Part shown: piece after piece, positions 1-64,000 of the stretch | Numbering within the stretch: position 1 is the first letter of the stretch | Layout of the letters: each line of letters begins with the position of its first letter | DNA from: Gemmatimonadaceae bacterium | GTDB taxonomy: Bacteria > Gemmatimonadota > Gemmatimonadetes > Gemmatimonadales > Gemmatimonadaceae | Direction of reading: 5' to 3' | Assembly (NCBI GenBank): GCA_030647905.1 | Contig: JAUSJA010000018.1 | Span: 1 to 64,000 of the forward strand | Length of the DNA: 64,000 nucleotides | Notes under the pieces: model-generated | What the model was told of the DNA's origin: nothing | What the model saw: only the letters and a program-made list of their open reading frames with translations | The model's database searches: none | Translations under genes and position numbers: made by a program

Positions 1-47
1 GCCCTGTCTCTGTGAGGATTGGGGCTGCGCCGGCATCGGAGCGGCGG

Positions 48-225
48 GTAGTGGGTCAGTTTAGCCATGTCTCTGCACTTGCCACGAAGCACACGGAGGA
101 AAACGGTTGTTGGGATTGCTGGAATCGACATACGAAGATTGAGGCGTTTTTCACCGTGTCTTCGTGTCTCCGTGGCACGCAGGGCGGCTCGCCTCCATCC
201 TGCCAACTGGAAACTGACCCACTAC
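48..225. repeat. Long imperfect palindrome with 15-bp terminal inverted repeats
   Basis: GTAGTGGGTCAGTTT at 48-62 is matched exactly in inverted orientation by AAACTGACCCACTAC at 211-225. Inside, the segment at about 80-110 (TGCCACGAAGCACACGGAG) is roughly complementary to about 151-178 (TTCGTGTCTCCGTGGCA), so the whole 178 bp can fold as a long, interrupted hairpin. No convincing protein is encoded. It lies just upstream of the efflux-operon promoter. It could be a small non-autonomous mobile element (MITE-like) or a dispersed intergenic repeat; genome-wide copy number would decide. Confidence 0.6.
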
Positions 226-242
226 GGGAGCGGCGATCCCGC

Positions 243-271
243 TTGACATGGTAAGTATATAACTCTATACT
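243..271 (+). promoter_or_regulatory. Sigma-70-type promoter of the efflux operon, with overlapping dyad
   Basis: TTGACA at 243-248 and TATACT at 266-271 are separated by exactly 17 nt, a near-perfect housekeeping promoter in an AT-rich pocket. A short dyad, CTATA at 265-269 and TATAG at 274-278, covers the -10 element. This is the kind of place where an ArsR-family repressor such as the one encoded at 6551-6880 could bind; that link is inference. Predicted transcription would start near 278, about 40 nt before the TolC-family gene. Confidence 0.75.
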
Positions 272-317
272 CATATAGCGTTGGAGCGATATTCAATCGA
301 TCTTCCTACCCGGTACC

Positions 318-1775
318 ATGACCAGTTCCGCTATCGCGTTGTACATGCTCGGCCTGAGCGGGCTGGCCACCCAGTCCGCCGGCGCACAGCTCACGCTCTC
401 CGCAGCCATGCATCAGGCTGATCAGTCGGCCTACGCCAATCGCGTTGCCGCGGGCACGGCCGCCGCGCAGACAGCCCAGGCCATCGCCCCGCTGAAGGGG
501 ATCCTGCCGAGCGTACATCTCGAGGCCGGCTACGTCCGCACCACCGATCCTATCGGCGTGTTCGGCGCGAAACTGCGCCAGCGGATCGTCACGCCATCCG
601 ACTTCGATCCGCAGCGGTTGAACTACCCGGGCGCCATCGGAAACTACCAGAGCAGCGTCGTGCTCGAGCAGCCGGTGTTCATCGCCGACGCCTGGGCCGG
701 TCGGAAGGCGGCGCGCCGTGGCGCCGATGCCAGCCGCGAGTCGGCAAGCTGGACACGGCTCTCGACGCGTGTTGACGTGGTGCAGGCGTACTACGGTGCC
801 GTGCTCGCCGCCGAGCGGGCCGCCACGCTCCAGGTGGCGGCCCGCGCGGCGCACGCGCACGTGTCCCAGTCGGAAGCGATGGTGCGGCAGGGACTCGCGA
901 CGCGCTCCGACGCGCTCCTCGCCTCGGTGCGCGCGGGCGAGATCGACGTGCAGCTCGCCGAAGCGGATGGTGGCGCGGAGACGGCGCGTCACCAGCTCGC
1001 CATTATGCTGGGATTCGGCCAGGGTGATCTGCCAGTCGGCATGAACGCGCCAGCCGCGCTCCCGTCGGCGGATCGCATCCGGGCGGTAGTGGCGGCCGAC
1101 ACCACGTCGGCTCCTGCCGAGCCGCGCGCCGACGTGCGTGCCGCACAGGAAGGACTGGCGGCTGCGCGCGCCGACGCCCTCCGTGCGCGCGCTGCGTATC
1201 TGCCGCGCATCAATTCGTTCGCGCGGTACGACTGGAACGCGCCGAATCGGCCGTATGGCGGTGATCGGAACTGGACCGTCGGCGTGATGGCGTCGTGGAA
1301 TCCGTTCGGCGGCGCGAGTGAGCTGTCCGATGTGCGCGCGACCGCGGGCCGCGCCATGGCGGCACGCGCCCAGACTGATGCGGCTCGGGCCAACGCCACG
1401 CTCGACATTGCGCAGACCCGGACCACGCTCGCCGTCGCGCTCACGCGGCTCGCCATCGCCGAGCGGTCGGCGGCGCAGAGCGCCGAAGCGCACCGGATCG
1501 TGTCGCGGAAGTACGAGGGCGGTCTGGCGACTGTGGTCGAGCTGCTGGACGCGCAAGCGACGGAGGTACAGAGCGCGCTGGCGCTGTCGCAGGCCCGCTA
1601 TGGCGCCATCGTCGGGGCGGCCGAGCGCCGCCGCGCGCTTGGTGGCGATCCCGCGACGCTGGCGGCGCTCGATGATGCGGCGCGATCGCCCGCCGCATCC
1701 GCCGCGACGACGCTCACACCCACACCCCCAGATCTTTCGCGCACGCCAGCGCCAGTCGCGCCCAGCACGCGCTGA
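318..1775 (+). CDS. TolC-family outer-membrane efflux protein
   Basis: A 485-residue protein with an N-terminal signal peptide (hydrophobic residues about 5-20, likely cleavage AGA|Q at 23/24). It is rich in Ala, Arg and Gln with long helical heptad stretches, and contains the duplicated outer-membrane-efflux architecture expected of TolC trimers. The motif GLATVVELLDAQ near the C-terminal third is typical of the second repeat in this family. It would form the outer-membrane exit duct for the adaptor and RND pump encoded immediately downstream (31 nt and 4 nt gaps). The last 30 residues are Pro/Thr-rich and probably disordered in the periplasm. The substrate of the pump cannot be read from this protein. 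Confidence 0.9.
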   Translation: MTSSAIALYMLGLSGLATQSAGAQLTLSAAMHQADQSAYANRVAAGTAAAQTAQAIAPLKGILPSVHLEAGYVRTTDPIGVFGAKLRQRIVTPSDFDPQRLNYPGAIGNYQSSVVLEQPVFIADAWAGRKAARRGADASRESASWTRLSTRVDVVQAYYGAVLAAERAATLQVAARAAHAHVSQSEAMVRQGLATRSDALLASVRAGEIDVQLAEADGGAETARHQLAIMLGFGQGDLPVGMNAPAALPSADRIRAVVAADTTSAPAEPRADVRAAQEGLAAARADALRARAAYLPRINSFARYDWNAPNRPYGGDRNWTVGVMASWNPFGGASELSDVRATAGRAMAARAQTDAARANATLDIAQTRTTLAVALTRLAIAERSAAQSAEAHRIVSRKYEGGLATVVELLDAQATEVQSALALSQARYGAIVGAAERRRALGGDPATLAALDDAARSPAASAATTLTPTPPDLSRTPAPVAPSTR

Positions 1776-1806
1776 CCTGAGCCGCACACCCCGAGGACAC
1801 TCTCCC

Positions 1807-2853
1807 ATGCACATCCGATTCGATGCCATCGCTGGCGCGGGGCTGCTCGCCATCGCCGCCGCGTGTTCACCATCAGAACCCAAGACGACCGAGGCCGCGC
1901 CGGTGCGCGTGGCCGGCAGTGTCTACACCGTGAAGGACACGACCGTTCAGACAGCGTTCGAGGCCGACGGCGTTGCACAACCGCTCCGTCAGGCGACGCT
2001 CAGCACCAAGCTCATGGGCACCATCCTGTCCGTGCTCGTGCAGGAAGGCGACGCCGTAGCCGCTGGGCAGCCGCTCGTGCGGATCGATGCGCGCGACCTG
2101 TCGGCCAGGCAGGCGCAGGTGGCAGCCTCGATCGCCGACGCGGAGGCCGCGCGGCGAGACGCCGCGACGCAGGCCGGGCGCATTCGTGCGCTCTATGCTG
2201 ACAGCGCGGCAACACGAGCACAGCTCGATGCGGTCGAGACCGGCCTGGCGCGAGCGGAGGCGGGCGTGCACGCGGCGCGTGCCTCGGCGGCGGAGGTGAG
2301 CGCGATGAGCGCGTATGCCGTGGTGCGCGCGCCGTTCGCGGCCGTGGTCACGCGACGCTTCGTGGATCCGGGCGCGTTCGCGGCGCCGGGAGCGCCACTC
2401 GTGACGGTGCAGGATGGGACGCAGCTTCGCATCGCGGCGAGCGCGACGCCGGAGATAGCGCGCGCCCTGCGGCGTGGCGAGACCGTGCGTGCCACAATCG
2501 AGGGGACGACGGTGCAGGCGCGCATCGAGGGCGTAGTGCCGGCCGCCGCGGGCAACCTCTACACGATCAATGCGCTCGTCGCGAACCCGGGAGGGACGAT
2601 CCTGCCCGGGAGTACTGCTGCGCTGCTGCTGCCACAGGGCGAGCAGGTAGTGCGCGTGGTTCCGGTGCGCGCGGTGTTACGCTCCGGCGATCTCACGGGG
2701 GTCACGGTGCGCGCGGCCGAGGGCGACGTGACGCGCTGGGTGCGGCTGGGGCGCACCATGGGAAGTGTGGTCGAGGTGACCGGGGGCCTGCGCGCGGGCG
2801 ATCGGGTAGTCGTACCCGTCGGCGGGGCACCGCCCTCGGCTGGGGGGTACTGA
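1807..2853 (+). CDS. RND efflux periplasmic adaptor (membrane fusion protein)
   Basis: 348 residues. The ATG at 1807 is chosen because it directly precedes a lipoprotein-like signal (hydrophobic 8-19, Cys20, although the lipobox AAAC is imperfect). Family features follow in order: a beta-strand lipoyl half-motif (GTILSVLVQEGDAVAAGQPL), an Ala-rich alpha-hairpin (about 95-165), the second lipoyl half (AYAVVRAPFAAVVTRRFVDPG), then beta-barrel and membrane-proximal domains. It would bridge the RND pump in the inner membrane to the TolC-like channel. The open frame continues upstream inside the TolC gene, but that part is not adaptor-like. Confidence 0.92.
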   Translation: MHIRFDAIAGAGLLAIAAACSPSEPKTTEAAPVRVAGSVYTVKDTTVQTAFEADGVAQPLRQATLSTKLMGTILSVLVQEGDAVAAGQPLVRIDARDLSARQAQVAASIADAEAARRDAATQAGRIRALYADSAATRAQLDAVETGLARAEAGVHAARASAAEVSAMSAYAVVRAPFAAVVTRRFVDPGAFAAPGAPLVTVQDGTQLRIAASATPEIARALRRGETVRATIEGTTVQARIEGVVPAAAGNLYTINALVANPGGTILPGSTAALLLPQGEQVVRVVPVRAVLRSGDLTGVTVRAAEGDVTRWVRLGRTMGSVVEVTGGLRAGDRVVVPVGGAPPSAGGY

Positions 2854-2856
2854 GCC

Positions 2857-5800
2857 GTGGGCATCTCCGGACGCATCACGCAGGCATTCCTGCAATCCAA
2901 GCTGACGCCGCTCGTCGCCGTGGCGTCACTCGCGGTGGGGCTGCTCGGTATTCTCGCGACGCCGCGCGAGGAGGAGCCGCAGATCTCGGTACCGATGATC
3001 GACGTGATCTCGGCCATGCCGGGTGCATCGCCGAGCGAGGCCGAGAACCTGCTCGCCCGCCCCATCGAGCAGCGCATGCTCGAGATCCCGGGTGTGGACC
3101 ACGTCTACACGATGTCGGGCGACGGCTACGCCATGGTGACCGTCCGCTTCAAGGTGGGCGAGGACCAGGAGCGGAGCGTGACCAGGGTCCAGGCCAAGCT
3201 TGCGAGCGCCATGGATCAGGCGCCTCCCGGTGCACTCCCGCCAGTGGTGAAGCCGCACTCGATCGACGACGTACCGGTGCTCACGCTGACGCTGCACTCC
3301 GCGAGCTACGACGCGAACATGCTGCGCCAGGTGGCGGGGCATGTGGAGGACGAGATCCGCACTGTGCCCGACGTGGCGCAGACATTCGTGGTGGGCGGCC
3401 AGCCGAAGCAGATTCGCGTGACGCTCGACCCGGCGCGGCTGGCGGCGAGCGGGGTGACGCCGGGCGAGGTGGCGGCGGCGATCAAGGGGGCGAACGCCCG
3501 GCTCCAGGCTGGCGAGCTCGCCACGGCCGATCAGGTATACCGCATCGACGTCGGGGCGCCGCTCGAGACACCCGCCGAGGTTGGGAGCGTGGTGGTGGCG
3601 ATGCGCGGCGGCGCACCGGTGTACATCCGCAACGTCGCCGACGTGACGGCCAACTTCGGCGAGCCCACCACCTATGTGTCGCACCAGGGACGGCGCGGCG
3701 CGCCCGAGCCCGCGGTCACCATCGCGGTCGCGAAGCGCCATGGCGCCAACGCCACGCAGGTGACGCACGCCGTGATGGAGCGCGTGAACGCGGCGAAGGG
3801 GCGGCTGCTTCCGGCCGACGTGAACCTCACGGTGACGCGCGACTACGGCGAGACGGCCGGAGAGAAGGCGCGGGAGCTGATGCTGCACCTGCTCATCGCG
3901 ACCGTGTCGGTCACGGCGCTCATCTGGCTGTTCCTGGGGTGGCGGGAGGCCGTCGTGGTGCTGGTGGCTGTGCCGGTCACGCTCGCGCTCACGCTGTTCG
4001 CGTACTACGCGCTGGGCTACACGCTCAATCGCATTACGCTGTTCGCGCTGATCTTCTCCATCGGCATCCTGGTGGACGACGCCATCGTGGTGGTGGAGAA
4101 CATCTACCGCCACATGAAGATGGGCGACCGCACACCCGAGGTGGCGGCGGTGGAGGCCGTGGATGAGGTGGGAAATCCCACGATCCTGGCGACGTTCGCG
4201 GTGATCGCGGCGATCCTGCCAATGGCATTCGTCTCCGGCATGATGGGCCCGTACATGCGCCCCATCCCCGTGGGCGCATCGGTCGCAATGCTCGCGTCGC
4301 TCGCGGTGGCGTTCGTGGTGACGCCGTATCTGGCGTACCGGTTGCTCAAGGGCCACGTACACGAACACGCGACGCCGGCATCCGTCGCCGGTGCGCCCGC
4401 CACGGTGCCCGATCGCGCATATGAGTCGGAGGAACAGTCGCGCTTCGGCCGATTCTACGCGCGCATCATGACGCCGCTCATGGAGCGCCGGCGCTGGCGG
4501 CTGAGCTTCTACGGCGGAGTCGTAGGGCTGTTGCTCCTCTCGGTCGGACTGCTCTTCGTCAAGGCAGTGAAGGTGAAGATGCTCCCGTTCGACAACAAGA
4601 GCGAATTCCAGGTGGTGCTCGATCTGCCGGAAGGGACGACTCTCGAGACAACGAATGCGCTGGGTCAGGAGGTCGCCGGCTACCTGCGGCGCGTACCCGA
4701 GGTGAAGAGCACGGAGGTGTACGCCGGCACGGCAGCGCCGTTCAACTTCAACGGTCTGGTGCGGCACTACTTCATGCGTTCGGGGCCGAACGTGGCCGAC
4801 GTGCAGGTGAACCTGCTGCCCAAGGGTGACCGGTCGCGCCAGAGCCACGCCATCGTCGTGGCTGTACGGCCAGGGATCGACGTGATCGCGCGCCGCTACG
4901 ATGCGTCGGCCAAGGTTGCGGAGATTCCGCCCGGCCCACCCGTGCTCTCCACGCTCGTGGCCGAGGTGTACGCCGCGGACGACTCCACGCGCCTGGCGGC
5001 GGCGCGACAGGTGAAGCACGTGTTCGAGACGACGCCGGGTGTGGTGGACGTCGATTGGACAGTCGAGGCGCCGGGGCAGCAGCGCACGTTCCGCGTTGAC
5101 CCCGTGCGCGCGGCGGAGGCCGGCGCGAGCGTGGAGCAGATCACGCAGACGCTGTATCTGGCCCTCTCGGGCGCCCCGGCCGGTATCACGAGCTCGGCGA
5201 CCGCGCGCGAAGGGGTGGCCATCGTGCCGCGACTCCCGCTGGAGCAGCGCTCGTCGGCGGAGGCTCTGCTCACCCTCCCCATCGCGACCGCCACCGGACC
5301 GCAGCCGCTCGCGCGCTTCGTGAGCGTGGTCAGGGGAACCATCAAGAGCAGCCGCGTGCGCAAGGATCTGCGTTCAGCCATCTACGTGACGGGCGACGTG
5401 GCCGGTCAGATCGAATCACCGGTGTACGCGATCATGGAGATGAATCGCCGCCTGGACCAGATCCGCGTGAATGGCGCGGGCATCGCGCGCTACAACGCGG
5501 TGCAGCCGGACCGGCTCACCGAGACGGCCATCAAGTGGGACGGCGAGTGGCAGGTGACCATCGAGGTCTTCCGCGACCTCGGGCTCGCGTTCGCCATCGT
5601 GCTGGTGCTGATCTACGTGCTGGTGGTCGGCTGGTTCCAGTCGTTCAAGGTGCCGCTCGTGATCATGGCGCCCATCCCGCTGACGCTCATCGGCATCCTG
5701 CCAGGGCATGCGATCACGGGCGCGTTCTTCACGGCGACATCCATGATCGGCATGATCGCGCTCGCCGGAATTATCGTGCGCAACTCGATTCTGCTGGTGG

Positions 5801-6135
5801 ATTTCATCCAGCTTGCCGAGGCGCGTGGGCGCCCGCTGCGCGCGGCGGTGCTCGAGGCGGGCGCGGTGCGCTTCAGGCCTATCGCGCTCACTGCGGCCGC
5901 GGTCGTGATCGGCGGATTGGTGATGGTGCTCGACCCGATCTTCCAGGGCCTCGCCGTGGCGCTCATGAGCGGCGCTGTGGTGGCCACGCTGCTCACGATG
6001 GTCGTCGTTCCAATCCTCTACTGGGAGCTGCGCCGGCGCGAGCCGGCGCCCGCTCCGATTCCAGGGCACTCCGATGAAGATGCTGATGGTGGTGTACAGT
6101 GGCTCCAGCCCGCAGCGCATCGCGACATTGCTTGA
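2857..6135 (+). CDS. RND efflux permease (AcrB/MexB superfamily)
   Basis: 1092 residues with a GTG start 3 nt after the adaptor stop. The layout is that of an RND pump: TM1 near residues 15-35, a large periplasmic porter loop, TM2-6 (about 345-500), a second porter loop, and TM8-12 (about 905-1060). The proton-relay motif GILVDDAIVVVEN in TM4 has the Asp pair at residues 407-408. The DDAIVVVEN form is not the DGAVVMVEN-like form of heavy-metal pumps, so an organic or lipophilic substrate is more likely than a metal. The 3' end overlaps a short PII-like reading frame (6074-6175). Strong family call, unknown substrate. Confidence 0.95.
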   Translation: MGISGRITQAFLQSKLTPLVAVASLAVGLLGILATPREEEPQISVPMIDVISAMPGASPSEAENLLARPIEQRMLEIPGVDHVYTMSGDGYAMVTVRFKVGEDQERSVTRVQAKLASAMDQAPPGALPPVVKPHSIDDVPVLTLTLHSASYDANMLRQVAGHVEDEIRTVPDVAQTFVVGGQPKQIRVTLDPARLAASGVTPGEVAAAIKGANARLQAGELATADQVYRIDVGAPLETPAEVGSVVVAMRGGAPVYIRNVADVTANFGEPTTYVSHQGRRGAPEPAVTIAVAKRHGANATQVTHAVMERVNAAKGRLLPADVNLTVTRDYGETAGEKARELMLHLLIATVSVTALIWLFLGWREAVVVLVAVPVTLALTLFAYYALGYTLNRITLFALIFSIGILVDDAIVVVENIYRHMKMGDRTPEVAAVEAVDEVGNPTILATFAVIAAILPMAFVSGMMGPYMRPIPVGASVAMLASLAVAFVVTPYLAYRLLKGHVHEHATPASVAGAPATVPDRAYESEEQSRFGRFYARIMTPLMERRRWRLSFYGGVVGLLLLSVGLLFVKAVKVKMLPFDNKSEFQVVLDLPEGTTLETTNALGQEVAGYLRRVPEVKSTEVYAGTAAPFNFNGLVRHYFMRSGPNVADVQVNLLPKGDRSRQSHAIVVAVRPGIDVIARRYDASAKVAEIPPGPPVLSTLVAEVYAADDSTRLAAARQVKHVFETTPGVVDVDWTVEAPGQQRTFRVDPVRAAEAGASVEQITQTLYLALSGAPAGITSSATAREGVAIVPRLPLEQRSSAEALLTLPIATATGPQPLARFVSVVRGTIKSSRVRKDLRSAIYVTGDVAGQIESPVYAIMEMNRRLDQIRVNGAGIARYNAVQPDRLTETAIKWDGEWQVTIEVFRDLGLAFAIVLVLIYVLVVGWFQSFKVPLVIMAPIPLTLIGILPGHAITGAFFTATSMIGMIALAGIIVRNSILLVDFIQLAEARGRPLRAAVLEAGAVRFRPIALTAAAVVIGGLVMVLDPIFQGLAVALMSGAVVATLLTMVVVPILYWELRRREPAPAPIPGHSDEDADGGVQWLQPAAHRDIA

Positions 6136-6175
6136 CCGGCAGCATGGCGCTGGCTACACCGAATCGTTCTTCTGA
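6074..6175 (+). pseudogene. Truncated PII-like (RND-associated) gene remnant
   Basis: A 33-codon frame beginning MKMLMVVYSGSSPQR overlaps the last 62 nt of the RND permease gene in another frame and stops at TGA 6173-6175. The start resembles small PII-like/DUF3240-type proteins that often sit directly behind RND permease genes, whose usual length is about 100 residues. Here everything after roughly residue 30 is missing, so this looks like the 5' stump left by a deletion. An alternative is that it is simply a chance overlapping frame; the family resemblance is from memory and limited to the N-terminus. Confidence 0.45.
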
Positions 6176-6243
6176 GCTCTTGCCTTGGGCGTGCGCGCAC
6201 ACGGCGCGCACGCGTGCTTCATCTTTGTCTCCGGATCGTCCAC

Positions 6244-6456
6244 ATGTGCAACGACAATATCATTCGCCGCTTCGCTGGCGTCTTCATCCTCGTCTCGATC
6301 GCCCTCGGCTACTGGGTACACCCCGCGTGGCTGCTGTTCACGGCGTTCGTGGGGGCCAACCTGCTGCAGTCGAGCTTCACCGCCTTCTGTCCACTGGAGC
6401 GGATGCTCGGCTGGGCGGGGCTCGCCGGCTGCACGCCGGCGCGCGGGCGTGAATAG
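6244..6456 (+). CDS. YgaP-like small inner-membrane protein (DUF2892)
   Basis: 70 residues starting at ATG 6244. Two hydrophobic helices (about 8-24 and 29-48) are followed by the conserved stretch CPLERMLGWAGLAGC, which is the signature of the YgaP-like transmembrane domain (Pfam DUF2892). In other proteins this domain is fused to rhodanese or stands alone beside sulfur-handling or detoxification genes. It lies between the RND operon and an ArsR regulator in the same orientation and may be co-regulated with them. Exact role unknown. Confidence 0.82.
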   Translation: MCNDNIIRRFAGVFILVSIALGYWVHPAWLLFTAFVGANLLQSSFTAFCPLERMLGWAGLAGCTPARGRE

Positions 6457-6550
6457 TCATTGCTGTAAGAGCCGCGCTCGCGGATTGTGTCAGCGTGGTT
6501 GGAGGAATAAAGCGCTGTATGGCCATGAAGTGTGATGCGCGGAGGAACGC

Positions 6551-6880
6551 ATGAGCAAGTTGAAACTGACGCCGGAAGTCATCGAGCTCATCTCGCAGCG
6601 GTTCCGGGCGCTGGCCGAGCCCGCACGCCTGCAGATATTGAGCTGCTTGCGGCGTGGCGAGATGACGGTTTCCGAGCTCGTCGACGAAACGGGGCTCGGC
6701 CAAGCTAACGTCTCCAAGCACCTGCAGTTGCTGCACACGCTCGGCTTCGTCACGCGTCGCAAGGACGGGCTCTTCACGTACTATGCCCTGGCTGACCGGT
6801 CGGTGTTTGCGCTCTGCGAGATCATGTGCGATCGGCTCGAGGCCGAAGCGCGCGCCCGTCGCAAGCTGTTCGCGTCCTGA
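6551..6880 (+). CDS. ArsR-family winged-helix transcriptional regulator
   Basis: 109 residues with a strong ribosome binding site (GGAGG just before ATG 6551). The winged helix runs from about residue 15 to 85: RFRALAEPARLQILSCL is the classic ArsR helix, followed by the recognition helix GLGQANVSKHLQLL and the wing RRKDGLFTYY. There is no ELCVCDL-type Cys metal site; cysteines occur at SCL and near the C-terminus (LCEIMC). It could therefore sense a thiol-reactive or sulfur ligand rather than arsenite. It probably represses the upstream efflux genes and DUF2892; this is inferred from position. Confidence 0.88.
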   Translation: MSKLKLTPEVIELISQRFRALAEPARLQILSCLRRGEMTVSELVDETGLGQANVSKHLQLLHTLGFVTRRKDGLFTYYALADRSVFALCEIMCDRLEAEARARRKLFAS

Positions 6881-6923
6881 ATGCCAGTGTCGATCTCAGT
6901 CAGAATGCCGAGCCCTTCGGCGC

Positions 6924-7892
6924 TCACCGCTCGCGCTCGTCACCGGCATTGCCAAGCACCACAGCCGCGTTGCGCTTGAGGCCTCGGCGTTTCGCACGCT
7001 TCATCGGCGAGCCCTTGAACACAGTGCGGAACTGCTCGTCATCCATCGCGAGAATCTCACGCGCGAGCGTGCGCGCGTCCTTCCCCGCAATCACCTCACG
7101 CGCTGCGAACGCCCCCTCCGTCGCGTCCCGTGAGAACTTCACGTTCCACGGACACACCTCCTGGCAGATATCGCAACCGTAGATCGAGTCGCCGACACCC
7201 TCACGCAGCTCGATCGGGATATCACCCTTTGCCTCGATCGTCAGATACGAGATGCATAGCGTCGCATCGAGCACCCTCGGCTCGACGAACGCACTTGTGG
7301 GGCACGCATCGAGACACCGGGTGCAGGTGCCACATCGGTCGGCCTCGAACGGCGCGTCCGGCTCGAGGTCGAGATCCACGACAAGCGCGCCGATGAAGAA
7401 GAACGAGCCGAGCTTCGGATTGATCAGGTTGGTGTTCTTGCCGAACCACCCGAGCCCGGCCCGGCGCGCGAGATCGCGCTCGAGAATCGGACCGGTGTCC
7501 ACGTATGACCGTCCCGTTACGGAACGGCCGACCTGCGAATCGATCCACTCGTGGAGAGAATCGAGCTTCTTCCACATCACGTCGTGGTAGTCGTCACCTC
7601 TCGCGTAGCGGGCGATCGGACCGGATGGAGCGGTACCGCCGTAATTCATACCGACCACGATCGCGCTCGTGACTCCAGGGAAGGGAAGATGCGTGTCGCG
7701 CCGCTTCGCCGCGCCACGCGCCAGGTACTCCATCTCTCCGGCATATCCGCCTGACAGCCATTCATCGAATGCGTCCGCGGTCTCCGCGGGTCCAAGCGAG
7801 GTGAACCCGACGAGGTCGAATCCGAGTCCGTATGTCTGCGCCTTGATGAGCCGCGAGAAATCCGCCTGCGGCTCCAGCTCCGCCGCGATCAC
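6924..7892 (-). CDS. queG: Epoxyqueuosine reductase QueG
   Basis: 322 residues from a GTG at 7892 that overlaps the stop of the upstream small gene as GTGA; the frame remains open further upstream but without homology. QueG reduces epoxyqueuosine to queuosine in tRNA wobble position 34, using cobalamin and two 4Fe-4S clusters. The sequence shows both ferredoxin motifs, CGTCTRCLDACP and CDICQEVCPWN, and the N-terminal QueG region (GLGFDLVGFTSLGP, and the YAR/VVGMNYGG segment). The C-terminal HEAT-like extension of longer homologues is only partly present (ends with RRGLKRNAAVVLGNAGD). Cytosolic enzyme; an obligate cobalamin user. Confidence 0.93.
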   Translation of the reverse strand: MIAAELEPQADFSRLIKAQTYGLGFDLVGFTSLGPAETADAFDEWLSGGYAGEMEYLARGAAKRRDTHLPFPGVTSAIVVGMNYGGTAPSGPIARYARGDDYHDVMWKKLDSLHEWIDSQVGRSVTGRSYVDTGPILERDLARRAGLGWFGKNTNLINPKLGSFFFIGALVVDLDLEPDAPFEADRCGTCTRCLDACPTSAFVEPRVLDATLCISYLTIEAKGDIPIELREGVGDSIYGCDICQEVCPWNVKFSRDATEGAFAAREVIAGKDARTLAREILAMDDEQFRTVFKGSPMKRAKRRGLKRNAAVVLGNAGDERER

Positions 7893-8137
7893 CGATCGCT
7901 CACCGCCCAGCGCGCGTACCGCTCGACGTCGCGCGCGGGCGGAACTGCATCGTAATCGCCGTACGCGGTGTACATCCGCCAGCGCACGTACGTCGCATCG
8001 GGAATCGGCAGGAATGGAAAACGCACATACCATCTGCGCGACCTGAATCTCCACGCCACACGAATCAAAGCCAAGGCGAGCCGTGGTCGGGCGAGCGATC
8101 GCAGCGCCAGCGTGAGAGATAGTCGTGTCCAGGACAT
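7889..8137 (-). CDS. Small basic protein coupled to queG, function unknown
   Basis: 82 residues, ATG at 8137, stop overlapping the queG GTG by 4 nt, so the two are translationally coupled. The protein is Arg-rich in its first half, followed by the aromatic stretch FPFLPIPDATYVRWRMYTAY and a C-terminal RDVERYARW. No transmembrane helix is obvious. I do not recognise the family. The tight coupling suggests a protein made with QueG or whose expression sets QueG level. Its start lies only 21 bp from the divergent phosphoesterase gene, so promoter elements must overlap coding DNA. Confidence 0.72.
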   Translation of the reverse strand: MSWTRLSLTLALRSLARPRLALALIRVAWRFRSRRWYVRFPFLPIPDATYVRWRMYTAYGDYDAVPPARDVERYARWAVSDR

Positions 8138-8158
8138 TGCTCAGGTAATATAGGAACC

Positions 8159-8644
8159 ATGGCGACTGGCCCGAACGGGATGCGCATCGGACTCATATCG
8201 GACACACACGGGTTTCTCCGGCCAAGCGTCCACAACGCGCTGGAAGGCGTGGATCTCATACTGCACGCGGGTGACGTGGGGGGATCGGAAATCCTCGACG
8301 AGTTGCGCATCATTGCGCCAGTGCAGGCGGTTTACGGCAACACCGATCCGATCGGGGAGCCCGGTTTCGAACAGGAGCTCGTTCTGGAGATGGGAGGCCT
8401 CGACATCCACGTGAGCCACGGACATGAGGTGGGAAGCCCGACGCCCGCGAAGCTCATCGCCGCGTATCCACAGCGGATCATCGTTTACGGTCACACCCAT
8501 CGACAGCTCGTCACGCGCGCCGACGGCAGGCTGGTCATCAATCCCGGCGCCGCGGGCGCCCGCCGGTTCAACCTCGCGCCGAGTGTCGCGCGTCTCACGA
8601 TCGCCGACGGTGAAGCGGAGGTGGAGATTGTTCCCCTCGATTGA
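8159..8644 (+). CDS. YfcE/MJ0936-family metallophosphoesterase
   Basis: 161 residues with the calcineurin-like di-metal motifs in order: ISDTHG (D-x-H), LHAGDVG (GDxx), VYGNTD (GNxD), SHGHE and YGHTH. The length matches the YfcE/Vps29-like class of small phosphodiesterases that act on nucleotide-like phosphodiesters in vitro. The ATG at 8159 is annotated; an internal ATG at 8180 (MRIGLISDTHG) would also give a complete domain. It overlaps the start of the phosphopantetheinyl transferase gene by about 17 nt. Biological substrate unknown. Confidence 0.92.
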   Translation: MATGPNGMRIGLISDTHGFLRPSVHNALEGVDLILHAGDVGGSEILDELRIIAPVQAVYGNTDPIGEPGFEQELVLEMGGLDIHVSHGHEVGSPTPAKLIAAYPQRIIVYGHTHRQLVTRADGRLVINPGAAGARRFNLAPSVARLTIADGEAEVEIVPLD

Positions 8645-9320
8645 GCTCGCGCCCGACGTGGTGGACGTGTGGATGGCTCCCCTCGACGTGAACGCCGACG
8701 AGATGAACGCCCTGCTCCACCGTCTGTCGCCGAGCGAGCAGAAGCGCGTCGGTGCGCTGCTGGAGGAGCGCGCGGTGCATCAGTACGTCGTCTCGCGAGC
8801 AATGCAGCGACAGCTTCTCGCCGGCTATGTCGGAGGATCGCCAGCCGACATCAGCTTCGGCGTCGTCGGGATGGGGAAGCCGACGCTCTCGAAGCCGAAC
8901 GACATTGGGCTCACGTTCAACACGACGCATTCGGGGAACCTCGTCATCATCGTGGTGACCGCAAACCGCGACGTTGGTGTGGACGTCGAGAAGCTGAAGC
9001 CGATCCCGCGCGCACTCCAGGTGGCGAAGCGCTTTTTCTCGGAAGACGAATATCGCATGCTGTCCGCGCTTCCCGAAGACGAGATAGACCTCGCTTTCCT
9101 GTCTATATGGGTAAGGCGGGAAGGCACCGCGAAGGCGAGGGGAGACAGCGTGTGGCGCGGCCTGGCGAGCTGGAAGAATGGAGAGATCGACCGCGAGCAG
9201 GTGAAAAAGCGCGAATGGACGGTCGTACCGCTCGATCTCGGCCCCGACTTCGTGGGCGTCGTCGTCGCGCGCGGAAATGACTGGCGGGTAGTGATGCGGG
9301 GAGCGCCGTCTGTCATCTGA
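8628..9320 (+). CDS. Sfp-type 4'-phosphopantetheinyl transferase
   Basis: About 230 residues. A TTG at 8628 is preferred because GGAGGTGG sits 6 nt upstream and the protein then begins with the usual short lead before DVVDVWMAPLD; GTG at 8658 is the alternative. The enzyme transfers phosphopantetheine from CoA to a Ser of carrier proteins. Seen: NTTHSGNL (substrate loop), VGVDVEKL (Mg-binding Asp/Glu), FFSEDEYRML, and the signature region WVRREGTAKARG. In the last motif the first Lys of the usual WxxKEAxxKA is Arg, while the Glu and second Lys are kept. No carrier protein, NRPS or PKS gene is nearby in this window. Confidence 0.88.
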   Translation: MFPSIELAPDVVDVWMAPLDVNADEMNALLHRLSPSEQKRVGALLEERAVHQYVVSRAMQRQLLAGYVGGSPADISFGVVGMGKPTLSKPNDIGLTFNTTHSGNLVIIVVTANRDVGVDVEKLKPIPRALQVAKRFFSEDEYRMLSALPEDEIDLAFLSIWVRREGTAKARGDSVWRGLASWKNGEIDREQVKKREWTVVPLDLGPDFVGVVVARGNDWRVVMRGAPSVI

Positions 9321-9494
9321 TCTGAATGCGCGGACTCGCATCGCCATCGCACTCTTCGCTCTCACAAGTTCGGCATGCGCCCCGGTGGAGTTCACCGCCT
9401 GACAGGACACCTTCGCCGTGTGGTCGTGGCAGCCACGCGTGCGCATAACCAGCCTTTCTCTCACACGCAGGATTCCCAGTGAGGAGGCAAGGCC

Positions 9495-9896
9495 ATGAAT
9501 CACGTCCGTTTTTTTGAGTTGATCGCACTCGCGTCAGCGGTGGCTTGTTCAGGCGGCGGAGGGAGCACCGGTCCCGCTACGAACACTGGCGGTGGAGGAG
9601 GGGGAGGAGGAGGAGGTGGTGGTGGTGGCACCAGTTGCCCGACAGGCGCGGTGTGCTTCCTTTCGAGCTCGTTCACACCGGCATCGCTCACCGTCGGAAA
9701 AGGCGCGAGCGTGCAGTTCATCAACGACTCGGGAATCACTCACGACCTGAACTGGGATGGCACGCGGCCGCCCGGCATCGCCGACATACCGCTTCACAGC
9801 TCGGGAACGAACAACCGGACCTTCAATGACACCGGGACGTATGCGTTCCACTGCACTCAACACTCGGGGATGAACGGCTCGATCATCGTCCAGTAG
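9495..9896 (+). CDS. Amicyanin-like cupredoxin lipoprotein
   Basis: 133 residues, preceded by GAGGAGG. The N-terminus is a lipoprotein signal ending SAVAC, then a linker with an unbroken run of 14 glycines, then a blue-copper fold. Copper ligands are visible: His in ITHDLNW, and C120, H123, M126 in FHCTQHSGM, spaced C-x2-H-x2-M as in amicyanin. It would be a membrane-anchored electron carrier in the periplasm. The Gly tract is encoded by a GGN microsatellite (about 9589-9631) that may vary in length. It converges with the phosphodiesterase gene, with stops only 3 nt apart. Confidence 0.9.
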   Translation: MNHVRFFELIALASAVACSGGGGSTGPATNTGGGGGGGGGGGGGGTSCPTGAVCFLSSSFTPASLTVGKGASVQFINDSGITHDLNWDGTRPPGIADIPLHSSGTNNRTFNDTGTYAFHCTQHSGMNGSIIVQ

Positions 9897-9899
9897 CTC

Positions 9900-11300
9900 C
9901 TACAGGTACGATCGGCCGTCCAGTCCTGGAGGAACGGGAATGCCCAGCGCCCGCAGCGCGCTGGGCATTACGTCAACCGTTCTGCGCGGCGCAGTCGCCG
10001 GCGGGCGATTCATCAACAGCGGCACGAGCATGTGCTCGCGGTGCAGCGCGCCGTGCGATGATTCATGAGGAATGGGCTCCCACTTCGCCCGGAAATCCCA
10101 GTTGCGCGCAGCCGACAACACGATCTCTCCGGTTCGCGGCGAGTCGGAGAGCCGCGATATCTGCACGAGTGAGTCGGGATAGTCGCTGGCAAAGGTCACG
10201 TCGTAGGATTCGTCATCGGTCAGATCCCGCTGCGATCCGAGCCCCAGCGGATCGCCGTCCATTGGCTCATACGAGATGCGGCCATTCCCCCACGCCATCC
10301 GTGCCGAGCCGCGACCTCGCGCGTGTATCTCGCACGCCCCCGGAGCCGATGGCAGAATCATCAGATCCACGGATTCGCGCGCCAGAAGCGCGTCGCGAAC
10401 CGATTGCCATCTCCCGTCCAGCTCGCCGAGCCACGGACGCACGCGGCGCGCGAGGTCGAGATAGACATGAGCCATTGCGTTCCCGCTCACCATCACCGCC
10501 ACTTCTCCGCGCGGCGAGAACACGAACGGGTGCGCGATGGTCCGGAACCCGAGTCTGCCGATCAGACCGGCGATGTCATCGTGCTGACGGACCGGCGAAT
10601 GCCCGTGATCACTCACCACCCACAGATGCGTAGACTCCCACGTCCCCTGCCGCTCGGCGTCGTGGCGCAGCTCGGCGACAGTGTCGTCCACGATTGTCAG
10701 TGCCAGATCCACGTACGCGCCGGTGTGACCTTCGAAATGCGACGACTTGTCTATTCCAGTGAGCGCGGCGAAGACGAAATCCGGTTGCTTGCGCCTGACG
10801 TGGGCCACGACTCGCGACGCTATCCGGCGATCAATGTCGAGCCATCCGCTCACCTTGCCGCTGAAGTGCGTCCACCCGGTGCGTATCGCGAATCCCGCCC
10901 CGCTTCCGATGCGGTCCTCGGCGCGAAGTCCGCGGCCAATGACGTTCAGGGCAGCCATGCTTGACTTTGCCAGCTCGAAGATCGTCGGCACGGAGGGGTC
11001 GAGATCCCTGTCCACCATCCTCATTTCGGGGCCGACGTAGCTGCGCGAGTGGCCCGGGAGCCGGCATGTGGCGCGCTCGCGATCGTACCACCGCAGGCCC
11101 GGGAGACCGATGGGGCCGGGATACCTGCCCATGACGAACGGTGCATAGGCGGGTCCCGTGACCGAGGGGAATACGGATGTCACCGTGTGCAGGCCGCCGT
11201 CGTCGCGAAGCGCGCTCAGCGCGGGCACGATACCGCGCCTCATCGCACCGGACAGCGTATCCGGGCGCGCTCCGTCGGCGACGATGACTATTACGGACAC
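9900..11300 (-). CDS. Alkaline phosphatase / nucleotide pyrophosphatase family hydrolase
   Basis: 466 residues from a GTG at 11300. The type I phosphodiesterase (NPP) layout is clear: VADGARPDT at the N-terminus supplies the first metal Asp, FPSVTGPAYAPFVMG holds the Thr nucleophile, and VVSDHGHSPV and SSHGALHRE supply the remaining metal ligands. No signal peptide is seen, so a cytoplasmic or unusually exported enzyme is possible. Substrates of the family include phosphodiesters, pyrophosphates and phosphonates. It stands alone between convergent and divergent neighbours. Confidence 0.85.
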   Translation of the reverse strand: MSVIVIVADGARPDTLSGAMRRGIVPALSALRDDGGLHTVTSVFPSVTGPAYAPFVMGRYPGPIGLPGLRWYDRERATCRLPGHSRSYVGPEMRMVDRDLDPSVPTIFELAKSSMAALNVIGRGLRAEDRIGSGAGFAIRTGWTHFSGKVSGWLDIDRRIASRVVAHVRRKQPDFVFAALTGIDKSSHFEGHTGAYVDLALTIVDDTVAELRHDAERQGTWESTHLWVVSDHGHSPVRQHDDIAGLIGRLGFRTIAHPFVFSPRGEVAVMVSGNAMAHVYLDLARRVRPWLGELDGRWQSVRDALLARESVDLMILPSAPGACEIHARGRGSARMAWGNGRISYEPMDGDPLGLGSQRDLTDDESYDVTFASDYPDSLVQISRLSDSPRTGEIVLSAARNWDFRAKWEPIPHESSHGALHREHMLVPLLMNRPPATAPRRTVDVMPSALRALGIPVPPGLDGRSYL

Positions 11301-11400
11301 CGGGTCATCTCGCTACTGTCATGCAGCGGCGACCACATTTTCCGTGTGGCGGAGCCATTCGTGAGGAGGAGCAGTCAATGTCGCGCCTGTATTCCGATAG

Positions 11401-12378
11401 ATGAGAAAGAAGAAAACTACCGCCGCTACGCCGGCGCCGAAGACACGTGCCGTGAAGCCAAGGCAGGCCCGCACCGCCACCGGCAAGAAAGCTGACGCCA
11501 CTCTCCGCGCTTCCGCAGAAGAGGCTGCGCGGGCAGGAACCCGCGAGCGAACCGAGGAAGGACACCTCATGGCGGGCCGCATGCCGCCGTCGCGCGCGAC
11601 GCAGGCGCGACAGGTGGGAGCGACGCGCAAGATCGACGACGCGATCAGGAGCTACACCCCGGTAACCGAAGACGAGAAGCTTCTTCAGCAGCCGGGACCG
11701 GGAGCCGATTTCACCCGGACAGATCCGTGGCGTGTGATGCGGATAATGGGGGAATTCATCGAAGGGTTCGACACGCTGTCAGCCATCGAGAAAGGCGTGA
11801 CGATCTTCGGCTCGGCGCGCACGTCGCCCGAGGATCCGATGTATAAAGCCGCGCAGGAGGTGTCCCGTCTCCTCGGGGAAGCGGGCTTCGCGATCATCAC
11901 CGGCGCCGGCCCTGGAATCATGGAAGCGGCGAACAAGGGAGCCGGTATCGCTGGCGGGCGCTCCATCGGCTGCAACATCGAGCTTCCGTTTGAGCAGGGC
12001 TCCAACCCCTACGTGGATACGCTCGTGAACTTCCGGTATTTCTTTGTCCGGAAGACGATGTTCATCAAGTACTCGGTGGCGTTCATCATCTTTCCGGGAG
12101 GATTTGGAACTCTCGATGAACTGTTCGAAGCGATCACGCTCATTCAGACCGGGAAAATCTACCAGTTCCCGGTCATTCTCTTCGGAAGACGCTACTGGGC
12201 CGGCCTGCTGCGCTGGCTTCAGGCGCGCGTTCTCGCCGAGCGGAAGATCTCGCCCGGCGACATTGACCTCATGATTCTCACCGACGACCCAGCCGAAGCG
12301 GCGAACGCAGTGATAAATGCCTACGAGTCGCAGGTGATCGTCTCGGAGGAGCGCGCGGCGGCAGACGCGGCGGGCTAG
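11401..12378 (+). CDS. LOG-family Rossmann-fold protein (TIGR00730)
   Basis: 325 residues as annotated. The catalytic core (from about residue 100) carries the LOG signature: a GAGPGIMEAANKGA loop, RKTMFIKYS and the nucleotide-binding PGGFGTLDELFE. Characterised members hydrolyse nucleoside 5'-monophosphates such as cytokinin riboside monophosphates. The first 75 residues are Lys/Arg/Ala-rich and disordered-looking; an internal ATG at 11569 with a good AGGAAGG ribosome site would give a 269-residue protein without this tail, so the start is uncertain. A terminator follows directly. Confidence 0.88.
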   Translation: MRKKKTTAATPAPKTRAVKPRQARTATGKKADATLRASAEEAARAGTRERTEEGHLMAGRMPPSRATQARQVGATRKIDDAIRSYTPVTEDEKLLQQPGPGADFTRTDPWRVMRIMGEFIEGFDTLSAIEKGVTIFGSARTSPEDPMYKAAQEVSRLLGEAGFAIITGAGPGIMEAANKGAGIAGGRSIGCNIELPFEQGSNPYVDTLVNFRYFFVRKTMFIKYSVAFIIFPGGFGTLDELFEAITLIQTGKIYQFPVILFGRRYWAGLLRWLQARVLAERKISPGDIDLMILTDDPAEAANAVINAYESQVIVSEERAAADAAG

Positions 12379-12411
12379 CGTCGCACAGACGCCGTATCTA
12401 GTTTCAGATAT

Positions 12412-12451
12412 CGAGCGTCCGCTCCACCAGGAGGGCGCTCGGATTTTTTTT
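12412..12451 (+). terminator. Rho-independent terminator after the LOG gene
   Basis: CGAGCG at 12412-12417 pairs with CGCTCG at 12436-12441, with an inner CTCC/GGAG stem (12422-12425 / 12430-12433) and a small internal loop, followed by an eight-T run at 12444-12451. It separates the LOG gene from greA. Confidence 0.85.
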
Positions 12452-12472
12452 CTCACCGCAATCCAGCCCCCG

Positions 12473-12940
12473 ATGATCGAACAACTCAAGGCGAAGCTCG
12501 GGGCGGAAGTTGAGAAGCTTCAGCGCGAGCTCAACGTCACGTTACCCGCGGAGATCAGGAAAGCCGTCGAGCACGGCGATCTTCGCGAGAACAGCGAGTA
12601 CAAGGCGGCCCTCGAGCGGCAGCAGTTTGTTCAGGCGCGCCTGGGGCAGCTTCGCCAGCGTCTCAGCAAGCTGTCGTCCATAGATGTGAGCCAGATTTCG
12701 GCGGATAGGGTCGGACTGGGGTCCAAGGTCGTCGTGGAGGACGAGGAAACGGGTGAGAAGGAGACCTACCATCTCGTCTTCGGAGACTCGGTGGAGTATG
12801 AGGAAGGGCACGTGAGCATGTCGTCGCCGATCGGCCTGGCGCTCGTCGGCCGCGGCGTGGGAGAGGCGACCGTGCTCAGGCTTCCCGCGATGGTGCGACG
12901 TATCCGGATCGTCTGGCTGAAGACGATTCACGGGGAGTAG
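12473..12940 (+). CDS. greA: Transcription elongation factor GreA/GreB
   Basis: 155 residues: an N-terminal antiparallel coiled coil (about 1-75) carrying the conserved tip sequence HGDLRENSEYKAA, whose acidic residues reach the RNA polymerase active site and stimulate cleavage of backtracked RNA, then a C-terminal FKBP-like domain (SPIGLALVGRGVGE). Length matches GreA. The GreA C-terminal domain is slightly diverged at the end. It is preceded by a terminator and ends 10 nt from the convergent glycerol-3-phosphate dehydrogenase gene, so it is likely monocistronic. Confidence 0.92.
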   Translation: MIEQLKAKLGAEVEKLQRELNVTLPAEIRKAVEHGDLRENSEYKAALERQQFVQARLGQLRQRLSKLSSIDVSQISADRVGLGSKVVVEDEETGEKETYHLVFGDSVEYEEGHVSMSSPIGLALVGRGVGEATVLRLPAMVRRIRIVWLKTIHGE

Positions 12941-12950
12941 CTAGTCGTTC

Positions 12951-14132
12951 TTACGCTGCCGTAGTCTCGCCGAGAGGAACCTCGCCCGTGCGGGATTCCA
13001 CATGGGCGCGGCCGAGGGCCCGCTCTGTGTGATCCACCACCTGCGCGGCCATCGAGCGATAGGTGGTGAGCTTTCCGCCCGTCACGACGATTACGCCCTG
13101 TGAGTCGTGCGAGATGAGATGCTCGCGCGAAATGCTCGACGGCTTGGTGCCCGGCGGTGCGGTAGCGAGCGGACGGATGCCCGCCCACGTCGCCGTGATA
13201 TCGGCTGGCGTCAGTGCCGAATCGGGGAAGTAGGCGTTGGCCGCGCGCAGCAGGTACGCTATCTCGCGCTCGCTCGCCCGCACGTCGTCAGGGGTCTCGT
13301 CCGTGTAGATGTCCGTCGTCCCGATGATTGTGCTCTCGCCGGAAGGGAGCATGAACATCACGCGTCCGTCGTCGGGGGAGATCATCGTCACCGCGCCGTG
13401 ATTGCCGATGCGGGTCCGCGGCACGACGATGTGCGAGCCTTTTGTCCCCTTCGCCTGCCAGGGACCGGTCGCGCTCACGAGCACATGCGCCCTCACTCTG
13501 GCGATCCCGTTTCCGAGCATGTCGCGAACGATAGCTCCATCAGCTCGGCCGCCGGTCGCGGTCGTGGATTCGGTCATGGCATGGCTCACGGCTACGGCGC
13601 CGTGCTCGACGGCGCTCGCGATATTGGCCCGGGTGAGCCCCGCGTCGTCCGTCGCTGCGTCGAAGTAACTGGCGCCGCCTCTCAGTCCGTTATGGCGCAG
13701 CGCCGGCTCGCGCTCCAGCACCTCCTTGCGATCGAGGGCATCGTGCTTCCTCACGCCTCGCTTCCCGGCGAGCAAGTCGTACATCGCAAGTCCGATTCTC
13801 AGCTTCCACCGAGGCAGGCGTGCGCCGCGATACACGGGCCACGTGAACTCCAGCGGCTTCACCAGATGCGGGGCGATCCGGAGCAGGATCTCCCTCTCCC
13901 GCACCGATTCGCGCACCATCCCGATCTGGCCGTGCTCGAGGTACCTGATTCCGCCGTGGATCAGGCGGGAAGACCGGCTCGAAGTGCCGCTCGCCCAGTC
14001 TCCCTTGTCCACGATGGCGACGCTCATGCCTCTCATCGCGGCGTCTCGCGCGATTCCTGCACCAGTAATACCACCCCCTGTCACGAGCACGTCGAATACA
14101 CGTGATTCAAGGGCCGCGAAGGATCGCACCAT
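12951..14132 (-). CDS. glpD: FAD-dependent glycerol-3-phosphate dehydrogenase, short form
   Basis: 393 residues. The FAD-binding DAO fold is clear at the N-terminus (VLVTGGGITGAGIARDAA), with the family motif SGTSSRSSRLIHGGIRYLE. Further family segments include STIIGTTDIYTDETPDDV and GGKLTTYRSMA near the C-terminus. GlpD proteins usually have about 500-550 residues with a helical C-terminal domain; here that domain is absent, which is also seen in some bacterial homologues. It oxidises glycerol-3-phosphate to dihydroxyacetone phosphate and passes electrons to quinone. Only 37 bp separate its start from the divergent thiolase operon. Confidence 0.88.
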   Translation of the reverse strand: MVRSFAALESRVFDVLVTGGGITGAGIARDAAMRGMSVAIVDKGDWASGTSSRSSRLIHGGIRYLEHGQIGMVRESVREREILLRIAPHLVKPLEFTWPVYRGARLPRWKLRIGLAMYDLLAGKRGVRKHDALDRKEVLEREPALRHNGLRGGASYFDAATDDAGLTRANIASAVEHGAVAVSHAMTESTTATGGRADGAIVRDMLGNGIARVRAHVLVSATGPWQAKGTKGSHIVVPRTRIGNHGAVTMISPDDGRVMFMLPSGESTIIGTTDIYTDETPDDVRASEREIAYLLRAANAYFPDSALTPADITATWAGIRPLATAPPGTKPSSISREHLISHDSQGVIVVTGGKLTTYRSMAAQVVDHTERALGRAHVESRTGEVPLGETTAA

Positions 14133-14169
14133 CCTAGAAAGATACCCTCACTCAGCCTAACTTCCTGTC

Positions 14170-15468
14170 ATGCCCACGTTCGGAAATGGCCGGCGCGTCG
14201 CAATCGTCGATGGCGTTCGTACTCCCTTCACAAAGGCCGGCAGTGCCTTCAAGTCGATCTCGGCGATTGACCTCGGCAAGCTTTGCGTGGCGGAGCTCAT
14301 TCAGCGCACTAACCTTAGCGGGAAGGAAATCGAAGCGCTCGTCTTCGGGACGGTGATTCCGTCGGTGATCGCGCCGAACATCGCGCGGGAAGTGGCGCTG
14401 ATGCCACTCATGCCGAAGGGAGTCCAGGCCTACAGCGTGAGTCGCGCGTGCGCATCCGCGAATCAGGCCATCACCGATGCCGCCGATCAGATCGTGCTCG
14501 GACATATAGACGTGGCGATCGCCGGTGGAGCGGAGTCGCTGTCCAACATTCCGATTCTCCACTCGCGGGGGATGTCCGAAGCGCTGGTGATGGCGTCCAA
14601 GGCAAAGACACTCGCCGGGCGCGTGAAGGCCCTCGCCCGCGTCCGACCGAAGGATCTCGTGCCCATCACGCCGGCGATCGCTGAGCCGACGACGGGTGAG
14701 ACGATGGGACAGTCGGGGGAGAAGATGGCGAAGATCAACGACATTTCGCGAGAGGACCAGGACCAGCTTGCACTTCGCTCGCACCGCCTCGCTGCCGCCG
14801 GCACCGCTGACGGAAGGCTCACCGCCGAGATCATGCCGGTTTACGTGCCGCCGAAATTCGAGAGCGTGGTCACGTCCGACAACGGAATCAGGTCCGACAC
14901 GAGTTACGAGCAGCTCGCCGTGCTGAAGCCGGTCTTCGACCGGAAGTACGGGAGTGTCACCGCCGGTAACGCGTCGCCGCTGACCGACGGCGGCGCGTGC
15001 GTCCTCCTCATGAGCGAGGAGAAAGCCCGATCGCTCGGCTACGAGCCGCTCGGCTACATCAGGTCGTACGCTTACGCGGCGCTCGACCCGGGTGAGCAGC
15101 TGCTCCAGGCGCCGGTTCTCGCCGCGCCCGTCGCGCTTGCGCGCGCGGGGCTCGGGCTTCGCGACATGGATCTTGTCGAAATGCATGAGGCATTCGCCGC
15201 GCAGGTGCTGTCGAACCTGCGGGGATTCGAGTCGAAGTACTGGGCGGAGCGAGGCGGATTCTCCGAGCCCGTCGGGGAAGTGGACTTGTCGCGGCTCAAC
15301 GTCATGGGTGGGTCGATTGCCATCGGGCACCCGTTCGGCGCGACGGGATCGCGCATCACCGTGACGCTGCTGAACGAGCTGAGGCGGCGGGACGGACAGT
15401 TCGGACTGATGACCGTATGCGCCGCCGGCGGGCTTGGCTTCGCGATGGTGGTGGAGCGCGACCGATGA
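14170..15468 (+). CDS. fadI: Acetyl-CoA C-acyltransferase (3-ketoacyl-CoA thiolase, FadI-like)
   Basis: 432 residues. The acyl-accepting Cys lies in SRACASANQAI, the His base in GGSIAIGHPFGATGSR, and the second catalytic Cys in TVCAAGGLG. The internal loop (about residues 145-185) and overall length fit the FadI class. It catalyses the last step of beta-oxidation, releasing acetyl-CoA. Its stop overlaps the ATG of the FadJ gene (ATGA), so the two subunits are co-translated as in other trifunctional complexes. Confidence 0.92.
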   Translation: MPTFGNGRRVAIVDGVRTPFTKAGSAFKSISAIDLGKLCVAELIQRTNLSGKEIEALVFGTVIPSVIAPNIAREVALMPLMPKGVQAYSVSRACASANQAITDAADQIVLGHIDVAIAGGAESLSNIPILHSRGMSEALVMASKAKTLAGRVKALARVRPKDLVPITPAIAEPTTGETMGQSGEKMAKINDISREDQDQLALRSHRLAAAGTADGRLTAEIMPVYVPPKFESVVTSDNGIRSDTSYEQLAVLKPVFDRKYGSVTAGNASPLTDGGACVLLMSEEKARSLGYEPLGYIRSYAYAALDPGEQLLQAPVLAAPVALARAGLGLRDMDLVEMHEAFAAQVLSNLRGFESKYWAERGGFSEPVGEVDLSRLNVMGGSIAIGHPFGATGSRITVTLLNELRRRDGQFGLMTVCAAGGLGFAMVVERDR

Positions 15469-17654
15469 CGTCACCATACGCGCTGAGCACCGAGATCGTC
15501 GGCGGAGTCGCCGTCATCACGCTCGATCTTCCGGGCGAGCCGGTCAACAAGTTCAATCGCGCGGTGAAGGATGAGTTCGTCGCGCTGTTCGATCGCCTCG
15601 AGCGCGATCTCAACGTGAAGGCGGCGGTGCTGATCAGTGGGAAGAAGGACAGCTTCATCGCCGGCGCCGACATCGAGGAATTTCTCGAGCTGAAGACGGC
15701 GGCGGAGGCCGAGCGCCTGAGCCACGAGGGGCAGCTTCTGCTCGATTCGATTCACGAGCATCGCACTCCGCTCATCGTCGCGATTCACGGCGCGTGCCTG
15801 GGCGGCGCGCTCGAGTTCGCTCTCGCAGCGCACTATCGAATCGTCACCGATCATCCGAAGACGGTGCTCGCTCTGCCGGAGGTGCAGATCGGGCTCATTC
15901 CTGGTGCGGGCGGCACGCAGCGTCTCCCGCGGCTCATCGGCGTTCGCGCGGCGCTCGACATGATTCTCACGGGCAAAAACATTCGCGCCAGGAAGGCGAT
16001 GCAGATGGGACTCGTGGACGAGCTGGTGCATCCCGCCACTCTGAAGAAGATCGCGATGCAGCGCGCGCATGAGGTCGCCGAGGGCACGCGAAAGCACGAG
16101 AAGCACCGCGGCGGGGTGGCCGGCTTCCTTCTCGACGAGAATCCGGCGGGCCGTCGGGTCGTGCTGAAGAAGGCGCGCGAAGAGACGATGAAGAAGACGC
16201 GTGGCCATTATCCGGCGCCTCTCGCCGCGATAGACGCGGTCGCCGCCGGATACAGCGGCGGTCCGAGTCACGGCTATCGCGAGGAGTCGAGGCTCTTCGG
16301 CGAGATGGCGATGAGCAACGTCTGCCGTCAGCTCATCAGCATCTTCTTTGCGACCACGGCTCTCAAGAAGGACCCTGGTGTCCAGCTCGCCGACGGCGCA
16401 CCGCCGCCGAAGATCATGCTGATCGAGAAGCTCGGCATACTCGGCTCCGGATTCATGGGTGCGGGCATCGCGTCCATCGCCGTTCAGCAGGGGACGCTCG
16501 TGCGAATGAAGGACGCCGATCACGGACGTGTCGCGAAAGGATTTGCCGCAGTCCGGAGCGTTCTCAAGGACCGGCTCACGAAGCGCCAGATCACGAAGGT
16601 CCAGTTCGCGGACACGATGTCGCTCCTCGGCGGGACGATAGACTATTCCGGATTTGGCAATGTGGATCTTGTGATCGAAGCCGTGTTCGAGGACCTCGAC
16701 GTGAAGCACGAGGTGCTGCGCGAGGTCGAGGCGGAGCTCAAGCCGACGGCGATCTTTGCGTCCAACACGAGCACGATTCCCATCGCCAGGATCGCCGAGG
16801 CGTCGGTGCGGCCGGACAGGGTGGTCGGGATGCATTTCTTCTCGCCCGTGCACAAGATGCCGCTGCTCGAGATCATCGAGGCCGACGAAACCGCGACCGA
16901 CGTAGTGGCCAGCGTGGTGGCGTACGGAAAGAAGCTCGGCAAGACCGTCATTGTCGTGCATGATGGCCCCGGCTTCTACGTCAACCGCATTCTCACGCCG
17001 TACATCAACGAGGCCGGGCGGCTTCTCGACCAGGGCGCAGCGATTGATGCGATAGACAACGCGCTGCTCGATTTCGGATTTCCCGTTGGGCCGATAACGC
17101 TGGTGGACGAGGTTGGCCTCGACGTTGGATCGAAGGCGGGGAAGATCATGTACGACGCGTTCGGTGAGCGGTTCGCTCCGCCTTCGTCAATGCAGGCGGT
17201 AGTGGCTTCCGGACGGTTCGGGCGCAAGGCGAAGAAGGGCTTCTACCTCTACGATGATGAAGGAAAGAAGGGCGAAGTGGACCGGAGCGTGTATGCGCTT
17301 CTCGCCTCCGGAGCGCGGGAAACGACCGCCACCGGAACGGAATCGCGGGGCCCGGCGCAGATCCCTGCCGCCGAGATGCAGCAACGAACGATCCTGCCGA
17401 TGCTGAACGAAGCGGCGCGTTGTCTTGCTGAGAATGTCATTCGGTCGCCACGCGACGGCGATGTCGGAGCGATATTCGGATTCGGGTTCCCACCATTTCG
17501 TGGCGGACCATTCCGCTACATGGACACCGTCGGCGCCGCCGAGATCGTGAGGCAGCTCGAAGAGCTGAACGACCGGTTCCCCGGGCGCTTCGAGCCGGCG
17601 GAGATTCTGGTCGCGATGGCGCGGCGCGGAGATCGGTTCTACCCCGAGATGTGA
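15465..17654 (+). CDS. fadJ: Fatty-acid oxidation complex alpha subunit (FadJ-like)
   Basis: 729 residues from the ATG at 15465. An enoyl-CoA hydratase domain comes first (oxyanion loops KDSFIAGADIEEF and IHGACLGGALEFALA, then PGAGGTQRLPRLIG), followed by a 3-hydroxyacyl-CoA dehydrogenase with a Rossmann motif (GILGSGFMGAGIA), the catalytic-His region HFFSPVHKMPLLEI, and a duplicated C-terminal HCDH domain. It hydrates 2-enoyl-CoA and oxidises 3-hydroxyacyl-CoA with NAD. It is coupled to FadI upstream and followed after 11 nt by a secreted peptidase. Confidence 0.94.
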   Translation: MTSPYALSTEIVGGVAVITLDLPGEPVNKFNRAVKDEFVALFDRLERDLNVKAAVLISGKKDSFIAGADIEEFLELKTAAEAERLSHEGQLLLDSIHEHRTPLIVAIHGACLGGALEFALAAHYRIVTDHPKTVLALPEVQIGLIPGAGGTQRLPRLIGVRAALDMILTGKNIRARKAMQMGLVDELVHPATLKKIAMQRAHEVAEGTRKHEKHRGGVAGFLLDENPAGRRVVLKKAREETMKKTRGHYPAPLAAIDAVAAGYSGGPSHGYREESRLFGEMAMSNVCRQLISIFFATTALKKDPGVQLADGAPPPKIMLIEKLGILGSGFMGAGIASIAVQQGTLVRMKDADHGRVAKGFAAVRSVLKDRLTKRQITKVQFADTMSLLGGTIDYSGFGNVDLVIEAVFEDLDVKHEVLREVEAELKPTAIFASNTSTIPIARIAEASVRPDRVVGMHFFSPVHKMPLLEIIEADETATDVVASVVAYGKKLGKTVIVVHDGPGFYVNRILTPYINEAGRLLDQGAAIDAIDNALLDFGFPVGPITLVDEVGLDVGSKAGKIMYDAFGERFAPPSSMQAVVASGRFGRKAKKGFYLYDDEGKKGEVDRSVYALLASGARETTATGTESRGPAQIPAAEMQQRTILPMLNEAARCLAENVIRSPRDGDVGAIFGFGFPPFRGGPFRYMDTVGAAEIVRQLEELNDRFPGRFEPAEILVAMARRGDRFYPEM

Positions 17655-17665
17655 AAGGGCACGTC

Positions 17666-19294
17666 GTGAATCTGTTCTCCCGCGGCGCGCTGGCCGCGTT
17701 GCTCTTCGTCGTCTCCGCATGCGCGACCGGCTCGGCGCTCAACGCCGGCGGAGGCGGGCCGGTTCTGCGCACGCGCGCCGAGCGAAGCGGATATCTCGAA
17801 ACGTCGCACTATGCCGATGTCGTTGCGTTTCTGGATTCGCTGAAAGGGCGGCCCGAGCTTTCGTTCGGCTCGATCGGCAAGACCAGCGAGGGGCGGGACA
17901 TACCATATGTAGTGGCCTCGCGCCCGCGAGTTTCGACTCCCGACGAGGCATACCGGCTCGGACGTCCTGTCGTTTACGTTCAGGGCAACATCCACGCTGG
18001 TGAAGTCGAGGGGAAGGAAGCGCTGATGGCGCTGCTCCGCGATCTCACCAGCTCGGGCGGGCCCAATGCGCTCGATTCGATCGTGCTGATCGCTGTGCCG
18101 ATCTACAATGCCGACGGGAACGAGCGGTTCACTCCCCAGGAAGCGATTCGAGGATCTCAGAATGGGCCGGAGATGGTCGGGCAGCGCGCGAACGCGCAGA
18201 ATCTCGATCTCAACCGGGACTACATGAAGGCCGAGACGCCAGAGACGCGTGCCTCGCTGGCGATGTTCAACAAGTGGGATCCCGACGTGTTCGTCGATCT
18301 GCACACGACGGACGGCAGCTATCACGGCTACGCGCTCACATACGCGCCGACGCTGAATCCAGCCGCGCCACTCGGTGTGTTCACACGCGATTCCATTATG
18401 CCGGTGCTGCGCCAGAGGATGCAGGCGCGCCACGGCTTCGCGACGTTCGACTATGGTGATTTCATCTCCGACGACACGCTGTCGAAAGGGTGGGTCACGT
18501 TCGACTCGCGGCCCCGGTACGCAACGAACTACTACGGCCTGCGCGGAAGGATCGCGATTCTGAGCGAGGCGTTCTCGCACGATCCCTTCGAGCGGCGCGT
18601 GAAATCCACATACGCGTTCGTGCAGGAGATTCTTTCTCTCGTTGCGCAGAAATCAGGCAAGCTGAAGAACCTGTCGGCCGCAGTTGCCGGCAAGGTGCAC
18701 CAGGATATCCCCATACGTGCGGAGATTATCGCGGCGCCGGATGCGATCGGCGTCGTTGCCGAGATCATTGAGCGCACCGGGGATTCGACCCGCACGCAGG
18801 CCGGAGTTCCGAAAGGCCGCCGCCGAACCGGGCGGTTCGTCACCGTGAAGATGCCGGTCTTCGACCGGTTCAAGCCGACGTTCACTGTTTCCGCGCCCGA
18901 CCGGTATGTCATCGCCGCATCCGACACGCAGGTGGTCCGCGTTCTGCGCGACCACGGTATCACTGTCTCGCCGTTTACAGAATCGCTCGGCGGAAACACC
19001 GAGGCCGTCGGAAACGGCTACGTCTTCACGATCGATTCGACCATCGTGTCCCCGCGTCCTTTCCAGGGTCACCGCGAAATGCGGCTCACGGGCAAGTGGC
19101 GGCGAGAGACAAGACCCATCCCCGTCGGCTCGTTTATCGTGGACGTCTCACAGCCACTCGGCCAGCTCGCCGTCTATCTGCTCGAGCCCCAGAGCGATGA
19201 CGGTCTCGTCGCCTGGAATTATTTCGATTCCCAGCTCCGGCCGGGCGCCATCTATCCCGTATTCAGAATCGGCGGCTTGCCGCCCGCGCAATAG
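17666..19294 (+). CDS. M14-family zinc carboxypeptidase, lipoprotein
   Basis: 542 residues from a GTG at 17666, chosen because AAAGGG lies 6 nt upstream and a lipoprotein signal follows (VVSAC lipobox). The M14 metallopeptidase domain has the Zn ligands HAGE (in NIHAGEVEGKEA) and a later FVDLHTTDGSYHGY, with substrate-carboxylate elements such as LNRDYMKAETPE between. The C-terminal 200 residues form an unassigned beta-rich extension. Anchored in the periplasm or on the outer membrane, it would trim peptides. Its place inside a fatty-acid/proline catabolic operon suggests a role in scavenging peptides. Confidence 0.87.
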   Translation: MNLFSRGALAALLFVVSACATGSALNAGGGGPVLRTRAERSGYLETSHYADVVAFLDSLKGRPELSFGSIGKTSEGRDIPYVVASRPRVSTPDEAYRLGRPVVYVQGNIHAGEVEGKEALMALLRDLTSSGGPNALDSIVLIAVPIYNADGNERFTPQEAIRGSQNGPEMVGQRANAQNLDLNRDYMKAETPETRASLAMFNKWDPDVFVDLHTTDGSYHGYALTYAPTLNPAAPLGVFTRDSIMPVLRQRMQARHGFATFDYGDFISDDTLSKGWVTFDSRPRYATNYYGLRGRIAILSEAFSHDPFERRVKSTYAFVQEILSLVAQKSGKLKNLSAAVAGKVHQDIPIRAEIIAAPDAIGVVAEIIERTGDSTRTQAGVPKGRRRTGRFVTVKMPVFDRFKPTFTVSAPDRYVIAASDTQVVRVLRDHGITVSPFTESLGGNTEAVGNGYVFTIDSTIVSPRPFQGHREMRLTGKWRRETRPIPVGSFIVDVSQPLGQLAVYLLEPQSDDGLVAWNYFDSQLRPGAIYPVFRIGGLPPAQ

Positions 19295-19309
19295 CATCCA
19301 ACACAGCCC

Positions 19310-20248
19310 ATGCTTCGCAACGTCCTCCTCTATCTCTCGTCCCAGCCCCACGTCTTCAACTTCGTTCGTAACAACCGCATGGCGAAGGGATTCGCCAGCC
19401 GGTTCGTCGCTGGGGAGACACTCGATACGGCGCTCGCCGCCGTCAGGAAGCTCAACTCGAAGGGGATCACCGCCACGCTCGATCTCCTCGGCGAGAGCGT
19501 TCGAAACGAGGCTGAGGCGCGTGAATCAACGCGCGCGTACATCGAGATGCTGGATCGCATAGATGACCAGCGTCTCGACGCCAACGTATCCGTGAAGCTG
19601 ACGGCGATGGGACTCGACATCTCCGAGGATCTGTGCGTCGCGAACATGCAGAACATCCTCGACCGGGCGCGCGACGACGTGAGCTTCGTGCGTCTCGACA
19701 TGGAGAGCAGCGACTACACGCAGAAGACGCTCGATCTCTTCTACGAGCGCCTCTATCCGTCGTACCGGGGCAACGTCGGAATTGTCCTCCAGAGTTATCT
19801 CTACCGGACGTCGTCGGACGTGGACGAGGCCAACAAGGCGTCCGCGCGCGTGCGGCTGTGCAAGGGCGCGTACAAGGAGCCGGCGACGGTCGCATACCCC
19901 GACAAGAAGGAGGTGGACGACTCATTTCTGCGCTGCATGAGAGCGCTTCTCACCAATGGGCACTATCCCGCAATCGCCACGCATGATGAGGCGATCGTCG
20001 TCGAGACGAAGCGCTTCGCGCGCGAGAACGACATCTCGAGCGATCAGTTCGAGTTCCAGATGCTTTACGGCGTGCGACGCGATCTGCAGGAAAAGCTCGT
20101 GCGTGAGGGATTCCGCATGCGTGTCTATGTTCCGTTCGGCACGCAATGGTATCCGTATCTGATGCGCCGGCTGGCCGAGCGGCCTGCGAACGTCGCCTTC
20201 ATCACTGGCAACATCGTGAAGGAGATGGTCGGCAGGAACCGGCACTAG
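19310..20248 (+). CDS. Proline dehydrogenase, monofunctional
   Basis: 312 residues, typical of single-domain ProDH of the PutA barrel family. Visible are LDLLGESV, NVSVKLTAMGLD, VRLDMESSDYT, RVRLCKGAYKEP and the C-terminal YVPFGTQWYPYLMRRLAERP, which carries the conserved YxxRRxxE-type helix contacting proline. It oxidises proline to pyrroline-5-carboxylate with FAD and donates electrons to the membrane quinone pool. It lies 15 nt after the M14 peptidase and 2 nt before the next gene; a P5C dehydrogenase is not in the window. Confidence 0.93.
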   Translation: MLRNVLLYLSSQPHVFNFVRNNRMAKGFASRFVAGETLDTALAAVRKLNSKGITATLDLLGESVRNEAEARESTRAYIEMLDRIDDQRLDANVSVKLTAMGLDISEDLCVANMQNILDRARDDVSFVRLDMESSDYTQKTLDLFYERLYPSYRGNVGIVLQSYLYRTSSDVDEANKASARVRLCKGAYKEPATVAYPDKKEVDDSFLRCMRALLTNGHYPAIATHDEAIVVETKRFARENDISSDQFEFQMLYGVRRDLQEKLVREGFRMRVYVPFGTQWYPYLMRRLAERPANVAFITGNIVKEMVGRNRH

Positions 20249-20250
20249 CG

Positions 20251-20637
20251 ATGGGCCAGTTTCTCGCCGCAGATCACTCCAAGGGAGACGCCAATACTGT
20301 GGGCGGCTACGCCGCGGTTCACGCGCGGCCGCCGGCATTCGAGGGGAAAGACGGCACGCCCTACAGCGTCGAGGTGATGACGGACGCCACGGGTGATCCA
20401 GTGCGTCCGTGGGCGGGCTATCTCCTGTTCGTTCGATGGCGCGCCGGCGATCCTGTCGCCTCGGGCCATGTCGAGACGGAGTATCTGCGTTTCGGGGCGA
20501 CGGAAGAGGACGCACGGGCGCAGGTCGGCGCGATGCAGCTGAACGACGCGCTGGCCGAGCTCAACAAGGCCATCGAAGCGCGCTCCGCGCCGTCGCGCCC
20601 GTGGTGGGAAGCGATGCGCGACGAGGGCGCTGAGTGA
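20251..20637 (+). CDS. Conserved-looking protein of unknown function
   Basis: 128 residues beginning at ATG 20251, two nucleotides after the proline dehydrogenase stop; the open frame continues upstream but only within that gene. The middle has a strand-rich pattern (PWAGYLLFVRWRAGDPVASG, VETEYLRFG) and the end is a helix (QVGAMQLNDALAELNKAIE). No signal peptide or membrane segment. The stop overlaps the GTG of rsgA. I do not recognise the family. Confidence 0.75.
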   Translation: MGQFLAADHSKGDANTVGGYAAVHARPPAFEGKDGTPYSVEVMTDATGDPVRPWAGYLLFVRWRAGDPVASGHVETEYLRFGATEEDARAQVGAMQLNDALAELNKAIEARSAPSRPWWEAMRDEGAE

Positions 20638-21617
20638 GCGAACGGCCGCCGGACACGAGAAGGGGATTAGTCCTGAGCGGCACGGGCGGAGTGTGGCGCG
20701 TTCTCACCGCCGACGGCGAAACGCTCGAAGCGTCCATGCGCGGCCGCCTGAAAAAAGCAGACGACGCGCTCAAGCTGACCGTCGGCGACTCAGTGACGCT
20801 CGAGCCCGCATCGCACGAGGACACATGGGCGATCGCCGAGATACTTCCGCGCAAATCGCAACTTGCGAGACGGATGCCCGGCGGCGGTCATGGCGAGCGG
20901 GTCGTCGCCGCGAACGTGGATCAGGTGATGATCGTCTTCGCCGCCGCGAAACCCGAGCCGCACCTGCGAATGCTCGACCGATTCCTGGTGATTGCCGAGG
21001 GCAACGCGCTCGACGCGCGCATCGTGATCAACAAGATTGACCTGGTTGACGAAGCGGAAACACGCGTGCGATTCAGGGACTACGCGCGGGCGGGATATCC
21101 CCTGCATTACACGAGCGTGAAGCAGCAGATCGGGCTCGGCGAGCTGCACGACGCGCTCGCCGGCCGCACGTCGGTGCTGAGCGGCCCGTCAGGCGTGGGA
21201 AAATCTTCGCTGCTCAACGGCATGTATCCCGGCCTCAATCTCCGTGTCGGCGAGATCAGCGAGTCGGTGAACAAGGGCCGGCACACGACAGTCGGCGCGA
21301 TCATCCATCCGCTTCCCGACGCCGGGTTCGTGGTGGACACCCCCGGCCTCCGCGAGGTAGGCATGTGGGGAATGCCGTCCGAGCACCTGGACACGTGCTT
21401 CCCCGAATTCCGTCCGATGCTGGATCGGTGCCGCTTCGGCGACTGCACGCACCTCATCGAGCCCGACTGCGCCGTCCGCACCGCCGTCGCATCGGGCGAG
21501 ATCAGCGCCGCGCGTTACGACAGCTACGTGAAGTTGAGAACCGAGCTGGAGGACACTGAGCGCAAGTGGGCCGTCATGAAGCCGGGCTCCTACGACAGGA
21601 AAAAACGCGGGAGATAA
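20634..21617 (+). CDS. rsgA: Ribosome small-subunit-dependent GTPase RsgA
   Basis: 327 residues from a GTG at 20634 overlapping the previous stop. Domain order: OB fold (about 10-80), circularly permuted GTPase with NKID (G4) first, then GPSGVGKSSLLN (G1), the G2 region KGRHTTVG and DTPGLRE (G3), and a C-terminal Zn module with Cys/His ligands in CRFGDCTHLIEPDC. RsgA promotes late maturation of the 30S subunit and release of assembly factors. Last gene of the operon; it converges with an OsmC gene 13 nt away. Confidence 0.95.
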   Translation: MSERPPDTRRGLVLSGTGGVWRVLTADGETLEASMRGRLKKADDALKLTVGDSVTLEPASHEDTWAIAEILPRKSQLARRMPGGGHGERVVAANVDQVMIVFAAAKPEPHLRMLDRFLVIAEGNALDARIVINKIDLVDEAETRVRFRDYARAGYPLHYTSVKQQIGLGELHDALAGRTSVLSGPSGVGKSSLLNGMYPGLNLRVGEISESVNKGRHTTVGAIIHPLPDAGFVVDTPGLREVGMWGMPSEHLDTCFPEFRPMLDRCRFGDCTHLIEPDCAVRTAVASGEISAARYDSYVKLRTELEDTERKWAVMKPGSYDRKKRGR

Positions 21618-21630
21618 GTCCCCGGCGTCC

Positions 21631-22053
21631 TCATGCCACAGCGGGCTCGTTCAGCGAGAGATTCCAGACCACCGGAATGTCGGCGGCGAGAGAGTCTCTC
21701 ACCGAGCAGTACTTCGTCACTGCCAGATCAATCGCATGCTCTGCCTGAGCCCGCTCGATACCTGGTCCGGTGATCGAGATGTTAAGAGTGATGTGCCTGA
21801 ATCGCCGCGGAATCGTGTCCACTCTCTCGCCAAGCGCCTCGACCGCATACGACTCCACAGGCGTCCGGCGCCTGGAGAGTATGTCCACCACGTCTACGGA
21901 AACGCAGGACGCGAGCGCGGCGAGCAACGCATCTGGTGGAGTTGGCGCAGCCGTCCCGTCGCCGTCGAGGAGAATCGAAGGCCGCCCCTCGCGGCCCGCT
22001 TCGAATCTCCGTTCACCTTTCCAATTCACGAGCACCCGGGACGGTGTACTCAC
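21631..22053 (-). CDS. OsmC-family thiol peroxidase-like protein
   Basis: 140 residues, the usual size. The two redox Cys are present: one in [14 protein letters not shown] and one in [11 protein letters not shown], in positions matching the peroxidatic and resolving Cys of OsmC/Ohr-type proteins. The first acts on organic hydroperoxides. Its ATG overlaps the stop of the rhodanese gene by 4 nt, so the two are co-translated; a shared role in sulfur or peroxide handling is plausible. Confidence 0.88.
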
Positions 22054-22952
22054 TTCGGTCCGCCTTTCTCGATCGGCGCGCGCACGGCGTTACCCCATTC
22101 CGTCCAGCTGCCGTCATAGTTCCGGACCTTGTCATAGCCCAGGAGATGCGTCAGCACGAACCACGTGTGAGACGAGCGCTCGCCAATCCGGCAATACGCA
22201 ACGATGTCATCGCCGGGCTTCAGCCCCTGCTCGGCTTCGTAGATAGCGCGGAGCTCGTCGGCCGACTTGAACGTTCCGTCGGCGTTGGCCGCGCGCGCCC
22301 ACGGAACGCTCTTCGCGCCGCGGATGTGCCCACCGCGCAGCGTGCCTTCCTGCGGGTAGTCGGGCATATGCGTCTTCGCGCCACTGTATTCGTCGGGTGA
22401 GCGGACGTCCACGAGCGGTTTTCCGGCCGCGGCATGCTCTGTAACCTGATGGAAGAATGCGCGAATGCGCTCGTCGTCCCGCTCCTTCGCCTTGTATGAG
22501 GTAGGCGGAAAGCCCGGAACGTCGGTCGTCATTTCGCGTCCTTCCTGCTCCCACTTGATGCGGCCGCCGTCCAGCAGCTTCGCGTTCGTAAACCCGAAAA
22601 GCTGGAAAACCCAGTAGGCATAGGCAGCCCACCAGTTGTTCTTGTCGCCGTAGAAGATGACCGTCGTGCCGTCGTCGATTCCCTTCGAGCGAAGGAGCTT
22701 CTCGAACTGCTCGCGTGATATGTAATCGCGCTGGACTGGATCGTTCAGATCCTCGTGCCAGTCCACCTTCTGTGCGCCGGGAATATGCCCGGTATCGTAG
22801 AGCAGCACGTCCTCGTCGCTCTCGATGATGCGTATTCCGGGGTCTCCGGCATGAGCGGCCAGCCACTCCGTGCTGACGAGTGATTCGGGTCGTGCGTAGC
22901 CCTTGCTCGCGATGATCGGATCGGGCGTACTGACATCCGTTGTAGCCGCCAT
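22050..22952 (-). CDS. Two-domain sulfurtransferase (rhodanese / 3-mercaptopyruvate type)
   Basis: 300 residues with two rhodanese domains. The N-terminal domain (about 20-150) carries [14 protein letters not shown] and lacks the active Cys; the C-terminal domain has the [11 protein letters not shown] active loop. This loop sequence is closer to thiosulfate sulfurtransferases than to the CGSGVTA of mercaptopyruvate sulfurtransferases. GGAGGGG precedes the ATG. Coupled to the OsmC gene, it probably supplies or removes sulfane sulfur in the cytoplasm. Confidence 0.92.
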
Positions 22953-23055
22953 TTCCCCTCCGGAGATGCTTATATGTGAAACAATCCTCCGCTTCCGCGA
23001 CTGTCAACCGGCTCGCAGCCGGCTCGGGGGTTTCCGGTGCCTGATATCTTTCAGG

Positions 23056-23391
23056 ATGGGCCAGTACCGTCATCACGTGTTCGTCTGCACGAGCGGAAAG
23101 ACCTGTCCGCTTGCCGGAAGTCTGGAAGTTCATGCTGTCCTGAAGAGAGCAGTGACGTCCGCCGGCGTCCGCGACACCGTGCGTGTGAATCACGCTGGGT
23201 GCATGAATCAGTGCGGGCATGGACCGATGGTCGTGGTCTATCCGGACGACATCTGGTACGCGCACGTGGATGAAGCGGGGGCGCGGCGGATCGTGGAGGA
23301 GCACCTGGTCGGCGGACGGATCGTGGCCGAATACAGGTACATCGCTCCTCCGGGCGACAACAAGCTCGTGGACGGAGAATCGGGGACGTGA
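23056..23391 (+). CDS. Thioredoxin-like [2Fe-2S] ferredoxin
   Basis: 111 residues from ATG 23056. Cluster ligands are visible as C-x5-C in FVCTSGKTCPLAGS and C-x3-C in NHAGCMNQCGHGP, followed by the conserved MVVVYPDDIWYAHV strand and a C-terminal helix (RRIVEEHLVGGRIVAEY). This is the stand-alone relative of the NuoE-type thioredoxin-like ferredoxin, a small cytosolic electron carrier. It diverges from the rhodanese gene with 103 bp between. A second copy of its last 25 residues follows directly downstream. Confidence 0.9.
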   Translation: MGQYRHHVFVCTSGKTCPLAGSLEVHAVLKRAVTSAGVRDTVRVNHAGCMNQCGHGPMVVVYPDDIWYAHVDEAGARRIVEEHLVGGRIVAEYRYIAPPGDNKLVDGESGT

Positions 23392-23473
23392 GCGGACCGT
23401 CGTCGAGCACCTCAAAGGGAGCCGCATCGTGGAGGAAGCGGTGTTCTACCGGCCCCGGGAGAAGCTGTCCTGA
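23387..23473 (+). pseudogene. Orphan duplicate of the ferredoxin C-terminus
   Basis: Immediately after the ferredoxin, in a different frame, the sequence encodes RERTVVEHLKGSRIVEE, then AVFYRPREKLS and a stop. This matches the ferredoxin's own tail (ARRIVEEHLVGGRIVAEY) over about 18 residues, yet has no start codon or N-terminal half of its own. It is best read as the end of a lost tandem paralogue or of the ancestral C-terminus displaced by a frameshift. Confidence 0.55.
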
Positions 23474-23533
23474 CCTGGCGTCCGGGAACGCCGCCGCTTC
23501 CCTTGCGCGAGCACCGGATCTTAATTGAACGAA

Positions 23534-23866
23534 ATGCCCGCTCCCTTCAATCCGCGCAGACTAGCCCTCGGCGCAGCGAGGAAGTTCATCTTCGACGGTC
23601 GAGATCCTGAGACGGTTCTCGAGCGCATCTCGGGCATTGACCGGCACGGCAACATCCTGCCCGGCTCCCAAATTCCAGAGGACCTCATGTCCCGCAGTCG
23701 CGACCGCATCCTTCAGAACCTCGACGAGATGTACACCGAAGCCTTCGAGCGCGCGAAGGAAACGGGCGACAAGACGCAGATGGCGTCCCTCGATTTCGCG
23801 TACCGCCGCGAGCAGCTCTACTTCGAGATTTTGCTCGACGTCCGCGATGCGCTGGAGAAGCGCTGA
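23534..23866 (+). CDS. Small helical protein of unknown function
   Basis: 110 residues from ATG 23534 (an in-frame TTG lies 9 nt upstream). The N-terminus is basic (PFNPRRLALGAARKFIFDG), the rest strongly helical and charged, ending in a probable two-helix hairpin (QNLDEMYTEAFERAKETG and LDFAYRREQLYFEILLDV). No membrane segment or metal motif. It precedes terC by 48 nt in the same direction. Family not recognised. Confidence 0.68.
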   Translation: MPAPFNPRRLALGAARKFIFDGRDPETVLERISGIDRHGNILPGSQIPEDLMSRSRDRILQNLDEMYTEAFERAKETGDKTQMASLDFAYRREQLYFEILLDVRDALEKR

Positions 23867-23914
23867 CAGCTCCAACCGGCATCAAGTCCGCGATGAAGTG
23901 CTGAGAGCGCATCT

Positions 23915-24847
23915 GTGAGCCGGATGGCGCTCTTCATCGCATTCAATGCCGGAGTCCTGGCGGTTCTCGCCGTGGACCTCGGCATCTTCAACAAAAGGGC
24001 GCACGCGCCCTCCGTGAAGGAAGCGGCGGCGTGGAGCACAGTGTGGATCACGCTATCGCTCGGCTTCGCCGGCATCATCTACTGGCTGATGGGAAGCCAG
24101 CCAACGCTCGAGTTCGTGACCGGGTACCTCATCGAGTACTCGCTCTCGATAGACAACATCTTCGTCATCGTCCTGATCTTCTCCTATTTCAGGATTCCCG
24201 ACAAGTACCAGCACCGCGTGCTCTTCTGGGGAATCATCGGGGCGTTCGTGATGCGTGGCGGGATGATTGCCGCCGGCGCTTTCCTGATCTCGCGCTTCCA
24301 CTGGATCATGTACGTCTTCGGGGCATTCCTCGTGTTCACGGGAATCCGGATGGCGACGCACGACGAAACCGACATCGAGCCGGAAGCAAATCCCATCCTT
24401 CGCCTCGTGCGGCGCCTTCTCCCGGTGACGCACGACTACCGCGGCCAGGCCTTCTTCGTCAAGGACTCACCGAAGCGCGGCGAGCCGCTGACGCTCATGG
24501 CGACGCCACTGTTCGTGGTGCTCGCTCTGGTGGAGACGACAGACCTCATTTTTGCCGTCGATTCAATTCCGGCGATCTTCGCCGTGACGAGGGACCCGTT
24601 TCTCGTCTATACGTCGAACGTGTGCGCCATTCTCGGGCTGCGGTCGCTGTATTTCCTGCTTGCCGGTGTCATCCACAAGTTCCACTACCTGAAGCTCGGG
24701 CTCGCGGTCGTGCTGACGTTCGTCGGGGTGAAGATGCTGCTCGCCAGCGTCTACGAGATTCCGATTCTCGTGTCGCTCCTCCTCGTCGCCGGCGTACTCA
24801 CCATCGCCGCCGTGGCGTCGGTGGTGTTCCCGAAGCAGCCGGAGTGA
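23915..24847 (+). CDS. TerC/Alx-family integral membrane protein
   Basis: 310 residues, mostly hydrophobic, with about 8-9 membrane helices. Conserved acidic motifs of the TerC fold are seen: LIEYSLSIDNIFVI and LVETTDLIFAVDSIPAI, which place Asp/Glu in the membrane and are thought to handle divalent metal ions such as Mn. GTG 23915 is used; ATG 23924 is an alternative. Only 48 bp lie upstream, leaving no room for a complete Mn riboswitch. The gene is followed closely by two small membrane proteins. Confidence 0.92.
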   Translation: MSRMALFIAFNAGVLAVLAVDLGIFNKRAHAPSVKEAAAWSTVWITLSLGFAGIIYWLMGSQPTLEFVTGYLIEYSLSIDNIFVIVLIFSYFRIPDKYQHRVLFWGIIGAFVMRGGMIAAGAFLISRFHWIMYVFGAFLVFTGIRMATHDETDIEPEANPILRLVRRLLPVTHDYRGQAFFVKDSPKRGEPLTLMATPLFVVLALVETTDLIFAVDSIPAIFAVTRDPFLVYTSNVCAILGLRSLYFLLAGVIHKFHYLKLGLAVVLTFVGVKMLLASVYEIPILVSLLLVAGVLTIAAVASVVFPKQPE

Positions 24848-24849
24848 TT

Positions 24850-25077
24850 ATGCTTCAACCCTTCCAACCCTTCATGAGCTCATTCGGTCGGCTGATGCCG
24901 CTCCTCACCGTGATCGTGTCCGCGCTTGCGCTGTATCAGATCTACAACGCGATCATGTTCGCGATGCAGCACGAATACGCCTTTGCGGTCTTCCACCTCG
25001 TGTTCGGATTCGCCGGCTTCGTGCTGGCGAGAGCGCTGTGGACACACCGCCGAACATTCGCGACCCGGGGGCCGTGA
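24850..25077 (+). CDS. Small two-helix membrane protein
   Basis: 75 residues from ATG 24850, two nt after the terC stop. Two hydrophobic helices are clear: LLTVIVSALALYQIYNAIMF and FAVFHLVFGFAGFVLARALW. The C-terminus is short and basic. Its stop TGA overlaps a GTG start for the next gene. No family recognised; probably made in a TerC-linked operon. Confidence 0.7.
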   Translation: MLQPFQPFMSSFGRLMPLLTVIVSALALYQIYNAIMFAMQHEYAFAVFHLVFGFAGFVLARALWTHRRTFATRGP

Positions 25078-25529
25078 CCGACGAAGCGGTCCGGGTGCGT
25101 GCCGTCGCCCGGGCGCTCGACTCGGCGATCAGGATTCCAGGCACGCGGATCACCTTCGGAATCGACCCGATCGTCGGCCTCCTTCCTGGAGTCGGTGATC
25201 TCGCCGGCGCGGTCATGTCCGGCTACATCGTCCTCGCGTCGGCCCGGATGGGAGTGCCGCCCGCGGTAATCGCCAGAATGATTCTGAACCTTGGAGTGGA
25301 TACTCTCGTAGGGACAGTACCACTGGTCGGCGATCTGTTCGATGTCGGCTTCCGCGCGAACATACGCAACGCGGAGCTGCTCGACCGGCATCTCGCCGAG
25401 CCGGTGGCAACGCGGCGGTCGAGCCGGTTCGCCGTCATGGCCGCCATCGGAGGCATCGTGCTGCTCGGCGCGGGCGGAGTCGCGCTCGCCGTGCTTGCGG
25501 TTCGAGGGCTCAACTGGCTGGTCAGATAG
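25074..25529 (+). CDS. DUF4112-family membrane protein
   Basis: 151 residues from a GTG at 25074 that overlaps the preceding stop (GTGA); GTG 25038 would add 12 residues. The N-terminal half has the DUF4112 signature: SAIRIPGTRITFGIDPIVGL and PGVGDLAGA, then PLVGDLFDVGFRANIRN. Amphipathic and hydrophobic helices (about 45-65 and 125-148) indicate membrane association. The biochemical role of the family is unknown. Confidence 0.85.
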   Translation: MTDEAVRVRAVARALDSAIRIPGTRITFGIDPIVGLLPGVGDLAGAVMSGYIVLASARMGVPPAVIARMILNLGVDTLVGTVPLVGDLFDVGFRANIRNAELLDRHLAEPVATRRSSRFAVMAAIGGIVLLGAGGVALAVLAVRGLNWLVR

Positions 25530-25565
25530 AGATCATCCCGGCGTATTTCCAACAGCGAGGATGGC

Positions 25566-25724
25566 ATGGCAACGCGGATCGAAGGTGCGGCAAAAGCGGG
25601 AATCAGCCTCGGAAGCGCTCTGGCGATCACCATTTCGTGGAGCGTCAATCACTCGATCCTGTGGGCAATCATCCACGGAGTATTCTCGTGGCTCTACGTC
25701 ATCTACTACGCGATCAAGAGATAG
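25566..25724 (+). CDS. 52-residue single-helix membrane protein
   Basis: An ATG at 25566 opens a 52-codon frame: MATRIEGAAKAGISLGSALA, then a long hydrophobic aromatic segment (ILWAIIHGVFSWLYVIYYAI) ending KR. It follows DUF4112 by 36 nt. AGCGAGG lies about 11 nt before the start. The amphipathic N-terminus, single membrane helix and basic tail are what a real small membrane protein looks like. Function unknown. Confidence 0.62.
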   Translation: MATRIEGAAKAGISLGSALAITISWSVNHSILWAIIHGVFSWLYVIYYAIKR

Positions 25725-25903
25725 TGCGATGAGCGATCCGGGGAATCATCCCATGGCGCCGAGGCTTCAGCCGGGAAAGTTCGACACGCCGCACTAGAGA
25801 GGGGCGGGACCGACTATCTTCAAGGTATCACCGAGCGCGCGAAGCCTCCGGCCTCGTGCGCTCGGTATTTGCGGTGCTGAGACAAGTTCATTCCAGGGAC
25901 CAA

Positions 25904-27226
25904 GTGCCTTTTTCGAAATTTGAGCTCGACCCCAATCTGGTGAAGGGAATCAAGGAGATGGGATTCTTGCGCCCGACGCCCATCCAGGCCGACGCGATTC
26001 CTCCAGCGATGCAGGGCAGGGACCTCCTCGCGTGCGCCTTGACCGGAAGCGGGAAGACCGCCGCGTTTCTTCTGCCGATTCTCGACAAGCTCATCTCGCG
26101 CCCACGCGGCGTCACCCGCGCGCTCGTCATCACGCCGACGCGTGAGCTCGCGGCCCAGATCGTCGAGCAGCTCGATGCCATCGCTACGCATACTCCAGTA
26201 ACTGCGGCCGTGGTCATCGGCGGAGTCGGCATGGGCCCGCAGGAGCATGCGTTCCGCAGCGGAACGGACGTGATTGTCGCTACGCCGGGCCGGCTCCTCG
26301 ACCACATGAAGGCGTCTTACGCGAAGCTCGATCGCATCGAGTTCCTGGTGCTCGACGAGGCGGATCGGATGCTCGACATGGGATTTCTGCCGGACATCCG
26401 GCGGATACTGAAAGCGCTTCCGACCAAGCGGCAGACTTTCTTCTTCAGCGCGACCATGCCGGGCCCCATCGCGACGCTCGCTTCACAGATGCTGAAGCAT
26501 CCGGCGACGATCAACCTCGAGCGGACTTCCATCCCGCCGACGGGAATCACGCAGGCGCTCTATCCCGTTCCGCAGGAGCTCAAGTCGGCGCTTTTCCTCG
26601 AGCTTCTGAAACGCGGCGACATGAAGGAAGCGCTGGTCTTCATGCGCACCAAGCACCGCGCGAACCGGCTGGCCGAATATCTGGCGAAGAACGGCATCCT
26701 GTCGGAGCGCATTCACGGCAACAGGTCGCAGAAGCAGCGCACCGAAGCCCTGGCCGGCTTCAAGAGCGGCAAGTACCGCGTGCTCGTCGCCACTGACATC
26801 GCGGCACGAGGCATTGACGTAGAGGCGCTGGGCCACGTGGTGAATTTTGACGTACCGCCGGCGCCTGAGGATTACATCCACCGGGTCGGCAGGACCGGAC
26901 GGGCGGAGATGACGGGCGAGGCGTTCACGTTCTTCGCGCCTGACGAGGAAGCCGACATCAAGGGGATCGAGCGCGCGATCAGCCGCAAGCTTCCGCGAGT
27001 GACGCTCGAGGGGTTCGACTACTCGGCCAAGCCGCAGCAGCGGTTCGAAGTTCCCCTCGCGGAGAGAATCGCGGAGATACGGAAGAAGAAGGCTGAGGAC
27101 AGGGCGCGAGCGGCCGCGAAGACCGCGCGAAAGGGGGCATCGTCGCAAGGTGGAGGACGTCCGGCCCCGAAGGCGGCGGGGGTTTCGTCCAGACCGGGCG
27201 CAGGCCGGGGACGCAGGCCGAGATAG
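25904..27226 (+). CDS. DEAD-box RNA helicase
   Basis: 440 residues. The start is set at GTG 25904, preceded by AGGGA, because the helicase family begins at FSKFELDPNLVKGIKEMGF. All core motifs are seen in order: Q motif (PTPIQADAIPP), TGSGKT, PTRELAAQI, TPGRLLDH, DEAD, SAT, then ATDIAARGIDVE and HRVGRTGRAE. A basic Lys/Ala/Gly-rich tail of about 60 residues follows, as in RhlE-type proteins that act on ribosomal precursors or mRNA. A second DEAD-box gene occurs at 44195. Confidence 0.94.
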   Translation: MPFSKFELDPNLVKGIKEMGFLRPTPIQADAIPPAMQGRDLLACALTGSGKTAAFLLPILDKLISRPRGVTRALVITPTRELAAQIVEQLDAIATHTPVTAAVVIGGVGMGPQEHAFRSGTDVIVATPGRLLDHMKASYAKLDRIEFLVLDEADRMLDMGFLPDIRRILKALPTKRQTFFFSATMPGPIATLASQMLKHPATINLERTSIPPTGITQALYPVPQELKSALFLELLKRGDMKEALVFMRTKHRANRLAEYLAKNGILSERIHGNRSQKQRTEALAGFKSGKYRVLVATDIAARGIDVEALGHVVNFDVPPAPEDYIHRVGRTGRAEMTGEAFTFFAPDEEADIKGIERAISRKLPRVTLEGFDYSAKPQQRFEVPLAERIAEIRKKKAEDRARAAAKTARKGASSQGGGRPAPKAAGVSSRPGAGRGRRPR

Positions 27227-27240
27227 CGCACTCTTCGATA

Positions 27241-27273
27241 GAAAAGAGGCCGCCGGCGAATGCCGGCGGCCTC
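27241..27273 (-). terminator. Terminator (minus strand) for the E1 dehydrogenase gene
   Basis: A perfect 12-bp stem, GAGGCCGCCGGC at 27246-27257 and its complement at 27262-27273, with a four-base loop. Read leftwards it is followed by TTTTC (27245-27241), which fits the minus-strand gene ending at 27294. It can also end the plus-strand helicase transcript. Confidence 0.87.
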
Positions 27274-27293
27274 TCCAAGGAGAGAGTTGCGCC

Positions 27294-29414
27294 TCAGTAA
27301 CCCGCGATCTCCCTGTACGCCGCCTTGAAGTCGTCCACCTGCGGCAGGATCGCGTCCTCGAGCTGCGGCGCGTAACCGACGAATGTATCGGTTGAGGCTA
27401 CGCGCTTGACCGGAGCGTCGAGCCACGCGAAGCACTCGTCGGCGACCGCCGCCGCGATCTCGGCGCCGTAGCCCCACGACAGTGAGTCCTCGTACGCGAC
27501 GATCACGCGCGACGTTTTCTTCACCGACGCGAACACTGTCTCGCGATCCCACGGGCTCAGCGTGCGCAGATCGATCACCTCGACCGAGATTCCCTCCTCG
27601 GCAACCGCGTTCGCCGCGGTCACCGCGCGCTGCAGCGTCGCTCCGTACGTTACGAGTGTGACGTCGGTGCCTTCGCGCACGACCTTCGCCTTCCCGAACG
27701 GAATCATGAAGTTCGGCCCGGGATTGGCGCTCTTGTTGTACGTCTGCCGGTAGAGGTGCTTGTGCTCGAGGAAGATCACCGGATCGTCGCAGCGGATCGC
27801 TGTACGCAGCAGCCCGTTTGCATCGAGTGCGGTCGCGGGACACACGACTCGCAATCCCGGGCAGTGCGTGAACAGCGATGCGCCGGTCTGCGAGTGATAG
27901 ATTGCGCCGCGAATGTATCCGCCGTATGTGGTTCGCACGACGACAGGCGCCGAGAAGCTGTCGTTGGACCGCCAGCGCATCGTGGCCAGCTCCTCGCGGA
28001 GCTGCATGTACGCCGGCCAGATGTAATCGAAGAACTGGATCTCGACCACGGGCTTGAACCCGCGCAGAGCGAGACCGATCGCGCGGCCGACGATGTTGGC
28101 TTCGGCGAGCGGCGAGTTGTAAACGCGCGCGCTCCCGAACTCCTTCTGGAGTCCCCACGTCACCTTGAAGACGCCGCCCTTGCCCTTGACCTTGTCGAGA
28201 TTCTCCTCGCGTGAAACGTCCGCGACATCCTCTCCGAACATCAGGATCTTCTCGTCGCGCCGCATCTCGTCCTTCATGCAGGCGTTGAGCAGATCCACCA
28301 TCGTGGTCGGATCGCCGGTGAATCGCGGGTCGTCCTCGGTATCGAACTGCTCGCCGGTGGGATCCACGTCGGGCGAGTAGACTCCGTAGTAGATAGTCTC
28401 CGGACCGGGCTGCGGTTGCGCCAGCGCGTCGTCAGTGGCGGCGAGGATCAGCTCGTCCACCTCGTCCTGCATGCGCTTGATCTCGTCCTCGGTCGCGTGG
28501 CCTTCGTCAACCAGCCACTTCGGGAAGACTGTGATCGGGTCCCGCGCGGCGTCGGCTTCACGCTCGGACGGCGGACGGTACATCGTCTCGTCATCGGACA
28601 GCGAGTGGGAGTAGGGACGAATTACTTTCGCGTGTACGAGCGCCGGCCCCTTCCGATCGCGCGCGTACTGCACGGCACGCGTCATCACGTCGTAGCTGGC
28701 GAGGAAATCGCAGCCGTCCACTTCCTCGATGTGGAAGTCGGGAAACGATCTGACCAGCTTCGAGATCGAGCCGCCGGCCGTGTTGACCTCGACCGGAACC
28801 GAGATTGCGTATCCGTTGTCCTCCACGAGATAGACGACGGGCAGCTTCAGGTTCGAGGCGGTGTTCAGCGATTCCCAGAATTCGCCCTCGCTCGTCGTGC
28901 CTTCACCTGCGGTTACGAGCACGACCTCGTCGTTCTGAAATCCCTCGGTGATGCCGAGCATCTTCGCGCGCATCGTCGCTTCGGCGGACCCGACGGCTTG
29001 AAGGAACTGGGTGCCGGTCGGAGACGATGCCGACACTATGTTGAGGTCCTTGTGTCCCCAGTGGCTCGGCATCTGCCTGCCGCCCGATGCCGGATCCTTT
29101 GCCGCACCCACCGCCTCGTACAGCATTTCCGTAGCAGTGACGCCCAGCTGCAGGCACAGCGCGCGGTCGCGATAGTAGGTATAGAACCAGTCGTAGGCGG
29201 GCCGCAGGGTCATCGCGGCAGCCGTGAGAATCGCTTCGTGCCCCGCGCCGGAGATCTGGAAAAAGATCTTGTTCTGCCGCTTGAGCTGAACTTCCTTGTC
29301 GTCCAGCCGGCGGGAGAGCAGCATGTTGCGACAGGCGGCGACAAGGCCCTCGGAAGAGAGAGCCGCGCCGGGGGACGCTTTTGATTTTCTGTCGGGACGT
29401 GTAGTGGTTGCCAT
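27294..29414 (-). CDS. Single-chain alpha/beta E1 component of a 2-oxoacid dehydrogenase
   Basis: 706 residues from ATG 29414. The N-terminal half is an E1 alpha subunit ([13 protein letters not shown], thiamine-diphosphate loop [15 protein letters not shown], then the [13 protein letters not shown] phosphorylation-like loop). The C-terminal half is an E1 beta subunit ([36 protein letters not shown]). The fusion is like branched-chain 2-oxoisovalerate dehydrogenases of Bacteroidetes and related groups. It decarboxylates a 2-oxoacid and passes the acyl group to an E2 lipoyl enzyme, which is not in this window. A promoter and terminator frame it as a single-gene unit. Confidence 0.92.
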
Positions 29415-29442
29415 CTGATCAGCTTGAGGGGTACTGTCGCTA

Positions 29443-29472
29443 ATTATAGTAGTCGGCGACGGGGCCGGTCTA
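29443..29472 (-). promoter_or_regulatory. Promoter of the E1 dehydrogenase gene
   Basis: On the minus strand, TATAAT (29448-29443) is a perfect -10; TAGACC (29472-29467) is an acceptable -35 at 18 nt spacing. The predicted leader to ATG 29414 is about 22 nt. Confidence 0.6.
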
Positions 29473-29550
29473 TGGTCCACCGCCCGCGCCGTAGCTGGTG
29501 GCGTATTTCTTGTCATATATCGTTCCATCGGACACCCTGGAGGAGACGAC

Positions 29551-29937
29551 ATGAAGCACTCATACGCAATTCTGGCGGCAGCCATGGCGGCGGCAGCCTT
29601 TTCCGCCTCGTGCGCCAAGCCGGCGATGCCGACCGAGACCGAATGGAATGCCATCGAGCAGCTCGAGACGCAGGCGAAAGCCATCGCCAGAGTGGATGGC
29701 TGCGCAAGCTCGGGCGATTGCCGTTCCGCGCCTGTAGGCTCGCGCGCCTGCGGCGGCCCCCGCTACTACATCCCGTGGTGTGCGAAGACCACCGATTCGG
29801 CCGCGCTTTACCGCAAGCTGGCCGAGGTGGCGCGCGCCGAGCAGGAGTACAACAGAAAGCACAACACCGTGTCAACCTGCGAGTTCAGGACTGCGCCGCT
29901 GGTGGAGTCGGTCGGCGGGTCCTGCGTGGCCAGATAG
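29551..29937 (+). CDS. Cys-rich lipoprotein of unknown function
   Basis: 128 residues, preceded by GGAGGAG. The signal ends in the lipobox SASC (Cys21). The mature part has six further cysteines, in [26 protein letters not shown] and GSCVAR, with the motif [15 protein letters not shown]. The even Cys count suggests three disulfides in a periplasmic, membrane-tethered domain. Such GCxxxxxC...CGGPxxY proteins recur in several phyla without an assigned role. It diverges from the E1 dehydrogenase gene. Confidence 0.78.
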
Positions 29938-29940
29938 AGA

Positions 29941-29976
29941 CCGCTACCCGCTTACCCGCTACCCGTTGCCCGCGGC
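29941..29976. repeat. Heptamer repeat tract A
   Basis: Five units of the CCGCTAC/CCGTTGC type in 36 bp (one unit has 8 nt), directly after the lipoprotein stop. Same family as the tracts at 30613, 35406 and 53704. Confidence 0.7.
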
Positions 29977-30075
29977 GGGTGTGACCAGCGTCCGGCCTCG
30001 CCGGATGCGACACTCCCCGGCATGGGTTAATTTCTACGCGCAGCTCCAACCCCCTATCCAAGCGGAGGCAGTGGA

Positions 30076-30609
30076 ATGAATCTCATTGCGCGCGCCAAAG
30101 GCATACTCATCAACCCGCGTCAAGAGTGGGCCGCAATAGACGCCGAGCCGCTGAATGTGGGCGCGCTGCTCGTCGGATACGTTCTCCCGCTCGCTGCTAT
30201 CGGGCCGATAGCTCAGATCATCGGAAGGTCCACGTTCGGCTACGGCGGGAGTCTGATCACCACCGCGATCGTGACCTTCTGCCTGACGGTGGTCGGAGTG
30301 TTCGTCGTCGCATGGGTAATCAACGCCCTCGCCCCGACCTTCGGTGCCACGCAGAGCATGCATCAGGCGATCAAGGTCGCGGCATACAGCTCGACTGCCT
30401 CGTGGATCGCCGGGATCTTCAACATCTACCCGCCGCTCGTGATCCTGGCGGTGATCGGCGGGCTGTACAGCCTCTACCTGTTCTATATCGGCCTACCGAT
30501 GCTGATGAAGGCGCCCACCGATAAAGCGATGACCTACACGATCGTCGTCATCGTTGCGGTGGTCGTCATCTACATCGTGATTGGCACGGTTAGCGGACGG
30601 ATGGTCTGA
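30076..30609 (+). CDS. Yip1-family membrane protein
   Basis: 177 residues from ATG 30076. An N-terminal amphipathic segment with NPRQEWAAI, the typical opening of bacterial Yip1-domain proteins, is followed by five hydrophobic helices (about 28-52, 60-85, 108-128, 130-148, 152-174). Role of these bacterial proteins is unknown. It lies between heptamer tracts A and B and converges with NAD synthetase. Confidence 0.85.
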   Translation: MNLIARAKGILINPRQEWAAIDAEPLNVGALLVGYVLPLAAIGPIAQIIGRSTFGYGGSLITTAIVTFCLTVVGVFVVAWVINALAPTFGATQSMHQAIKVAAYSSTASWIAGIFNIYPPLVILAVIGGLYSLYLFYIGLPMLMKAPTDKAMTYTIVVIVAVVVIYIVIGTVSGRMV

Positions 30610-30612
30610 AGA

Positions 30613-30806
30613 CCGTTACCTGTTACCTGTTACCTGTTACCCGCTACCCGTTGCCCGTTGGTGAGAGCTTCGGGCAACGGGCAGCGGGCAACGGGCAACG
30701 GGCAACGGGCAGCGGGCAGCGGGCAGCGGGCAGCGGGCAGCGGGTAACGGGCAGCGGGCAGCGGGCAGCGGGCAGCGGGCAGCGGGCAGCGGGTAACGGG
30801 TAACGG
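30613..30806. repeat. Heptamer repeat tract B: facing arrays forming a large hairpin
   Basis: Seven units of the C[CT]GTTAC/CCGCTAC/CCGTTGC type run from 30613 to 30661; after a 9-nt spacer, 19 units of the inverse type (CGGGCAA, CGGGCAG, CGGGTAA) run from 30671 to 30803. The perfect arms CCGTTGCCCG (30648-30657) and CGGGCAACGG (30671-30680) form the hairpin core. The long arm has 19 GGG runs separated by 4 nt, fitting the G-quadruplex pattern G3-N4. It fills the space between the convergent Yip1 and NAD synthetase genes. Confidence 0.9.
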
Positions 30807-30809
30807 TAG

Positions 30810-32729
30810 TCAATAATCGACGGGTCTCAGGTACGTCTCCCCAATGGCGCTCCCGCTCAGCATCGCGACCGTCGGCAGCTTCCTCTTCCAGTGCGTGCCT
30901 GACAGCCGCTTCTGCACGAGCGCGACTTCTTCGCGCGTGAAACCGTGCGCTTCCACGTCCGCAGGGGCGTAGCCGTTCACGAGCCAGTTGAGGATTTCGT
31001 CGGCGCGCTGGTAGCTGATCCCGAAGTCGCCCTCGTCCGTCTGGCCCGCGATCAGGTCCGCTGACGCCGGCTTCCCGACTATTGCCTCGGGAACTCCAAG
31101 GTGTCTCGCCAGCGCCCATACCTGAGTCTTGAACAGGTCGCCGAGCGGATTGATCGGCGGAGAGTCGTCGGCGTGCCAGGTGAAGTAGCCGAGCAGGCGC
31201 TCGGTCTTGTTCCCGGTGCCGAGCGGCAGGGCGCGCTCGCGCTCGGACTGGTCGAACAGGACGATCATTCTCGTGCGCGCCATGACATTTCCGCGTCTTC
31301 CCGGATTCGCGCCGGGTTCGTTTGCGAGATATCCGTCTACCGCCGCGCTGATATCTATGGTGCGTGACTCGATGCCCAGCTCGTCGATCACCAGCTGCGC
31401 ATGCGCGAGAGAATCAGCGCTCGACGTGCGATAAGGCATTTTCACGCCGACCACGTTGGATGGGCCGAGTGCGCGGGCAGCGAGATACGCTGTCACGGCC
31501 GAATCCACGCCGCCCGAGATGCCGATCACTCCGCGCGAGAAGCCGCGCAGCCGGAGCTCTTCGCGAAGGAACGACACGAGCCAGTCCGCCGTGAGCGCTG
31601 GATCGATTTCGAGCGGCGGCGGCCCCATCACCGATGCCGGCGCGGACACGACCGCAATCCGTGCGGGCTCGGGACGCGATTCCACGCCACCGTGCTCCGC
31701 ACCGGCGCCTGCTTCGGGCTTCCACGCTCGCGCATCGCTCGTCGCCCATGCACGCGATGGCTGTCCCGACACGATCCCAACAGGTGATGCACCGTTGCTC
31801 GTCGCCGGATCGTAGGACAGCGGCAACGGCTCGCCAAGCTGAATTTTTCCGATCGTGCGAACGAGATGCGGCAGCATGGTCTGGAGATCCGTGAGCAGCG
31901 GCAGCTCCACACGCGCGCGCGTCAGCTCCGACGTATCGAGCGTCACCGTTGCGATCGCCTCCTCCCATAGAGGCGCGCGCAGCTTCACGTCACCCCTCGG
32001 TCCGACAACGATGGACCCGCCGGAAAAAGTCTTTCCACCCTCGGATCCGACGAGGTGCACGAGCCCGGTGAAGACTCCGTGCTCGGAGGCAACGTCGCGC
32101 GCGAGCCGCTCCCACCTTTCCAGATTCGCTGGTCCCGCCAGCTCGTCCTGTCTCGGGAAAAGCCCGCGCGCCGGAGAGGCGGACGGAATGAAGATCATCT
32201 GCGCCCCGTCGAGCGCTGCGATGGTTCCCGACAGGCTGTGCCACGCGTCCTCGCACACCAGCATCGCGGCGCGTCCCCAGCTCGTGTCGAACGCCCGGAT
32301 CTCGAAGCCGCGGTCCACGAACCGCTCTTCGTCGAACAGACCGTACGTCGGAAGAAACACCTTCCGGTGCACGTGCCGGACGATGGGCGATTCTCCCCCC
32401 AATGTCACGTACAGCGCACTATTATAGATGGAGTTGTTCCAGATCTCGTAGAAGCCGAGCCCGACGTCCATCGGCTCGAGCGACGGAACGGCGGCGCGGT
32501 ATTGCGCGTCGAGATCGCGGACCAGCGTTCCTGCGGTAACCGCGTGGTCCCGCACTCCCCCTTCGAGGAAGTATCCACTGACCGCGGTCTCGGGAAGGAA
32601 CGCAACCTGCGGTCGCGGTGTCAATGCATCGAGCTGGGCGAAAATCCCGCCCAGCTTCGCGAGATTGTTTTCGTAGTCGCCCTTTCGCGGCTTGAACTGT
32701 ATGATTGCCAGGTGCACGGATTGATGCAT
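30810..32729 (-). CDS. nadE: Glutamine-dependent NAD+ synthetase
   Basis: 639 residues from ATG 32729. The first 280 residues form a nitrilase-type glutaminase with Glu in FLPETAVSGYF, Lys in HRKVFLPTYG and Cys in MLVCEDAWHS. The C-terminal part is the ATP-pyrophosphatase synthetase domain (GISGGVDSAVTAYLA P-loop, GTGNKTERLLGYFT, STADL-like ASADLIAGQTDEGD). It converts deamido-NAD to NAD using ammonia channelled from glutamine. Its start codon shares an ATGCAT palindrome with the divergent penicillin-binding protein. Further upstream open frame is antisense and not real. Confidence 0.94.
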   Translation of the reverse strand: MHQSVHLAIIQFKPRKGDYENNLAKLGGIFAQLDALTPRPQVAFLPETAVSGYFLEGGVRDHAVTAGTLVRDLDAQYRAAVPSLEPMDVGLGFYEIWNNSIYNSALYVTLGGESPIVRHVHRKVFLPTYGLFDEERFVDRGFEIRAFDTSWGRAAMLVCEDAWHSLSGTIAALDGAQMIFIPSASPARGLFPRQDELAGPANLERWERLARDVASEHGVFTGLVHLVGSEGGKTFSGGSIVVGPRGDVKLRAPLWEEAIATVTLDTSELTRARVELPLLTDLQTMLPHLVRTIGKIQLGEPLPLSYDPATSNGASPVGIVSGQPSRAWATSDARAWKPEAGAGAEHGGVESRPEPARIAVVSAPASVMGPPPLEIDPALTADWLVSFLREELRLRGFSRGVIGISGGVDSAVTAYLAARALGPSNVVGVKMPYRTSSADSLAHAQLVIDELGIESRTIDISAAVDGYLANEPGANPGRRGNVMARTRMIVLFDQSERERALPLGTGNKTERLLGYFTWHADDSPPINPLGDLFKTQVWALARHLGVPEAIVGKPASADLIAGQTDEGDFGISYQRADEILNWLVNGYAPADVEAHGFTREEVALVQKRLSGTHWKRKLPTVAMLSGSAIGETYLRPVDY

Positions 32730-34787
32730 TACACTGAAGTTGCCATTCGCCGTCTGCGCGGGCAACAGGCGGCGCGGTTGGCGATGGCCGTGCTGCTCCT
32801 CGCTCCCGCCGCACTCGGCGCCCAGGCGCGACGAACCGGACAGGTCTGGCAGATCGTGGCGCAGCCGCAGTCGTCGGAAATACTCGCGCGCGACGGCTCG
32901 CTCATCGGCGAGATCGGCACGCAGCTCCGCACCAGCATCTCCATCCGCACTCTGCCGAAGTACGTCGGCCAGGCGTTCATCGCGGTCGAGGACCAGCGCT
33001 TCTACCAGCACGACGGCGTGGACATGGTCGGTATCGCCGGCGCGATCAAGGACAACATCCTCGGCGACCGCCGCGGCGCGAGTACCATCACGCAGCAGCT
33101 CGTCGGCAACATGCATCCCGACATCATTGACCGCCGGGACCAGAGCATCGCTCGCAAGCTGCGCGAGCAGGCCGCCGCTCGCGAGATGGAGAAGCACTAC
33201 ACCAAGGAGCAGATCCTCGAAGCCTATCTCAATCAGATTGGATTCGCCCACGGGTGGTACGGAATCGAGTCGGCCGCGAGACACTACTTCGCCAAGACCG
33301 CGTCGAAGCTGACTCTCGCCGAAGCGGCGACGCTCGCGGCGATGCCCAAAGGTCCCGGGATATATGAGCCGGTGAAGTTTCCCGCGCGCGCGCACGAACG
33401 GCGTAATACCGTGCTCGCGCTGATGGCTCAGCAGCGGTACATCACGCCGGCGCAGGCGCGTGCCGCGCAGGCGTCGTCGCTCGTCACCGCGCCGGATTAC
33501 GGCATTTCGACGCCGGCGCCGTATTATGTGGACGTCGTCAAGATTCAGGCGGAGCGCGCCGGCATTCCGGTGAATCAGGGCGGCTTCCGCATCTACACCG
33601 CGCTGGATCCCGCGCTTCAGGAGTCCGCGGTAAGCTCTCTCGCCGAAGGGCTCGCCGAGGTCGAGGCGCGCGCGGGATATCGTCATCCGAAGACAGCCGG
33701 CACGGGCAAGGACTCGGATTATCTCCAGGGGCTGGTCGTGGCGATGGACCCGACGACGGGGGATGTGCGCGCACTCGTCGGCGGGCGTGATTACAAGGCC
33801 TCGCAGTTCGACAGGGCGATAGACGGAAAACGCCAGCCCGGTTCTTCATTCAAGCCGATCGTGTATGCCGCGGCCATCGCCGACAGCATTCCACCCAACG
33901 CCATCGTCGGCGACACCGCGATCGCTATCCCGCTGCCCAACGGCACGTATTACAGGCCCGACAACTCCGACCACGAATTCCTCGGCGCCATCACGCTGCG
34001 GGAGGCACTGGCCAGGTCGCGCAACGTCGTCGCTGTGCAGCTGGGGCAGGAAGTCGGAATGGACAGCGTCATCGCGCTCGCCAGGCGGATGGGGATTCAG
34101 GGGACGATCGCACCCTATCCTTCCAGCGCCATCGGCGCGTCGGCGGTGCAACCGCTCGACATGATCGCGTCGTACACGACTTTCGCCAACCTCGGGACTG
34201 CCGTGGAGCCGCGATTCATCCACCGCATCGAGGATCGGGCGGGCAATGCCGTCTTTACCGCGCCGGTCCGCGCGCTTCCCCCGGCGATGGATCAGCGTAC
34301 CGCGTTCGTCGTGCGCGACATGATGCGCGATGTCGTGGAGCGCGGCACCGCATCGTCCATCCGGCGATTCCTTCCAGCGAGCGTCCCCGTCGCCGGAAAG
34401 ACCGGCACGACCAACGACAATACCGACGTCTGGTTCATCGGCCTGACGCCGGACATCGTCGCCGGCGTCTGGCTCGGCTTCGACACGCCGAAGACGATCA
34501 CTCCGGGAGCCGCGGGTGGCTCGCTCGCGGCCCCGATCTGGGGGAAGATGATGGCTCGCTACTACGCCAGCAGCGCCGGCCGCTCGTCACTCGAGCGCTC
34601 CGCTTCCCAGTGGACACCGCCGATCGGAGTGATCAGTGGGGAGCTGGACCGCGTCACCGGTCAGCTCGCGACTCCCGCCACGCCGGCCGATCGTCGCTAC
34701 ACGGAGTATTTCGTGGAGGGCACGGAACCGGCGCCGTTCCGCGTCGACCCGTGGAAGATCTTCCGCTGGGGCCCGATCGGGTTCTGA
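32724..34787 (+). CDS. Bifunctional class A penicillin-binding protein
   Basis: 687 residues from ATG 32724; ATG 32784 would shorten the signal region to its hydrophobic core. A basic N-terminus and one hydrophobic segment (about 20-35) are followed by the glycosyltransferase domain (EDQRFYQHDGVD, GASTITQQLVGN) and the transpeptidase domain with all three active-site motifs: SSFK (in RQPGSSFKPIVY), SRN and KTGTTNDNTD. It polymerises and cross-links peptidoglycan on the periplasmic face. It is somewhat shorter than PBP1a because no OB insertion is present. Confidence 0.93.
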   Translation: MHYTEVAIRRLRGQQAARLAMAVLLLAPAALGAQARRTGQVWQIVAQPQSSEILARDGSLIGEIGTQLRTSISIRTLPKYVGQAFIAVEDQRFYQHDGVDMVGIAGAIKDNILGDRRGASTITQQLVGNMHPDIIDRRDQSIARKLREQAAAREMEKHYTKEQILEAYLNQIGFAHGWYGIESAARHYFAKTASKLTLAEAATLAAMPKGPGIYEPVKFPARAHERRNTVLALMAQQRYITPAQARAAQASSLVTAPDYGISTPAPYYVDVVKIQAERAGIPVNQGGFRIYTALDPALQESAVSSLAEGLAEVEARAGYRHPKTAGTGKDSDYLQGLVVAMDPTTGDVRALVGGRDYKASQFDRAIDGKRQPGSSFKPIVYAAAIADSIPPNAIVGDTAIAIPLPNGTYYRPDNSDHEFLGAITLREALARSRNVVAVQLGQEVGMDSVIALARRMGIQGTIAPYPSSAIGASAVQPLDMIASYTTFANLGTAVEPRFIHRIEDRAGNAVFTAPVRALPPAMDQRTAFVVRDMMRDVVERGTASSIRRFLPASVPVAGKTGTTNDNTDVWFIGLTPDIVAGVWLGFDTPKTITPGAAGGSLAAPIWGKMMARYYASSAGRSSLERSASQWTPPIGVISGELDRVTGQLATPATPADRRYTEYFVEGTEPAPFRVDPWKIFRWGPIGF

Positions 34788-34878
34788 GAAGAATCCCGTG
34801 GGACCAAGGCTCCAACCGTCCTAGATTATCCCGCGGCTGCCACGACTGGCCTCGTCACGTGTCCTCAACCCCATTCCA

Positions 34879-35403
34879 ATGAATCGTCTTCGTCTGGCCG
34901 TCCTCGTGTCACTCGCGTCCGTCCTGGTCGCTTCGTCAGCTTCCGCGCAGGTTCTGGATGCAGACCCCTCCCACGTACCGCGCGTCAATCTCATATCCGC
35001 GAACCCGATCGGACTCATCTTCGAGTGGTACAACGGCGAAATTGAGCACGCCCTGACACCGACGAGTTCTGTCGCGGTTGCAGCGTCCAGATTCGACTTC
35101 GATAGCGACAACTACACGTCGGTGGATGGCATCGTTCGTTACTATCCCACCGGGAAGGCGATTCGCGGATTGTCCGTCGGCGCAAGCGCGGGATTCGTCG
35201 CCATTGGCAGCAACTGCAACCTGTGCAGCAACAACAGCGCGACCGCGTTCACGATCGGCGTGCGCGGCGACTATGTCTGGATACTCGGGCGCGATCAGCG
35301 ATTCGCCGTCGCCAGCGGAATCGGCGCGAAGCGGCTGTTCCGAAACGACTTCGGCGCGGACGGGCTGCCCATCGCGCGGCTGTCGATCGGATGGGCGTGG
35401 TAA
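34879..35403 (+). CDS. Secreted outer-membrane-barrel-like protein
   Basis: 174 residues. A clear signal peptide (cleavage near ASA|Q at 23/24) is followed by alternating amphipathic strands (NPIGLIFEWYNGEIEHAL, SVAVAASRFDFDSD, GLSVGASAGFVAIG, FAVASGIGAKRLF) and an aromatic C-terminus (IGWAW), the pattern of a small outer-membrane barrel related to DUF3575/OmpW-like proteins. One CNLC Cys pair may form a disulfide in a loop. Function unknown. Confidence 0.75.
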   Translation: MNRLRLAVLVSLASVLVASSASAQVLDADPSHVPRVNLISANPIGLIFEWYNGEIEHALTPTSSVAVAASRFDFDSDNYTSVDGIVRYYPTGKAIRGLSVGASAGFVAIGSNCNLCSNNSATAFTIGVRGDYVWILGRDQRFAVASGIGAKRLFRNDFGADGLPIARLSIGWAW

Positions 35404-35405
35404 GA

Positions 35406-35489
35406 CCGTTACCCGTTACCTGTTACCTGTTACCCGACGCTCTCAGCTGTTGGCAGCGGGCAGCGGGCAGCGGGTAGCAGGTAACGGGG
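35406..35489. repeat. Heptamer repeat tract C, hairpin between convergent genes
   Basis: CCGTTAC, CCGTTAC, CTGTTAC, CTGTTAC and a degenerate fifth unit run from 35406 to 35440; the inverse units GCAGCGG (three), GTAGCAG and GTAACGG run from 35453 to 35487. CCGTTACC and GGTAACGG can pair, and TTTT follows on the plus strand, so the structure may double as a terminator between the barrel gene and lon. Confidence 0.8.
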
Positions 35490-35491
35490 TT

Positions 35492-38044
35492 TTACGCCGC
35501 GCTCTCCAGCGGCTTCACGTCCTCGGTTGCCGTCGGCTTCACAAGTGCAATCTCCAGCACCTGGCTCAGCGTCTCGACCGGGTGGAAGGTCAGCGTGTTC
35601 CTCACTTCCTCCGGCACGTCCTCGATGTCGCCTTCGTTCGCCTTGGGGATGATGATGTGCTTGATGCCCGCACGATGGGCGCCGAGCACCTTCTCCTTCA
35701 GGCCGCCAATCGGCAGCACCCGCCCGCGCAGAGTGATCTCGCCTGTCATCGCGACATCGCGCCGCACTTCGCGGTCCGACATCTCTGACACCAGCGCCGT
35801 CGCCATCGCGATGCCGGCGGAAGGACCATCCTTCGGGATGGCTCCCGCTGGAACGTGGATATGCGCCTCGATCGCGCCCAGCCGGTCCCTCGGAATTCCG
35901 AGCTTCGCGGCGTTGTTCGTCGCGTAGGTGAACGCCGCGCGCGCCGACTCCTTCATCACGTCGCCAAGCTGTCCGGTGAGAATCAGCGACACCGCTCCAG
36001 CCGGCCCTGTGGTTTCGGAATCGGTCTGCCGCGTGCCGTAGTACCGTCGAATTGACGCCTCGACGAACATGATGTCGCCGCCCATCGGCGTGTAGTACAT
36101 GCCGGTGGCGATGCCAACCTCGTTCGCTTCCTGCGCCCGCTCCGGATGCACCTTCGGCCGGCCGAGCAGCTCACGGACCTCGTCGGCGGTGATCTCCTCG
36201 TCAACGAGCTCGCCCGTCACGCCCATCGCGATCTTGCGCGCAACCTTTCGCGCCACTGCACCAAGCTGGCGCTCGAGCTGTCTCACGCCGCTCTCGCGCG
36301 TGTAATTGGACACGACGCTCATCACCGCGTCGTCCGTGAAGTGAATCCCCTTGTCGCCCAGGCCCGACTCCTCAAGCTGGCGCGGAATGAGATACTTCTT
36401 GGCGATTTCCGCCTTCTCCTTCTCGGTGTACCCGGCGAAATCAACTACTTCCATTCGATCGAGCAACGGTCCGGGAATGCTCTGGACGAAGTTCCCGGTC
36501 GCGATGAACAGCACCTCGCTCAGGTCGAACGGAATGCCGAGGTAGTGATCGGTGAACGTGTCGTTCTGGGCGGGATCGAGGACCTCGAGCAGCGCACTCG
36601 ATGGATCTCCCTGATACGACGTTCCCAGCTTGTCCACCTCGTCCAGCAGGAACACGGGATTCTTCGTTCCGGCCTGCTTCATTCCCTGGATGATGCGACC
36701 CGGCATCGCTCCGACGTACGTGCGGCGGTGGCCGCGGATATCGGCCTCATCGCGCGCGCCACCGAGCGCAACGCGGACGTATTCGCGTCCGAGCGCGCGG
36801 GCGACCGACTTGGCGATGGACGTCTTGCCGACGCCAGGCGGTCCGATGAAGATGAGGATCGGGCCCTTGGCCATCGCCTTGGCCTTCGCCTCCTTCTGGT
36901 CGGTGATGGGACGCTCCTCGTCCACGCCAACCGCGAGCGACGGAGTCGCCTCATCCTTCTCGGCGCGCAGCACCGACGCGGGCACCTCGCCCTCGCGCTC
37001 CACCTCCTGCGCAAGCTGCTGCGCGCGAAGCTGGCGGACGGCCAGGAACTCGAGCACGCGGTCCTTCACATCGGTCAGACCGTAGTGATCCTCCTCGAGC
37101 ACCTTCGATGCATTGTTCAGATCGAGGTGGTCGTCCGAGCGGGTGTTCCAGGGAAGCTCGGCGATCCACTCGAGATACGTCCGGATCACCTGGGCTTCCA
37201 TTGATTCGCGGCCCGCCCGCTCCAGACGACCCAGCTCACGCTCGACTTCGGCGCGCGCTACCTTCGGGAGCTCGAGCTTGCTGAGCTTGTCACGGAGATC
37301 GGTCATCTCCTTGCTCTGGTCGTCGTCGCCGAGCTCCTTCTGAATCGCCTTCATCTGCTCGCGCAGGTACATCTCGCGCTGACGCTCGCCGAGCTCTTCC
37401 TGGACCTGCGACTTGATGTCTTCCTGCGCCTCGAGCAGTCCGACCTGGCGCTGAACGTGGACGAGCACGCGACGCAGGCGATCCTCGATGTTCAGCGTCT
37501 CGAGAAGACCCTGCTTCTCAGGAACGGAAAGCTCGATGTAGCCGGCGACGAGATCGGCGAACTTGCCAGGCTCGGTGACGGCGTCGAGCACCTGATGCAC
37601 CACTTCTTCCGGAAGCCCGCGCCGCTCGCCGAGCTCGGCGGCACGCTCGCGGGTCTCCTTCTGGAGAGCCGTGAACGCCGGATCGTTCTCGTCCACCGGG
37701 CTCATCTCCTCGGCGGGGACGATCACCGCGCTGAGGTAGCCTTCGATGGTGGTGTACTGGAGAGCGGTTGCGCGTTGCTCGCCCTGAAGCAGCAGCTGCA
37801 CACCGCCAAGTCCCCGCTGGATCTGCCCGATCCGCGCGATGACTCCCATTGAATAGAGAATCTCCGGCGCGGGCTCGTCGGTGTTGTCGCGCTGGGCGAC
37901 GGCGAATACGAGTCGATCGCCCTTCAGCGCTGCCTCGATCGCGCGAAGCGTTCCCGGTCTGCCGGCGGCGATGGGAGCGGTGAGGCCCGGAAAAATTACT
38001 GTTCCGCGAAGAGGCAGAACGGGTATAGTTTGACGCTGTCCCAT
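35492..38044 (-). CDS. lon: ATP-dependent protease Lon
   Basis: 850 residues with the full LonA layout: N-terminal substrate-binding domain (1-310), AAA+ module with Walker A GPPGVGKTSIAKSVA, Walker B FLLDEVDKLG and a sensor region (GNFVQSIPGPLLDRME), and the C-terminal Ser/Lys protease (catalytic Ser in PKDGPSAGIAMA, Lys in LKEKVLGAHRAGI). A short insert between the coiled coil and Walker A (ATPSLAVGVDEERPITDQ) is a little unusual. It degrades misfolded and regulatory proteins in the cytoplasm. No CIRCE or HAIR site was found upstream; a small dyad (TACTT-N4-AAGTA, 38070-38083) is the only notable element. Confidence 0.95.
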   Translation of the reverse strand: MGQRQTIPVLPLRGTVIFPGLTAPIAAGRPGTLRAIEAALKGDRLVFAVAQRDNTDEPAPEILYSMGVIARIGQIQRGLGGVQLLLQGEQRATALQYTTIEGYLSAVIVPAEEMSPVDENDPAFTALQKETRERAAELGERRGLPEEVVHQVLDAVTEPGKFADLVAGYIELSVPEKQGLLETLNIEDRLRRVLVHVQRQVGLLEAQEDIKSQVQEELGERQREMYLREQMKAIQKELGDDDQSKEMTDLRDKLSKLELPKVARAEVERELGRLERAGRESMEAQVIRTYLEWIAELPWNTRSDDHLDLNNASKVLEEDHYGLTDVKDRVLEFLAVRQLRAQQLAQEVEREGEVPASVLRAEKDEATPSLAVGVDEERPITDQKEAKAKAMAKGPILIFIGPPGVGKTSIAKSVARALGREYVRVALGGARDEADIRGHRRTYVGAMPGRIIQGMKQAGTKNPVFLLDEVDKLGTSYQGDPSSALLEVLDPAQNDTFTDHYLGIPFDLSEVLFIATGNFVQSIPGPLLDRMEVVDFAGYTEKEKAEIAKKYLIPRQLEESGLGDKGIHFTDDAVMSVVSNYTRESGVRQLERQLGAVARKVARKIAMGVTGELVDEEITADEVRELLGRPKVHPERAQEANEVGIATGMYYTPMGGDIMFVEASIRRYYGTRQTDSETTGPAGAVSLILTGQLGDVMKESARAAFTYATNNAAKLGIPRDRLGAIEAHIHVPAGAIPKDGPSAGIAMATALVSEMSDREVRRDVAMTGEITLRGRVLPIGGLKEKVLGAHRAGIKHIIIPKANEGDIEDVPEEVRNTLTFHPVETLSQVLEIALVKPTATEDVKPLESAA

Positions 38045-38185
38045 GTTTTTCCCTGAGAATTGAAACGACTACTTTTAGAAGTACGTCTTTCTAGTGGTGT
38101 TCCTAATACTGCATCTTTTGAGCGACTGATTCACGCCAGGGGGGCATGATTCACAATTCTTGTCTGTCGGGATGACGCGTCAAGC

Positions 38186-40156
38186 ATGCCATTAAGACCT
38201 GACGATGCCCTTGGCGCCCATGTGGCGTCCGTTCTCGAGCCGTACTATGAAGTAGACAGCGAGATCGGACGCGGCGGAATGGGGATCGTGTATTGCGCGA
38301 TGGACAAGCGTCTGAAGCGCAATGTCGCGATCAAGCTCCTGCCCCCGGAGCTGGCGTTTCGCGCGGACATCCGCTCGCGCTTTTTGCGTGAGGCGGAGAC
38401 CGCCGCGCAGCTCAGCCATCCCAATATCGTCCCGATCTACAATGTCGAGGAGCGGGACAATCTCGTCTACTTCATCATGGCTTTCATCGCGGGCGACAAT
38501 CTCGCCACGCGACTGCAGCAGCACGGCCCGCTGGAAGCGGGCGACGTCCGGCGCATTCTCCGCGAGGTAGCCGACGCGCTCGCCTACGCGCACAAGCGCA
38601 ACGTGGTGCACCGCGACATCAAGCCGGACAACATTCTGCTCGACGCCGACAGCGGACGGGCGATGGTGACCGACTTCGGAATCGCTCGCGCGCTCACGGA
38701 CCAGGGCGATTCGCGCCTCACGGCGACGGGAATGGCGATCGGGACGCCCGCTTACATGTCGCCCGAGCAGTCGGCGGGAGATTCGAACATAGACGGCCGC
38801 AGCGACATCTATTCGCTGGGCGTCGTCGGATATCAAATGGCGTGTGGCGATCTGCCGTTCAACGCGCCCAATACTCCATCCATGCTGGTGAAGCACCTGT
38901 CGGAGCGTCCGACACCGGTGGAGGAGCGCCAGCCGGATCTGCCGATGGATCTTGCGCGCGCAATCATGATCATGCTGGAGAAGGATCCGGCTGATCGGTT
39001 CCCCGATGCGGAGTCGGTGGTGGTGGCGCTGAGCAGCGGCGTGATGCCGACACTGCGAACCGCTCAGGCGCCGGCATCGGCGCCATACGGATTCGCCGGA
39101 TTGCCAGCGACGAATCGGGGAACGGTGCAGCGCGGCGCGGTAGCGACACGCACCGGCTCCGGCCTCAGGGGTTCCTCGGTTCCGACTCCCGATGAAATGG
39201 AACGGTGGAATGCCGATCCCGTGCGGAGATTCCGGAAGAAGCTGGCGCCGTATCTCGCCGTGAACGCGATCCTCATTCCGCTCTCGATCTTCGGAGACGG
39301 CGGATTCCTCGTTATCACCGCGTTCTGGTCCATCGGCATGGCCGTGCAGTACTCCAAGCTCTGGCAGGAAGGCTACAACTGGCGCGACGTGTTCAGGCAG
39401 CCGCGCGACCGGCTCATCTTCGACGTCGCTGCCGAGACGATCGACGACGCGCGCGCGCTGTTCGACGAGACGAAGCGCGAGAAGGTGCGTGCGCGTGCGC
39501 GCGAGCGCGCTGCGGGCGGCCTGTTCAATGACCGTTTGCCACCGGCGCTCGGCCGTGGGTCGAGCGCCCGAATGCCCCGGTCTCCGCTCCCCGGCGAAGG
39601 CAATCCGCCCCCCGCGTTGCTGGCCGACAACTCGCCGTACGGATCAGCGCTGGCGTCGGTCAGGATGGATCGCGACGAGATCTATCGCCAGCTCCAGACG
39701 ATGACGAAGGACGAGCGCGAGCAGATCCCCGACGTCGGTCAATCGGCGGACGCGATCTACCGCAAGGCGATGCAGGTCGCCACGACGCTGGCCGAGCTCG
39801 ACCTGCGCGACAATCGTGATACACCCGAATCCATCGAGAAGGAGATAACCCTGCTCGAGGCACAGGCGAATCCGCTCGACTATCGCGCCAGCGAAGAGCG
39901 CGTTCGCCGTCTCGCGCATCTCAAGCGTCAGCGCCGCGTCGTCGCCGATCTCGGGAAGAAGCGGTCGGAGGCGGAAACGAAGCTCGAGCACTGCCGTCAG
40001 CTCCTCCGAAGCATGCGCCTCGAGCTGCTGCGGTATCGCTCTTCGGGCATGGGTGGTGCGCCCAATGGACTCACCATGGTGACAGAACAGGCGCAGATCG
40101 TGGTAAAAGAGATGGGTTACCTCTCTGACGCGGCCGCCGAGGTCAACGCGCTCTAG
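38186..40156 (+). CDS. Ser/Thr protein kinase with 2TM and coiled-coil C-terminus
   Basis: 656 residues. The N-terminal kinase domain is complete: GRGGMGIVY P-loop (29-37), Lys50, HRDIKPDN (142-149), DFGIARA (163-169) and GTPAYMSPEQ. After a Pro/Gly/Thr-rich linker comes a two-helix membrane module (NAILIPLSIFGDGGFLVIT and AFWSIGMAVQYSKL) resembling the 2TM domain, then a charged region and a long helical C-terminus (about 545-650), probably coiled coil. Unlike classic PknB there is no external sensor domain; the C-terminal coil returns to the cytoplasm. Signalling input unknown. Confidence 0.9.
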   Translation: MPLRPDDALGAHVASVLEPYYEVDSEIGRGGMGIVYCAMDKRLKRNVAIKLLPPELAFRADIRSRFLREAETAAQLSHPNIVPIYNVEERDNLVYFIMAFIAGDNLATRLQQHGPLEAGDVRRILREVADALAYAHKRNVVHRDIKPDNILLDADSGRAMVTDFGIARALTDQGDSRLTATGMAIGTPAYMSPEQSAGDSNIDGRSDIYSLGVVGYQMACGDLPFNAPNTPSMLVKHLSERPTPVEERQPDLPMDLARAIMIMLEKDPADRFPDAESVVVALSSGVMPTLRTAQAPASAPYGFAGLPATNRGTVQRGAVATRTGSGLRGSSVPTPDEMERWNADPVRRFRKKLAPYLAVNAILIPLSIFGDGGFLVITAFWSIGMAVQYSKLWQEGYNWRDVFRQPRDRLIFDVAAETIDDARALFDETKREKVRARARERAAGGLFNDRLPPALGRGSSARMPRSPLPGEGNPPPALLADNSPYGSALASVRMDRDEIYRQLQTMTKDEREQIPDVGQSADAIYRKAMQVATTLAELDLRDNRDTPESIEKEITLLEAQANPLDYRASEERVRRLAHLKRQRRVVADLGKKRSEAETKLEHCRQLLRSMRLELLRYRSSGMGGAPNGLTMVTEQAQIVVKEMGYLSDAAAEVNAL

Positions 40157-40195
40157 CAGCGCAGGGCCTCCCCTCCGGGAAAACAACATGAGCAC

Positions 40196-41329
40196 ATGCA
40201 AAGCCTGAAAGGCCTTTCTGTCGTCGCATTTCTGATCGCCGCCTCGTGCAGCGACGGGCCGGCGGTGGCCGCGCAGTCGGCGCGCGCCGACCCGATCAGA
40301 AAGGATTCGGTCGAGCGGGCACGAATAGTTCGCGTGCCGACTCCGGACGTAGTGCGCGGACTGTACGTGAACCGGTGGGCCGCAGTCGGCAGGAAGATGG
40401 GACAGCTCATTGACCTGGCGAAGAAGACCGAGGTCAACGCACTGGTCATTGACGTGAAGGACGATCGTGGCTTCGTGCTGTACAAGTCGCGCGTTCCGCT
40501 TGCGGTGCAGATAGGCGCCGACACCAACAGCGCGATGTCGCACACGAAGCTCCGCGCCATCCTCGACACGATGGTCGCGCACAGGATCTATCCGATCGCG
40601 CGCATCGTCGTGGCGAAGGATCCGCTCCTCGCCGGCGCGAAGCTGGAGTGGGCGATCAAGCGGAAGGACAACATGCAGCCGTGGCTCGACAAGAACGGCA
40701 AGCCGTGGCTTGACCCTCACCATCGCGAAGTGTGGCAGTACGCTGTGGATCTCGCGAAGGAAGCGTATGGCCTCGGCTTCAGCGAAGTGCAGTTCGATTA
40801 CGTGCGTTTTCCCGACGAGAAGCGGCTGGTGAGGGAGGCCGTGTATCCGTTATCCAACGGCCGCGTCCGGGCCCAGGTGATTCGCGACCAGATCGGCTAC
40901 GTGCGCGCGGCGCTCAAACCGCAGGCGGTGCCGGTGACGATAGACGTCTTCGGCCTCACCGCCACCGATACCACCGACATGGGAATTGGGCAGCGATGGG
41001 AGATGTTCGTGGATCAGGCGGACGTCGTGCTTCCGATGGTCTATCCGTCCCACTTCGCGCCCGGCACGTACAAGCTGGGCAACCCCAACGCGAATCCGTA
41101 CGCGACGATAAACCGCGCGATGAAGGACATCAGGCGCCGCAGCGAAAAAGTCCCTAACGCCGCCAGGATTATCCCGTGGTACCAGGACTTCACACTGGGC
41201 CCACCGCACTACTACGCCGAGCAGGTGCGCGCGCAGATGAAGGCCGGCTACGACAATGGTTATCGGAGCTGGATACTGTGGAACCCCGGCAGCCGTTACA
41301 CCGAGGCGGCGCTGGAACCGGAGTCGTGA
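40196..41329 (+). CDS. Putative glycoside hydrolase (DUF4015), lipoprotein
   Basis: 377 residues with a lipoprotein signal (LIAASC). The mature domain matches the DUF4015/GHL TIM-barrel family: VRGLYVNRW at the first strand, NALVIDVKDDRGFVLY, YPIARIVVAKDP, GFSEVQFDYVRFPDE (putative acid/base region), VTIDVFGLTATDT, VLPMVYPSHFAPG and IIPWYQDFTLG. Such proteins are likely extracellular polysaccharide hydrolases, but substrates are not established. It is 39 nt downstream of the kinase gene. Confidence 0.85.
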   Translation: MQSLKGLSVVAFLIAASCSDGPAVAAQSARADPIRKDSVERARIVRVPTPDVVRGLYVNRWAAVGRKMGQLIDLAKKTEVNALVIDVKDDRGFVLYKSRVPLAVQIGADTNSAMSHTKLRAILDTMVAHRIYPIARIVVAKDPLLAGAKLEWAIKRKDNMQPWLDKNGKPWLDPHHREVWQYAVDLAKEAYGLGFSEVQFDYVRFPDEKRLVREAVYPLSNGRVRAQVIRDQIGYVRAALKPQAVPVTIDVFGLTATDTTDMGIGQRWEMFVDQADVVLPMVYPSHFAPGTYKLGNPNANPYATINRAMKDIRRRSEKVPNAARIIPWYQDFTLGPPHYYAEQVRAQMKAGYDNGYRSWILWNPGSRYTEAALEPES

Positions 41330-41385
41330 TGCATCGCGCCTGAGCCTCGGAGGCCGATCTGCCACCGAGACCCGGGTAGAGCGAG

Positions 41386-41808
41386 CTAGTTACGACTCTG
41401 CGGAGGCCTCTGCATCATCTGCTTCCGCTTCTCGACGTTCGCGTCGAACACTTTCTGCTGATCGGCGGTGAGGATGGCGCGGAACTCAGCCTGCTGCTTC
41501 CCCATCATCTCCATCATCTTCGCGCGCATGCCCTCGTCGGGCGGGCCGCCTCCCATGCCGTTCGGCATCATCTTCTGACGCTCCGCCATGTTCTTCGTAC
41601 GGATCTCGTCAGCCTGCTTCTGCTGCGCTTCGGTGAGGGTGATTCCCTCGAGGAGCATCGCCATTCCACGTCCGCCACGCATTCCGCCGCCCGGGGGACC
41701 ACCCTGCGGCGGTGCTCCGGCAGGCGGTGCACCCTGCGCGCTCGCAACCGTTGCACCAGCGCACAGCGCGATTCCAGCCACTGCCATTCTGATCCAGCTC
41801 ATTCCCAT
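41386..41808 (-). CDS. Secreted LTxxQ (Spy/CpxP-like) protein
   Basis: 140 residues with a signal peptide (cleavage near ASA|Q), a Pro/Gly-rich linker, and two LTxxQ motifs, LTEAQQKQADEI and LTADQQKVFDANV, separated by a Met-rich helix (RAKMMEMMGKQQAEF). The LTxxQ pair is the hallmark of Spy/CpxP-type periplasmic proteins, whose relatives act as chaperones or metal/stress sensors. The Met-rich stretch could bind Cu or other soft metals. A near-perfect palindrome lies just upstream. Confidence 0.82.
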   Translation of the reverse strand: MGMSWIRMAVAGIALCAGATVASAQGAPPAGAPPQGGPPGGGMRGGRGMAMLLEGITLTEAQQKQADEIRTKNMAERQKMMPNGMGGGPPDEGMRAKMMEMMGKQQAEFRAILTADQQKVFDANVEKRKQMMQRPPQSRN

Positions 41809-41828
41809 CTCCGAAGTAGACTGTGCGA

Positions 41829-41846
41829 AGTACCCGCTCGGGTACT
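41829..41846. promoter_or_regulatory. Operator-like palindrome upstream of the LTxxQ gene
   Basis: AGTACCCG and CGGGTACT, exact 8-bp arms with a 2-bp centre, lie 21-38 bp upstream of the ATG at 41808. This fits a dimeric regulator site over the promoter or leader. No cognate regulator is obvious nearby. Confidence 0.45.
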
Positions 41847-42199
41847 GTTGACACTTCTGTATACTCCGACCCTGCGGAAAAGGTTGACCGACGGTTCATG
41901 AAGCTCGATGCCGGTCGGGCGAAGGCCACTCAATTCCCTGTAAGTCGTTTCCTCCGAATGACTTGACCCGCCTGCCCTAGCGCCGAGTACAAAAAGTGCT
42001 ATTCTTACGCGCCACTACAGGGCCACTTTCCTTACCATGCCTCGCCGGGCGGCTTTCAAGCCGTCGCTCACGGCCGGGCTGCCTGACTGAGAGATCCCTG
42101 GCTTTTTTCCAACGAACCTGACGTCGAGCGCCGATTGTGACTGTTCCCAGTTCCGCCGCCGATATAACTCTTCCGCCACTCCGTGGGACTGGTGAAACC
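41847..42199. other. Intergenic region, no gene seen
   Basis: About 350 bp between the LTxxQ gene and the helical-repeat gene. Base composition is less GC-rich than its surroundings. A frame remains open from GTG 42137 into the next gene, but its third-codon bases are not GC-biased, so it is not taken as coding. No repeat or RNA gene recognised. Confidence 0.6.
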
Positions 42200-43285
42200 A
42201 TGTCCTTCCCGCTGGGTTGGCTGCTGGAGAACGCCTCGGGGCCGGTGCAATACCGCGCGGCCACCGAGGTCGCGCGCGTTTCCGAGTCGACGGCCCGCGA
42301 GATGGAGTGGCTCCCGTACGGATTCCGTCCGGCGCTGCGCCTCGCACTGTCGCAGAACGTTGACGGGATCTGGAACGGCTCGATGCTCTCGGTGCCGCGA
42401 CGGAGCGCCGATTTCTCCACCGTCGGAACGATTCCGGCCGTGCGCCGGCTCCTCGAGTACGGATGGGATCGCGAGTCACCGCCGCTCGCGCTGGCTCGCC
42501 GCCCGTTGTTCCGGCTGCTCGCGGAAGACAACGATCCAGCATATCTCTACGAGCTTGGCACGAAGGCGAAAGACGACGAAGCAGTGAAGCGGGGACGTCT
42601 CCAGCTTCGCGAAGCAGCCGCAGCTGCGCTGGCGCAGGCGGGGTACGAGAGCGATCCGCGACTTCGCGGCGCAGCGCGGCGAATTCTCGAGCGAGTGGAT
42701 GCCTACCTCAGCTCTCCGCTCGCCGAGAGGCCATGGAAGAGAATCGGAAACGTACACGTCCTCGCACCAGAGGTCTGTCCGCCGACCCTCCATATCCTGA
42801 CGATGCTCGCGCACATGCCGATCTTCAGGAACGAGAACTACACCGAGACGGAGCGCATCTACCGGTACATCTCACAGCCGCATCCGCGACAGGAATCCGT
42901 ACAACTCATCGGCAAGAAGATGGTGGAGCAGCCGCAGTTCGTGCTCGGCGACCGACTTCCGCACCGCAACGTCGTCGAGGCGGACGTGCCTTTTGCGCTC
43001 ATGTGGCTCGAAACGATGGCGCGGCTCGGCTTCCTTCGCCGGAACGACAACTGGGTGAAGATGTTCGAGCGCTTCGAGGACGATCGCGGCCGGACGGGAG
43101 TCTGGCACCCGCACAAGGGCACCAATATTCCCGCGACGAGCAATCCGCGCGTATGGCCGATGTTCCCCCTCGAGGACCTCTCGCCGGGCGGCACGCCGAA
43201 AGCCACCGGCGCCGCCTGGGCAGACGTCACATTCCGCATCGGGCTCATCGGCAAGCTGCTCGGCCGCGTAATAAAGGTTATCTAG
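42200..43285 (+). CDS. Helical-repeat (prenyltransferase-fold-like) protein of unknown function
   Basis: 361 residues from ATG 42200. The protein opens with WLLENASGPVQYRAATEV, the pattern seen in proteins built from alpha/alpha repeats such as squalene-cyclase- and prenyltransferase-like domains, and continues with Trp-rich helices (NVDGIWNGS, YGWDRESPPL, GVWHPHKGTN). No catalytic DDxxD or DxDD motif is present, so an enzymatic terpenoid role is not supported. No signal peptide. It is followed after 8 nt by an alpha/beta hydrolase. Function unknown. Confidence 0.7.
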   Translation: MSFPLGWLLENASGPVQYRAATEVARVSESTAREMEWLPYGFRPALRLALSQNVDGIWNGSMLSVPRRSADFSTVGTIPAVRRLLEYGWDRESPPLALARRPLFRLLAEDNDPAYLYELGTKAKDDEAVKRGRLQLREAAAAALAQAGYESDPRLRGAARRILERVDAYLSSPLAERPWKRIGNVHVLAPEVCPPTLHILTMLAHMPIFRNENYTETERIYRYISQPHPRQESVQLIGKKMVEQPQFVLGDRLPHRNVVEADVPFALMWLETMARLGFLRRNDNWVKMFERFEDDRGRTGVWHPHKGTNIPATSNPRVWPMFPLEDLSPGGTPKATGAAWADVTFRIGLIGKLLGRVIKVI

Positions 43286-43293
43286 GCAAGGCG

Positions 43294-44202
43294 ATGATGT
43301 GGGTCTCTCGCCGGCTCCGACCCGTAGAGATGTATCCCGCGGGGGAGCCTGGAGTGCGGACCCGATTCGTCGCGCTGCGATCCGGTCTTCGAGTGCGCGT
43401 CGTCGAAGCCGGCGACGCCGGCGCCCCCGCAATCGTTCTCGTACCCGGTTGGGGATGCGGCGCGTGGATCTTCCACGAGAACCTGCGCGAGATCGCGAAT
43501 TCCGGATTCCACGTCATCGCCGTCGAGCTCAAAGGCCACGGTCTGTCGGACAAGCCGCGGGAGCCGAGCGAGTATACCGCGGATTCCATGCGCGATCATC
43601 TGCTGGAAATTCTCGATTCGCTTGGATTGTCGAAGGCAGCGCTGGTCGGCCACTCGATGGGCGCGGCCATCGTGGCGAGCGTCGCTGCGCTCGCTCCTGA
43701 CCGGGTGAGCGGAGTCGTTCTCGTCGTGCCTGTCGGATTCGCGGGTGTGCGGGGCATGACATTGTTTCGCGCAATCACACCGCGATTCGCGATCCCTCTT
43801 CTTCCATTGCTGGCGACACGCGCGCTGGTTCGTCTGATGCTGAGCGTCGCCTACGGATCGAGGCGACGTGCATCGCCGCGGGACGTGGATGAGTTCTGGG
43901 CGCCGACGCAGTTTCCTGATTTCACGCGCGCTCTCCGTCATCTGCTTCACGAGTTCGAATGGGCCGCGCTGTTTCCGCGCATGGAAGTGCCGTGGATGAC
44001 AGTAGTCGGTACTGACGACTCGCTGTCGCCGGCGTCCGACGTCGCCCGGTACGCGGGCGCCAGCGGGCGCCAGCCGGCGATAGTGATCGAGGGCGGCGGA
44101 CACGTCATGTTCGACGAGACACCGGCGATCGTGAACCGCTCCATCGCCGATTTTTTCCGAACGGATGCGCGGTCCGGCTATATTTCGACTCAGAATGAGT
44201 AA
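43294..44202 (+). CDS. Alpha/beta hydrolase
   Basis: 302 residues from ATG 43294 (a second ATG follows at 43297). The fold is shown by VLVPGWGCGAWIF (oxyanion loop), HVIAVELKGHGLSD, the nucleophile elbow VGHSMGAAIVA, the acid in GTDDSLSP and the His in GGGHVMFDE. The family includes esterases, lipases and epoxide or haloalkane hydrolases; there is no residue that fixes the substrate. Its last 8 nt overlap the start of the DEAD-box gene, and it probably forms an operon with the upstream repeat protein. Confidence 0.9.
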   Translation: MMWVSRRLRPVEMYPAGEPGVRTRFVALRSGLRVRVVEAGDAGAPAIVLVPGWGCGAWIFHENLREIANSGFHVIAVELKGHGLSDKPREPSEYTADSMRDHLLEILDSLGLSKAALVGHSMGAAIVASVAALAPDRVSGVVLVVPVGFAGVRGMTLFRAITPRFAIPLLPLLATRALVRLMLSVAYGSRRRASPRDVDEFWAPTQFPDFTRALRHLLHEFEWAALFPRMEVPWMTVVGTDDSLSPASDVARYAGASGRQPAIVIEGGGHVMFDETPAIVNRSIADFFRTDARSGYISTQNE

Positions 44203-45499
44203 AACCCCGGCAGCCGGAAATTCCCGACGAAAGAGCACTTCCGCCACGAAGAAATCGAAAACCACTGCGGAGCCAGTGCAACCGGCGGCCGAACCCTCCG
44301 CCGAAAAGAAATCCTCGCTCCTCGGCTTCCCTGATCTCGGACTCATGCCCGAACTTCTGAGAGCGGTCGAGGACGCGGGCTACACAAATCCGACGCCGAT
44401 TCAGCAGCAGGCGATTCCGCTGGCCCTCAAGGGGCGCGATCTGATCGGTCTCGCGCAGACAGGAACAGGAAAGACCGCCGGCTTCACTCTCCCGATCATC
44501 CAGCGTCTGCTGGAGGAAAGGCACGGCCAGGCACGCGCCAGCGCGCACCGTGTTCGCGTTCTCGTTCTTACGCCGACGCGCGAACTCTGCGTCCAGGTGG
44601 ATGAGAGCTTCCGCAAATACGGCAGGCACACCGGGCTCAGAGTCGCGGCGATCTACGGCGGAGTCGGCGTCGAGCCGCAGACGAAGGAACTCCGACAGGG
44701 AGTGGACGTGATCGTCGCCACGCCCGGCCGGCTGCTCGATCACATGGAGCGGCAGAACGTCGCCTTCGACGACCTCGAGGTGCTGGTTCTCGACGAGGCT
44801 GACAGGATGCTCGACATGGGCTTCGCGCCGCAGCTCAACCGTATCGTGGCGGAAGTGCCGCGGTTCAGGCAGACGCTGCTGTTCAGCGCGACGATGCCGC
44901 CCGAGGTGGAGGCGCTGGCGCGCAAGTATCTGCGTAAGCCCATCGTTGTTCAGGTTGGGCGCAGGTCGTCGGCGGCGAGCACCGTCACGCACGCGGTCTA
45001 TCCGGTGCCGCGCGACAAGAAGACCGACCTCCTCGCCGAGCTCCTGCAGAAGGACGGAATGGATTCCGTTCTCATCTTCTCGCGCACCAAGCATGGAGCG
45101 GACAAGGTCGTGCGGCACCTTTCATCGAAGGGTATCAGCGCGACCGCGATGCACGCCGACAAGTCGCAGGGCGAGCGCACGCGCGCGCTCGAGGATTTCA
45201 AGAAGGGAACGGTGCGCGTCCTCGTCGCGACCGACATCGCTCAGCGCGGTCTCGACGTCTCGGGCATCAGCCACGTCATCAACTACGACGTGCCGCAACA
45301 GGCCGAGGATTATGTGCATCGCATCGGGCGCACGGGGCGGGCGCTATCCACGGGCGATGCGTTCACGTTCATGGCGCCCGACGAGATCGCCATGGTGCGC
45401 GCGATCGAGCGTGTAATTGGCGAGCCGATCCCGCGCATCTCGGTGCCCGGTTTCGACTTCGGCTCGCTGAAGGTCGAGCCCGAGCCCGCGGAAGCATAG
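44195..45499 (+). CDS. DEAD-box RNA helicase (RhlE-like)
   Basis: 434 residues from ATG 44195. A Lys/Ser/Ala-rich N-terminal extension (about 1-45) precedes the Q motif (YTNPTPIQQQAIP). Core motifs: AQTGTGKT, TPTRELC, TPGRLLDHME, DEAD, FSATMP, HADKSQGERTR, ATDIAQRGLDVS and HRIGRTGRA. The short C-terminus ends with acidic residues. It belongs to the RhlE-type helicases that assist ribosome assembly and mRNA turnover. Second DEAD-box gene in the window. Confidence 0.94.
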   Translation: MSKTPAAGNSRRKSTSATKKSKTTAEPVQPAAEPSAEKKSSLLGFPDLGLMPELLRAVEDAGYTNPTPIQQQAIPLALKGRDLIGLAQTGTGKTAGFTLPIIQRLLEERHGQARASAHRVRVLVLTPTRELCVQVDESFRKYGRHTGLRVAAIYGGVGVEPQTKELRQGVDVIVATPGRLLDHMERQNVAFDDLEVLVLDEADRMLDMGFAPQLNRIVAEVPRFRQTLLFSATMPPEVEALARKYLRKPIVVQVGRRSSAASTVTHAVYPVPRDKKTDLLAELLQKDGMDSVLIFSRTKHGADKVVRHLSSKGISATAMHADKSQGERTRALEDFKKGTVRVLVATDIAQRGLDVSGISHVINYDVPQQAEDYVHRIGRTGRALSTGDAFTFMAPDEIAMVRAIERVIGEPIPRISVPGFDFGSLKVEPEPAEA

Positions 45500-45506
45500 C
45501 GGCCAA

Positions 45507-45554
45507 AGCGATAGCCGTAGCGATAGCCGTAGCGATAGCCGTAGCGTTAGCCGC
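45507..45554. repeat. 12-bp tandem repeat
   Basis: Three exact copies of AGCGATAGCCGT followed by a diverged fourth (AGCGTTAGCCGC), 8 nt past the helicase stop and 15 nt from the pseudopilin stop. A simple minisatellite between convergent genes, unrelated in sequence to the heptamer family. Confidence 0.8.
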
Positions 45555-45569
45555 GGCCTTGCGATTCCG

Positions 45570-46001
45570 TCAGTGCCGGACGCGGCCGAGACGCGAGACG
45601 ATGATCGTGTCGGCGGCACGATTCCGCGCCACTACCATCGTGAAATTGCTGGCGCCGTATCCGACACCGATCGGAGAATACGTGATGGACGTGCGGTTCG
45701 TCGACAGCGACACCCCATGCGCGGCGCCGATCTCGCGAGCTCTGATCGGCTCCGTCCCGGCGCGAATCGAGATGACCCGACGCGGCGCATCCATGTCGAG
45801 GGTCACCTGTGTGCCGCGCGCGATGGCGACGTGGCGCGCGAGCGAGAACATGGATTCTATCTCCGTCACCGCCCCGCGCACCTCCATGCTGTCTACGAAC
45901 GCCCACGCGCGCGGCAGAGCGATGACGAAGAGCGCAGCGGCCACAGTCATGACCACGGTTACCTCGATGATAGTGAATCCGTCGCTCGTTCGTCCCGTCA
46001 T
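45570..46001 (-). CDS. Type II/IV pseudopilin (GspH/FimT-like)
   Basis: 143 residues from ATG 46001. The prepilin peptidase site is DG|FTIIEV with the conserved Glu at position +5 and a following hydrophobic helix (VTVVMTVAAALFVIALPRAW). The C-terminal domain resembles the GspH/FimT pseudopilin region (SLARHVAIARGTQVTLDM, SPIGVGYGASNFTM). It would be processed by a prepilin peptidase and assembled into a pilus or secretion pseudopilus. No other pilus gene is near, so it stands alone. Confidence 0.87.
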   Translation of the reverse strand: MTGRTSDGFTIIEVTVVMTVAAALFVIALPRAWAFVDSMEVRGAVTEIESMFSLARHVAIARGTQVTLDMDAPRRVISIRAGTEPIRAREIGAAHGVSLSTNRTSITYSPIGVGYGASNFTMVVARNRAADTIIVSRLGRVRH

Positions 46002-46153
46002 GTCGCCCCGCCGCGGTTGATGCAGAATTGCTACCAAGTCGCGCCGCGGGTCATGACACCACCTGCTTCCCACGGGGAGCAAACCACCGCATTCGACAGG
46101 CGATTGCGTTACATCTATGGCGACAGCCACCGCCGATTCACCGGAGAAGAGCG

Positions 46154-46384
46154 ATGAAGATCACGATCGAATACTGCACCGTTTGAAACTACCAGCCCCG
46201 AGCCGCCAGTCTGGCGGCTGAGCTCAAAGACCGCATTCCCGGCGTGGATATCGAGATGATTCCGTCCGGCCACGGACGCTTCGAAGTCTCCCGCGATGGC
46301 ATTCCCGTGTTCGAGAAATCGAAGCTCGGCCGCCACGCAATGCCGGGCGAGATTCTGAAGCTGCTGAATGAGAATTCCACCTGA
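46154..46384 (+). CDS. SelW/Rdx-family selenoprotein (in-frame TGA = selenocysteine)
   Basis: A 76-residue frame with ATG at 46154, GGAG 7 nt upstream, and a TGA at 46184-46186 that reads as selenocysteine at residue 11. Translation around it is IEYCTV-U-NYQPRAASLAAEL, the CxxU/CxxC redox motif and first helix of the Rdx (SelT/SelW/SelH) thioredoxin-like fold. The C-terminal half keeps the family pattern: VDIEMIPSGHGRFEVS, FEKSKLGRHAMPGEI. A SECIS-like hairpin follows the TGA at the expected distance. Standard gene finding would miss or truncate this gene. Predicted role: thiol/selenol redox protein in the cytoplasm. It requires a selABCD system elsewhere in the genome. Confidence 0.88.
46201..46219 (+). 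promoter_or_regulatory. Bacterial SECIS-like hairpin of the selW-like gene
   Basis: AGCCGCC (46201-46207) pairs perfectly with GGCGGCT (46213-46219); the loop is AGTCT, with G as its second base. The loop begins 21 nt after the TGA. Both the spacing and the G within the first two loop bases fit the known rules for bacterial SECIS elements. Confidence 0.75.
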
Positions 46385-46537
46385 TCGAAAAAGCGTCCAA
46401 TCGTTGCAGGAAAAATGTCCTCCCAAGGGGACATCGAGAGGGCCTCTTCGTCCTCAGCCAATAGCGTAAGTGGTTGTAATGTCGCTAGATACGTCATCAT
46501 ACCATGCCTGGCATCCCCCATGCAAATCCACTCCCCC

Positions 46538-46945
46538 ATGACAATCCTTTCGTTCTCGCGGAATGACGCGGGAAAGATCAATAGATGGGGGTTCGCACTC
46601 CTTGCCGCGGGGATCCTCGCGGCGGGGAGGCCAGCGAATGCGCAGGGGTTCCCTCGGGAGCTCCCGATGCAGATTCCTGGGCTCCCGAAGCGCACACAAG
46701 GGCCGATGGTGCCTCCGGCTTATCGGCCGCCGGCGGGAATGTGCCGTATCTGGATCGAGGGAGTTCCTGCCGGACAACAGCCGGCACCTACTGACTGCGT
46801 CACAGCTGTCCGCAACCGGCCAGTCAATGGCTCCGTCATCTTCGGCGACAATTCGCCGAAGCGTGGCAATGAAAAGTCCAGGAAGGGGAAGTCGAAGAAG
46901 GAAAAAGACAAGGACATGGACAGCAACGACTCCCCTGACCAATAA
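46538..46945 (+). CDS. Secreted protein with PPAGMCRIWIEG motif, unknown function
   Basis: 135 residues from ATG 46538 (ATG 46520 also possible; neither has a clear ribosome site). A signal-like segment (GFALLAAGILAAGRPANAQ) precedes a short conserved core, PPAGMCRIWIEGVPAGQQPA then PTDC, with two Cys that may pair. The C-terminal 35 residues are Lys/Asp/Ser-rich and disordered. Same direction as, and 12 nt before, the next secreted gene. No known activity. Confidence 0.68.
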   Translation: MTILSFSRNDAGKINRWGFALLAAGILAAGRPANAQGFPRELPMQIPGLPKRTQGPMVPPAYRPPAGMCRIWIEGVPAGQQPAPTDCVTAVRNRPVNGSVIFGDNSPKRGNEKSRKGKSKKEKDKDMDSNDSPDQ

Positions 46946-46957
46946 GGAGAAGCAACG

Positions 46958-47482
46958 ATGAAACGCATTGCATTTGCACTTGGTCTCGTCGCCGCGGCGA
47001 CGTTCGCGGCTCCGCTCGCTGCGCAGTCTCGCAACAGCGGGCCCTGGTGGGATCCGGCGAATACGGGAACGAGAAGCGGAAGCACGTCGCGCGTTGACAC
47101 TCGCGACGGAAACATCTACGGCAGCACACGGGCAGATGGCCAGTGGCGCCGTGAGTCGCGCGATCGCAACGGGAACAACATCTACGTTCGCACCCGCTAC
47201 GATTCGAACGGCAATCTCATTCAGGAGCGCGCGCGCCGCGACACATTCGGCAGATATCGCGTGATTGACCGTCGTGTCATCAGCAACGCCAACGACCGTC
47301 GCAACGGTCAGGTCAATCGCGGCGACAACGACCGGAACAACGACGGTTGGGAAGATCGCAACGGCCGCAGCCGCAATGACCGCTGGGACCAGAACAACGG
47401 TCACGACAACGGCAAGCACAACGGCTGGTACAAGAACAAGGGCAACAACAAGGGTAACAACAAGGGCAACCGCCGCGATTAA
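46958..47482 (+). CDS. Secreted Asn/Arg/Gly-rich low-complexity protein
   Basis: 174 residues with GGAG 11 nt upstream and a good signal peptide (cleavage near LAA|Q). The mature part is a set of imperfect RDRNGNNIYVRTRYDSNGN-like repeats followed by an Asn/Arg/Asp/Lys-rich tail (KNKGNNKGNNKGNRRD). It resembles no enzyme and is probably an extended, highly charged surface or extracellular protein, perhaps binding polyanions. Co-oriented with the previous gene and ended by a strong terminator. Confidence 0.72.
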   Translation: MKRIAFALGLVAAATFAAPLAAQSRNSGPWWDPANTGTRSGSTSRVDTRDGNIYGSTRADGQWRRESRDRNGNNIYVRTRYDSNGNLIQERARRDTFGRYRVIDRRVISNANDRRNGQVNRGDNDRNNDGWEDRNGRSRNDRWDQNNGHDNGKHNGWYKNKGNNKGNNKGNRRD

Positions 47483-47508
47483 CTGAAAACGCGGTCGCCT
47501 GCAGGACC

Positions 47509-47545
47509 CGGCCCCGGGTGGAGTGATTCCACCCGGGGCCGTTTT
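47509..47545 (+). terminator. Strong Rho-independent terminator
   Basis: A perfect 14-bp stem (CGGCCCCGGGTGGA at 47509-47522 with its complement at 47528-47541), 5-nt loop and TTTT at 47542-47545. It ends the two-gene secreted-protein unit. Confidence 0.93.
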
Positions 47546-47563
47546 ATTGCAACTTGGGCTGCA

Positions 47564-50338
47564 ATGCGAACCGTTCGCGACAGATACCTCCCTCCGGATC
47601 ACGCCGCGTTCGTCGCCGCGGAGCCTCCCACCGGCCGCATCATCGTCATCGCCCCGACGCGCGCCGCATGCGAAACGATCGAGTTGGCGCTCGGTCTCCA
47701 CATCGAGACGATCCTCGAGCAGCAGCACGGCCAGGAGATCAGGGATCTCGCTGCGGCCGGGAAGGGTTTCGGCATCGTCGCCGGAACCGGCACCGGAAAG
47801 ACGCTCTCCATCCGCCCGATTGCCGAAACGATTCTGAGCACGACAGATCTTCGCGTGGGGGTCGTCAATCGCGAGCGTGAAGCGACGCCCGAAACGCCGA
47901 CCTGGAACGTCATCATCGTCACCACCGGAATCGCCCGCCGCTGGTTTCAGGACGGTGACATTCTCCCCACCGACACGCTGGTCGTTGATGAGATCCACCA
48001 GACATCGGCGGAGCTCGAACTGTGTCTGGCGCTCGGGAAGCGCGTGGGCTGCCGGTTCATCTGGCTCTCCGCAACGGTGGATCCAACGTTTTACGCCACC
48101 TACCTCGCCGCCGCCGCCGTGCTGCAGAGCTTCGCTTTCGACCCCGCGCGCGCCGCCGACGTGAAGGTCGTGCGGAAGGATCCCCAGGAGTTTCTCGACG
48201 ACCGCTTTCTCCTTCGCGTGATCAAGGACCGACTCGGCGTCGGAATGTTCCTCCCTACGCGCGCCGGTGTCGAGCAGGCGGCCGAGCGGGTGTCGTCGCA
48301 GTTCCCGCGCATCAACACCGCGTACTATCACGGCGGCGAGCCGATTCGAATCATCCGCCCGTTTCTCGAGGGCGGCGAGAAGAAGCCGTACTTCCTCGCG
48401 ATGACGGCGGCGGGGCAGAGCGCCCTCAACGTGAAGGGACTCGACACGGTCATCATTGATGACAGGCGCTTCGGCAACATCATCGAGCGCGGGAAGAACG
48501 TCCTCACCCGCATGCATCTCGGCGCGAACGAAATCCTTCAGATGGCGGGTCGCGTGCACGGCCGCGTCGAGGGCGGGCGCGTGTTCATTCTCTCCGACCG
48601 CGATATCCGCTTCGAGGCGCTGCGTCCAACTGCGCCCGAGTTCCAGCTTGCCGGCGACTCCGAGCGCGTCGCCATGACTTGCGCCGACATGGGCGTGGAC
48701 GCGTCGCAGCTCGATCTGCCGGTGCCGCTCGATCGCATCGCGTATCGTCGCGCGGTCTCACTTCTCGAGAGCCGAGGAATCATCGAGAACGGACGACTGT
48801 CGGTGTACGGCAAGTCGGTCGAAGCGCTGCCGGTGGATCGCCAGTGGGCCGAACTTCTGGTGAACGCAGACGACGAGCTCGTGCCGTACATCGCCGTGAT
48901 GAGCTCGATCGAGTCGCTCCATCGCATGACGCGCGAGGAGCGCGATCTCGATGGATTGGTCATTCCGGGCAGCGATCATCTGACCGCGTACAACCTCTAT
49001 GCCGAAGCGTTCACGCGGTGCGGCTACATGGGCGAAGTGTACGGGCTGCCGCGGCATCTCTTCACCGATGATCTCGAGGCGTGGGCCGAGCGCCGCGGCG
49101 TGCTGATGAAGTCCATCGAGGACACTGCGCTCGGGATGGCGAGCGTGTTCCGCGGTCTGGGCATGGAGCTGCCATCGCGGATGCCGGTCGCGCGCGACCA
49201 CGTGCTCCGCAAGTTTGCCGCGGTGCTCGCGCGGTTCATGCCTTTCGATCTCGTCATTGACGAAGAGACTGCCGACGGTAGCGAAGCGCGAGTATCGAAG
49301 ACGAGCGTGTGCGGAAGCTGGGGTCCGATTGCCGGAGACCTCCGTTATTTCGCCGACAGGTCGGGAAATCCACGCGCCGCGATCGAGGGAACCCAGGTTC
49401 CCATGCAGCTCATCCGGAAGTACGCCACGCGCGGAATTTCCGAGATCGCCTACGATCCTGCTCGCAAGGGAGGGCAGCTCGTCCTCCAGCACACGCTCGA
49501 GTACTTCGGATTCGAGCTGGAGCGCGAGATCGAAGTGCTCGAGGAGATCCCGCCCGAGCTCGCTGCGAGGGCGCGGGACGCGCTGGCCGAAGCCCTCGCG
49601 CGCGGACAGGCGCGGCATCTGTCGGTCAAGCGGAACCGCGCAGCGGTGGAGGAGATCAGGCAGACGTATCGTCGCTCAGGCGGGCTGACACCGAGGTTCG
49701 GATTGCAGGATCTAACCGCATGGTACGAAGAGCGGCTGGCCGGCGTGAGCTCGATGAACGATTTCCGCAACGCGCGCCTGACGCTCGACCGCGACGAGAT
49801 CGTGCCGCGTGAGGTGCGCGAGCGATACGCAGGGCTGCCGGAGACGGCTGTGATCCGCGATCGCGAAGTGGACATCGAATATGACGTGGAGGAAAGAGAC
49901 GGCGGTCTCGCGGCGGTGGCGCGGCTGCGGCTTCCGGAGAAACTCGCGCGGTCCATCACCGAAGCGGAGCTCCCGGTTCTCGATCGTCCGCTGAGATTCG
50001 TCGTGATACGCGGACAGCGCGGCGCAATCCGCGCGGATACGCTGGAGGATTTGCAGGATGCCCTGGCGCAGCCGTGGTCGCCTGACGAGGTGGATGACGC
50101 GCGTCACGCGCGCGACAATGAGTCGAGTGAGGAGCGGAGGGCGCGAGAGCTTGCCACGCGGCACCGGGGCGGCCGGGATGGGCGCGATGGTCGGGGAGGG
50201 CGGCAAGGCGGTCCGCGAAAAGGTGGTGGCGGCTCCCGTGGCGAAAAGCGCGGAGGGAAGCGCGAAGGGCCGGACAATGGAGACGGTGGCCCGAAGGGGC
50301 GGGGTGGCGGGTCGGGCCGTAGATTTCGCGGGCGATGA
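47564..50338 (+). CDS. Divergent DEAH-box (HrpA/HrpB-like) helicase with RGG tail
   Basis: 924 residues. SF2 motifs are present: GTGTGKT (Walker A), VVDEIHQ (motif II, DEIH rather than DEAH), LSATVDP (motif III) and QMAGRVHGRVEGG (motif VI-like). The middle 450 residues are only distantly like the HrpA/HrpB helicase C-terminal domains and their identity is uncertain. The last 70 residues are Arg/Gly/Asp-rich (RHRGGRDGRDGRGGRQGG), like RNA-binding RGG regions. A role in RNA or ribonucleoprotein remodelling is likely. The stop overlaps the gmhA start. Confidence 0.8.
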   Translation: MRTVRDRYLPPDHAAFVAAEPPTGRIIVIAPTRAACETIELALGLHIETILEQQHGQEIRDLAAAGKGFGIVAGTGTGKTLSIRPIAETILSTTDLRVGVVNREREATPETPTWNVIIVTTGIARRWFQDGDILPTDTLVVDEIHQTSAELELCLALGKRVGCRFIWLSATVDPTFYATYLAAAAVLQSFAFDPARAADVKVVRKDPQEFLDDRFLLRVIKDRLGVGMFLPTRAGVEQAAERVSSQFPRINTAYYHGGEPIRIIRPFLEGGEKKPYFLAMTAAGQSALNVKGLDTVIIDDRRFGNIIERGKNVLTRMHLGANEILQMAGRVHGRVEGGRVFILSDRDIRFEALRPTAPEFQLAGDSERVAMTCADMGVDASQLDLPVPLDRIAYRRAVSLLESRGIIENGRLSVYGKSVEALPVDRQWAELLVNADDELVPYIAVMSSIESLHRMTREERDLDGLVIPGSDHLTAYNLYAEAFTRCGYMGEVYGLPRHLFTDDLEAWAERRGVLMKSIEDTALGMASVFRGLGMELPSRMPVARDHVLRKFAAVLARFMPFDLVIDEETADGSEARVSKTSVCGSWGPIAGDLRYFADRSGNPRAAIEGTQVPMQLIRKYATRGISEIAYDPARKGGQLVLQHTLEYFGFELEREIEVLEEIPPELAARARDALAEALARGQARHLSVKRNRAAVEEIRQTYRRSGGLTPRFGLQDLTAWYEERLAGVSSMNDFRNARLTLDRDEIVPREVRERYAGLPETAVIRDREVDIEYDVEERDGGLAAVARLRLPEKLARSITEAELPVLDRPLRFVVIRGQRGAIRADTLEDLQDALAQPWSPDEVDDARHARDNESSEERRARELATRHRGGRDGRDGRGGRQGGPRKGGGGSRGEKRGGKREGPDNGDGGPKGRGGGSGRRFRGR

Positions 50339-50913
50339 GCACAGAATTCCACCGTCATTTCAGCAGGCACCAGCAGGCGGTCTCCGACAGCATTGTCGCA
50401 CTCGAGTCCGCGGCGGAGCTGGCGGGAGAAGCGCTCGTGGCAGCGCTCGGCGCGGGCCACAAGGTGCTCACCTTCGGCAACGGCGGCAGCTCGGCGGAAG
50501 CGAGTCATCTGGCGGAAGAGCTGGTGGGCCGTTTCCGGAAAACACGGCGGCCGTTTCCCGCCATCTCGCTTTCGGCCGATTCGGCAACAGTTACCTGTAT
50601 CAGCAATGACTTCGGCTACGACGCTGTATTCGAGAGGCAGATCGAGGCGTTCGCGCAGCCGGGCGACGTCGCCGTCGCGCTGACGACGAGTGGGAAATCG
50701 GAGAACGTGCTTCGCGCGCTGCGCTTGGCGCGACAGCGCGGTGTGGTGACGATCGCTCTCACCGGTGCCGCCGGACTCAGCGGCGCTGAGGCGGATCACG
50801 TGCTGGCGGTTCCGAGCACTGACGGCGCGTTGGTCCAGGAGGTCCACCTGATGCTCATCCACGTCTGGTGCAGCGCCGTGGACAAGGCGCTGGGCGGCGA
50901 CGCTAGGGAGTGA
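50335..50913 (+). CDS. gmhA: D-sedoheptulose 7-phosphate isomerase
   Basis: 192 residues from ATG 50335 (ATGA overlap with the helicase). The SIS fold has the sugar-phosphate loop FGNGGSSAEASHLAEEL and the TTSGKSENVLRAL motif; the Glu and His of the GmhA active site (ASHLAEE, QEVHLMLIH) are present. It makes D-glycero-D-manno-heptose 7-phosphate for the heptose of LPS inner core. No other heptose gene is nearby. Confidence 0.9.
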   Translation: MSTEFHRHFSRHQQAVSDSIVALESAAELAGEALVAALGAGHKVLTFGNGGSSAEASHLAEELVGRFRKTRRPFPAISLSADSATVTCISNDFGYDAVFERQIEAFAQPGDVAVALTTSGKSENVLRALRLARQRGVVTIALTGAAGLSGAEADHVLAVPSTDGALVQEVHLMLIHVWCSAVDKALGGDARE

Positions 50914-52009
50914 CCGTCTCGGCGGTCTGCGGTGCTTCTGGCGCGTCTTCCGCGCTCTCCACCGGCTCTGCCGTCGAGAGCGCGTCCTCCTTGTAGCTGA
51001 GCCATCCGGTCGAGCCGTCGGCGACCAGCTCGACCTCGGTGCCCAGCGGGAGCGTGAGGTTCGGCACCTCGTGACCGGCGGGGAAATCCATCAGGATGGG
51101 AACGTCCAGATCTGACAGCAGGTCGAGCAGGAAATCCTCGAACTCGTCTTCCTCCGAACGGTCGAGCGAGAGCTGTCCGAACACGATTCCCTTTACGTGT
51201 TGCAACAGCCCCGCCGCGCGAAGATGCACGAGCCGCTCGTCGGCCACCGACATCGGATCGTGCGTCTCCTCGAGAAACAGGATCGCGTCGCGAGTGTCAA
51301 TTTCATAGGCGGTGCCGATGGTCTGCTGCACCAGCGAGAGGTTCCCGCCGGTGAGCCGACCCGTCGCGCGGCCGGGTCTCACGGCGCGGGTTACATCCTT
51401 TCCGAATCGCGTCGGAGGCCTCGGCGTCGTGATCGCGGTGAGCAGCGACGCAGTGGTCGGATCGCGAGCGATGGGAATCAGGTCGTCCACCGTCGGGCCG
51501 TGAAACACGCGCAGCCCCGCCTGACGCATGAGCCAGAGGTGGAGCGCCGTGATGTCGGAATAGCCGACGAATATCTTGGGATTCCGACGGAAAACTTCGG
51601 GCTCGAGATAGGGGATCATTCTCGTGACGCCGTAGCCGCCGGTGCCGCCGATCACTGCCTTCACGCGCGGGTCGAGCCACATGCCCATGAAGTTGGCCGC
51701 GCGGCGCTCGTCCTGTTTTCTGGTGAAGCGCCGCAACTCGAGGATGTCCGGATCGAGAATGACCTCGTAGCCGGCGCGCTCCAGCGCCTTGGCGCCGCGC
51801 ATGAGCTGGCCTTCGCGCGGTGAATACGATGGCGCCACGACGCCGATCGCCTCGCCGCGCGCGATGGCGGTGGGCCGGATCAGCTCGATGACCGGCGACG
51901 GATTCAGTGGCTCCGGAGTACCATTTCCCGACGGAAGCGGGACCGTAGTGCCCTCACTAGATTGCGTGATATGCCAGATTCGCCGGTTAAGGAGTTGAAC
52001 CCCGAACAT
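50903..52009 (-). CDS. S66 family LD-carboxypeptidase / muropeptide amidase
   Basis: The S66 core is clear: IARGEAIGVVAPSYSP, GGTGGYGVTRM, the Ser nucleophile in VGYSDITALH, Glu in LFLEETHDPM and His in PAGHEVPNLT. These enzymes cleave LD-linked peptides (recycling of murein tetrapeptides or microcin-type substrates). The N-terminus is uncertain: no ATG, GTG or TTG lies between the core and ATG 52009, so 368 residues are annotated, with about 39 nt overlapping the divergent ispH. A C-terminal 25-residue Ala/Glu-rich tail is disordered. Convergent with gmhA, overlapping it by 11 nt. Confidence 0.8.
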   Translation of the reverse strand: MFGVQLLNRRIWHITQSSEGTTVPLPSGNGTPEPLNPSPVIELIRPTAIARGEAIGVVAPSYSPREGQLMRGAKALERAGYEVILDPDILELRRFTRKQDERRAANFMGMWLDPRVKAVIGGTGGYGVTRMIPYLEPEVFRRNPKIFVGYSDITALHLWLMRQAGLRVFHGPTVDDLIPIARDPTTASLLTAITTPRPPTRFGKDVTRAVRPGRATGRLTGGNLSLVQQTIGTAYEIDTRDAILFLEETHDPMSVADERLVHLRAAGLLQHVKGIVFGQLSLDRSEEDEFEDFLLDLLSDLDVPILMDFPAGHEVPNLTLPLGTEVELVADGSTGWLSYKEDALSTAEPVESAEDAPEAPQTAETVTP

Positions 52010-53257
52010 TCGGCCCCGTCGGCCGCCATTGCCACGGCCAAGAAGCAGGGTGCGGGCCCGGACGTCTACTTCCGGAAGGGATTCGGGCTCAAGGCCGAGG
52101 TGCAGGCTGAGCTTGCGTCTGATTATAGCGGGCGGCTGGTGGATCTGCTCCGGCAGCGGGAGTTCTGCCTCGAAGCCGGGGACACCACGATCCGACTGGC
52201 CCGGGAGTTCGGGTTCTGCTATGGGGTGGAGCGGGCGGTGGACTACGCCTACCAGACCCGGCGCAAGTTCCCCGACCGCCGGGTATTCCTGGCCGGCGAA
52301 ATCATCCACAACCCTCACGTCAACACCAAGCTGCGTGACATGGGTGTGGAGATTCTCGACATCGGGCCGAACGGAATTGACTACAGCGTAGTCGGACCCT
52401 CCGACGTCGTGATCCTGCCGGCGTTTGGAGTCACCATCCACGATTTCCAGACGCTGCGCGAGATCGGCTGCGTGATGGTGGACACGACTTGCGGGTCGGT
52501 GCTCAACGTCTGGAAGCGCGTCGAGAGCTACGCCAAGGACAGCTTCACGTCGCTCATCCACGGGAAGTACTACCACGAGGAGACGCGGGCGACAGCGTCG
52601 CAGGCGGCGAAGTATCCGAACGCGCCCTACTTCGTGGTCCGGAACATGGACGAGGCGAGGGTGGTCTGCGATTTCATCGAAGGACGACTTTCCGCCGATG
52701 AGCTGATGGAGAGGTTCGCGCACGCCGCAGCGCCGGGCTTCGATCCGGTGCGCGATTTCCAGCGGATCGGCGTGGCGAATCAGACCACGATGCTGGCGAG
52801 GGAATCACTGGCGATCGGCGTCGCGGTGGGCGAGGCGATGGCGCGCGCGAAGGGTGACGACTACGCGAAGACCAACTTCCGGACGTTCGACACCATCTGC
52901 AGCGCGACACAGGAGCGGCAGGACGCGGTGATCGAGCTCCTCCAGCATCCGATAGACGTCATGGTGGTGATCGGGGGTTACAACTCGAGCAATACGATCT
53001 CCCTCGCCGCGCTCTGCTCGGAGAAGGTCCGTACGTATCATATCGAGGATGCGGCCGCCATCGATCCCGTGACCGGAACGGTGCGCCACCGTCCTCCCGG
53101 ATCGAACGGAGACGTGGACGAGGTGGGATGGCTGGCGAGTCCGGGCCCGCTTCAGATCGGAATCACGGCGGGAGCGAGCACGCCCAATAACAAGATCGGT
53201 GACGCGGTGGCGCGGCTTTTCGCAACGAGAGGAGTTCCGCCCGAAAACGTGATCTGA
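51971..53257 (+). CDS. ispH: 4-hydroxy-3-methylbut-2-enyl diphosphate reductase (IspH), long form
   Basis: 428 residues from ATG 51971. The three cluster Cys are in EFGFCYGVERAVDYAY, VDTTCGSVLNVW and DTICSATQERQDA. FGFCYGVERAV and the length (about 310 in E. coli) match the plant/cyanobacterial type of IspH. It reduces HMBPP to IPP and DMAPP in the MEP pathway with a [4Fe-4S] cluster. The first 45 residues are an extra, low-complexity lead. Overlaps the divergent S66 gene start. Confidence 0.93.
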   Translation: MPDSPVKELNPEHSAPSAAIATAKKQGAGPDVYFRKGFGLKAEVQAELASDYSGRLVDLLRQREFCLEAGDTTIRLAREFGFCYGVERAVDYAYQTRRKFPDRRVFLAGEIIHNPHVNTKLRDMGVEILDIGPNGIDYSVVGPSDVVILPAFGVTIHDFQTLREIGCVMVDTTCGSVLNVWKRVESYAKDSFTSLIHGKYYHEETRATASQAAKYPNAPYFVVRNMDEARVVCDFIEGRLSADELMERFAHAAAPGFDPVRDFQRIGVANQTTMLARESLAIGVAVGEAMARAKGDDYAKTNFRTFDTICSATQERQDAVIELLQHPIDVMVVIGGYNSSNTISLAALCSEKVRTYHIEDAAAIDPVTGTVRHRPPGSNGDVDEVGWLASPGPLQIGITAGASTPNNKIGDAVARLFATRGVPPENVI

Positions 53258-53416
53258 CCTCCGCCGGCGGGCCGCCGCGACGAATTGATGTCAACCAGGT
53301 AACATATAGTGTTGCTCGCAGCGCCAGTCGTGATTAATGTGCTGGCGTTTCTGGTTTCCGTGGGACGGCCCGAAACTTGTTATGTCGAGCGGCGTACAAG
53401 GACAGGAGGTTTTCCA

Positions 53417-53650
53417 GTGGAGGTTGTGATGGAGCTCTTCGGAGCGCACGCTACGCCTGATCCCCAGGCTGGCGTTGGCGCGGAAGGAGCGGAGGACGTG
53501 CTCAATCTCGGGGCGTGGTTCCAGAAGGGATGGACGACCGCCGGCAGCATCGGGGAGAAAGGAACGGACTTCGTAGCGGGGATTTTCGACAGATTTCGCG
53601 AAGCGGATGCACTTGGCTATGACAACGAGGGAGACCAGACCGAAAACTGA
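53417..53650 (+). CDS. 77-residue acidic protein of unknown function
   Basis: GTG 53417 is chosen because AGGAGG sits 7 nt upstream; the frame is open further back to 53309 but that part does not look coding. The protein is acidic with ELFGAHATPDPQAGVGA, an amphipathic stretch (NLGAWFQKGWTTAGS) and an acidic C-terminus. No signal peptide. A strong terminator follows 19 nt after the stop. Family not recognised. Confidence 0.6.
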   Translation: MEVVMELFGAHATPDPQAGVGAEGAEDVLNLGAWFQKGWTTAGSIGEKGTDFVAGIFDRFREADALGYDNEGDQTEN

Positions 53651-53668
53651 ATCGTCTGTCGAGTAGTG

Positions 53669-53703
53669 AAAAAGGGCCGCCCTGATGAGGGGCGGCCCTT
53701 TTT
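53669..53703 (+). terminator. Strong Rho-independent terminator
   Basis: AAAAAGGGCCGCCC (53669-53682) pairs with GGGCGGCCCTTTTT (53690-53703), a perfect 14-bp stem with a 7-nt loop ending in the T run. It closes the 53417 gene and is bidirectional in form. Confidence 0.93.
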
Positions 53704-53751
53704 CCGATACCCGTTACCCGTTACCCGTTACCCGTTACCCGTTACCCGTTT
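53704..53751. repeat. Heptamer repeat tract D
   Basis: CCGATAC followed by five exact CCGTTAC units and a partial sixth, directly behind the terminator and about 20 nt before the esterase gene. On the minus strand it reads GTAACGG repeated. Same family as tracts at 29941, 30613 and 35406, but without a facing inverted arm. Confidence 0.88.
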
Positions 53752-53770
53752 GGTCGCGATCTTCCCCGCC

Positions 53771-54835
53771 ATGAGATCCCCACAAAAACTGCTTTCCCTG
53801 CTTGCGGCATCAGTCGCGCTCGCGGTCGTACCGGCCCGCCTCCCGGCACAGAACGACGGCGTCACGCACGTGGACACCGTCGCCGCTCCGTCGCTCCGCG
53901 CCAACCTCCTCGGCGATCCCGACCGGCGCGAAGTGACGGTGTATCTCCCGCCGAGCTACTCGAAGCGGCCGGCGAAGCGATATCCCGTCGTGTACCTGCT
54001 GCACGGATTCGCGGCTGACCACCGCGCGTTCATGCGCGGCGCGTACCAGAATCTGAATATCAGGCTGTCCATGGACAGCCTGATCCGCGCCGGCGCAGTA
54101 CGCGAGATGATCGTCGTCACACCCAATGCGCGGGATGCGTACGATGGCAGCTTCTACGCGAACTCAGTCGTTACCGGCAACTGGGAGGATTTCATCGTCC
54201 GCGACCTGGTATCATACGTGGACCGGAAGTATCGCACGGTCCGCAACCGGACGGGCCGTGGTCTCGCGGGTCACTCGATGGGCGGCTTCGGCGCGCTCCG
54301 GGTCGCCATGCGCCATCCCGAAATGTTCTCGGCGCTGTATGCGCTCAGCCCATGCTGCCTCGGAAGCCTGGCCGACTCTCCCGACGCCGGGATGACACGC
54401 GCGTGGAAGATCGCGCTCGGCCTTACGGATCGATCGCAGTTCTCGAAGGCGGGATTCATTCCGAACATCATCTACGGCATGGCCGCCGTCTATTCACCCG
54501 ACCCGGCGAACCCGCCATTCTACGTTCGGTTTCCACTCGCGCTGGAGGGCGACTCGCTGATCTCGAACGCGGCGCTCGCGACAAGCTGGACGGTAACGCC
54601 GCTCACGCTCGTACCGGCGCATGTCGCGGGTCTCGCGCGGATGGCGATTGCGTTCGACGCCGGCACTGCCGATGGATTCCGCGATATTCCGGCGAACGTT
54701 CAGAAGCTCGATTCGCTGATGACCGCTCTCGGAATACATCACGCGGCCGAGCTTTACGAGGGAACTCACGGCAGCCGCATCAGGTCGCGAATAGAGTCGA
54801 AAGTCATGCCCTTTTTCTCCAGGACACTGCATTGA
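53771..54835 (+). CDS. Secreted esterase D-like hydrolase
   Basis: 354 residues from ATG 53771, the first start after the heptamer tract. A signal peptide (LLSLLAASVALAVVPARLPA|Q) precedes an esterase-D/S-formylglutathione-hydrolase fold: YPVVYLLHGFAADHRAF (oxyanion loop), nucleophile GHSMGGFGAL, and a C-terminal His in EGTHGSR. Family members hydrolyse acyl esters, including mycolyl or siderophore esters. The promoter must overlap tract D or lie upstream of the terminator. Confidence 0.86.
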   Translation: MRSPQKLLSLLAASVALAVVPARLPAQNDGVTHVDTVAAPSLRANLLGDPDRREVTVYLPPSYSKRPAKRYPVVYLLHGFAADHRAFMRGAYQNLNIRLSMDSLIRAGAVREMIVVTPNARDAYDGSFYANSVVTGNWEDFIVRDLVSYVDRKYRTVRNRTGRGLAGHSMGGFGALRVAMRHPEMFSALYALSPCCLGSLADSPDAGMTRAWKIALGLTDRSQFSKAGFIPNIIYGMAAVYSPDPANPPFYVRFPLALEGDSLISNAALATSWTVTPLTLVPAHVAGLARMAIAFDAGTADGFRDIPANVQKLDSLMTALGIHHAAELYEGTHGSRIRSRIESKVMPFFSRTLH

Positions 54836-54840
54836 CCGAA

Positions 54841-54868
54841 GAAAGGCCGCCTGAATGGGCGGCCTTTC
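54841..54868. terminator. Bidirectional terminator-like hairpin
   Basis: GAAAGGCCGCC (54841-54851) and its complement (54858-54868) form a perfect 11-bp stem around TGAATG between the convergent esterase and lysine aminomutase genes. T runs are short on both sides. Confidence 0.75.
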
Positions 54869-54883
54869 CGATGACAAAGAGAA

Positions 54884-56056
54884 CTACTCTCCCGCCGCTT
54901 TTCTCCGCCGCGTGCGCACCGCTCCCTCCTTCTTCTTCTTCCCTCGCCCGATCGGCACGACGTCCATCTCTGCTGCAACGGCGGGCAGCGGCTCGGCCGC
55001 CGGAATCTGCTTCGGCTGCTTGTAGGTGAACCGCTTTCCCTCGTAGTTGCGGAAGATCACCTCGTCGTCGTTGATCTCCTCGACAGATTCGGGCAGCAGC
55101 GGGACTTTTCCTCCGCCGCCAGGGGAGTCTATCACGAACTGCGGCACCGCCAGGCCCGACGTCCAGCCGCGCAGCGCCTGAATGATCTCGAGACCCTTCT
55201 GGACGGTGGTGCGGAAATGCTCGCCGCCGGCGACCTGGTCGGCCATGAAGATGTAGTAGGGCCGCACACGCGCCTTCAGCAGCTCGTGCATCAGCTTCAT
55301 CATTACCTTCGCGTCGTCATTGACGCCCTTGAGCAGCACCGTCTGGCAGCCGAGCGACACGCCGGCCCTGGATAGGCGGTCGAGCGCCGCCACCGCGGAG
55401 GGCGTCAGCTCGTCGGGATGATTGAAGTGCGTATTCATGAAGATCGGGTGGTACTTCTGCACCATCTCGCAGAACTCCGGCGTGATGCGCTCGGGCAGGT
55501 GCGATGTGATGCGGCTTCCAATGCGGATGATCTCGATGTGCGGGATCGCCCTGAGCTGCTGGAAGATGTACTCCAGCCGCCGGTCGCTCAGCATCATCGG
55601 GTCGCCGCCGCTCAAGATGACGTCGCGGATCTCCGTATGCTGCCTCAGGTACTCGAACGCCGAATCGTACTGGTTGAGCGGGATCTTCTCCGGATCGCCG
55701 ACCTTCCGCCGCCGCGTGCAGAAGCGGCAGTAGCTGGCGCATACCGGGCTGACCAGGAACAGCGCGCGGTCCGGATACCGATGGGTGATGTTCGGCACCG
55801 GCGAGTCGCCATCCTCGTCGAGCGAATCGATGATTCCGTCCACGACATCCAGCTCCTCGACGGTCGGCACGTACTGCTGCCACATCGGATCGCCGACTTC
55901 CTTGATCGCATCGAGCACCGAGGGCGTGAGGCGCATCTGGAAATTTTCGAACGCAGGCCTCAGCGCTTCGACGTCAATCGCGTCGCCGAACTTCTCGTGC
56001 AGCTTGTCGAGTGTGGCGATGCTCTCTTCCTTCAGGATTTTCTGCCAGTCACTCAT
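54884..56056 (-). CDS. kamA: Lysine 2,3-aminomutase (KamA family)
   Basis: 390 residues from ATG 56056, which overlaps the preceding stop as ATGA. It is a radical SAM/PLP enzyme: the cluster Cys are C106, C110, C113 in SPVCASYCRFCTRRR; the PLP Lys is in DSPGGGGKVPL; and Asp residues matching those that bind the lysine epsilon-amino group in the clostridial enzyme are kept in MADQVAGGEHFRT and VIDSPGG. Thus true lysine to beta-lysine chemistry is likely. It has a Lys/Arg-rich 20-residue tail. No lysine-fermentation genes or epmA are near; the partner genes are a GNAT and two ATP-grasp ligases. Confidence 0.91.
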   Translation of the reverse strand: MSDWQKILKEESIATLDKLHEKFGDAIDVEALRPAFENFQMRLTPSVLDAIKEVGDPMWQQYVPTVEELDVVDGIIDSLDEDGDSPVPNITHRYPDRALFLVSPVCASYCRFCTRRRKVGDPEKIPLNQYDSAFEYLRQHTEIRDVILSGGDPMMLSDRRLEYIFQQLRAIPHIEIIRIGSRITSHLPERITPEFCEMVQKYHPIFMNTHFNHPDELTPSAVAALDRLSRAGVSLGCQTVLLKGVNDDAKVMMKLMHELLKARVRPYYIFMADQVAGGEHFRTTVQKGLEIIQALRGWTSGLAVPQFVIDSPGGGGKVPLLPESVEEINDDEVIFRNYEGKRFTYKQPKQIPAAEPLPAVAAEMDVVPIGRGKKKKEGAVRTRRRKAAGE

Positions 56057-56655
56057 TGTGGCATCACTCCATGCGTCGGCCATCCCAGGGATGGGGCGCG
56101 GCTCTGCAACCGTTTTGTGAATGTGATCCGGTCGTCCGACGGCGCGTAGAAATCGCGCGCCCTCGCGGCCTCGACGTATCCACGGCAGATGTAGAACCCG
56201 CGCGTGTTCCCGTAGTCGGATCGGGACGATGTTTCCACTACCACTATTCTGGCGTTCAGTCCCTTTAGCCTTCGTTCAACCTCACCAAGGAGGATGGTTC
56301 CGCTGCCGGATCCCTGAGCGGCAGGATGCACGGCGATCCAGTACAGATCGTAGGTGCGGTCCGTGCCGGGCGTGGGCCCGTAGCAGGCAAAGCCGACCAG
56401 CTCCTCTTCCGGGGTGAAGGCGCCGAGGAAGAAATAATCAGAGCTGGCTGGAGGATTCACGGGAACCCCGGTATGCGCCGCATCCGCGCCGTACACCGAG
56501 TCGAACAATTCAATCGCAACCGCGACCTCGTCTTCGCGGAAGACGTGCGTCGCGACGAGAATGTCGCGTACGCTCTCGCGGTACCCGGGGCCGAGATCTC
56601 CGACGAGGATTCGCGGCGGAGCGACGAGAGGTTTCTGCGGAGTCCGGATGATCAC
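56053..56655 (-). CDS. GNAT N-acetyltransferase of the beta-lysine cluster
   Basis: 200 residues from a GTG at 56655 that overlaps the ligase stop; its own stop overlaps kamA by 4 nt. The GNAT core is visible: YDLYWIAVHPAAQGSGSGTI (acetyl-CoA pyrophosphate loop), RIVVVETSSRSDYGNTRGF and GYVEAARARDFY. The family cannot be read from sequence alone; by context it may acetylate beta-lysine or a beta-lysine product, as AblB does in N-epsilon-acetyl-beta-lysine synthesis. Clear similarity to AblB beyond the fold is not evident. Confidence 0.82.
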   Translation of the reverse strand: MIIRTPQKPLVAPPRILVGDLGPGYRESVRDILVATHVFREDEVAVAIELFDSVYGADAAHTGVPVNPPASSDYFFLGAFTPEEELVGFACYGPTPGTDRTYDLYWIAVHPAAQGSGSGTILLGEVERRLKGLNARIVVVETSSRSDYGNTRGFYICRGYVEAARARDFYAPSDDRITFTKRLQSRAPSLGWPTHGVMPQ

Positions 56656-57686
56656 GGCGTCGCCGCCATCAGAAGCTCCATCCCCGAGAGACGGAGCGCG
56701 CGCTGCCACAGCTCCGGCGACGTGTCTATGCGCAGACTGAGCCCTGCCTCGCACACGCGACGAATGAGCGCGTTGTAATCCATCCCCGCAACGCGCGCCA
56801 TGCGGGCGAGTCCGGCGTCGGGAGAAATGTCGGGATTCGGATTCACCTCGAGAAGCCACGGCCGTCCTTCGGCGTCAATCCGGAAATCAGCGCGGCCGTA
56901 TCCCTGCCCACCGACGGCGCGCCACGCCTCGAGCGTGATGCGCTGAAGCTCCTCCGTCAGCTCGGGCGACAGATCGGCCGGGCACGACGGCGTCGCGCCG
57001 AGGTCCTCTTCGCTGCCGGGGATCCACTTGGACTGGTACGACACGATCTTCCACATGCCACGCGGCATCTCGCCGAAGTTGATCTCGGCAACGGGCAGCA
57101 CCTCGTCATCCACGATGCCGACGTTCACTTCGCGCCCGGCCACGTAGCGTTGCACGACGACCTCGTCCCACCGCTCGTGCATTGCGTCGAGCCGCGCAGT
57201 GAGCGCGCGCCCGCTGCGCACCACCGACCGCTGCTCGATCCCGATGGACGCGTCTTCCGCGGCCGGCTTGCAGATGGCCGGATATCCCACGCTCGCCACG
57301 TCCTCGCCCTTCCGCGCGAGCGACCACCGGGGAAGGGGAAGCCCAGCCCTGTCGAGCATCGTGTTCACGACGTACTTCCGCAGACACAGGGCCGTGGTGG
57401 TGCTGGAGTTTCCGGTGAAGGGAATCCCGAACAGCTCGAGCACCGAAATGACCATCGGCTCGAGCGCGGCGACGCCGTCGATCCCTTCACAGAGGTTGAA
57501 GACGAGATCGAACTTCGCGCGTCGCACGCGCTCTACCCATCGCCCGTCGGGATTCACCGGAACACGGACGTGCTGATGCCCCCAGTGCTCGATCGCATTT
57601 TCGATCGCTTCCACTGATTCGAGGATCAGTCCGTCGGGATTCACTCCGAGCGCCGACATCCCGTCGAACAACACGCCAATTTTCAT
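56652..57686 (-). CDS. ATP-grasp ligase 2, Ddl-fold, substrate unknown
   Basis: 344 residues from ATG 57686. The ATP-grasp fold is clear (FNLCEGIDGVAALEP, PAICKPAAEDASIGIEQRS, VVQRYVAGREVNVG, RADFRIDAEGRPWLLEVNPN). The loop SYQSKWIPGSEEDLGATPSC corresponds to the D-Ala ligase omega loop. The Ddl N-terminal signature (GGxSxExxVS), which binds the first D-Ala, is absent. It therefore likely couples another amine, plausibly beta-lysine or its acetyl derivative, to a carboxylate. Overlaps the GNAT gene by 4 nt. Confidence 0.84.
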   Translation of the reverse strand: MKIGVLFDGMSALGVNPDGLILESVEAIENAIEHWGHQHVRVPVNPDGRWVERVRRAKFDLVFNLCEGIDGVAALEPMVISVLELFGIPFTGNSSTTTALCLRKYVVNTMLDRAGLPLPRWSLARKGEDVASVGYPAICKPAAEDASIGIEQRSVVRSGRALTARLDAMHERWDEVVVQRYVAGREVNVGIVDDEVLPVAEINFGEMPRGMWKIVSYQSKWIPGSEEDLGATPSCPADLSPELTEELQRITLEAWRAVGGQGYGRADFRIDAEGRPWLLEVNPNPDISPDAGLARMARVAGMDYNALIRRVCEAGLSLRIDTSPELWQRALRLSGMELLMAATP

Positions 57687-57713
57687 GCTCGCGCCCTCCG
57701 GGGGGCGCCGTTT

Positions 57714-58838
57714 CTAGGCGGCGCGGTCTCTCTGGAGCGAGCGGCCGAGTGCGACGTTCTGCCGCGCGGCCGCCAGTTGCAAACAGGATTGAATGAGCTG
57801 GTCGTAGCTCAACCCGGCCGCACGGGCTGCTTTTGGAAAGCAGGAGTTGTCCGCTTGGTCGGGGAGAATTCCGGGAAGTGGATTGACCTCCACCACATTG
57901 GGCTTTCCGGCGGCGTCGAGCCGCACGTCTATCCGCGACCAGTCGCGGCAGCCGAGCACGCGATACGCGTCGAGCGTGACACGCTCGATCGCTCTCGCGA
58001 GTGATTCGTCTATGTGGGCGGGGCAATCGAACATCTGAAGAGGGCGCTCGGGGCGGTCCCAGATCCACTTGGCCTCGTAGCCGTAGATGGGGAGCGCTCC
58101 CTCGGGCAGCGACGCGAAATTCATCCCGACGATGGGGAGAACCTTCGCTTCGGCTCCATTACCAAGCACGGCGCACGTGAATTCGGCGCCCGGCAGATAC
58201 TCCTCGACGATCACCGGCTGGCGGTAGGTCTCGAGGAGAAACGCGGTCTGTGCCTCCAGCTCATCATGCGTGCGGCAGAAATTCCGCTCGGTGATTCCCT
58301 TCGACGATCCCTCGTGGATCGGCTTCACGAAAAGGGGCAGCGGAATCTCGCGTGCGCTCGCGAGGTCGCTCATCTCCCTGACGACGGCGAAGCCCGCGGT
58401 GGGCACGCAGTGATACGCGAGCATCTCCTTGGTCTTCGCTTTGTCGAGGCACAGGGAGAGCGTGAGCGGATCACTGCCGGAGTAGGGAATTCCGTAGAAC
58501 TCGCAGATGGCCGGGACGTGCGCCTCACGGTTCGCGCCGTACCGTCCTTCGGCGATGTTGAAGACGATGTCCGGTCTGGCGCGGCGCAAGCGTTCGGGAA
58601 AGTCCTCGGTCGCCTCGAGACGGATCACCTTGCCGATGGCGCCGAGAGCGGCGGCGACGGCATCTATGGTCTCGATGCTGTCCCACTCGGCGAACTCGTC
58701 TGCGATACTCGGCGGTTCTTCCTCCGGACGGGACGACTCACCGTCAGCCGGCAGAGAGTTGCGCGCGGCCGATTGCATGTTGCCCGTGAGCTCGGATGGC
58801 TCTGGCTTCTGATTGAAGGCGAAACCGATCCGGGTCAT
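57714..58838 (-). CDS. ATP-grasp ligase 1, Ddl-fold, substrate unknown
   Basis: 374 residues from ATG 58838. First gene of the cluster. It has an N-terminal insert of about 35 residues (Ser/Pro/Glu-rich), then FNIAEGRYGANREAHVPAI, GIPYSGSDPLTLSLCLDK, LFVKPIHEGSSKGI, EEYLPGAEFTCAVLG, the omega loop YGYEAKWIWDRPER and RIDVRLDAAGKPNVVEVNPL. This is closer to Ddl than ligase 2 in the loop but also lacks GGxSxExxVS. Two adjacent, diverged ligases suggest sequential or alternative amide-bond formation rather than peptidoglycan D-Ala-D-Ala synthesis. Confidence 0.84.
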   Translation of the reverse strand: MTRIGFAFNQKPEPSELTGNMQSAARNSLPADGESSRPEEEPPSIADEFAEWDSIETIDAVAAALGAIGKVIRLEATEDFPERLRRARPDIVFNIAEGRYGANREAHVPAICEFYGIPYSGSDPLTLSLCLDKAKTKEMLAYHCVPTAGFAVVREMSDLASAREIPLPLFVKPIHEGSSKGITERNFCRTHDELEAQTAFLLETYRQPVIVEEYLPGAEFTCAVLGNGAEAKVLPIVGMNFASLPEGALPIYGYEAKWIWDRPERPLQMFDCPAHIDESLARAIERVTLDAYRVLGCRDWSRIDVRLDAAGKPNVVEVNPLPGILPDQADNSCFPKAARAAGLSYDQLIQSCLQLAAARQNVALGRSLQRDRAA

Positions 58839-58879
58839 TCGGTCCCTACGAAAATGCGCGCGAGCGATTCATGACCCCG

Positions 58880-58908
58880 AGTATATAAACCACTACTATG
58901 GGGCGCAA
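58880..58908 (-). promoter_or_regulatory. Promoter of the beta-lysine/ATP-grasp operon
   Basis: On the minus strand, TATACT (58885-58880) is preceded at 17 nt by TTGCGC (58908-58903). The -10 is identical to that of the efflux operon. It lies in an unusually AT-rich island and predicts a leader of about 35 nt before ATG 58838. Confidence 0.6.
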
Positions 58909-58910
58909 TA

Positions 58911-58950
58911 TTTTTTCTCGCGAAAGGAGAAATTCTTTCGCGGAAAAAAA
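58911..58950. other. Long AT/GC hairpin next to the operon promoter
   Basis: CGCGAAAG (58919-58926) and CTTTCGCG (58935-58942) pair exactly, and the flanking T6 and A7 tracts extend the stem to about 16 bp with one mismatch. Since T runs precede and A runs follow, it is not a normal terminator in either direction. It sits between the thyX terminator and the operon promoter. Confidence 0.5.
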
Positions 58951-58975
58951 TTTTCACCGCGTTCTCTGCGGTGAA
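58944..58975 (-). terminator. Terminator of thyX
   Basis: Read on the minus strand, TTCACCGC and GCGGTGAA (58975-58968 and 58960-58953) form an 8-bp stem with a 7-nt loop, followed by AATTTTTTT (to 58944). Placed 13 nt after the thyX stop. Confidence 0.85.
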
Positions 58976-58987
58976 GGCTCTCTCTTC

Positions 58988-59737
58988 TCAGACCTTGTGG
59001 TAGATGATCCGTGCCGCCTCGGCCCGGTCCGCCGCGGCGTAGATATCGAAGTCGGAGAAGAAAGCGGGCGCCTCGCCCAGCAGAGTCCGCAGCATCGCCA
59101 GCGCGCAGCGGCGGATCTCGAACTCCGCGCCCTCGCTCGACCGCAGCTCGAGCATCGTCCGCCACGCTCGCGCATTGGCGGTGACGACGATCTTCGTCTC
59201 GGTGGAATTGGGCAGCACGCCCCGGGCGGCCTCTCTCGCCATCTTCCGGCGATGGATCTTGTCGCCCACCCAGGCGTAGCGGGCCATCAGCTGCTCGACA
59301 AGAGTGACGTACGCGCGCTGAGCCGCCTCGACCTGATCCCGCCACGCCTTCTCCAGCGCTTCATCGCCGATGATCGCCGGAGGCATAACGAAGTTCGCCT
59401 CCGACTCGTCCACGTACCGCTGCGATAGCTGTGAGTAGGAGAATCCCGCCCTGTGGCGCACCAGCTCGTGGGTGAGCGAGCGGCTCACTCCCTCGAGAAG
59501 GAGCGAGTAGTTGGCGTGCTCGAGAACGCTGCCGTGCCCCTGCTTCTTGATGTTCTCGAGATACTCGCGCGTGCTGCGGCTCGCCGGATTCTTCTGGCTC
59601 ATGTAGCAGAGGCGGCCCGCGAACTCGGCGAGCTTCTCACCATCGGTGCTCTCTCCGAGCCAGTGGACGGGGAGATGCGAGGGCTCGGCGAATGCGGGTC
59701 GCGAGAGTACGGTAATGCGGGGCTCGAGGAAGATCAC
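58988..59737 (-). CDS. thyX: Flavin-dependent thymidylate synthase ThyX
   Basis: 249 residues with the ThyX signature RHRAGFSYSQLSQRYV, the FAD/dUMP-binding RHR motif (one residue longer in the loop than RHRHFSYSQLSQRY of mycobacterial ThyX). Other conserved pieces: QGHGSVLEHANYSLLLEGVS and ARGVLPNSTETKIVVTANAR. It methylates dUMP with methylenetetrahydrofolate and NADPH through FAD. No thyA or folA is seen; ThyX-only organisms typically also use low-activity DHFR. Confidence 0.95.
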   Translation of the reverse strand: MIFLEPRITVLSRPAFAEPSHLPVHWLGESTDGEKLAEFAGRLCYMSQKNPASRSTREYLENIKKQGHGSVLEHANYSLLLEGVSRSLTHELVRHRAGFSYSQLSQRYVDESEANFVMPPAIIGDEALEKAWRDQVEAAQRAYVTLVEQLMARYAWVGDKIHRRKMAREAARGVLPNSTETKIVVTANARAWRTMLELRSSEGAEFEIRRCALAMLRTLLGEAPAFFSDFDIYAAADRAEAARIIYHKV

Positions 59738-59788
59738 GTCTGTGGCGGGAAGAGAGTCTGTTCTGAGAGGAGGCGGGGCGACGGTAAG

Positions 59789-61462
59789 CTAGCCCGCACC
59801 GGGAATGAGAGAAAGCCGCGGCGTCGCGTACGAGCTGTCGTCGGCAATCTTGTCGAGCACCAACCGCGCTTCGGCCGGCAGGGGAGCGAGAGCCGGATCG
59901 TACTTGATGTCGCCGAGAGGTCGCTGAGCGCCGACCGGTACCTTCACGCCGGAATTCAGAATTCCCCTCGGGTCGAAGGCACGCTTGACGAGCGCGAACA
60001 GCTCGATGGCCTTCGAGCTCCACACACGGGACAAGAGCGGCGTCCGGAGACGCCCGTCTCCGTGCTCACCGCTGAGCGTGCCGCCCAGTCGTGCGGTGAG
60101 CGCGACGATATCGTCGAGAAGGCCGTCCACGTCGGCGCGCCAGTCCAGCTTGCTCACGTCAATCAGCGGGTTCACGTGAACGTGCGCGTCTCCCGCGTGT
60201 CCGAAGATGACGCCGCGAACGCCTCGCGCATCAAGTGCCGCCCTCACGCCCCGCACGTAATCGGCGAGGCAATTCGCCGGCACCGCGCTGTCCTCGATGA
60301 ACTGCATGGACTTGAGCGCCGGGTCGAGGCGCGAAAGGATCGGGCTCGCCGCGTGTCTCAGCTCCCAGATCTCGTGCTGGTCCTGCGATCCGAGCGCGAC
60401 GCGCGTGACGCTCGCACCGGCGCCGGCGAACAGGCGGGCGAGCTCGTCCGCCGCTAGTGCCGCGGATTCCTCGCTCTCTCCCTCGACTTCGGCGAGCAGC
60501 ACGGCTTCCGTGCCCGGCGGTACCGAGGCGAGCGCCGCGACCGGCGAGTGGGCGCCGCCACCCGCCGCAACATCGAGAAAAGTCCGGTCGAGCAGCTCGC
60601 ACGCCACGGCTCCTGCCTCCCTCGCGCCGACTGCGCCTTTCACGGCGTCGTCGAGATTTCCAAAGGCACCGAGCACGCCACTGGTGGCTCGCGCCGCCTC
60701 GGTCAGCGCCAGCTTCACGCCGACGATTACCGCCAGAGTGCCTTCGCTGCCGACGAGCAGATCCACCAGCTCGCGCGACTTCGCGTACGCGGCGACGCCA
60801 TACCCCGACGAATTCTTTGCGACGCCGGCGTGCACTGTGGCGCCGGCCGCGTCGTCCGACAGGAGCTCCGACTCACGCGAGAGAAATCGCTGGATCGCCG
60901 GGATTTCCGCCGGCGCCGGCCTGCCGCGCTCGATCACGGCACGGCTCCCATCGTCGAACACGCAGTCGAGCGCGAGCACCCACCGCCGCATCGCGCCGAA
61001 GCCGAGCGTGTGCGCACCGGCGGCGTTCGTCGAGACCATTCCGCCGATCGTGCAGAATTCTCCGCTCGATGGATCCACCGGGAAGCGCAGCCCACCCGCA
61101 GTCGCTGCACGATTCACTTTTCCGCGCAGCGCGCCCGGTCCCACCCATACGGAACGCCCCGCGACGTCCACTTCGCCGATGCTGTCCATCCCGCTGAGAT
61201 CCACCATCACGCCGGGACCGATCGCTCCGCCGCTCATGCTGGTGCCCGATCCGCGAGGCACGATGGACAGCGAGCTCGCCGATGCCCATCGCACGAGCGT
61301 CATTACATCTTCGGCATCCCGCGGAACGGCGATCGCGACGGGCACGATACGGCCAACACCGGCCGCCTCTGAGTATACGGCGCGCGAGAGAGCGTCAGCC
61401 CGATACGTCCCGCGAAAACCGGCAGGTGGAAGATGACACTGCTGCGCTGCGCGCCCGGTCAC
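59789..61462 (-). CDS. FAD-linked oxidoreductase, GlcD/D-lactate-dehydrogenase type
   Basis: 557 residues. GTG at 61462 overlaps the stop of the next gene upstream (GTGA). PCMH-type FAD-binding domain: VPRGSGTSMSGGAIGPGVMV, SSGEFCTIGGMVSTNAAGAH; C-terminal oxidase domain ends with the metal/substrate motif SGEHGDGRLRTPLL. This is the class of D-2-hydroxyacid dehydrogenases (glycolate, D-lactate, D-2-hydroxyglutarate). A Cys-rich iron-sulfur partner is not seen. The exact acid is unknown. Confidence 0.87.
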   Translation of the reverse strand: MTGRAAQQCHLPPAGFRGTYRADALSRAVYSEAAGVGRIVPVAIAVPRDAEDVMTLVRWASASSLSIVPRGSGTSMSGGAIGPGVMVDLSGMDSIGEVDVAGRSVWVGPGALRGKVNRAATAGGLRFPVDPSSGEFCTIGGMVSTNAAGAHTLGFGAMRRWVLALDCVFDDGSRAVIERGRPAPAEIPAIQRFLSRESELLSDDAAGATVHAGVAKNSSGYGVAAYAKSRELVDLLVGSEGTLAVIVGVKLALTEAARATSGVLGAFGNLDDAVKGAVGAREAGAVACELLDRTFLDVAAGGGAHSPVAALASVPPGTEAVLLAEVEGESEESAALAADELARLFAGAGASVTRVALGSQDQHEIWELRHAASPILSRLDPALKSMQFIEDSAVPANCLADYVRGVRAALDARGVRGVIFGHAGDAHVHVNPLIDVSKLDWRADVDGLLDDIVALTARLGGTLSGEHGDGRLRTPLLSRVWSSKAIELFALVKRAFDPRGILNSGVKVPVGAQRPLGDIKYDPALAPLPAEARLVLDKIADDSSYATPRLSLIPGAG

Positions 61463-62346
61463 AGTCCGAGGCTGCTCACCCGCGGCGGATTCTCCGAGTA
61501 GTCGTAGAAGCCCTTCCCCGATTTCCGCCCGTACATCCCGGCGATCACCATCCGCTTGAGCAGCGGCGGCGGCGCGTACCTCTTCTCGCGATACTCGGCG
61601 AACATTATCTCGGCAATCTTGTACGTCGTGTCGAGCCCCACGAAGTCGAGCAGCGTGAACGGACCCATCGGATACCCCGCGCCAAGCTGCATCGCCTTGT
61701 CAATGTCCTCGACGCTCGCGACGTTGCTCTCCAGCGCGCTGATCGCGTCGAGCATGTAGGGGACGAGCAGAAGATTGACGATGAAGCCGGAACTGTCCTT
61801 CGCACGGACCGGCTCCTTCCCCAGCTTCTTCGCGAACTCGAACGCCGCGTTGGCGGTCTCCTCGCTGGTTGTGATGGTGCGCACGACCTCCACCAGCTTC
61901 ATCAGAGGAACCGGATTGAAGAAGTGAAGCCCCAGCATCCTGTCCGGCCTTCCGCACGCCGCGGCCATCGCGGCGATCGTGAGACTCGAGGTGTTCGATG
62001 CGAAGATGGTCTCCGCCGGACAGATGGCATCGAGATCCTTCCACATCGCGTTCTTCAACTCGAGATCCTCGACGACCGCCTCGATCACGATATCGCAGTT
62101 GGCGAGCTTCGCGAGCTCGGTGGTGAACGAGAGCTTCGACAGCGCTGCATCGCGCTGCTCCGCGGTCACCTTGCCGCGCTCGATCCCCTTCGCCAGAACC
62201 TTTTCGACTCCGCTCCGCGATTTCTGGATGATAGGATCCGAAACCTCGCGTACGACGGTGTCGAACCCGGCCTGCGCACTGACCTGGGCGATACCGCTGC
62301 CCATCAGCCCGCCACCAAGCACGCCAACTTTTCTGATCTCCTTCAC
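61459..62346 (-). CDS. 3-hydroxyacyl-CoA (3-hydroxybutyryl-CoA) dehydrogenase
   Basis: 295 residues, the single-domain type. Rossmann motif VGVLGGGLMGSGIAQ, catalytic region GLHFFNPVPLMKLVEV with the active His, and the C-terminal dimer domain ending GMYGRKSGKGFYDYSENP. It oxidises (S)-3-hydroxybutyryl-CoA with NAD, for butyrate/PHB or beta-oxidation. ATG at 62346 overlaps the stop of the unknown gene upstream, and its own stop overlaps the FAD oxidase start, so the three are co-translated. Confidence 0.92.
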   Translation of the reverse strand: MKEIRKVGVLGGGLMGSGIAQVSAQAGFDTVVREVSDPIIQKSRSGVEKVLAKGIERGKVTAEQRDAALSKLSFTTELAKLANCDIVIEAVVEDLELKNAMWKDLDAICPAETIFASNTSSLTIAAMAAACGRPDRMLGLHFFNPVPLMKLVEVVRTITTSEETANAAFEFAKKLGKEPVRAKDSSGFIVNLLLVPYMLDAISALESNVASVEDIDKAMQLGAGYPMGPFTLLDFVGLDTTYKIAEIMFAEYREKRYAPPPLLKRMVIAGMYGRKSGKGFYDYSENPPRVSSLGL

Positions 62347-63152
62347 TTGAGCCTCCTGGAAGAGTCGAATTCGAGCCGGTCGAGGGTCTGCTCGAGCGCG
62401 AGCTGCGCGCGCATCACGAGCTGCCGGTGTCCCTTGCCGATCTGGTATCCCGCGATGGCCCCGATCAGTGTCGGCACTGCCGCCGCGCCTCCGAGCAGAA
62501 TGAATGCATCCGGTGTCACTGCAATGGATCCAATGACGGCGATCACGCCGCTGCCAAGTATGCCGGCGATGAGCGCCCCGGCGCCGACGCGCACTCGCGC
62601 GCCGCGGCTCTCGGAAAGATCAGCGTCGACGCGCACGAGAACCCGCTCCGCGTCCACCGGAATGATCGTCGCCGCCACCTGGCTCGCGCGCGCCAGATGA
62701 TATCCGCGTCCGCTCAGATTGAGCCCGCGCTGAAGCGTCCCCAGCACACCTGATCGCGCTTCCCAGGTGATGCGGTCGGGGAAGCGGCGCTGCACGCGCA
62801 GCGCTTCCTCGCGCTGCATCCAGGTGTCAACCGCCGCGAGAACCTCGGCGGGCGAGCCACGCACCGTGCGTGACGCCGTGGCGATCGCCGGTCCGGTGAT
62901 GCTCGCGACGAATCCCTGTTCCACTGGAACGGCGACGCGCGACCGCTCCTCGGCCAGCGCCTGAGTGAGAGTCGTCGAACTGATTCCCGCTTCCTTGCCG
63001 ATCTCGATCAGCTGCGACTCCGTCAGCATCCCGCTCGAATCGGTGCTCGCGGTAGATGCCTGAAGCTCGGCGGCACGGGCAAGCACACGCTCGATCGCGG
63101 TGCGGTCGAGAGGGGGCTGTGTCGTCGGAAGATTGGAGGGGTTGTCAGCCAT
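62343..63152 (-). CDS. Membrane protein of unknown function
   Basis: 269 residues from ATG 63152. An N-terminal cytoplasmic region with a possible helix-turn-helix or sensor-like helix (SQLIEIGKEAGISSTTLTQAL) is followed by a beta-rich middle (QRRFPDRITWEARSG) and two adjacent C-terminal transmembrane helices (ALIAGILGSGVIAVIGS and AFILLGGAAAVPTLIGAIAG). The order suggests a membrane-anchored cytoplasmic domain. The gene is coupled by ATGA to the dehydrogenase. Family not recognised. Confidence 0.68.
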   Translation of the reverse strand: MADNPSNLPTTQPPLDRTAIERVLARAAELQASTASTDSSGMLTESQLIEIGKEAGISSTTLTQALAEERSRVAVPVEQGFVASITGPAIATASRTVRGSPAEVLAAVDTWMQREEALRVQRRFPDRITWEARSGVLGTLQRGLNLSGRGYHLARASQVAATIIPVDAERVLVRVDADLSESRGARVRVGAGALIAGILGSGVIAVIGSIAVTPDAFILLGGAAAVPTLIGAIAGYQIGKGHRQLVMRAQLALEQTLDRLEFDSSRRLK

Positions 63153-63181
63153 GCTGCGTAAAATAAGGTTCTTCGCGAGAG

Positions 63182-64000
63182 CTAGATGCCCCCGAGCACC
63201 ACGTCTATCTGCCTCGAGATCGCGTCCCTGATCTGATCGGGCAGAGGGAATGCGATAGCCAGCGATGCAACCGGATTCGATCCGACGCTCCGGTTCGCCG
63301 AGCGCAGGTAGTAGCGCGCGTATCCGTCAACCAGCTCGGGTGAGACCTTCTGAAGCAGGATCGCTCCCCCTCGCACCGCCCCGGCGGAGATGTAGCGATC
63401 GAGAAGGCCGTTTCGCCTGTCGGTCGGAGTCACGTTGTCCTCGACAGCCGTCGCCACCTCGCGTCCGACCAGCTCGTGGGCGACGACGTAGATCGCCTCG
63501 ATCGCGTCGGAGCTGCGTGCGGGGAAGGCCACCGCGGTGGCATTCTGGCGTTTGCCCGCACTCAGCGTGCGTCCCTCTCCGTCGAGCGGCAGCGAGAGAA
63601 GGATCTCGCCGCCCGCCTGGCGCGTGTTGTTCAGGAACCGCTGGAGACGCGGCCGGTACATGTTCTCCCAGATGCTCGAGACCTGGTCCAGCACGGGCAC
63701 CCGCTCGCGCTGCTGCTGATCCCAGTACGCCTTGTAGAAGCGGCTGTTCTCGTCGCGGATTGACTGCGTGAAGAGACGCGCCCATTCACGGTCGGCGGGT
63801 ACCGGGAAATATCCCGAGAGGAGGGCGATGAGATCCGCCGTTTCCTGGTTGCTTGCCGCACGCGGATTTCCGTCGGCGCGCACGAAGATGTCCATCGCCT
63901 GCAGCAGCTCGTTGAGTGACGCGAAGTAGAGCGGGATGAACTGCGCATTGACGAGAGATCTGTTCAGCGCGAACCGGCTGCGCAGCGTGGAGATGTTCGC
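63182..64000 (-). CDS. Protein of unknown function, truncated at window edge
   Basis: At least 272 residues; the frame stays open to base 64000, so the true N-terminus lies outside. Helical, with segments such as LNRSLVNAQFIPLYFASLNE, a central PVLDQVSSIWENMY and a C-terminal PDQIRDAISRQID. AHELVG resembles part of a zinc motif but there is no HExxH. It precedes the membrane-protein gene by 29 nt in the same direction, probably in one operon. Function unknown. Confidence 0.65.
   Translation of the reverse strand, partial: ANISTLRSRFALNRSLVNAQFIPLYFASLNELLQAMDIFVRADGNPRAASNQETADLIALLSGYFPVPADREWARLFTQSIRDENSRFYKAYWDQQQRERVPVLDQVSSIWENMYRPRLQRFLNNTRQAGGEILLSLPLDGEGRTLSAGKRQNATAVAFPARSSDAIEAIYVVAHELVGREVATAVEDNVTPTDRRNGLLDRYISAGAVRGGAILLQKVSPELVDGYARYYLRSANRSVGSNPVASLAIAFPLPDQIRDAISRQIDVVLGGI

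Follow-up and report, generated by a model that had tools for sequence, protein, structure and literature searches.

A probable SelW-like selenoprotein gene of the Rdx family in Gemmatimonadota

Bacterial SelW-like selenoproteins had already been described by 2005. In the Sargasso Sea report, they form the most abundant selenoprotein family of that data set, with 48 sequences that combine a CXXU motif with a bacterial SECIS element (PMC1088965), and a later survey places SelW-like proteins of sequenced bacteria in Deltaproteobacteria, Clostridia, and Symbiobacterium (PMC1794560). More recently, SelW of Campylobacter jejuni (CJnc60) was described as a protein of 80-81 amino acids whose UGA codon is decoded by tRNA-Sec, a full-length product being supported by Ribo-seq and proteomics (PMC11955535). 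Here, we describe a gene of this family in a Gemmatimonadaceae genome, located within the window (the whole 64,000-nucleotide stretch of DNA that was analyzed). We consider it highly probable (roughly 0.97) that the gene encodes a bacterial SelW-like selenoprotein of the Rdx family and that its internal UGA is decoded by means of SelB and a hairpin.

An rdx gene with an in-frame TGA and its homologues

The features of the locus are as follows.

45570-45998, minus strand: GspH-type prepilin, divergent upstream neighbor (PF12019, 29.7 bits)
46143-46146, plus strand: GGAG resembling a Shine-Dalgarno site, separated from the ATG by 7 nt (sequence)
46154-46384, plus strand: selW/rdx gene, 76 amino acids, predicted selenocysteine at codon 11 (translation; Pfam Rdx and NCBIfam SelT/W/H matches)
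46175-46186, plus strand: CxxU redox motif Cys8-Thr9-Val10-Sec11, TGC ACC GTT TGA (sequence; C and U columns conserved)
46184-46186, plus strand: UGA codon, probably read as selenocysteine (in-frame TGA kept in relatives; selenocysteine machinery)
46201-46219, plus strand: putative bacterial SECIS hairpin AGCCGCC-AGUCU-GGCGGCU (fold z = -2.7; covariation in 34 distinct sequences and in 107 rows)

The gene starts with an ATG at 46154-46156, a GTT at codon 10 precedes the TGA at codon 11, and 65 more sense codons follow before the terminal stop, also a TGA (46382-46384); the sequence-only reading had given these coordinates, the ribosome site, and the resulting protein correctly. Translated with U for the TGA, the frame yields MKITIEYCTVUNYQPRAASLAAELKDRIPGVDIEMIPSGHGRFEVSRDGIPVFEKSKLGRHAMPGEILKLLNENST. 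This protein scores 63.1 bits with the Pfam model Rdx (PF10262), for which the cut-off is 22.6 (E = 2.8e-17), the alignment spanning positions 1-73 of the 74 in the model, and it also passes the cut-offs of two NCBIfam models, TIGR02174 (53.8 versus 34.2 bits) and NF041051 (SelTWH_Campy, 88.9 versus 88 bits). The similarity of the read-through frame to Rdx proteins is thus far above chance, and the curated PF10262 and TIGR02174 thresholds together with the C8-T-V-U11 motif near the N terminus bear out the family proposed from the letters alone. From its CxxU motif, the product would be a redox protein of thioredoxin-like type. The expectation that standard annotation would lose such a gene holds for open reading frame callers, which stop at the TGA, but not for the NCBIfam "(seleno)protein" models, which match it. 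A family search of the whole genome returned a single Rdx locus, the window gene, with one TGA inside.

The same arrangement recurs across the phylum. An Rdx match was found in 47 of 61 genomes of the same order, and the readable ones carry a single TGA at the corresponding codon, the exceptions being a masked copy in G005 and a second, CxxC-type Rdx in G026. In a wider sample of the phylum, Rdx was matched in 149 of 297 genomes, in almost every case with a single TGA; the stop-less ones among the matches listed were four CxxC-type genes and the gene of G157. The codon-11 position was TGA in all 80 motif-extracted sequences, and the carriers were mainly records labeled Gemmatimonadaceae or Gemmatimonadetes. 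Alternatively, an ordinary Rdx gene of the CxxC type might have acquired this TGA through a sequencing error or through a mutation that made it a pseudogene, as Cys-type Rdx proteins exist and G157 carries TGC at the codon in question; however, because independent assemblies show the same TGA in nearly all Gemmatimonadota homologues, the remaining frame is conserved, and the downstream hairpin covaries at synonymous sites, we regard this explanation as extremely improbable, and an error at the TGA, named beforehand as a refuting result, is excluded in practice. A second refuting result named beforehand, a sense codon with unrelated flanks in close relatives, was absent: nearly all have TGA, and the sole Cys homologue found among them was that of G157.

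This homologue provides a natural control for the selenoprotein reading. G157 belongs to the same family as the host, and its genome is 100% complete in one contig; the codon is TGC (Cys) in the context CVGCNYQPRAA (C1:2897500-2897706, L156), and the hairpin has lost the pair at each of its two ends. The best selB match in G157 was below the cut-off, and no tRNA-Sec scored above the gathering threshold. Cysteine change, hairpin decay, and loss of the machinery appear to go together in this genome, as expected, the replacement of selenocysteine by cysteine having been seen in this one case. From the distribution of the gene, we lean toward the view that SelW is an old selenoprotein of Gemmatimonadota in which the selenocysteine form is dominant, kept mainly by vertical descent (as judged by its spread only), and that gene loss or change to cysteine follows loss of the machinery.

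Several further observations concern the homologues. Two records labeled Gammaproteobacteria MAG (L149, L153) hold the same selenocysteine-type gene, complete with its TGA and its hairpin and sharing about 55% identity with the query. G170, a genome of the same order, carries a second Rdx copy (C55:623-862; L157, L163) with the motif IEYUAEUEYQ, in which TGA occupies the Cys position as well as the Sec position (UxxU) and a hairpin-like GCCGCC-CGTGT-GGCGG follows the second TGA; this copy could be a double-selenocysteine protein or an assembly error. No other clear UxxU copy was found in 395 genomes of the phylum, and a match in G138 also shows two TGA codons. Closely 3' of rdx, a frame resembling phosphofructokinase by eye, with a start such as MRIA(L/I)STGGGDAPG, is present in the relatives L013, L035, L038, L062, and L066, but not in the window.

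The hairpin downstream of the UGA

The 5' arm of the hairpin (46201-46207) begins 15 nt past the TGA, the AGUCU loop (46208-46212) begins 22 nt past it, and the 3' arm occupies 46213-46219. The 7-bp stem noticed in the sequence-only reading is therefore present, but its start at 21 nt after the TGA needs correction, and the placement of G "in the first two loop bases" was loose: the conserved G (46209) is the second base of the five-base loop or, where RNAfold adds an A-U pair and leaves GUC, the first of three. No Rfam family fits the hairpin, the only nearby match being SrbA on the opposite strand, at 20.3 bits against a gathering score of 69.

The RNAfold energy of the hairpin departs only modestly from expectation (z = -2.7 over 42 nt), and it is the comparative data, rather than the fold energy, that provide the real evidence. 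Across 34 aligned distinct sequences (set A2), 96.6% of the pairing cells were paired versus 88.6% in shuffles, cells altered on both sides of the hairpin numbered 23 where 6 were expected, and none of the slid versions of the hairpin came close (62.6% paired or less). The outermost pair joins the third codon positions of Arg16 and Ala22, both of which are free to vary synonymously; in a set of 46 rows, A-T, G-C, and C-G interchange at this pair, and 43 of 46 rows are paired versus 24 expected, whereas other third-position columns, used as controls, display no comparable excess. When only synonymous Arg and Ala codons are considered, 97 of 102 rows are paired versus 62.8 expected, a value reached in none of 20,000 permutations, although such permutation p-values overstate certainty, as relatives are not independent, and the third-position control columns guard against this in part. 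These columns indicate that kinship does not explain the excess at the outermost pair, within the limits of that partial guard. The loop G is invariant (107 of 107 rows), and the loop codon takes only the forms AGT, GGT, AGG, or GGG in the 46-row set, with serine always written AGT.

In GC-rich DNA, a stem of this kind might arise as a by-product of conserved amino acids (Ala-Ala...Ala-Ala) and have no role in decoding, and several of its pairs do link bases at positions one and two of conserved alanine codons, which would pair anyway. Against this, the outermost third-position pair covaries within synonymous codons, the serine of the loop codon is always AGT, and the cysteine homologue has lost both end pairs, which together make a mere by-product highly unlikely. 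Covariation between two third positions that are both free to change synonymously shows the hairpin to be under selection beyond amino acid constraint, as SECIS-directed selenocysteine insertion predicts.

Selenocysteine machinery of the host and the proposed decoding of the UGA

Family searches of the host genome, an assembly of 3.1 Mb in 37 contigs with 98.6% completeness, returned selA (534 bits), selB (353 bits, cut-off 242), selD (359 bits), and a tRNA-Sec with anticodon UCA (69 bits, L046:2541-2639). On gene content, the host thus has the whole bacterial selenocysteine system, in line with the earlier suggestion that the organism uses selenocysteine; a genome lacking selB, selC, and selD, the remaining result that had been named as refuting, is thus not what was observed, and the organism is a selenocysteine user independently of the window gene. 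The tRNA-Sec gene lies directly 3' of the selD stop codon (G000:C8, L046:1501-2639), and the host selD appears to be a selenoprotein gene too, as the last residue of its CAGU motif is encoded by an in-frame TGA.

Across the 61 genomes of the order, an Rdx match and a strong tRNA-Sec match occurred together in 41 and were both missing in 11, whereas 9 were discordant (6 with Rdx only and 3 with tRNA-Sec only; Fisher p = 7.5e-6, relatedness ignored). Incomplete MAGs account for several of these discordant cases. In the Rdx-positive G006, G007, G010, G017, G029, and G038, no strong tRNA-Sec was found even with more candidates scored; selB is present in G006, G029, and G038 despite this.

A frame with a TGA names no residue by itself, and the codon might be read as Trp or Cys through a general recoding or through ordinary stop read-through. 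Such a reading is at odds with the terminator of the selW gene, which is itself TGA, with a genome that encodes SelA, SelB, SelD, and tRNA-Sec(UCA), with the place of the TGA at the C/U position of Rdx proteins, and with selection on a SECIS-like hairpin, and we regard it as extremely improbable. Sequencing error, pseudogene, TGA reassignment, and a hairpin due to amino acid constraint were thus all rejected, on the basis of TGA conservation, machinery, and synonymous covariation.

In bacterial selenoprotein synthesis, SelA makes Sec-tRNA(Sec) with selenophosphate from SelD, and hairpin-bound SelB delivers it to UGA. For the window gene, we infer that SelB carrying Sec-tRNA(Sec) would bind the hairpin in the mRNA, which extends from 15 to 33 nt after the UGA, and would thereby place selenocysteine at codon 11, where translation would otherwise stop. 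This would yield a 76-amino acid thioredoxin-like Rdx protein with CxxU at residues 8-11, near the N terminus, and presumably a small thiol/selenol oxidoreductase forming a selenenylsulfide.

Comparison with known SelW-like proteins

Among solved structures, the Rdx chains PDB 2fa8 (Atu0228) and 2ljk (human C17orf37) are sequence relatives of the window protein over nearly its full length; both presumably carry cysteine, not selenocysteine, and would need no SECIS. No paper on selenoproteins or SelW of Gemmatimonadota was found in the literature, judged by titles and the openings of abstracts, and the string "Gemmatimonad" is absent from the main text of PMC1794560. What is new here would be a well-supported, Gemmatimonadota-wide clade of a known selenoprotein family that no paper found has reported.

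Synonymous covariation that is hard to explain otherwise thus indicates selenocysteine use throughout a phylum that is itself known mostly from metagenome-assembled genomes. With its UGA, hairpin, and machinery, the locus is a clean test case for the calibration of SECIS finders and for the correction of genome annotation; the understanding of the mechanism of selenocysteine insertion is unchanged by it.

The C. jejuni SelW belongs to another phylum, and its product is supported experimentally, whereas the window gene is known from sequence alone; on the other hand, both are small SelW proteins with a UGA to be decoded, and the Campylobacter model NF041051 matches the window protein (88.9 bits). 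The groups named for the known SelW-like proteins in the available text (Deltaproteobacteria, Clostridia, and Symbiobacterium) differ from that of the window host, but the window gene shares with the bacterial SelW-like selenoproteins the family, the CXXU motif, and a UGA followed by a SECIS element with a G in its apical loop (PMC1088965, PMC1794560).
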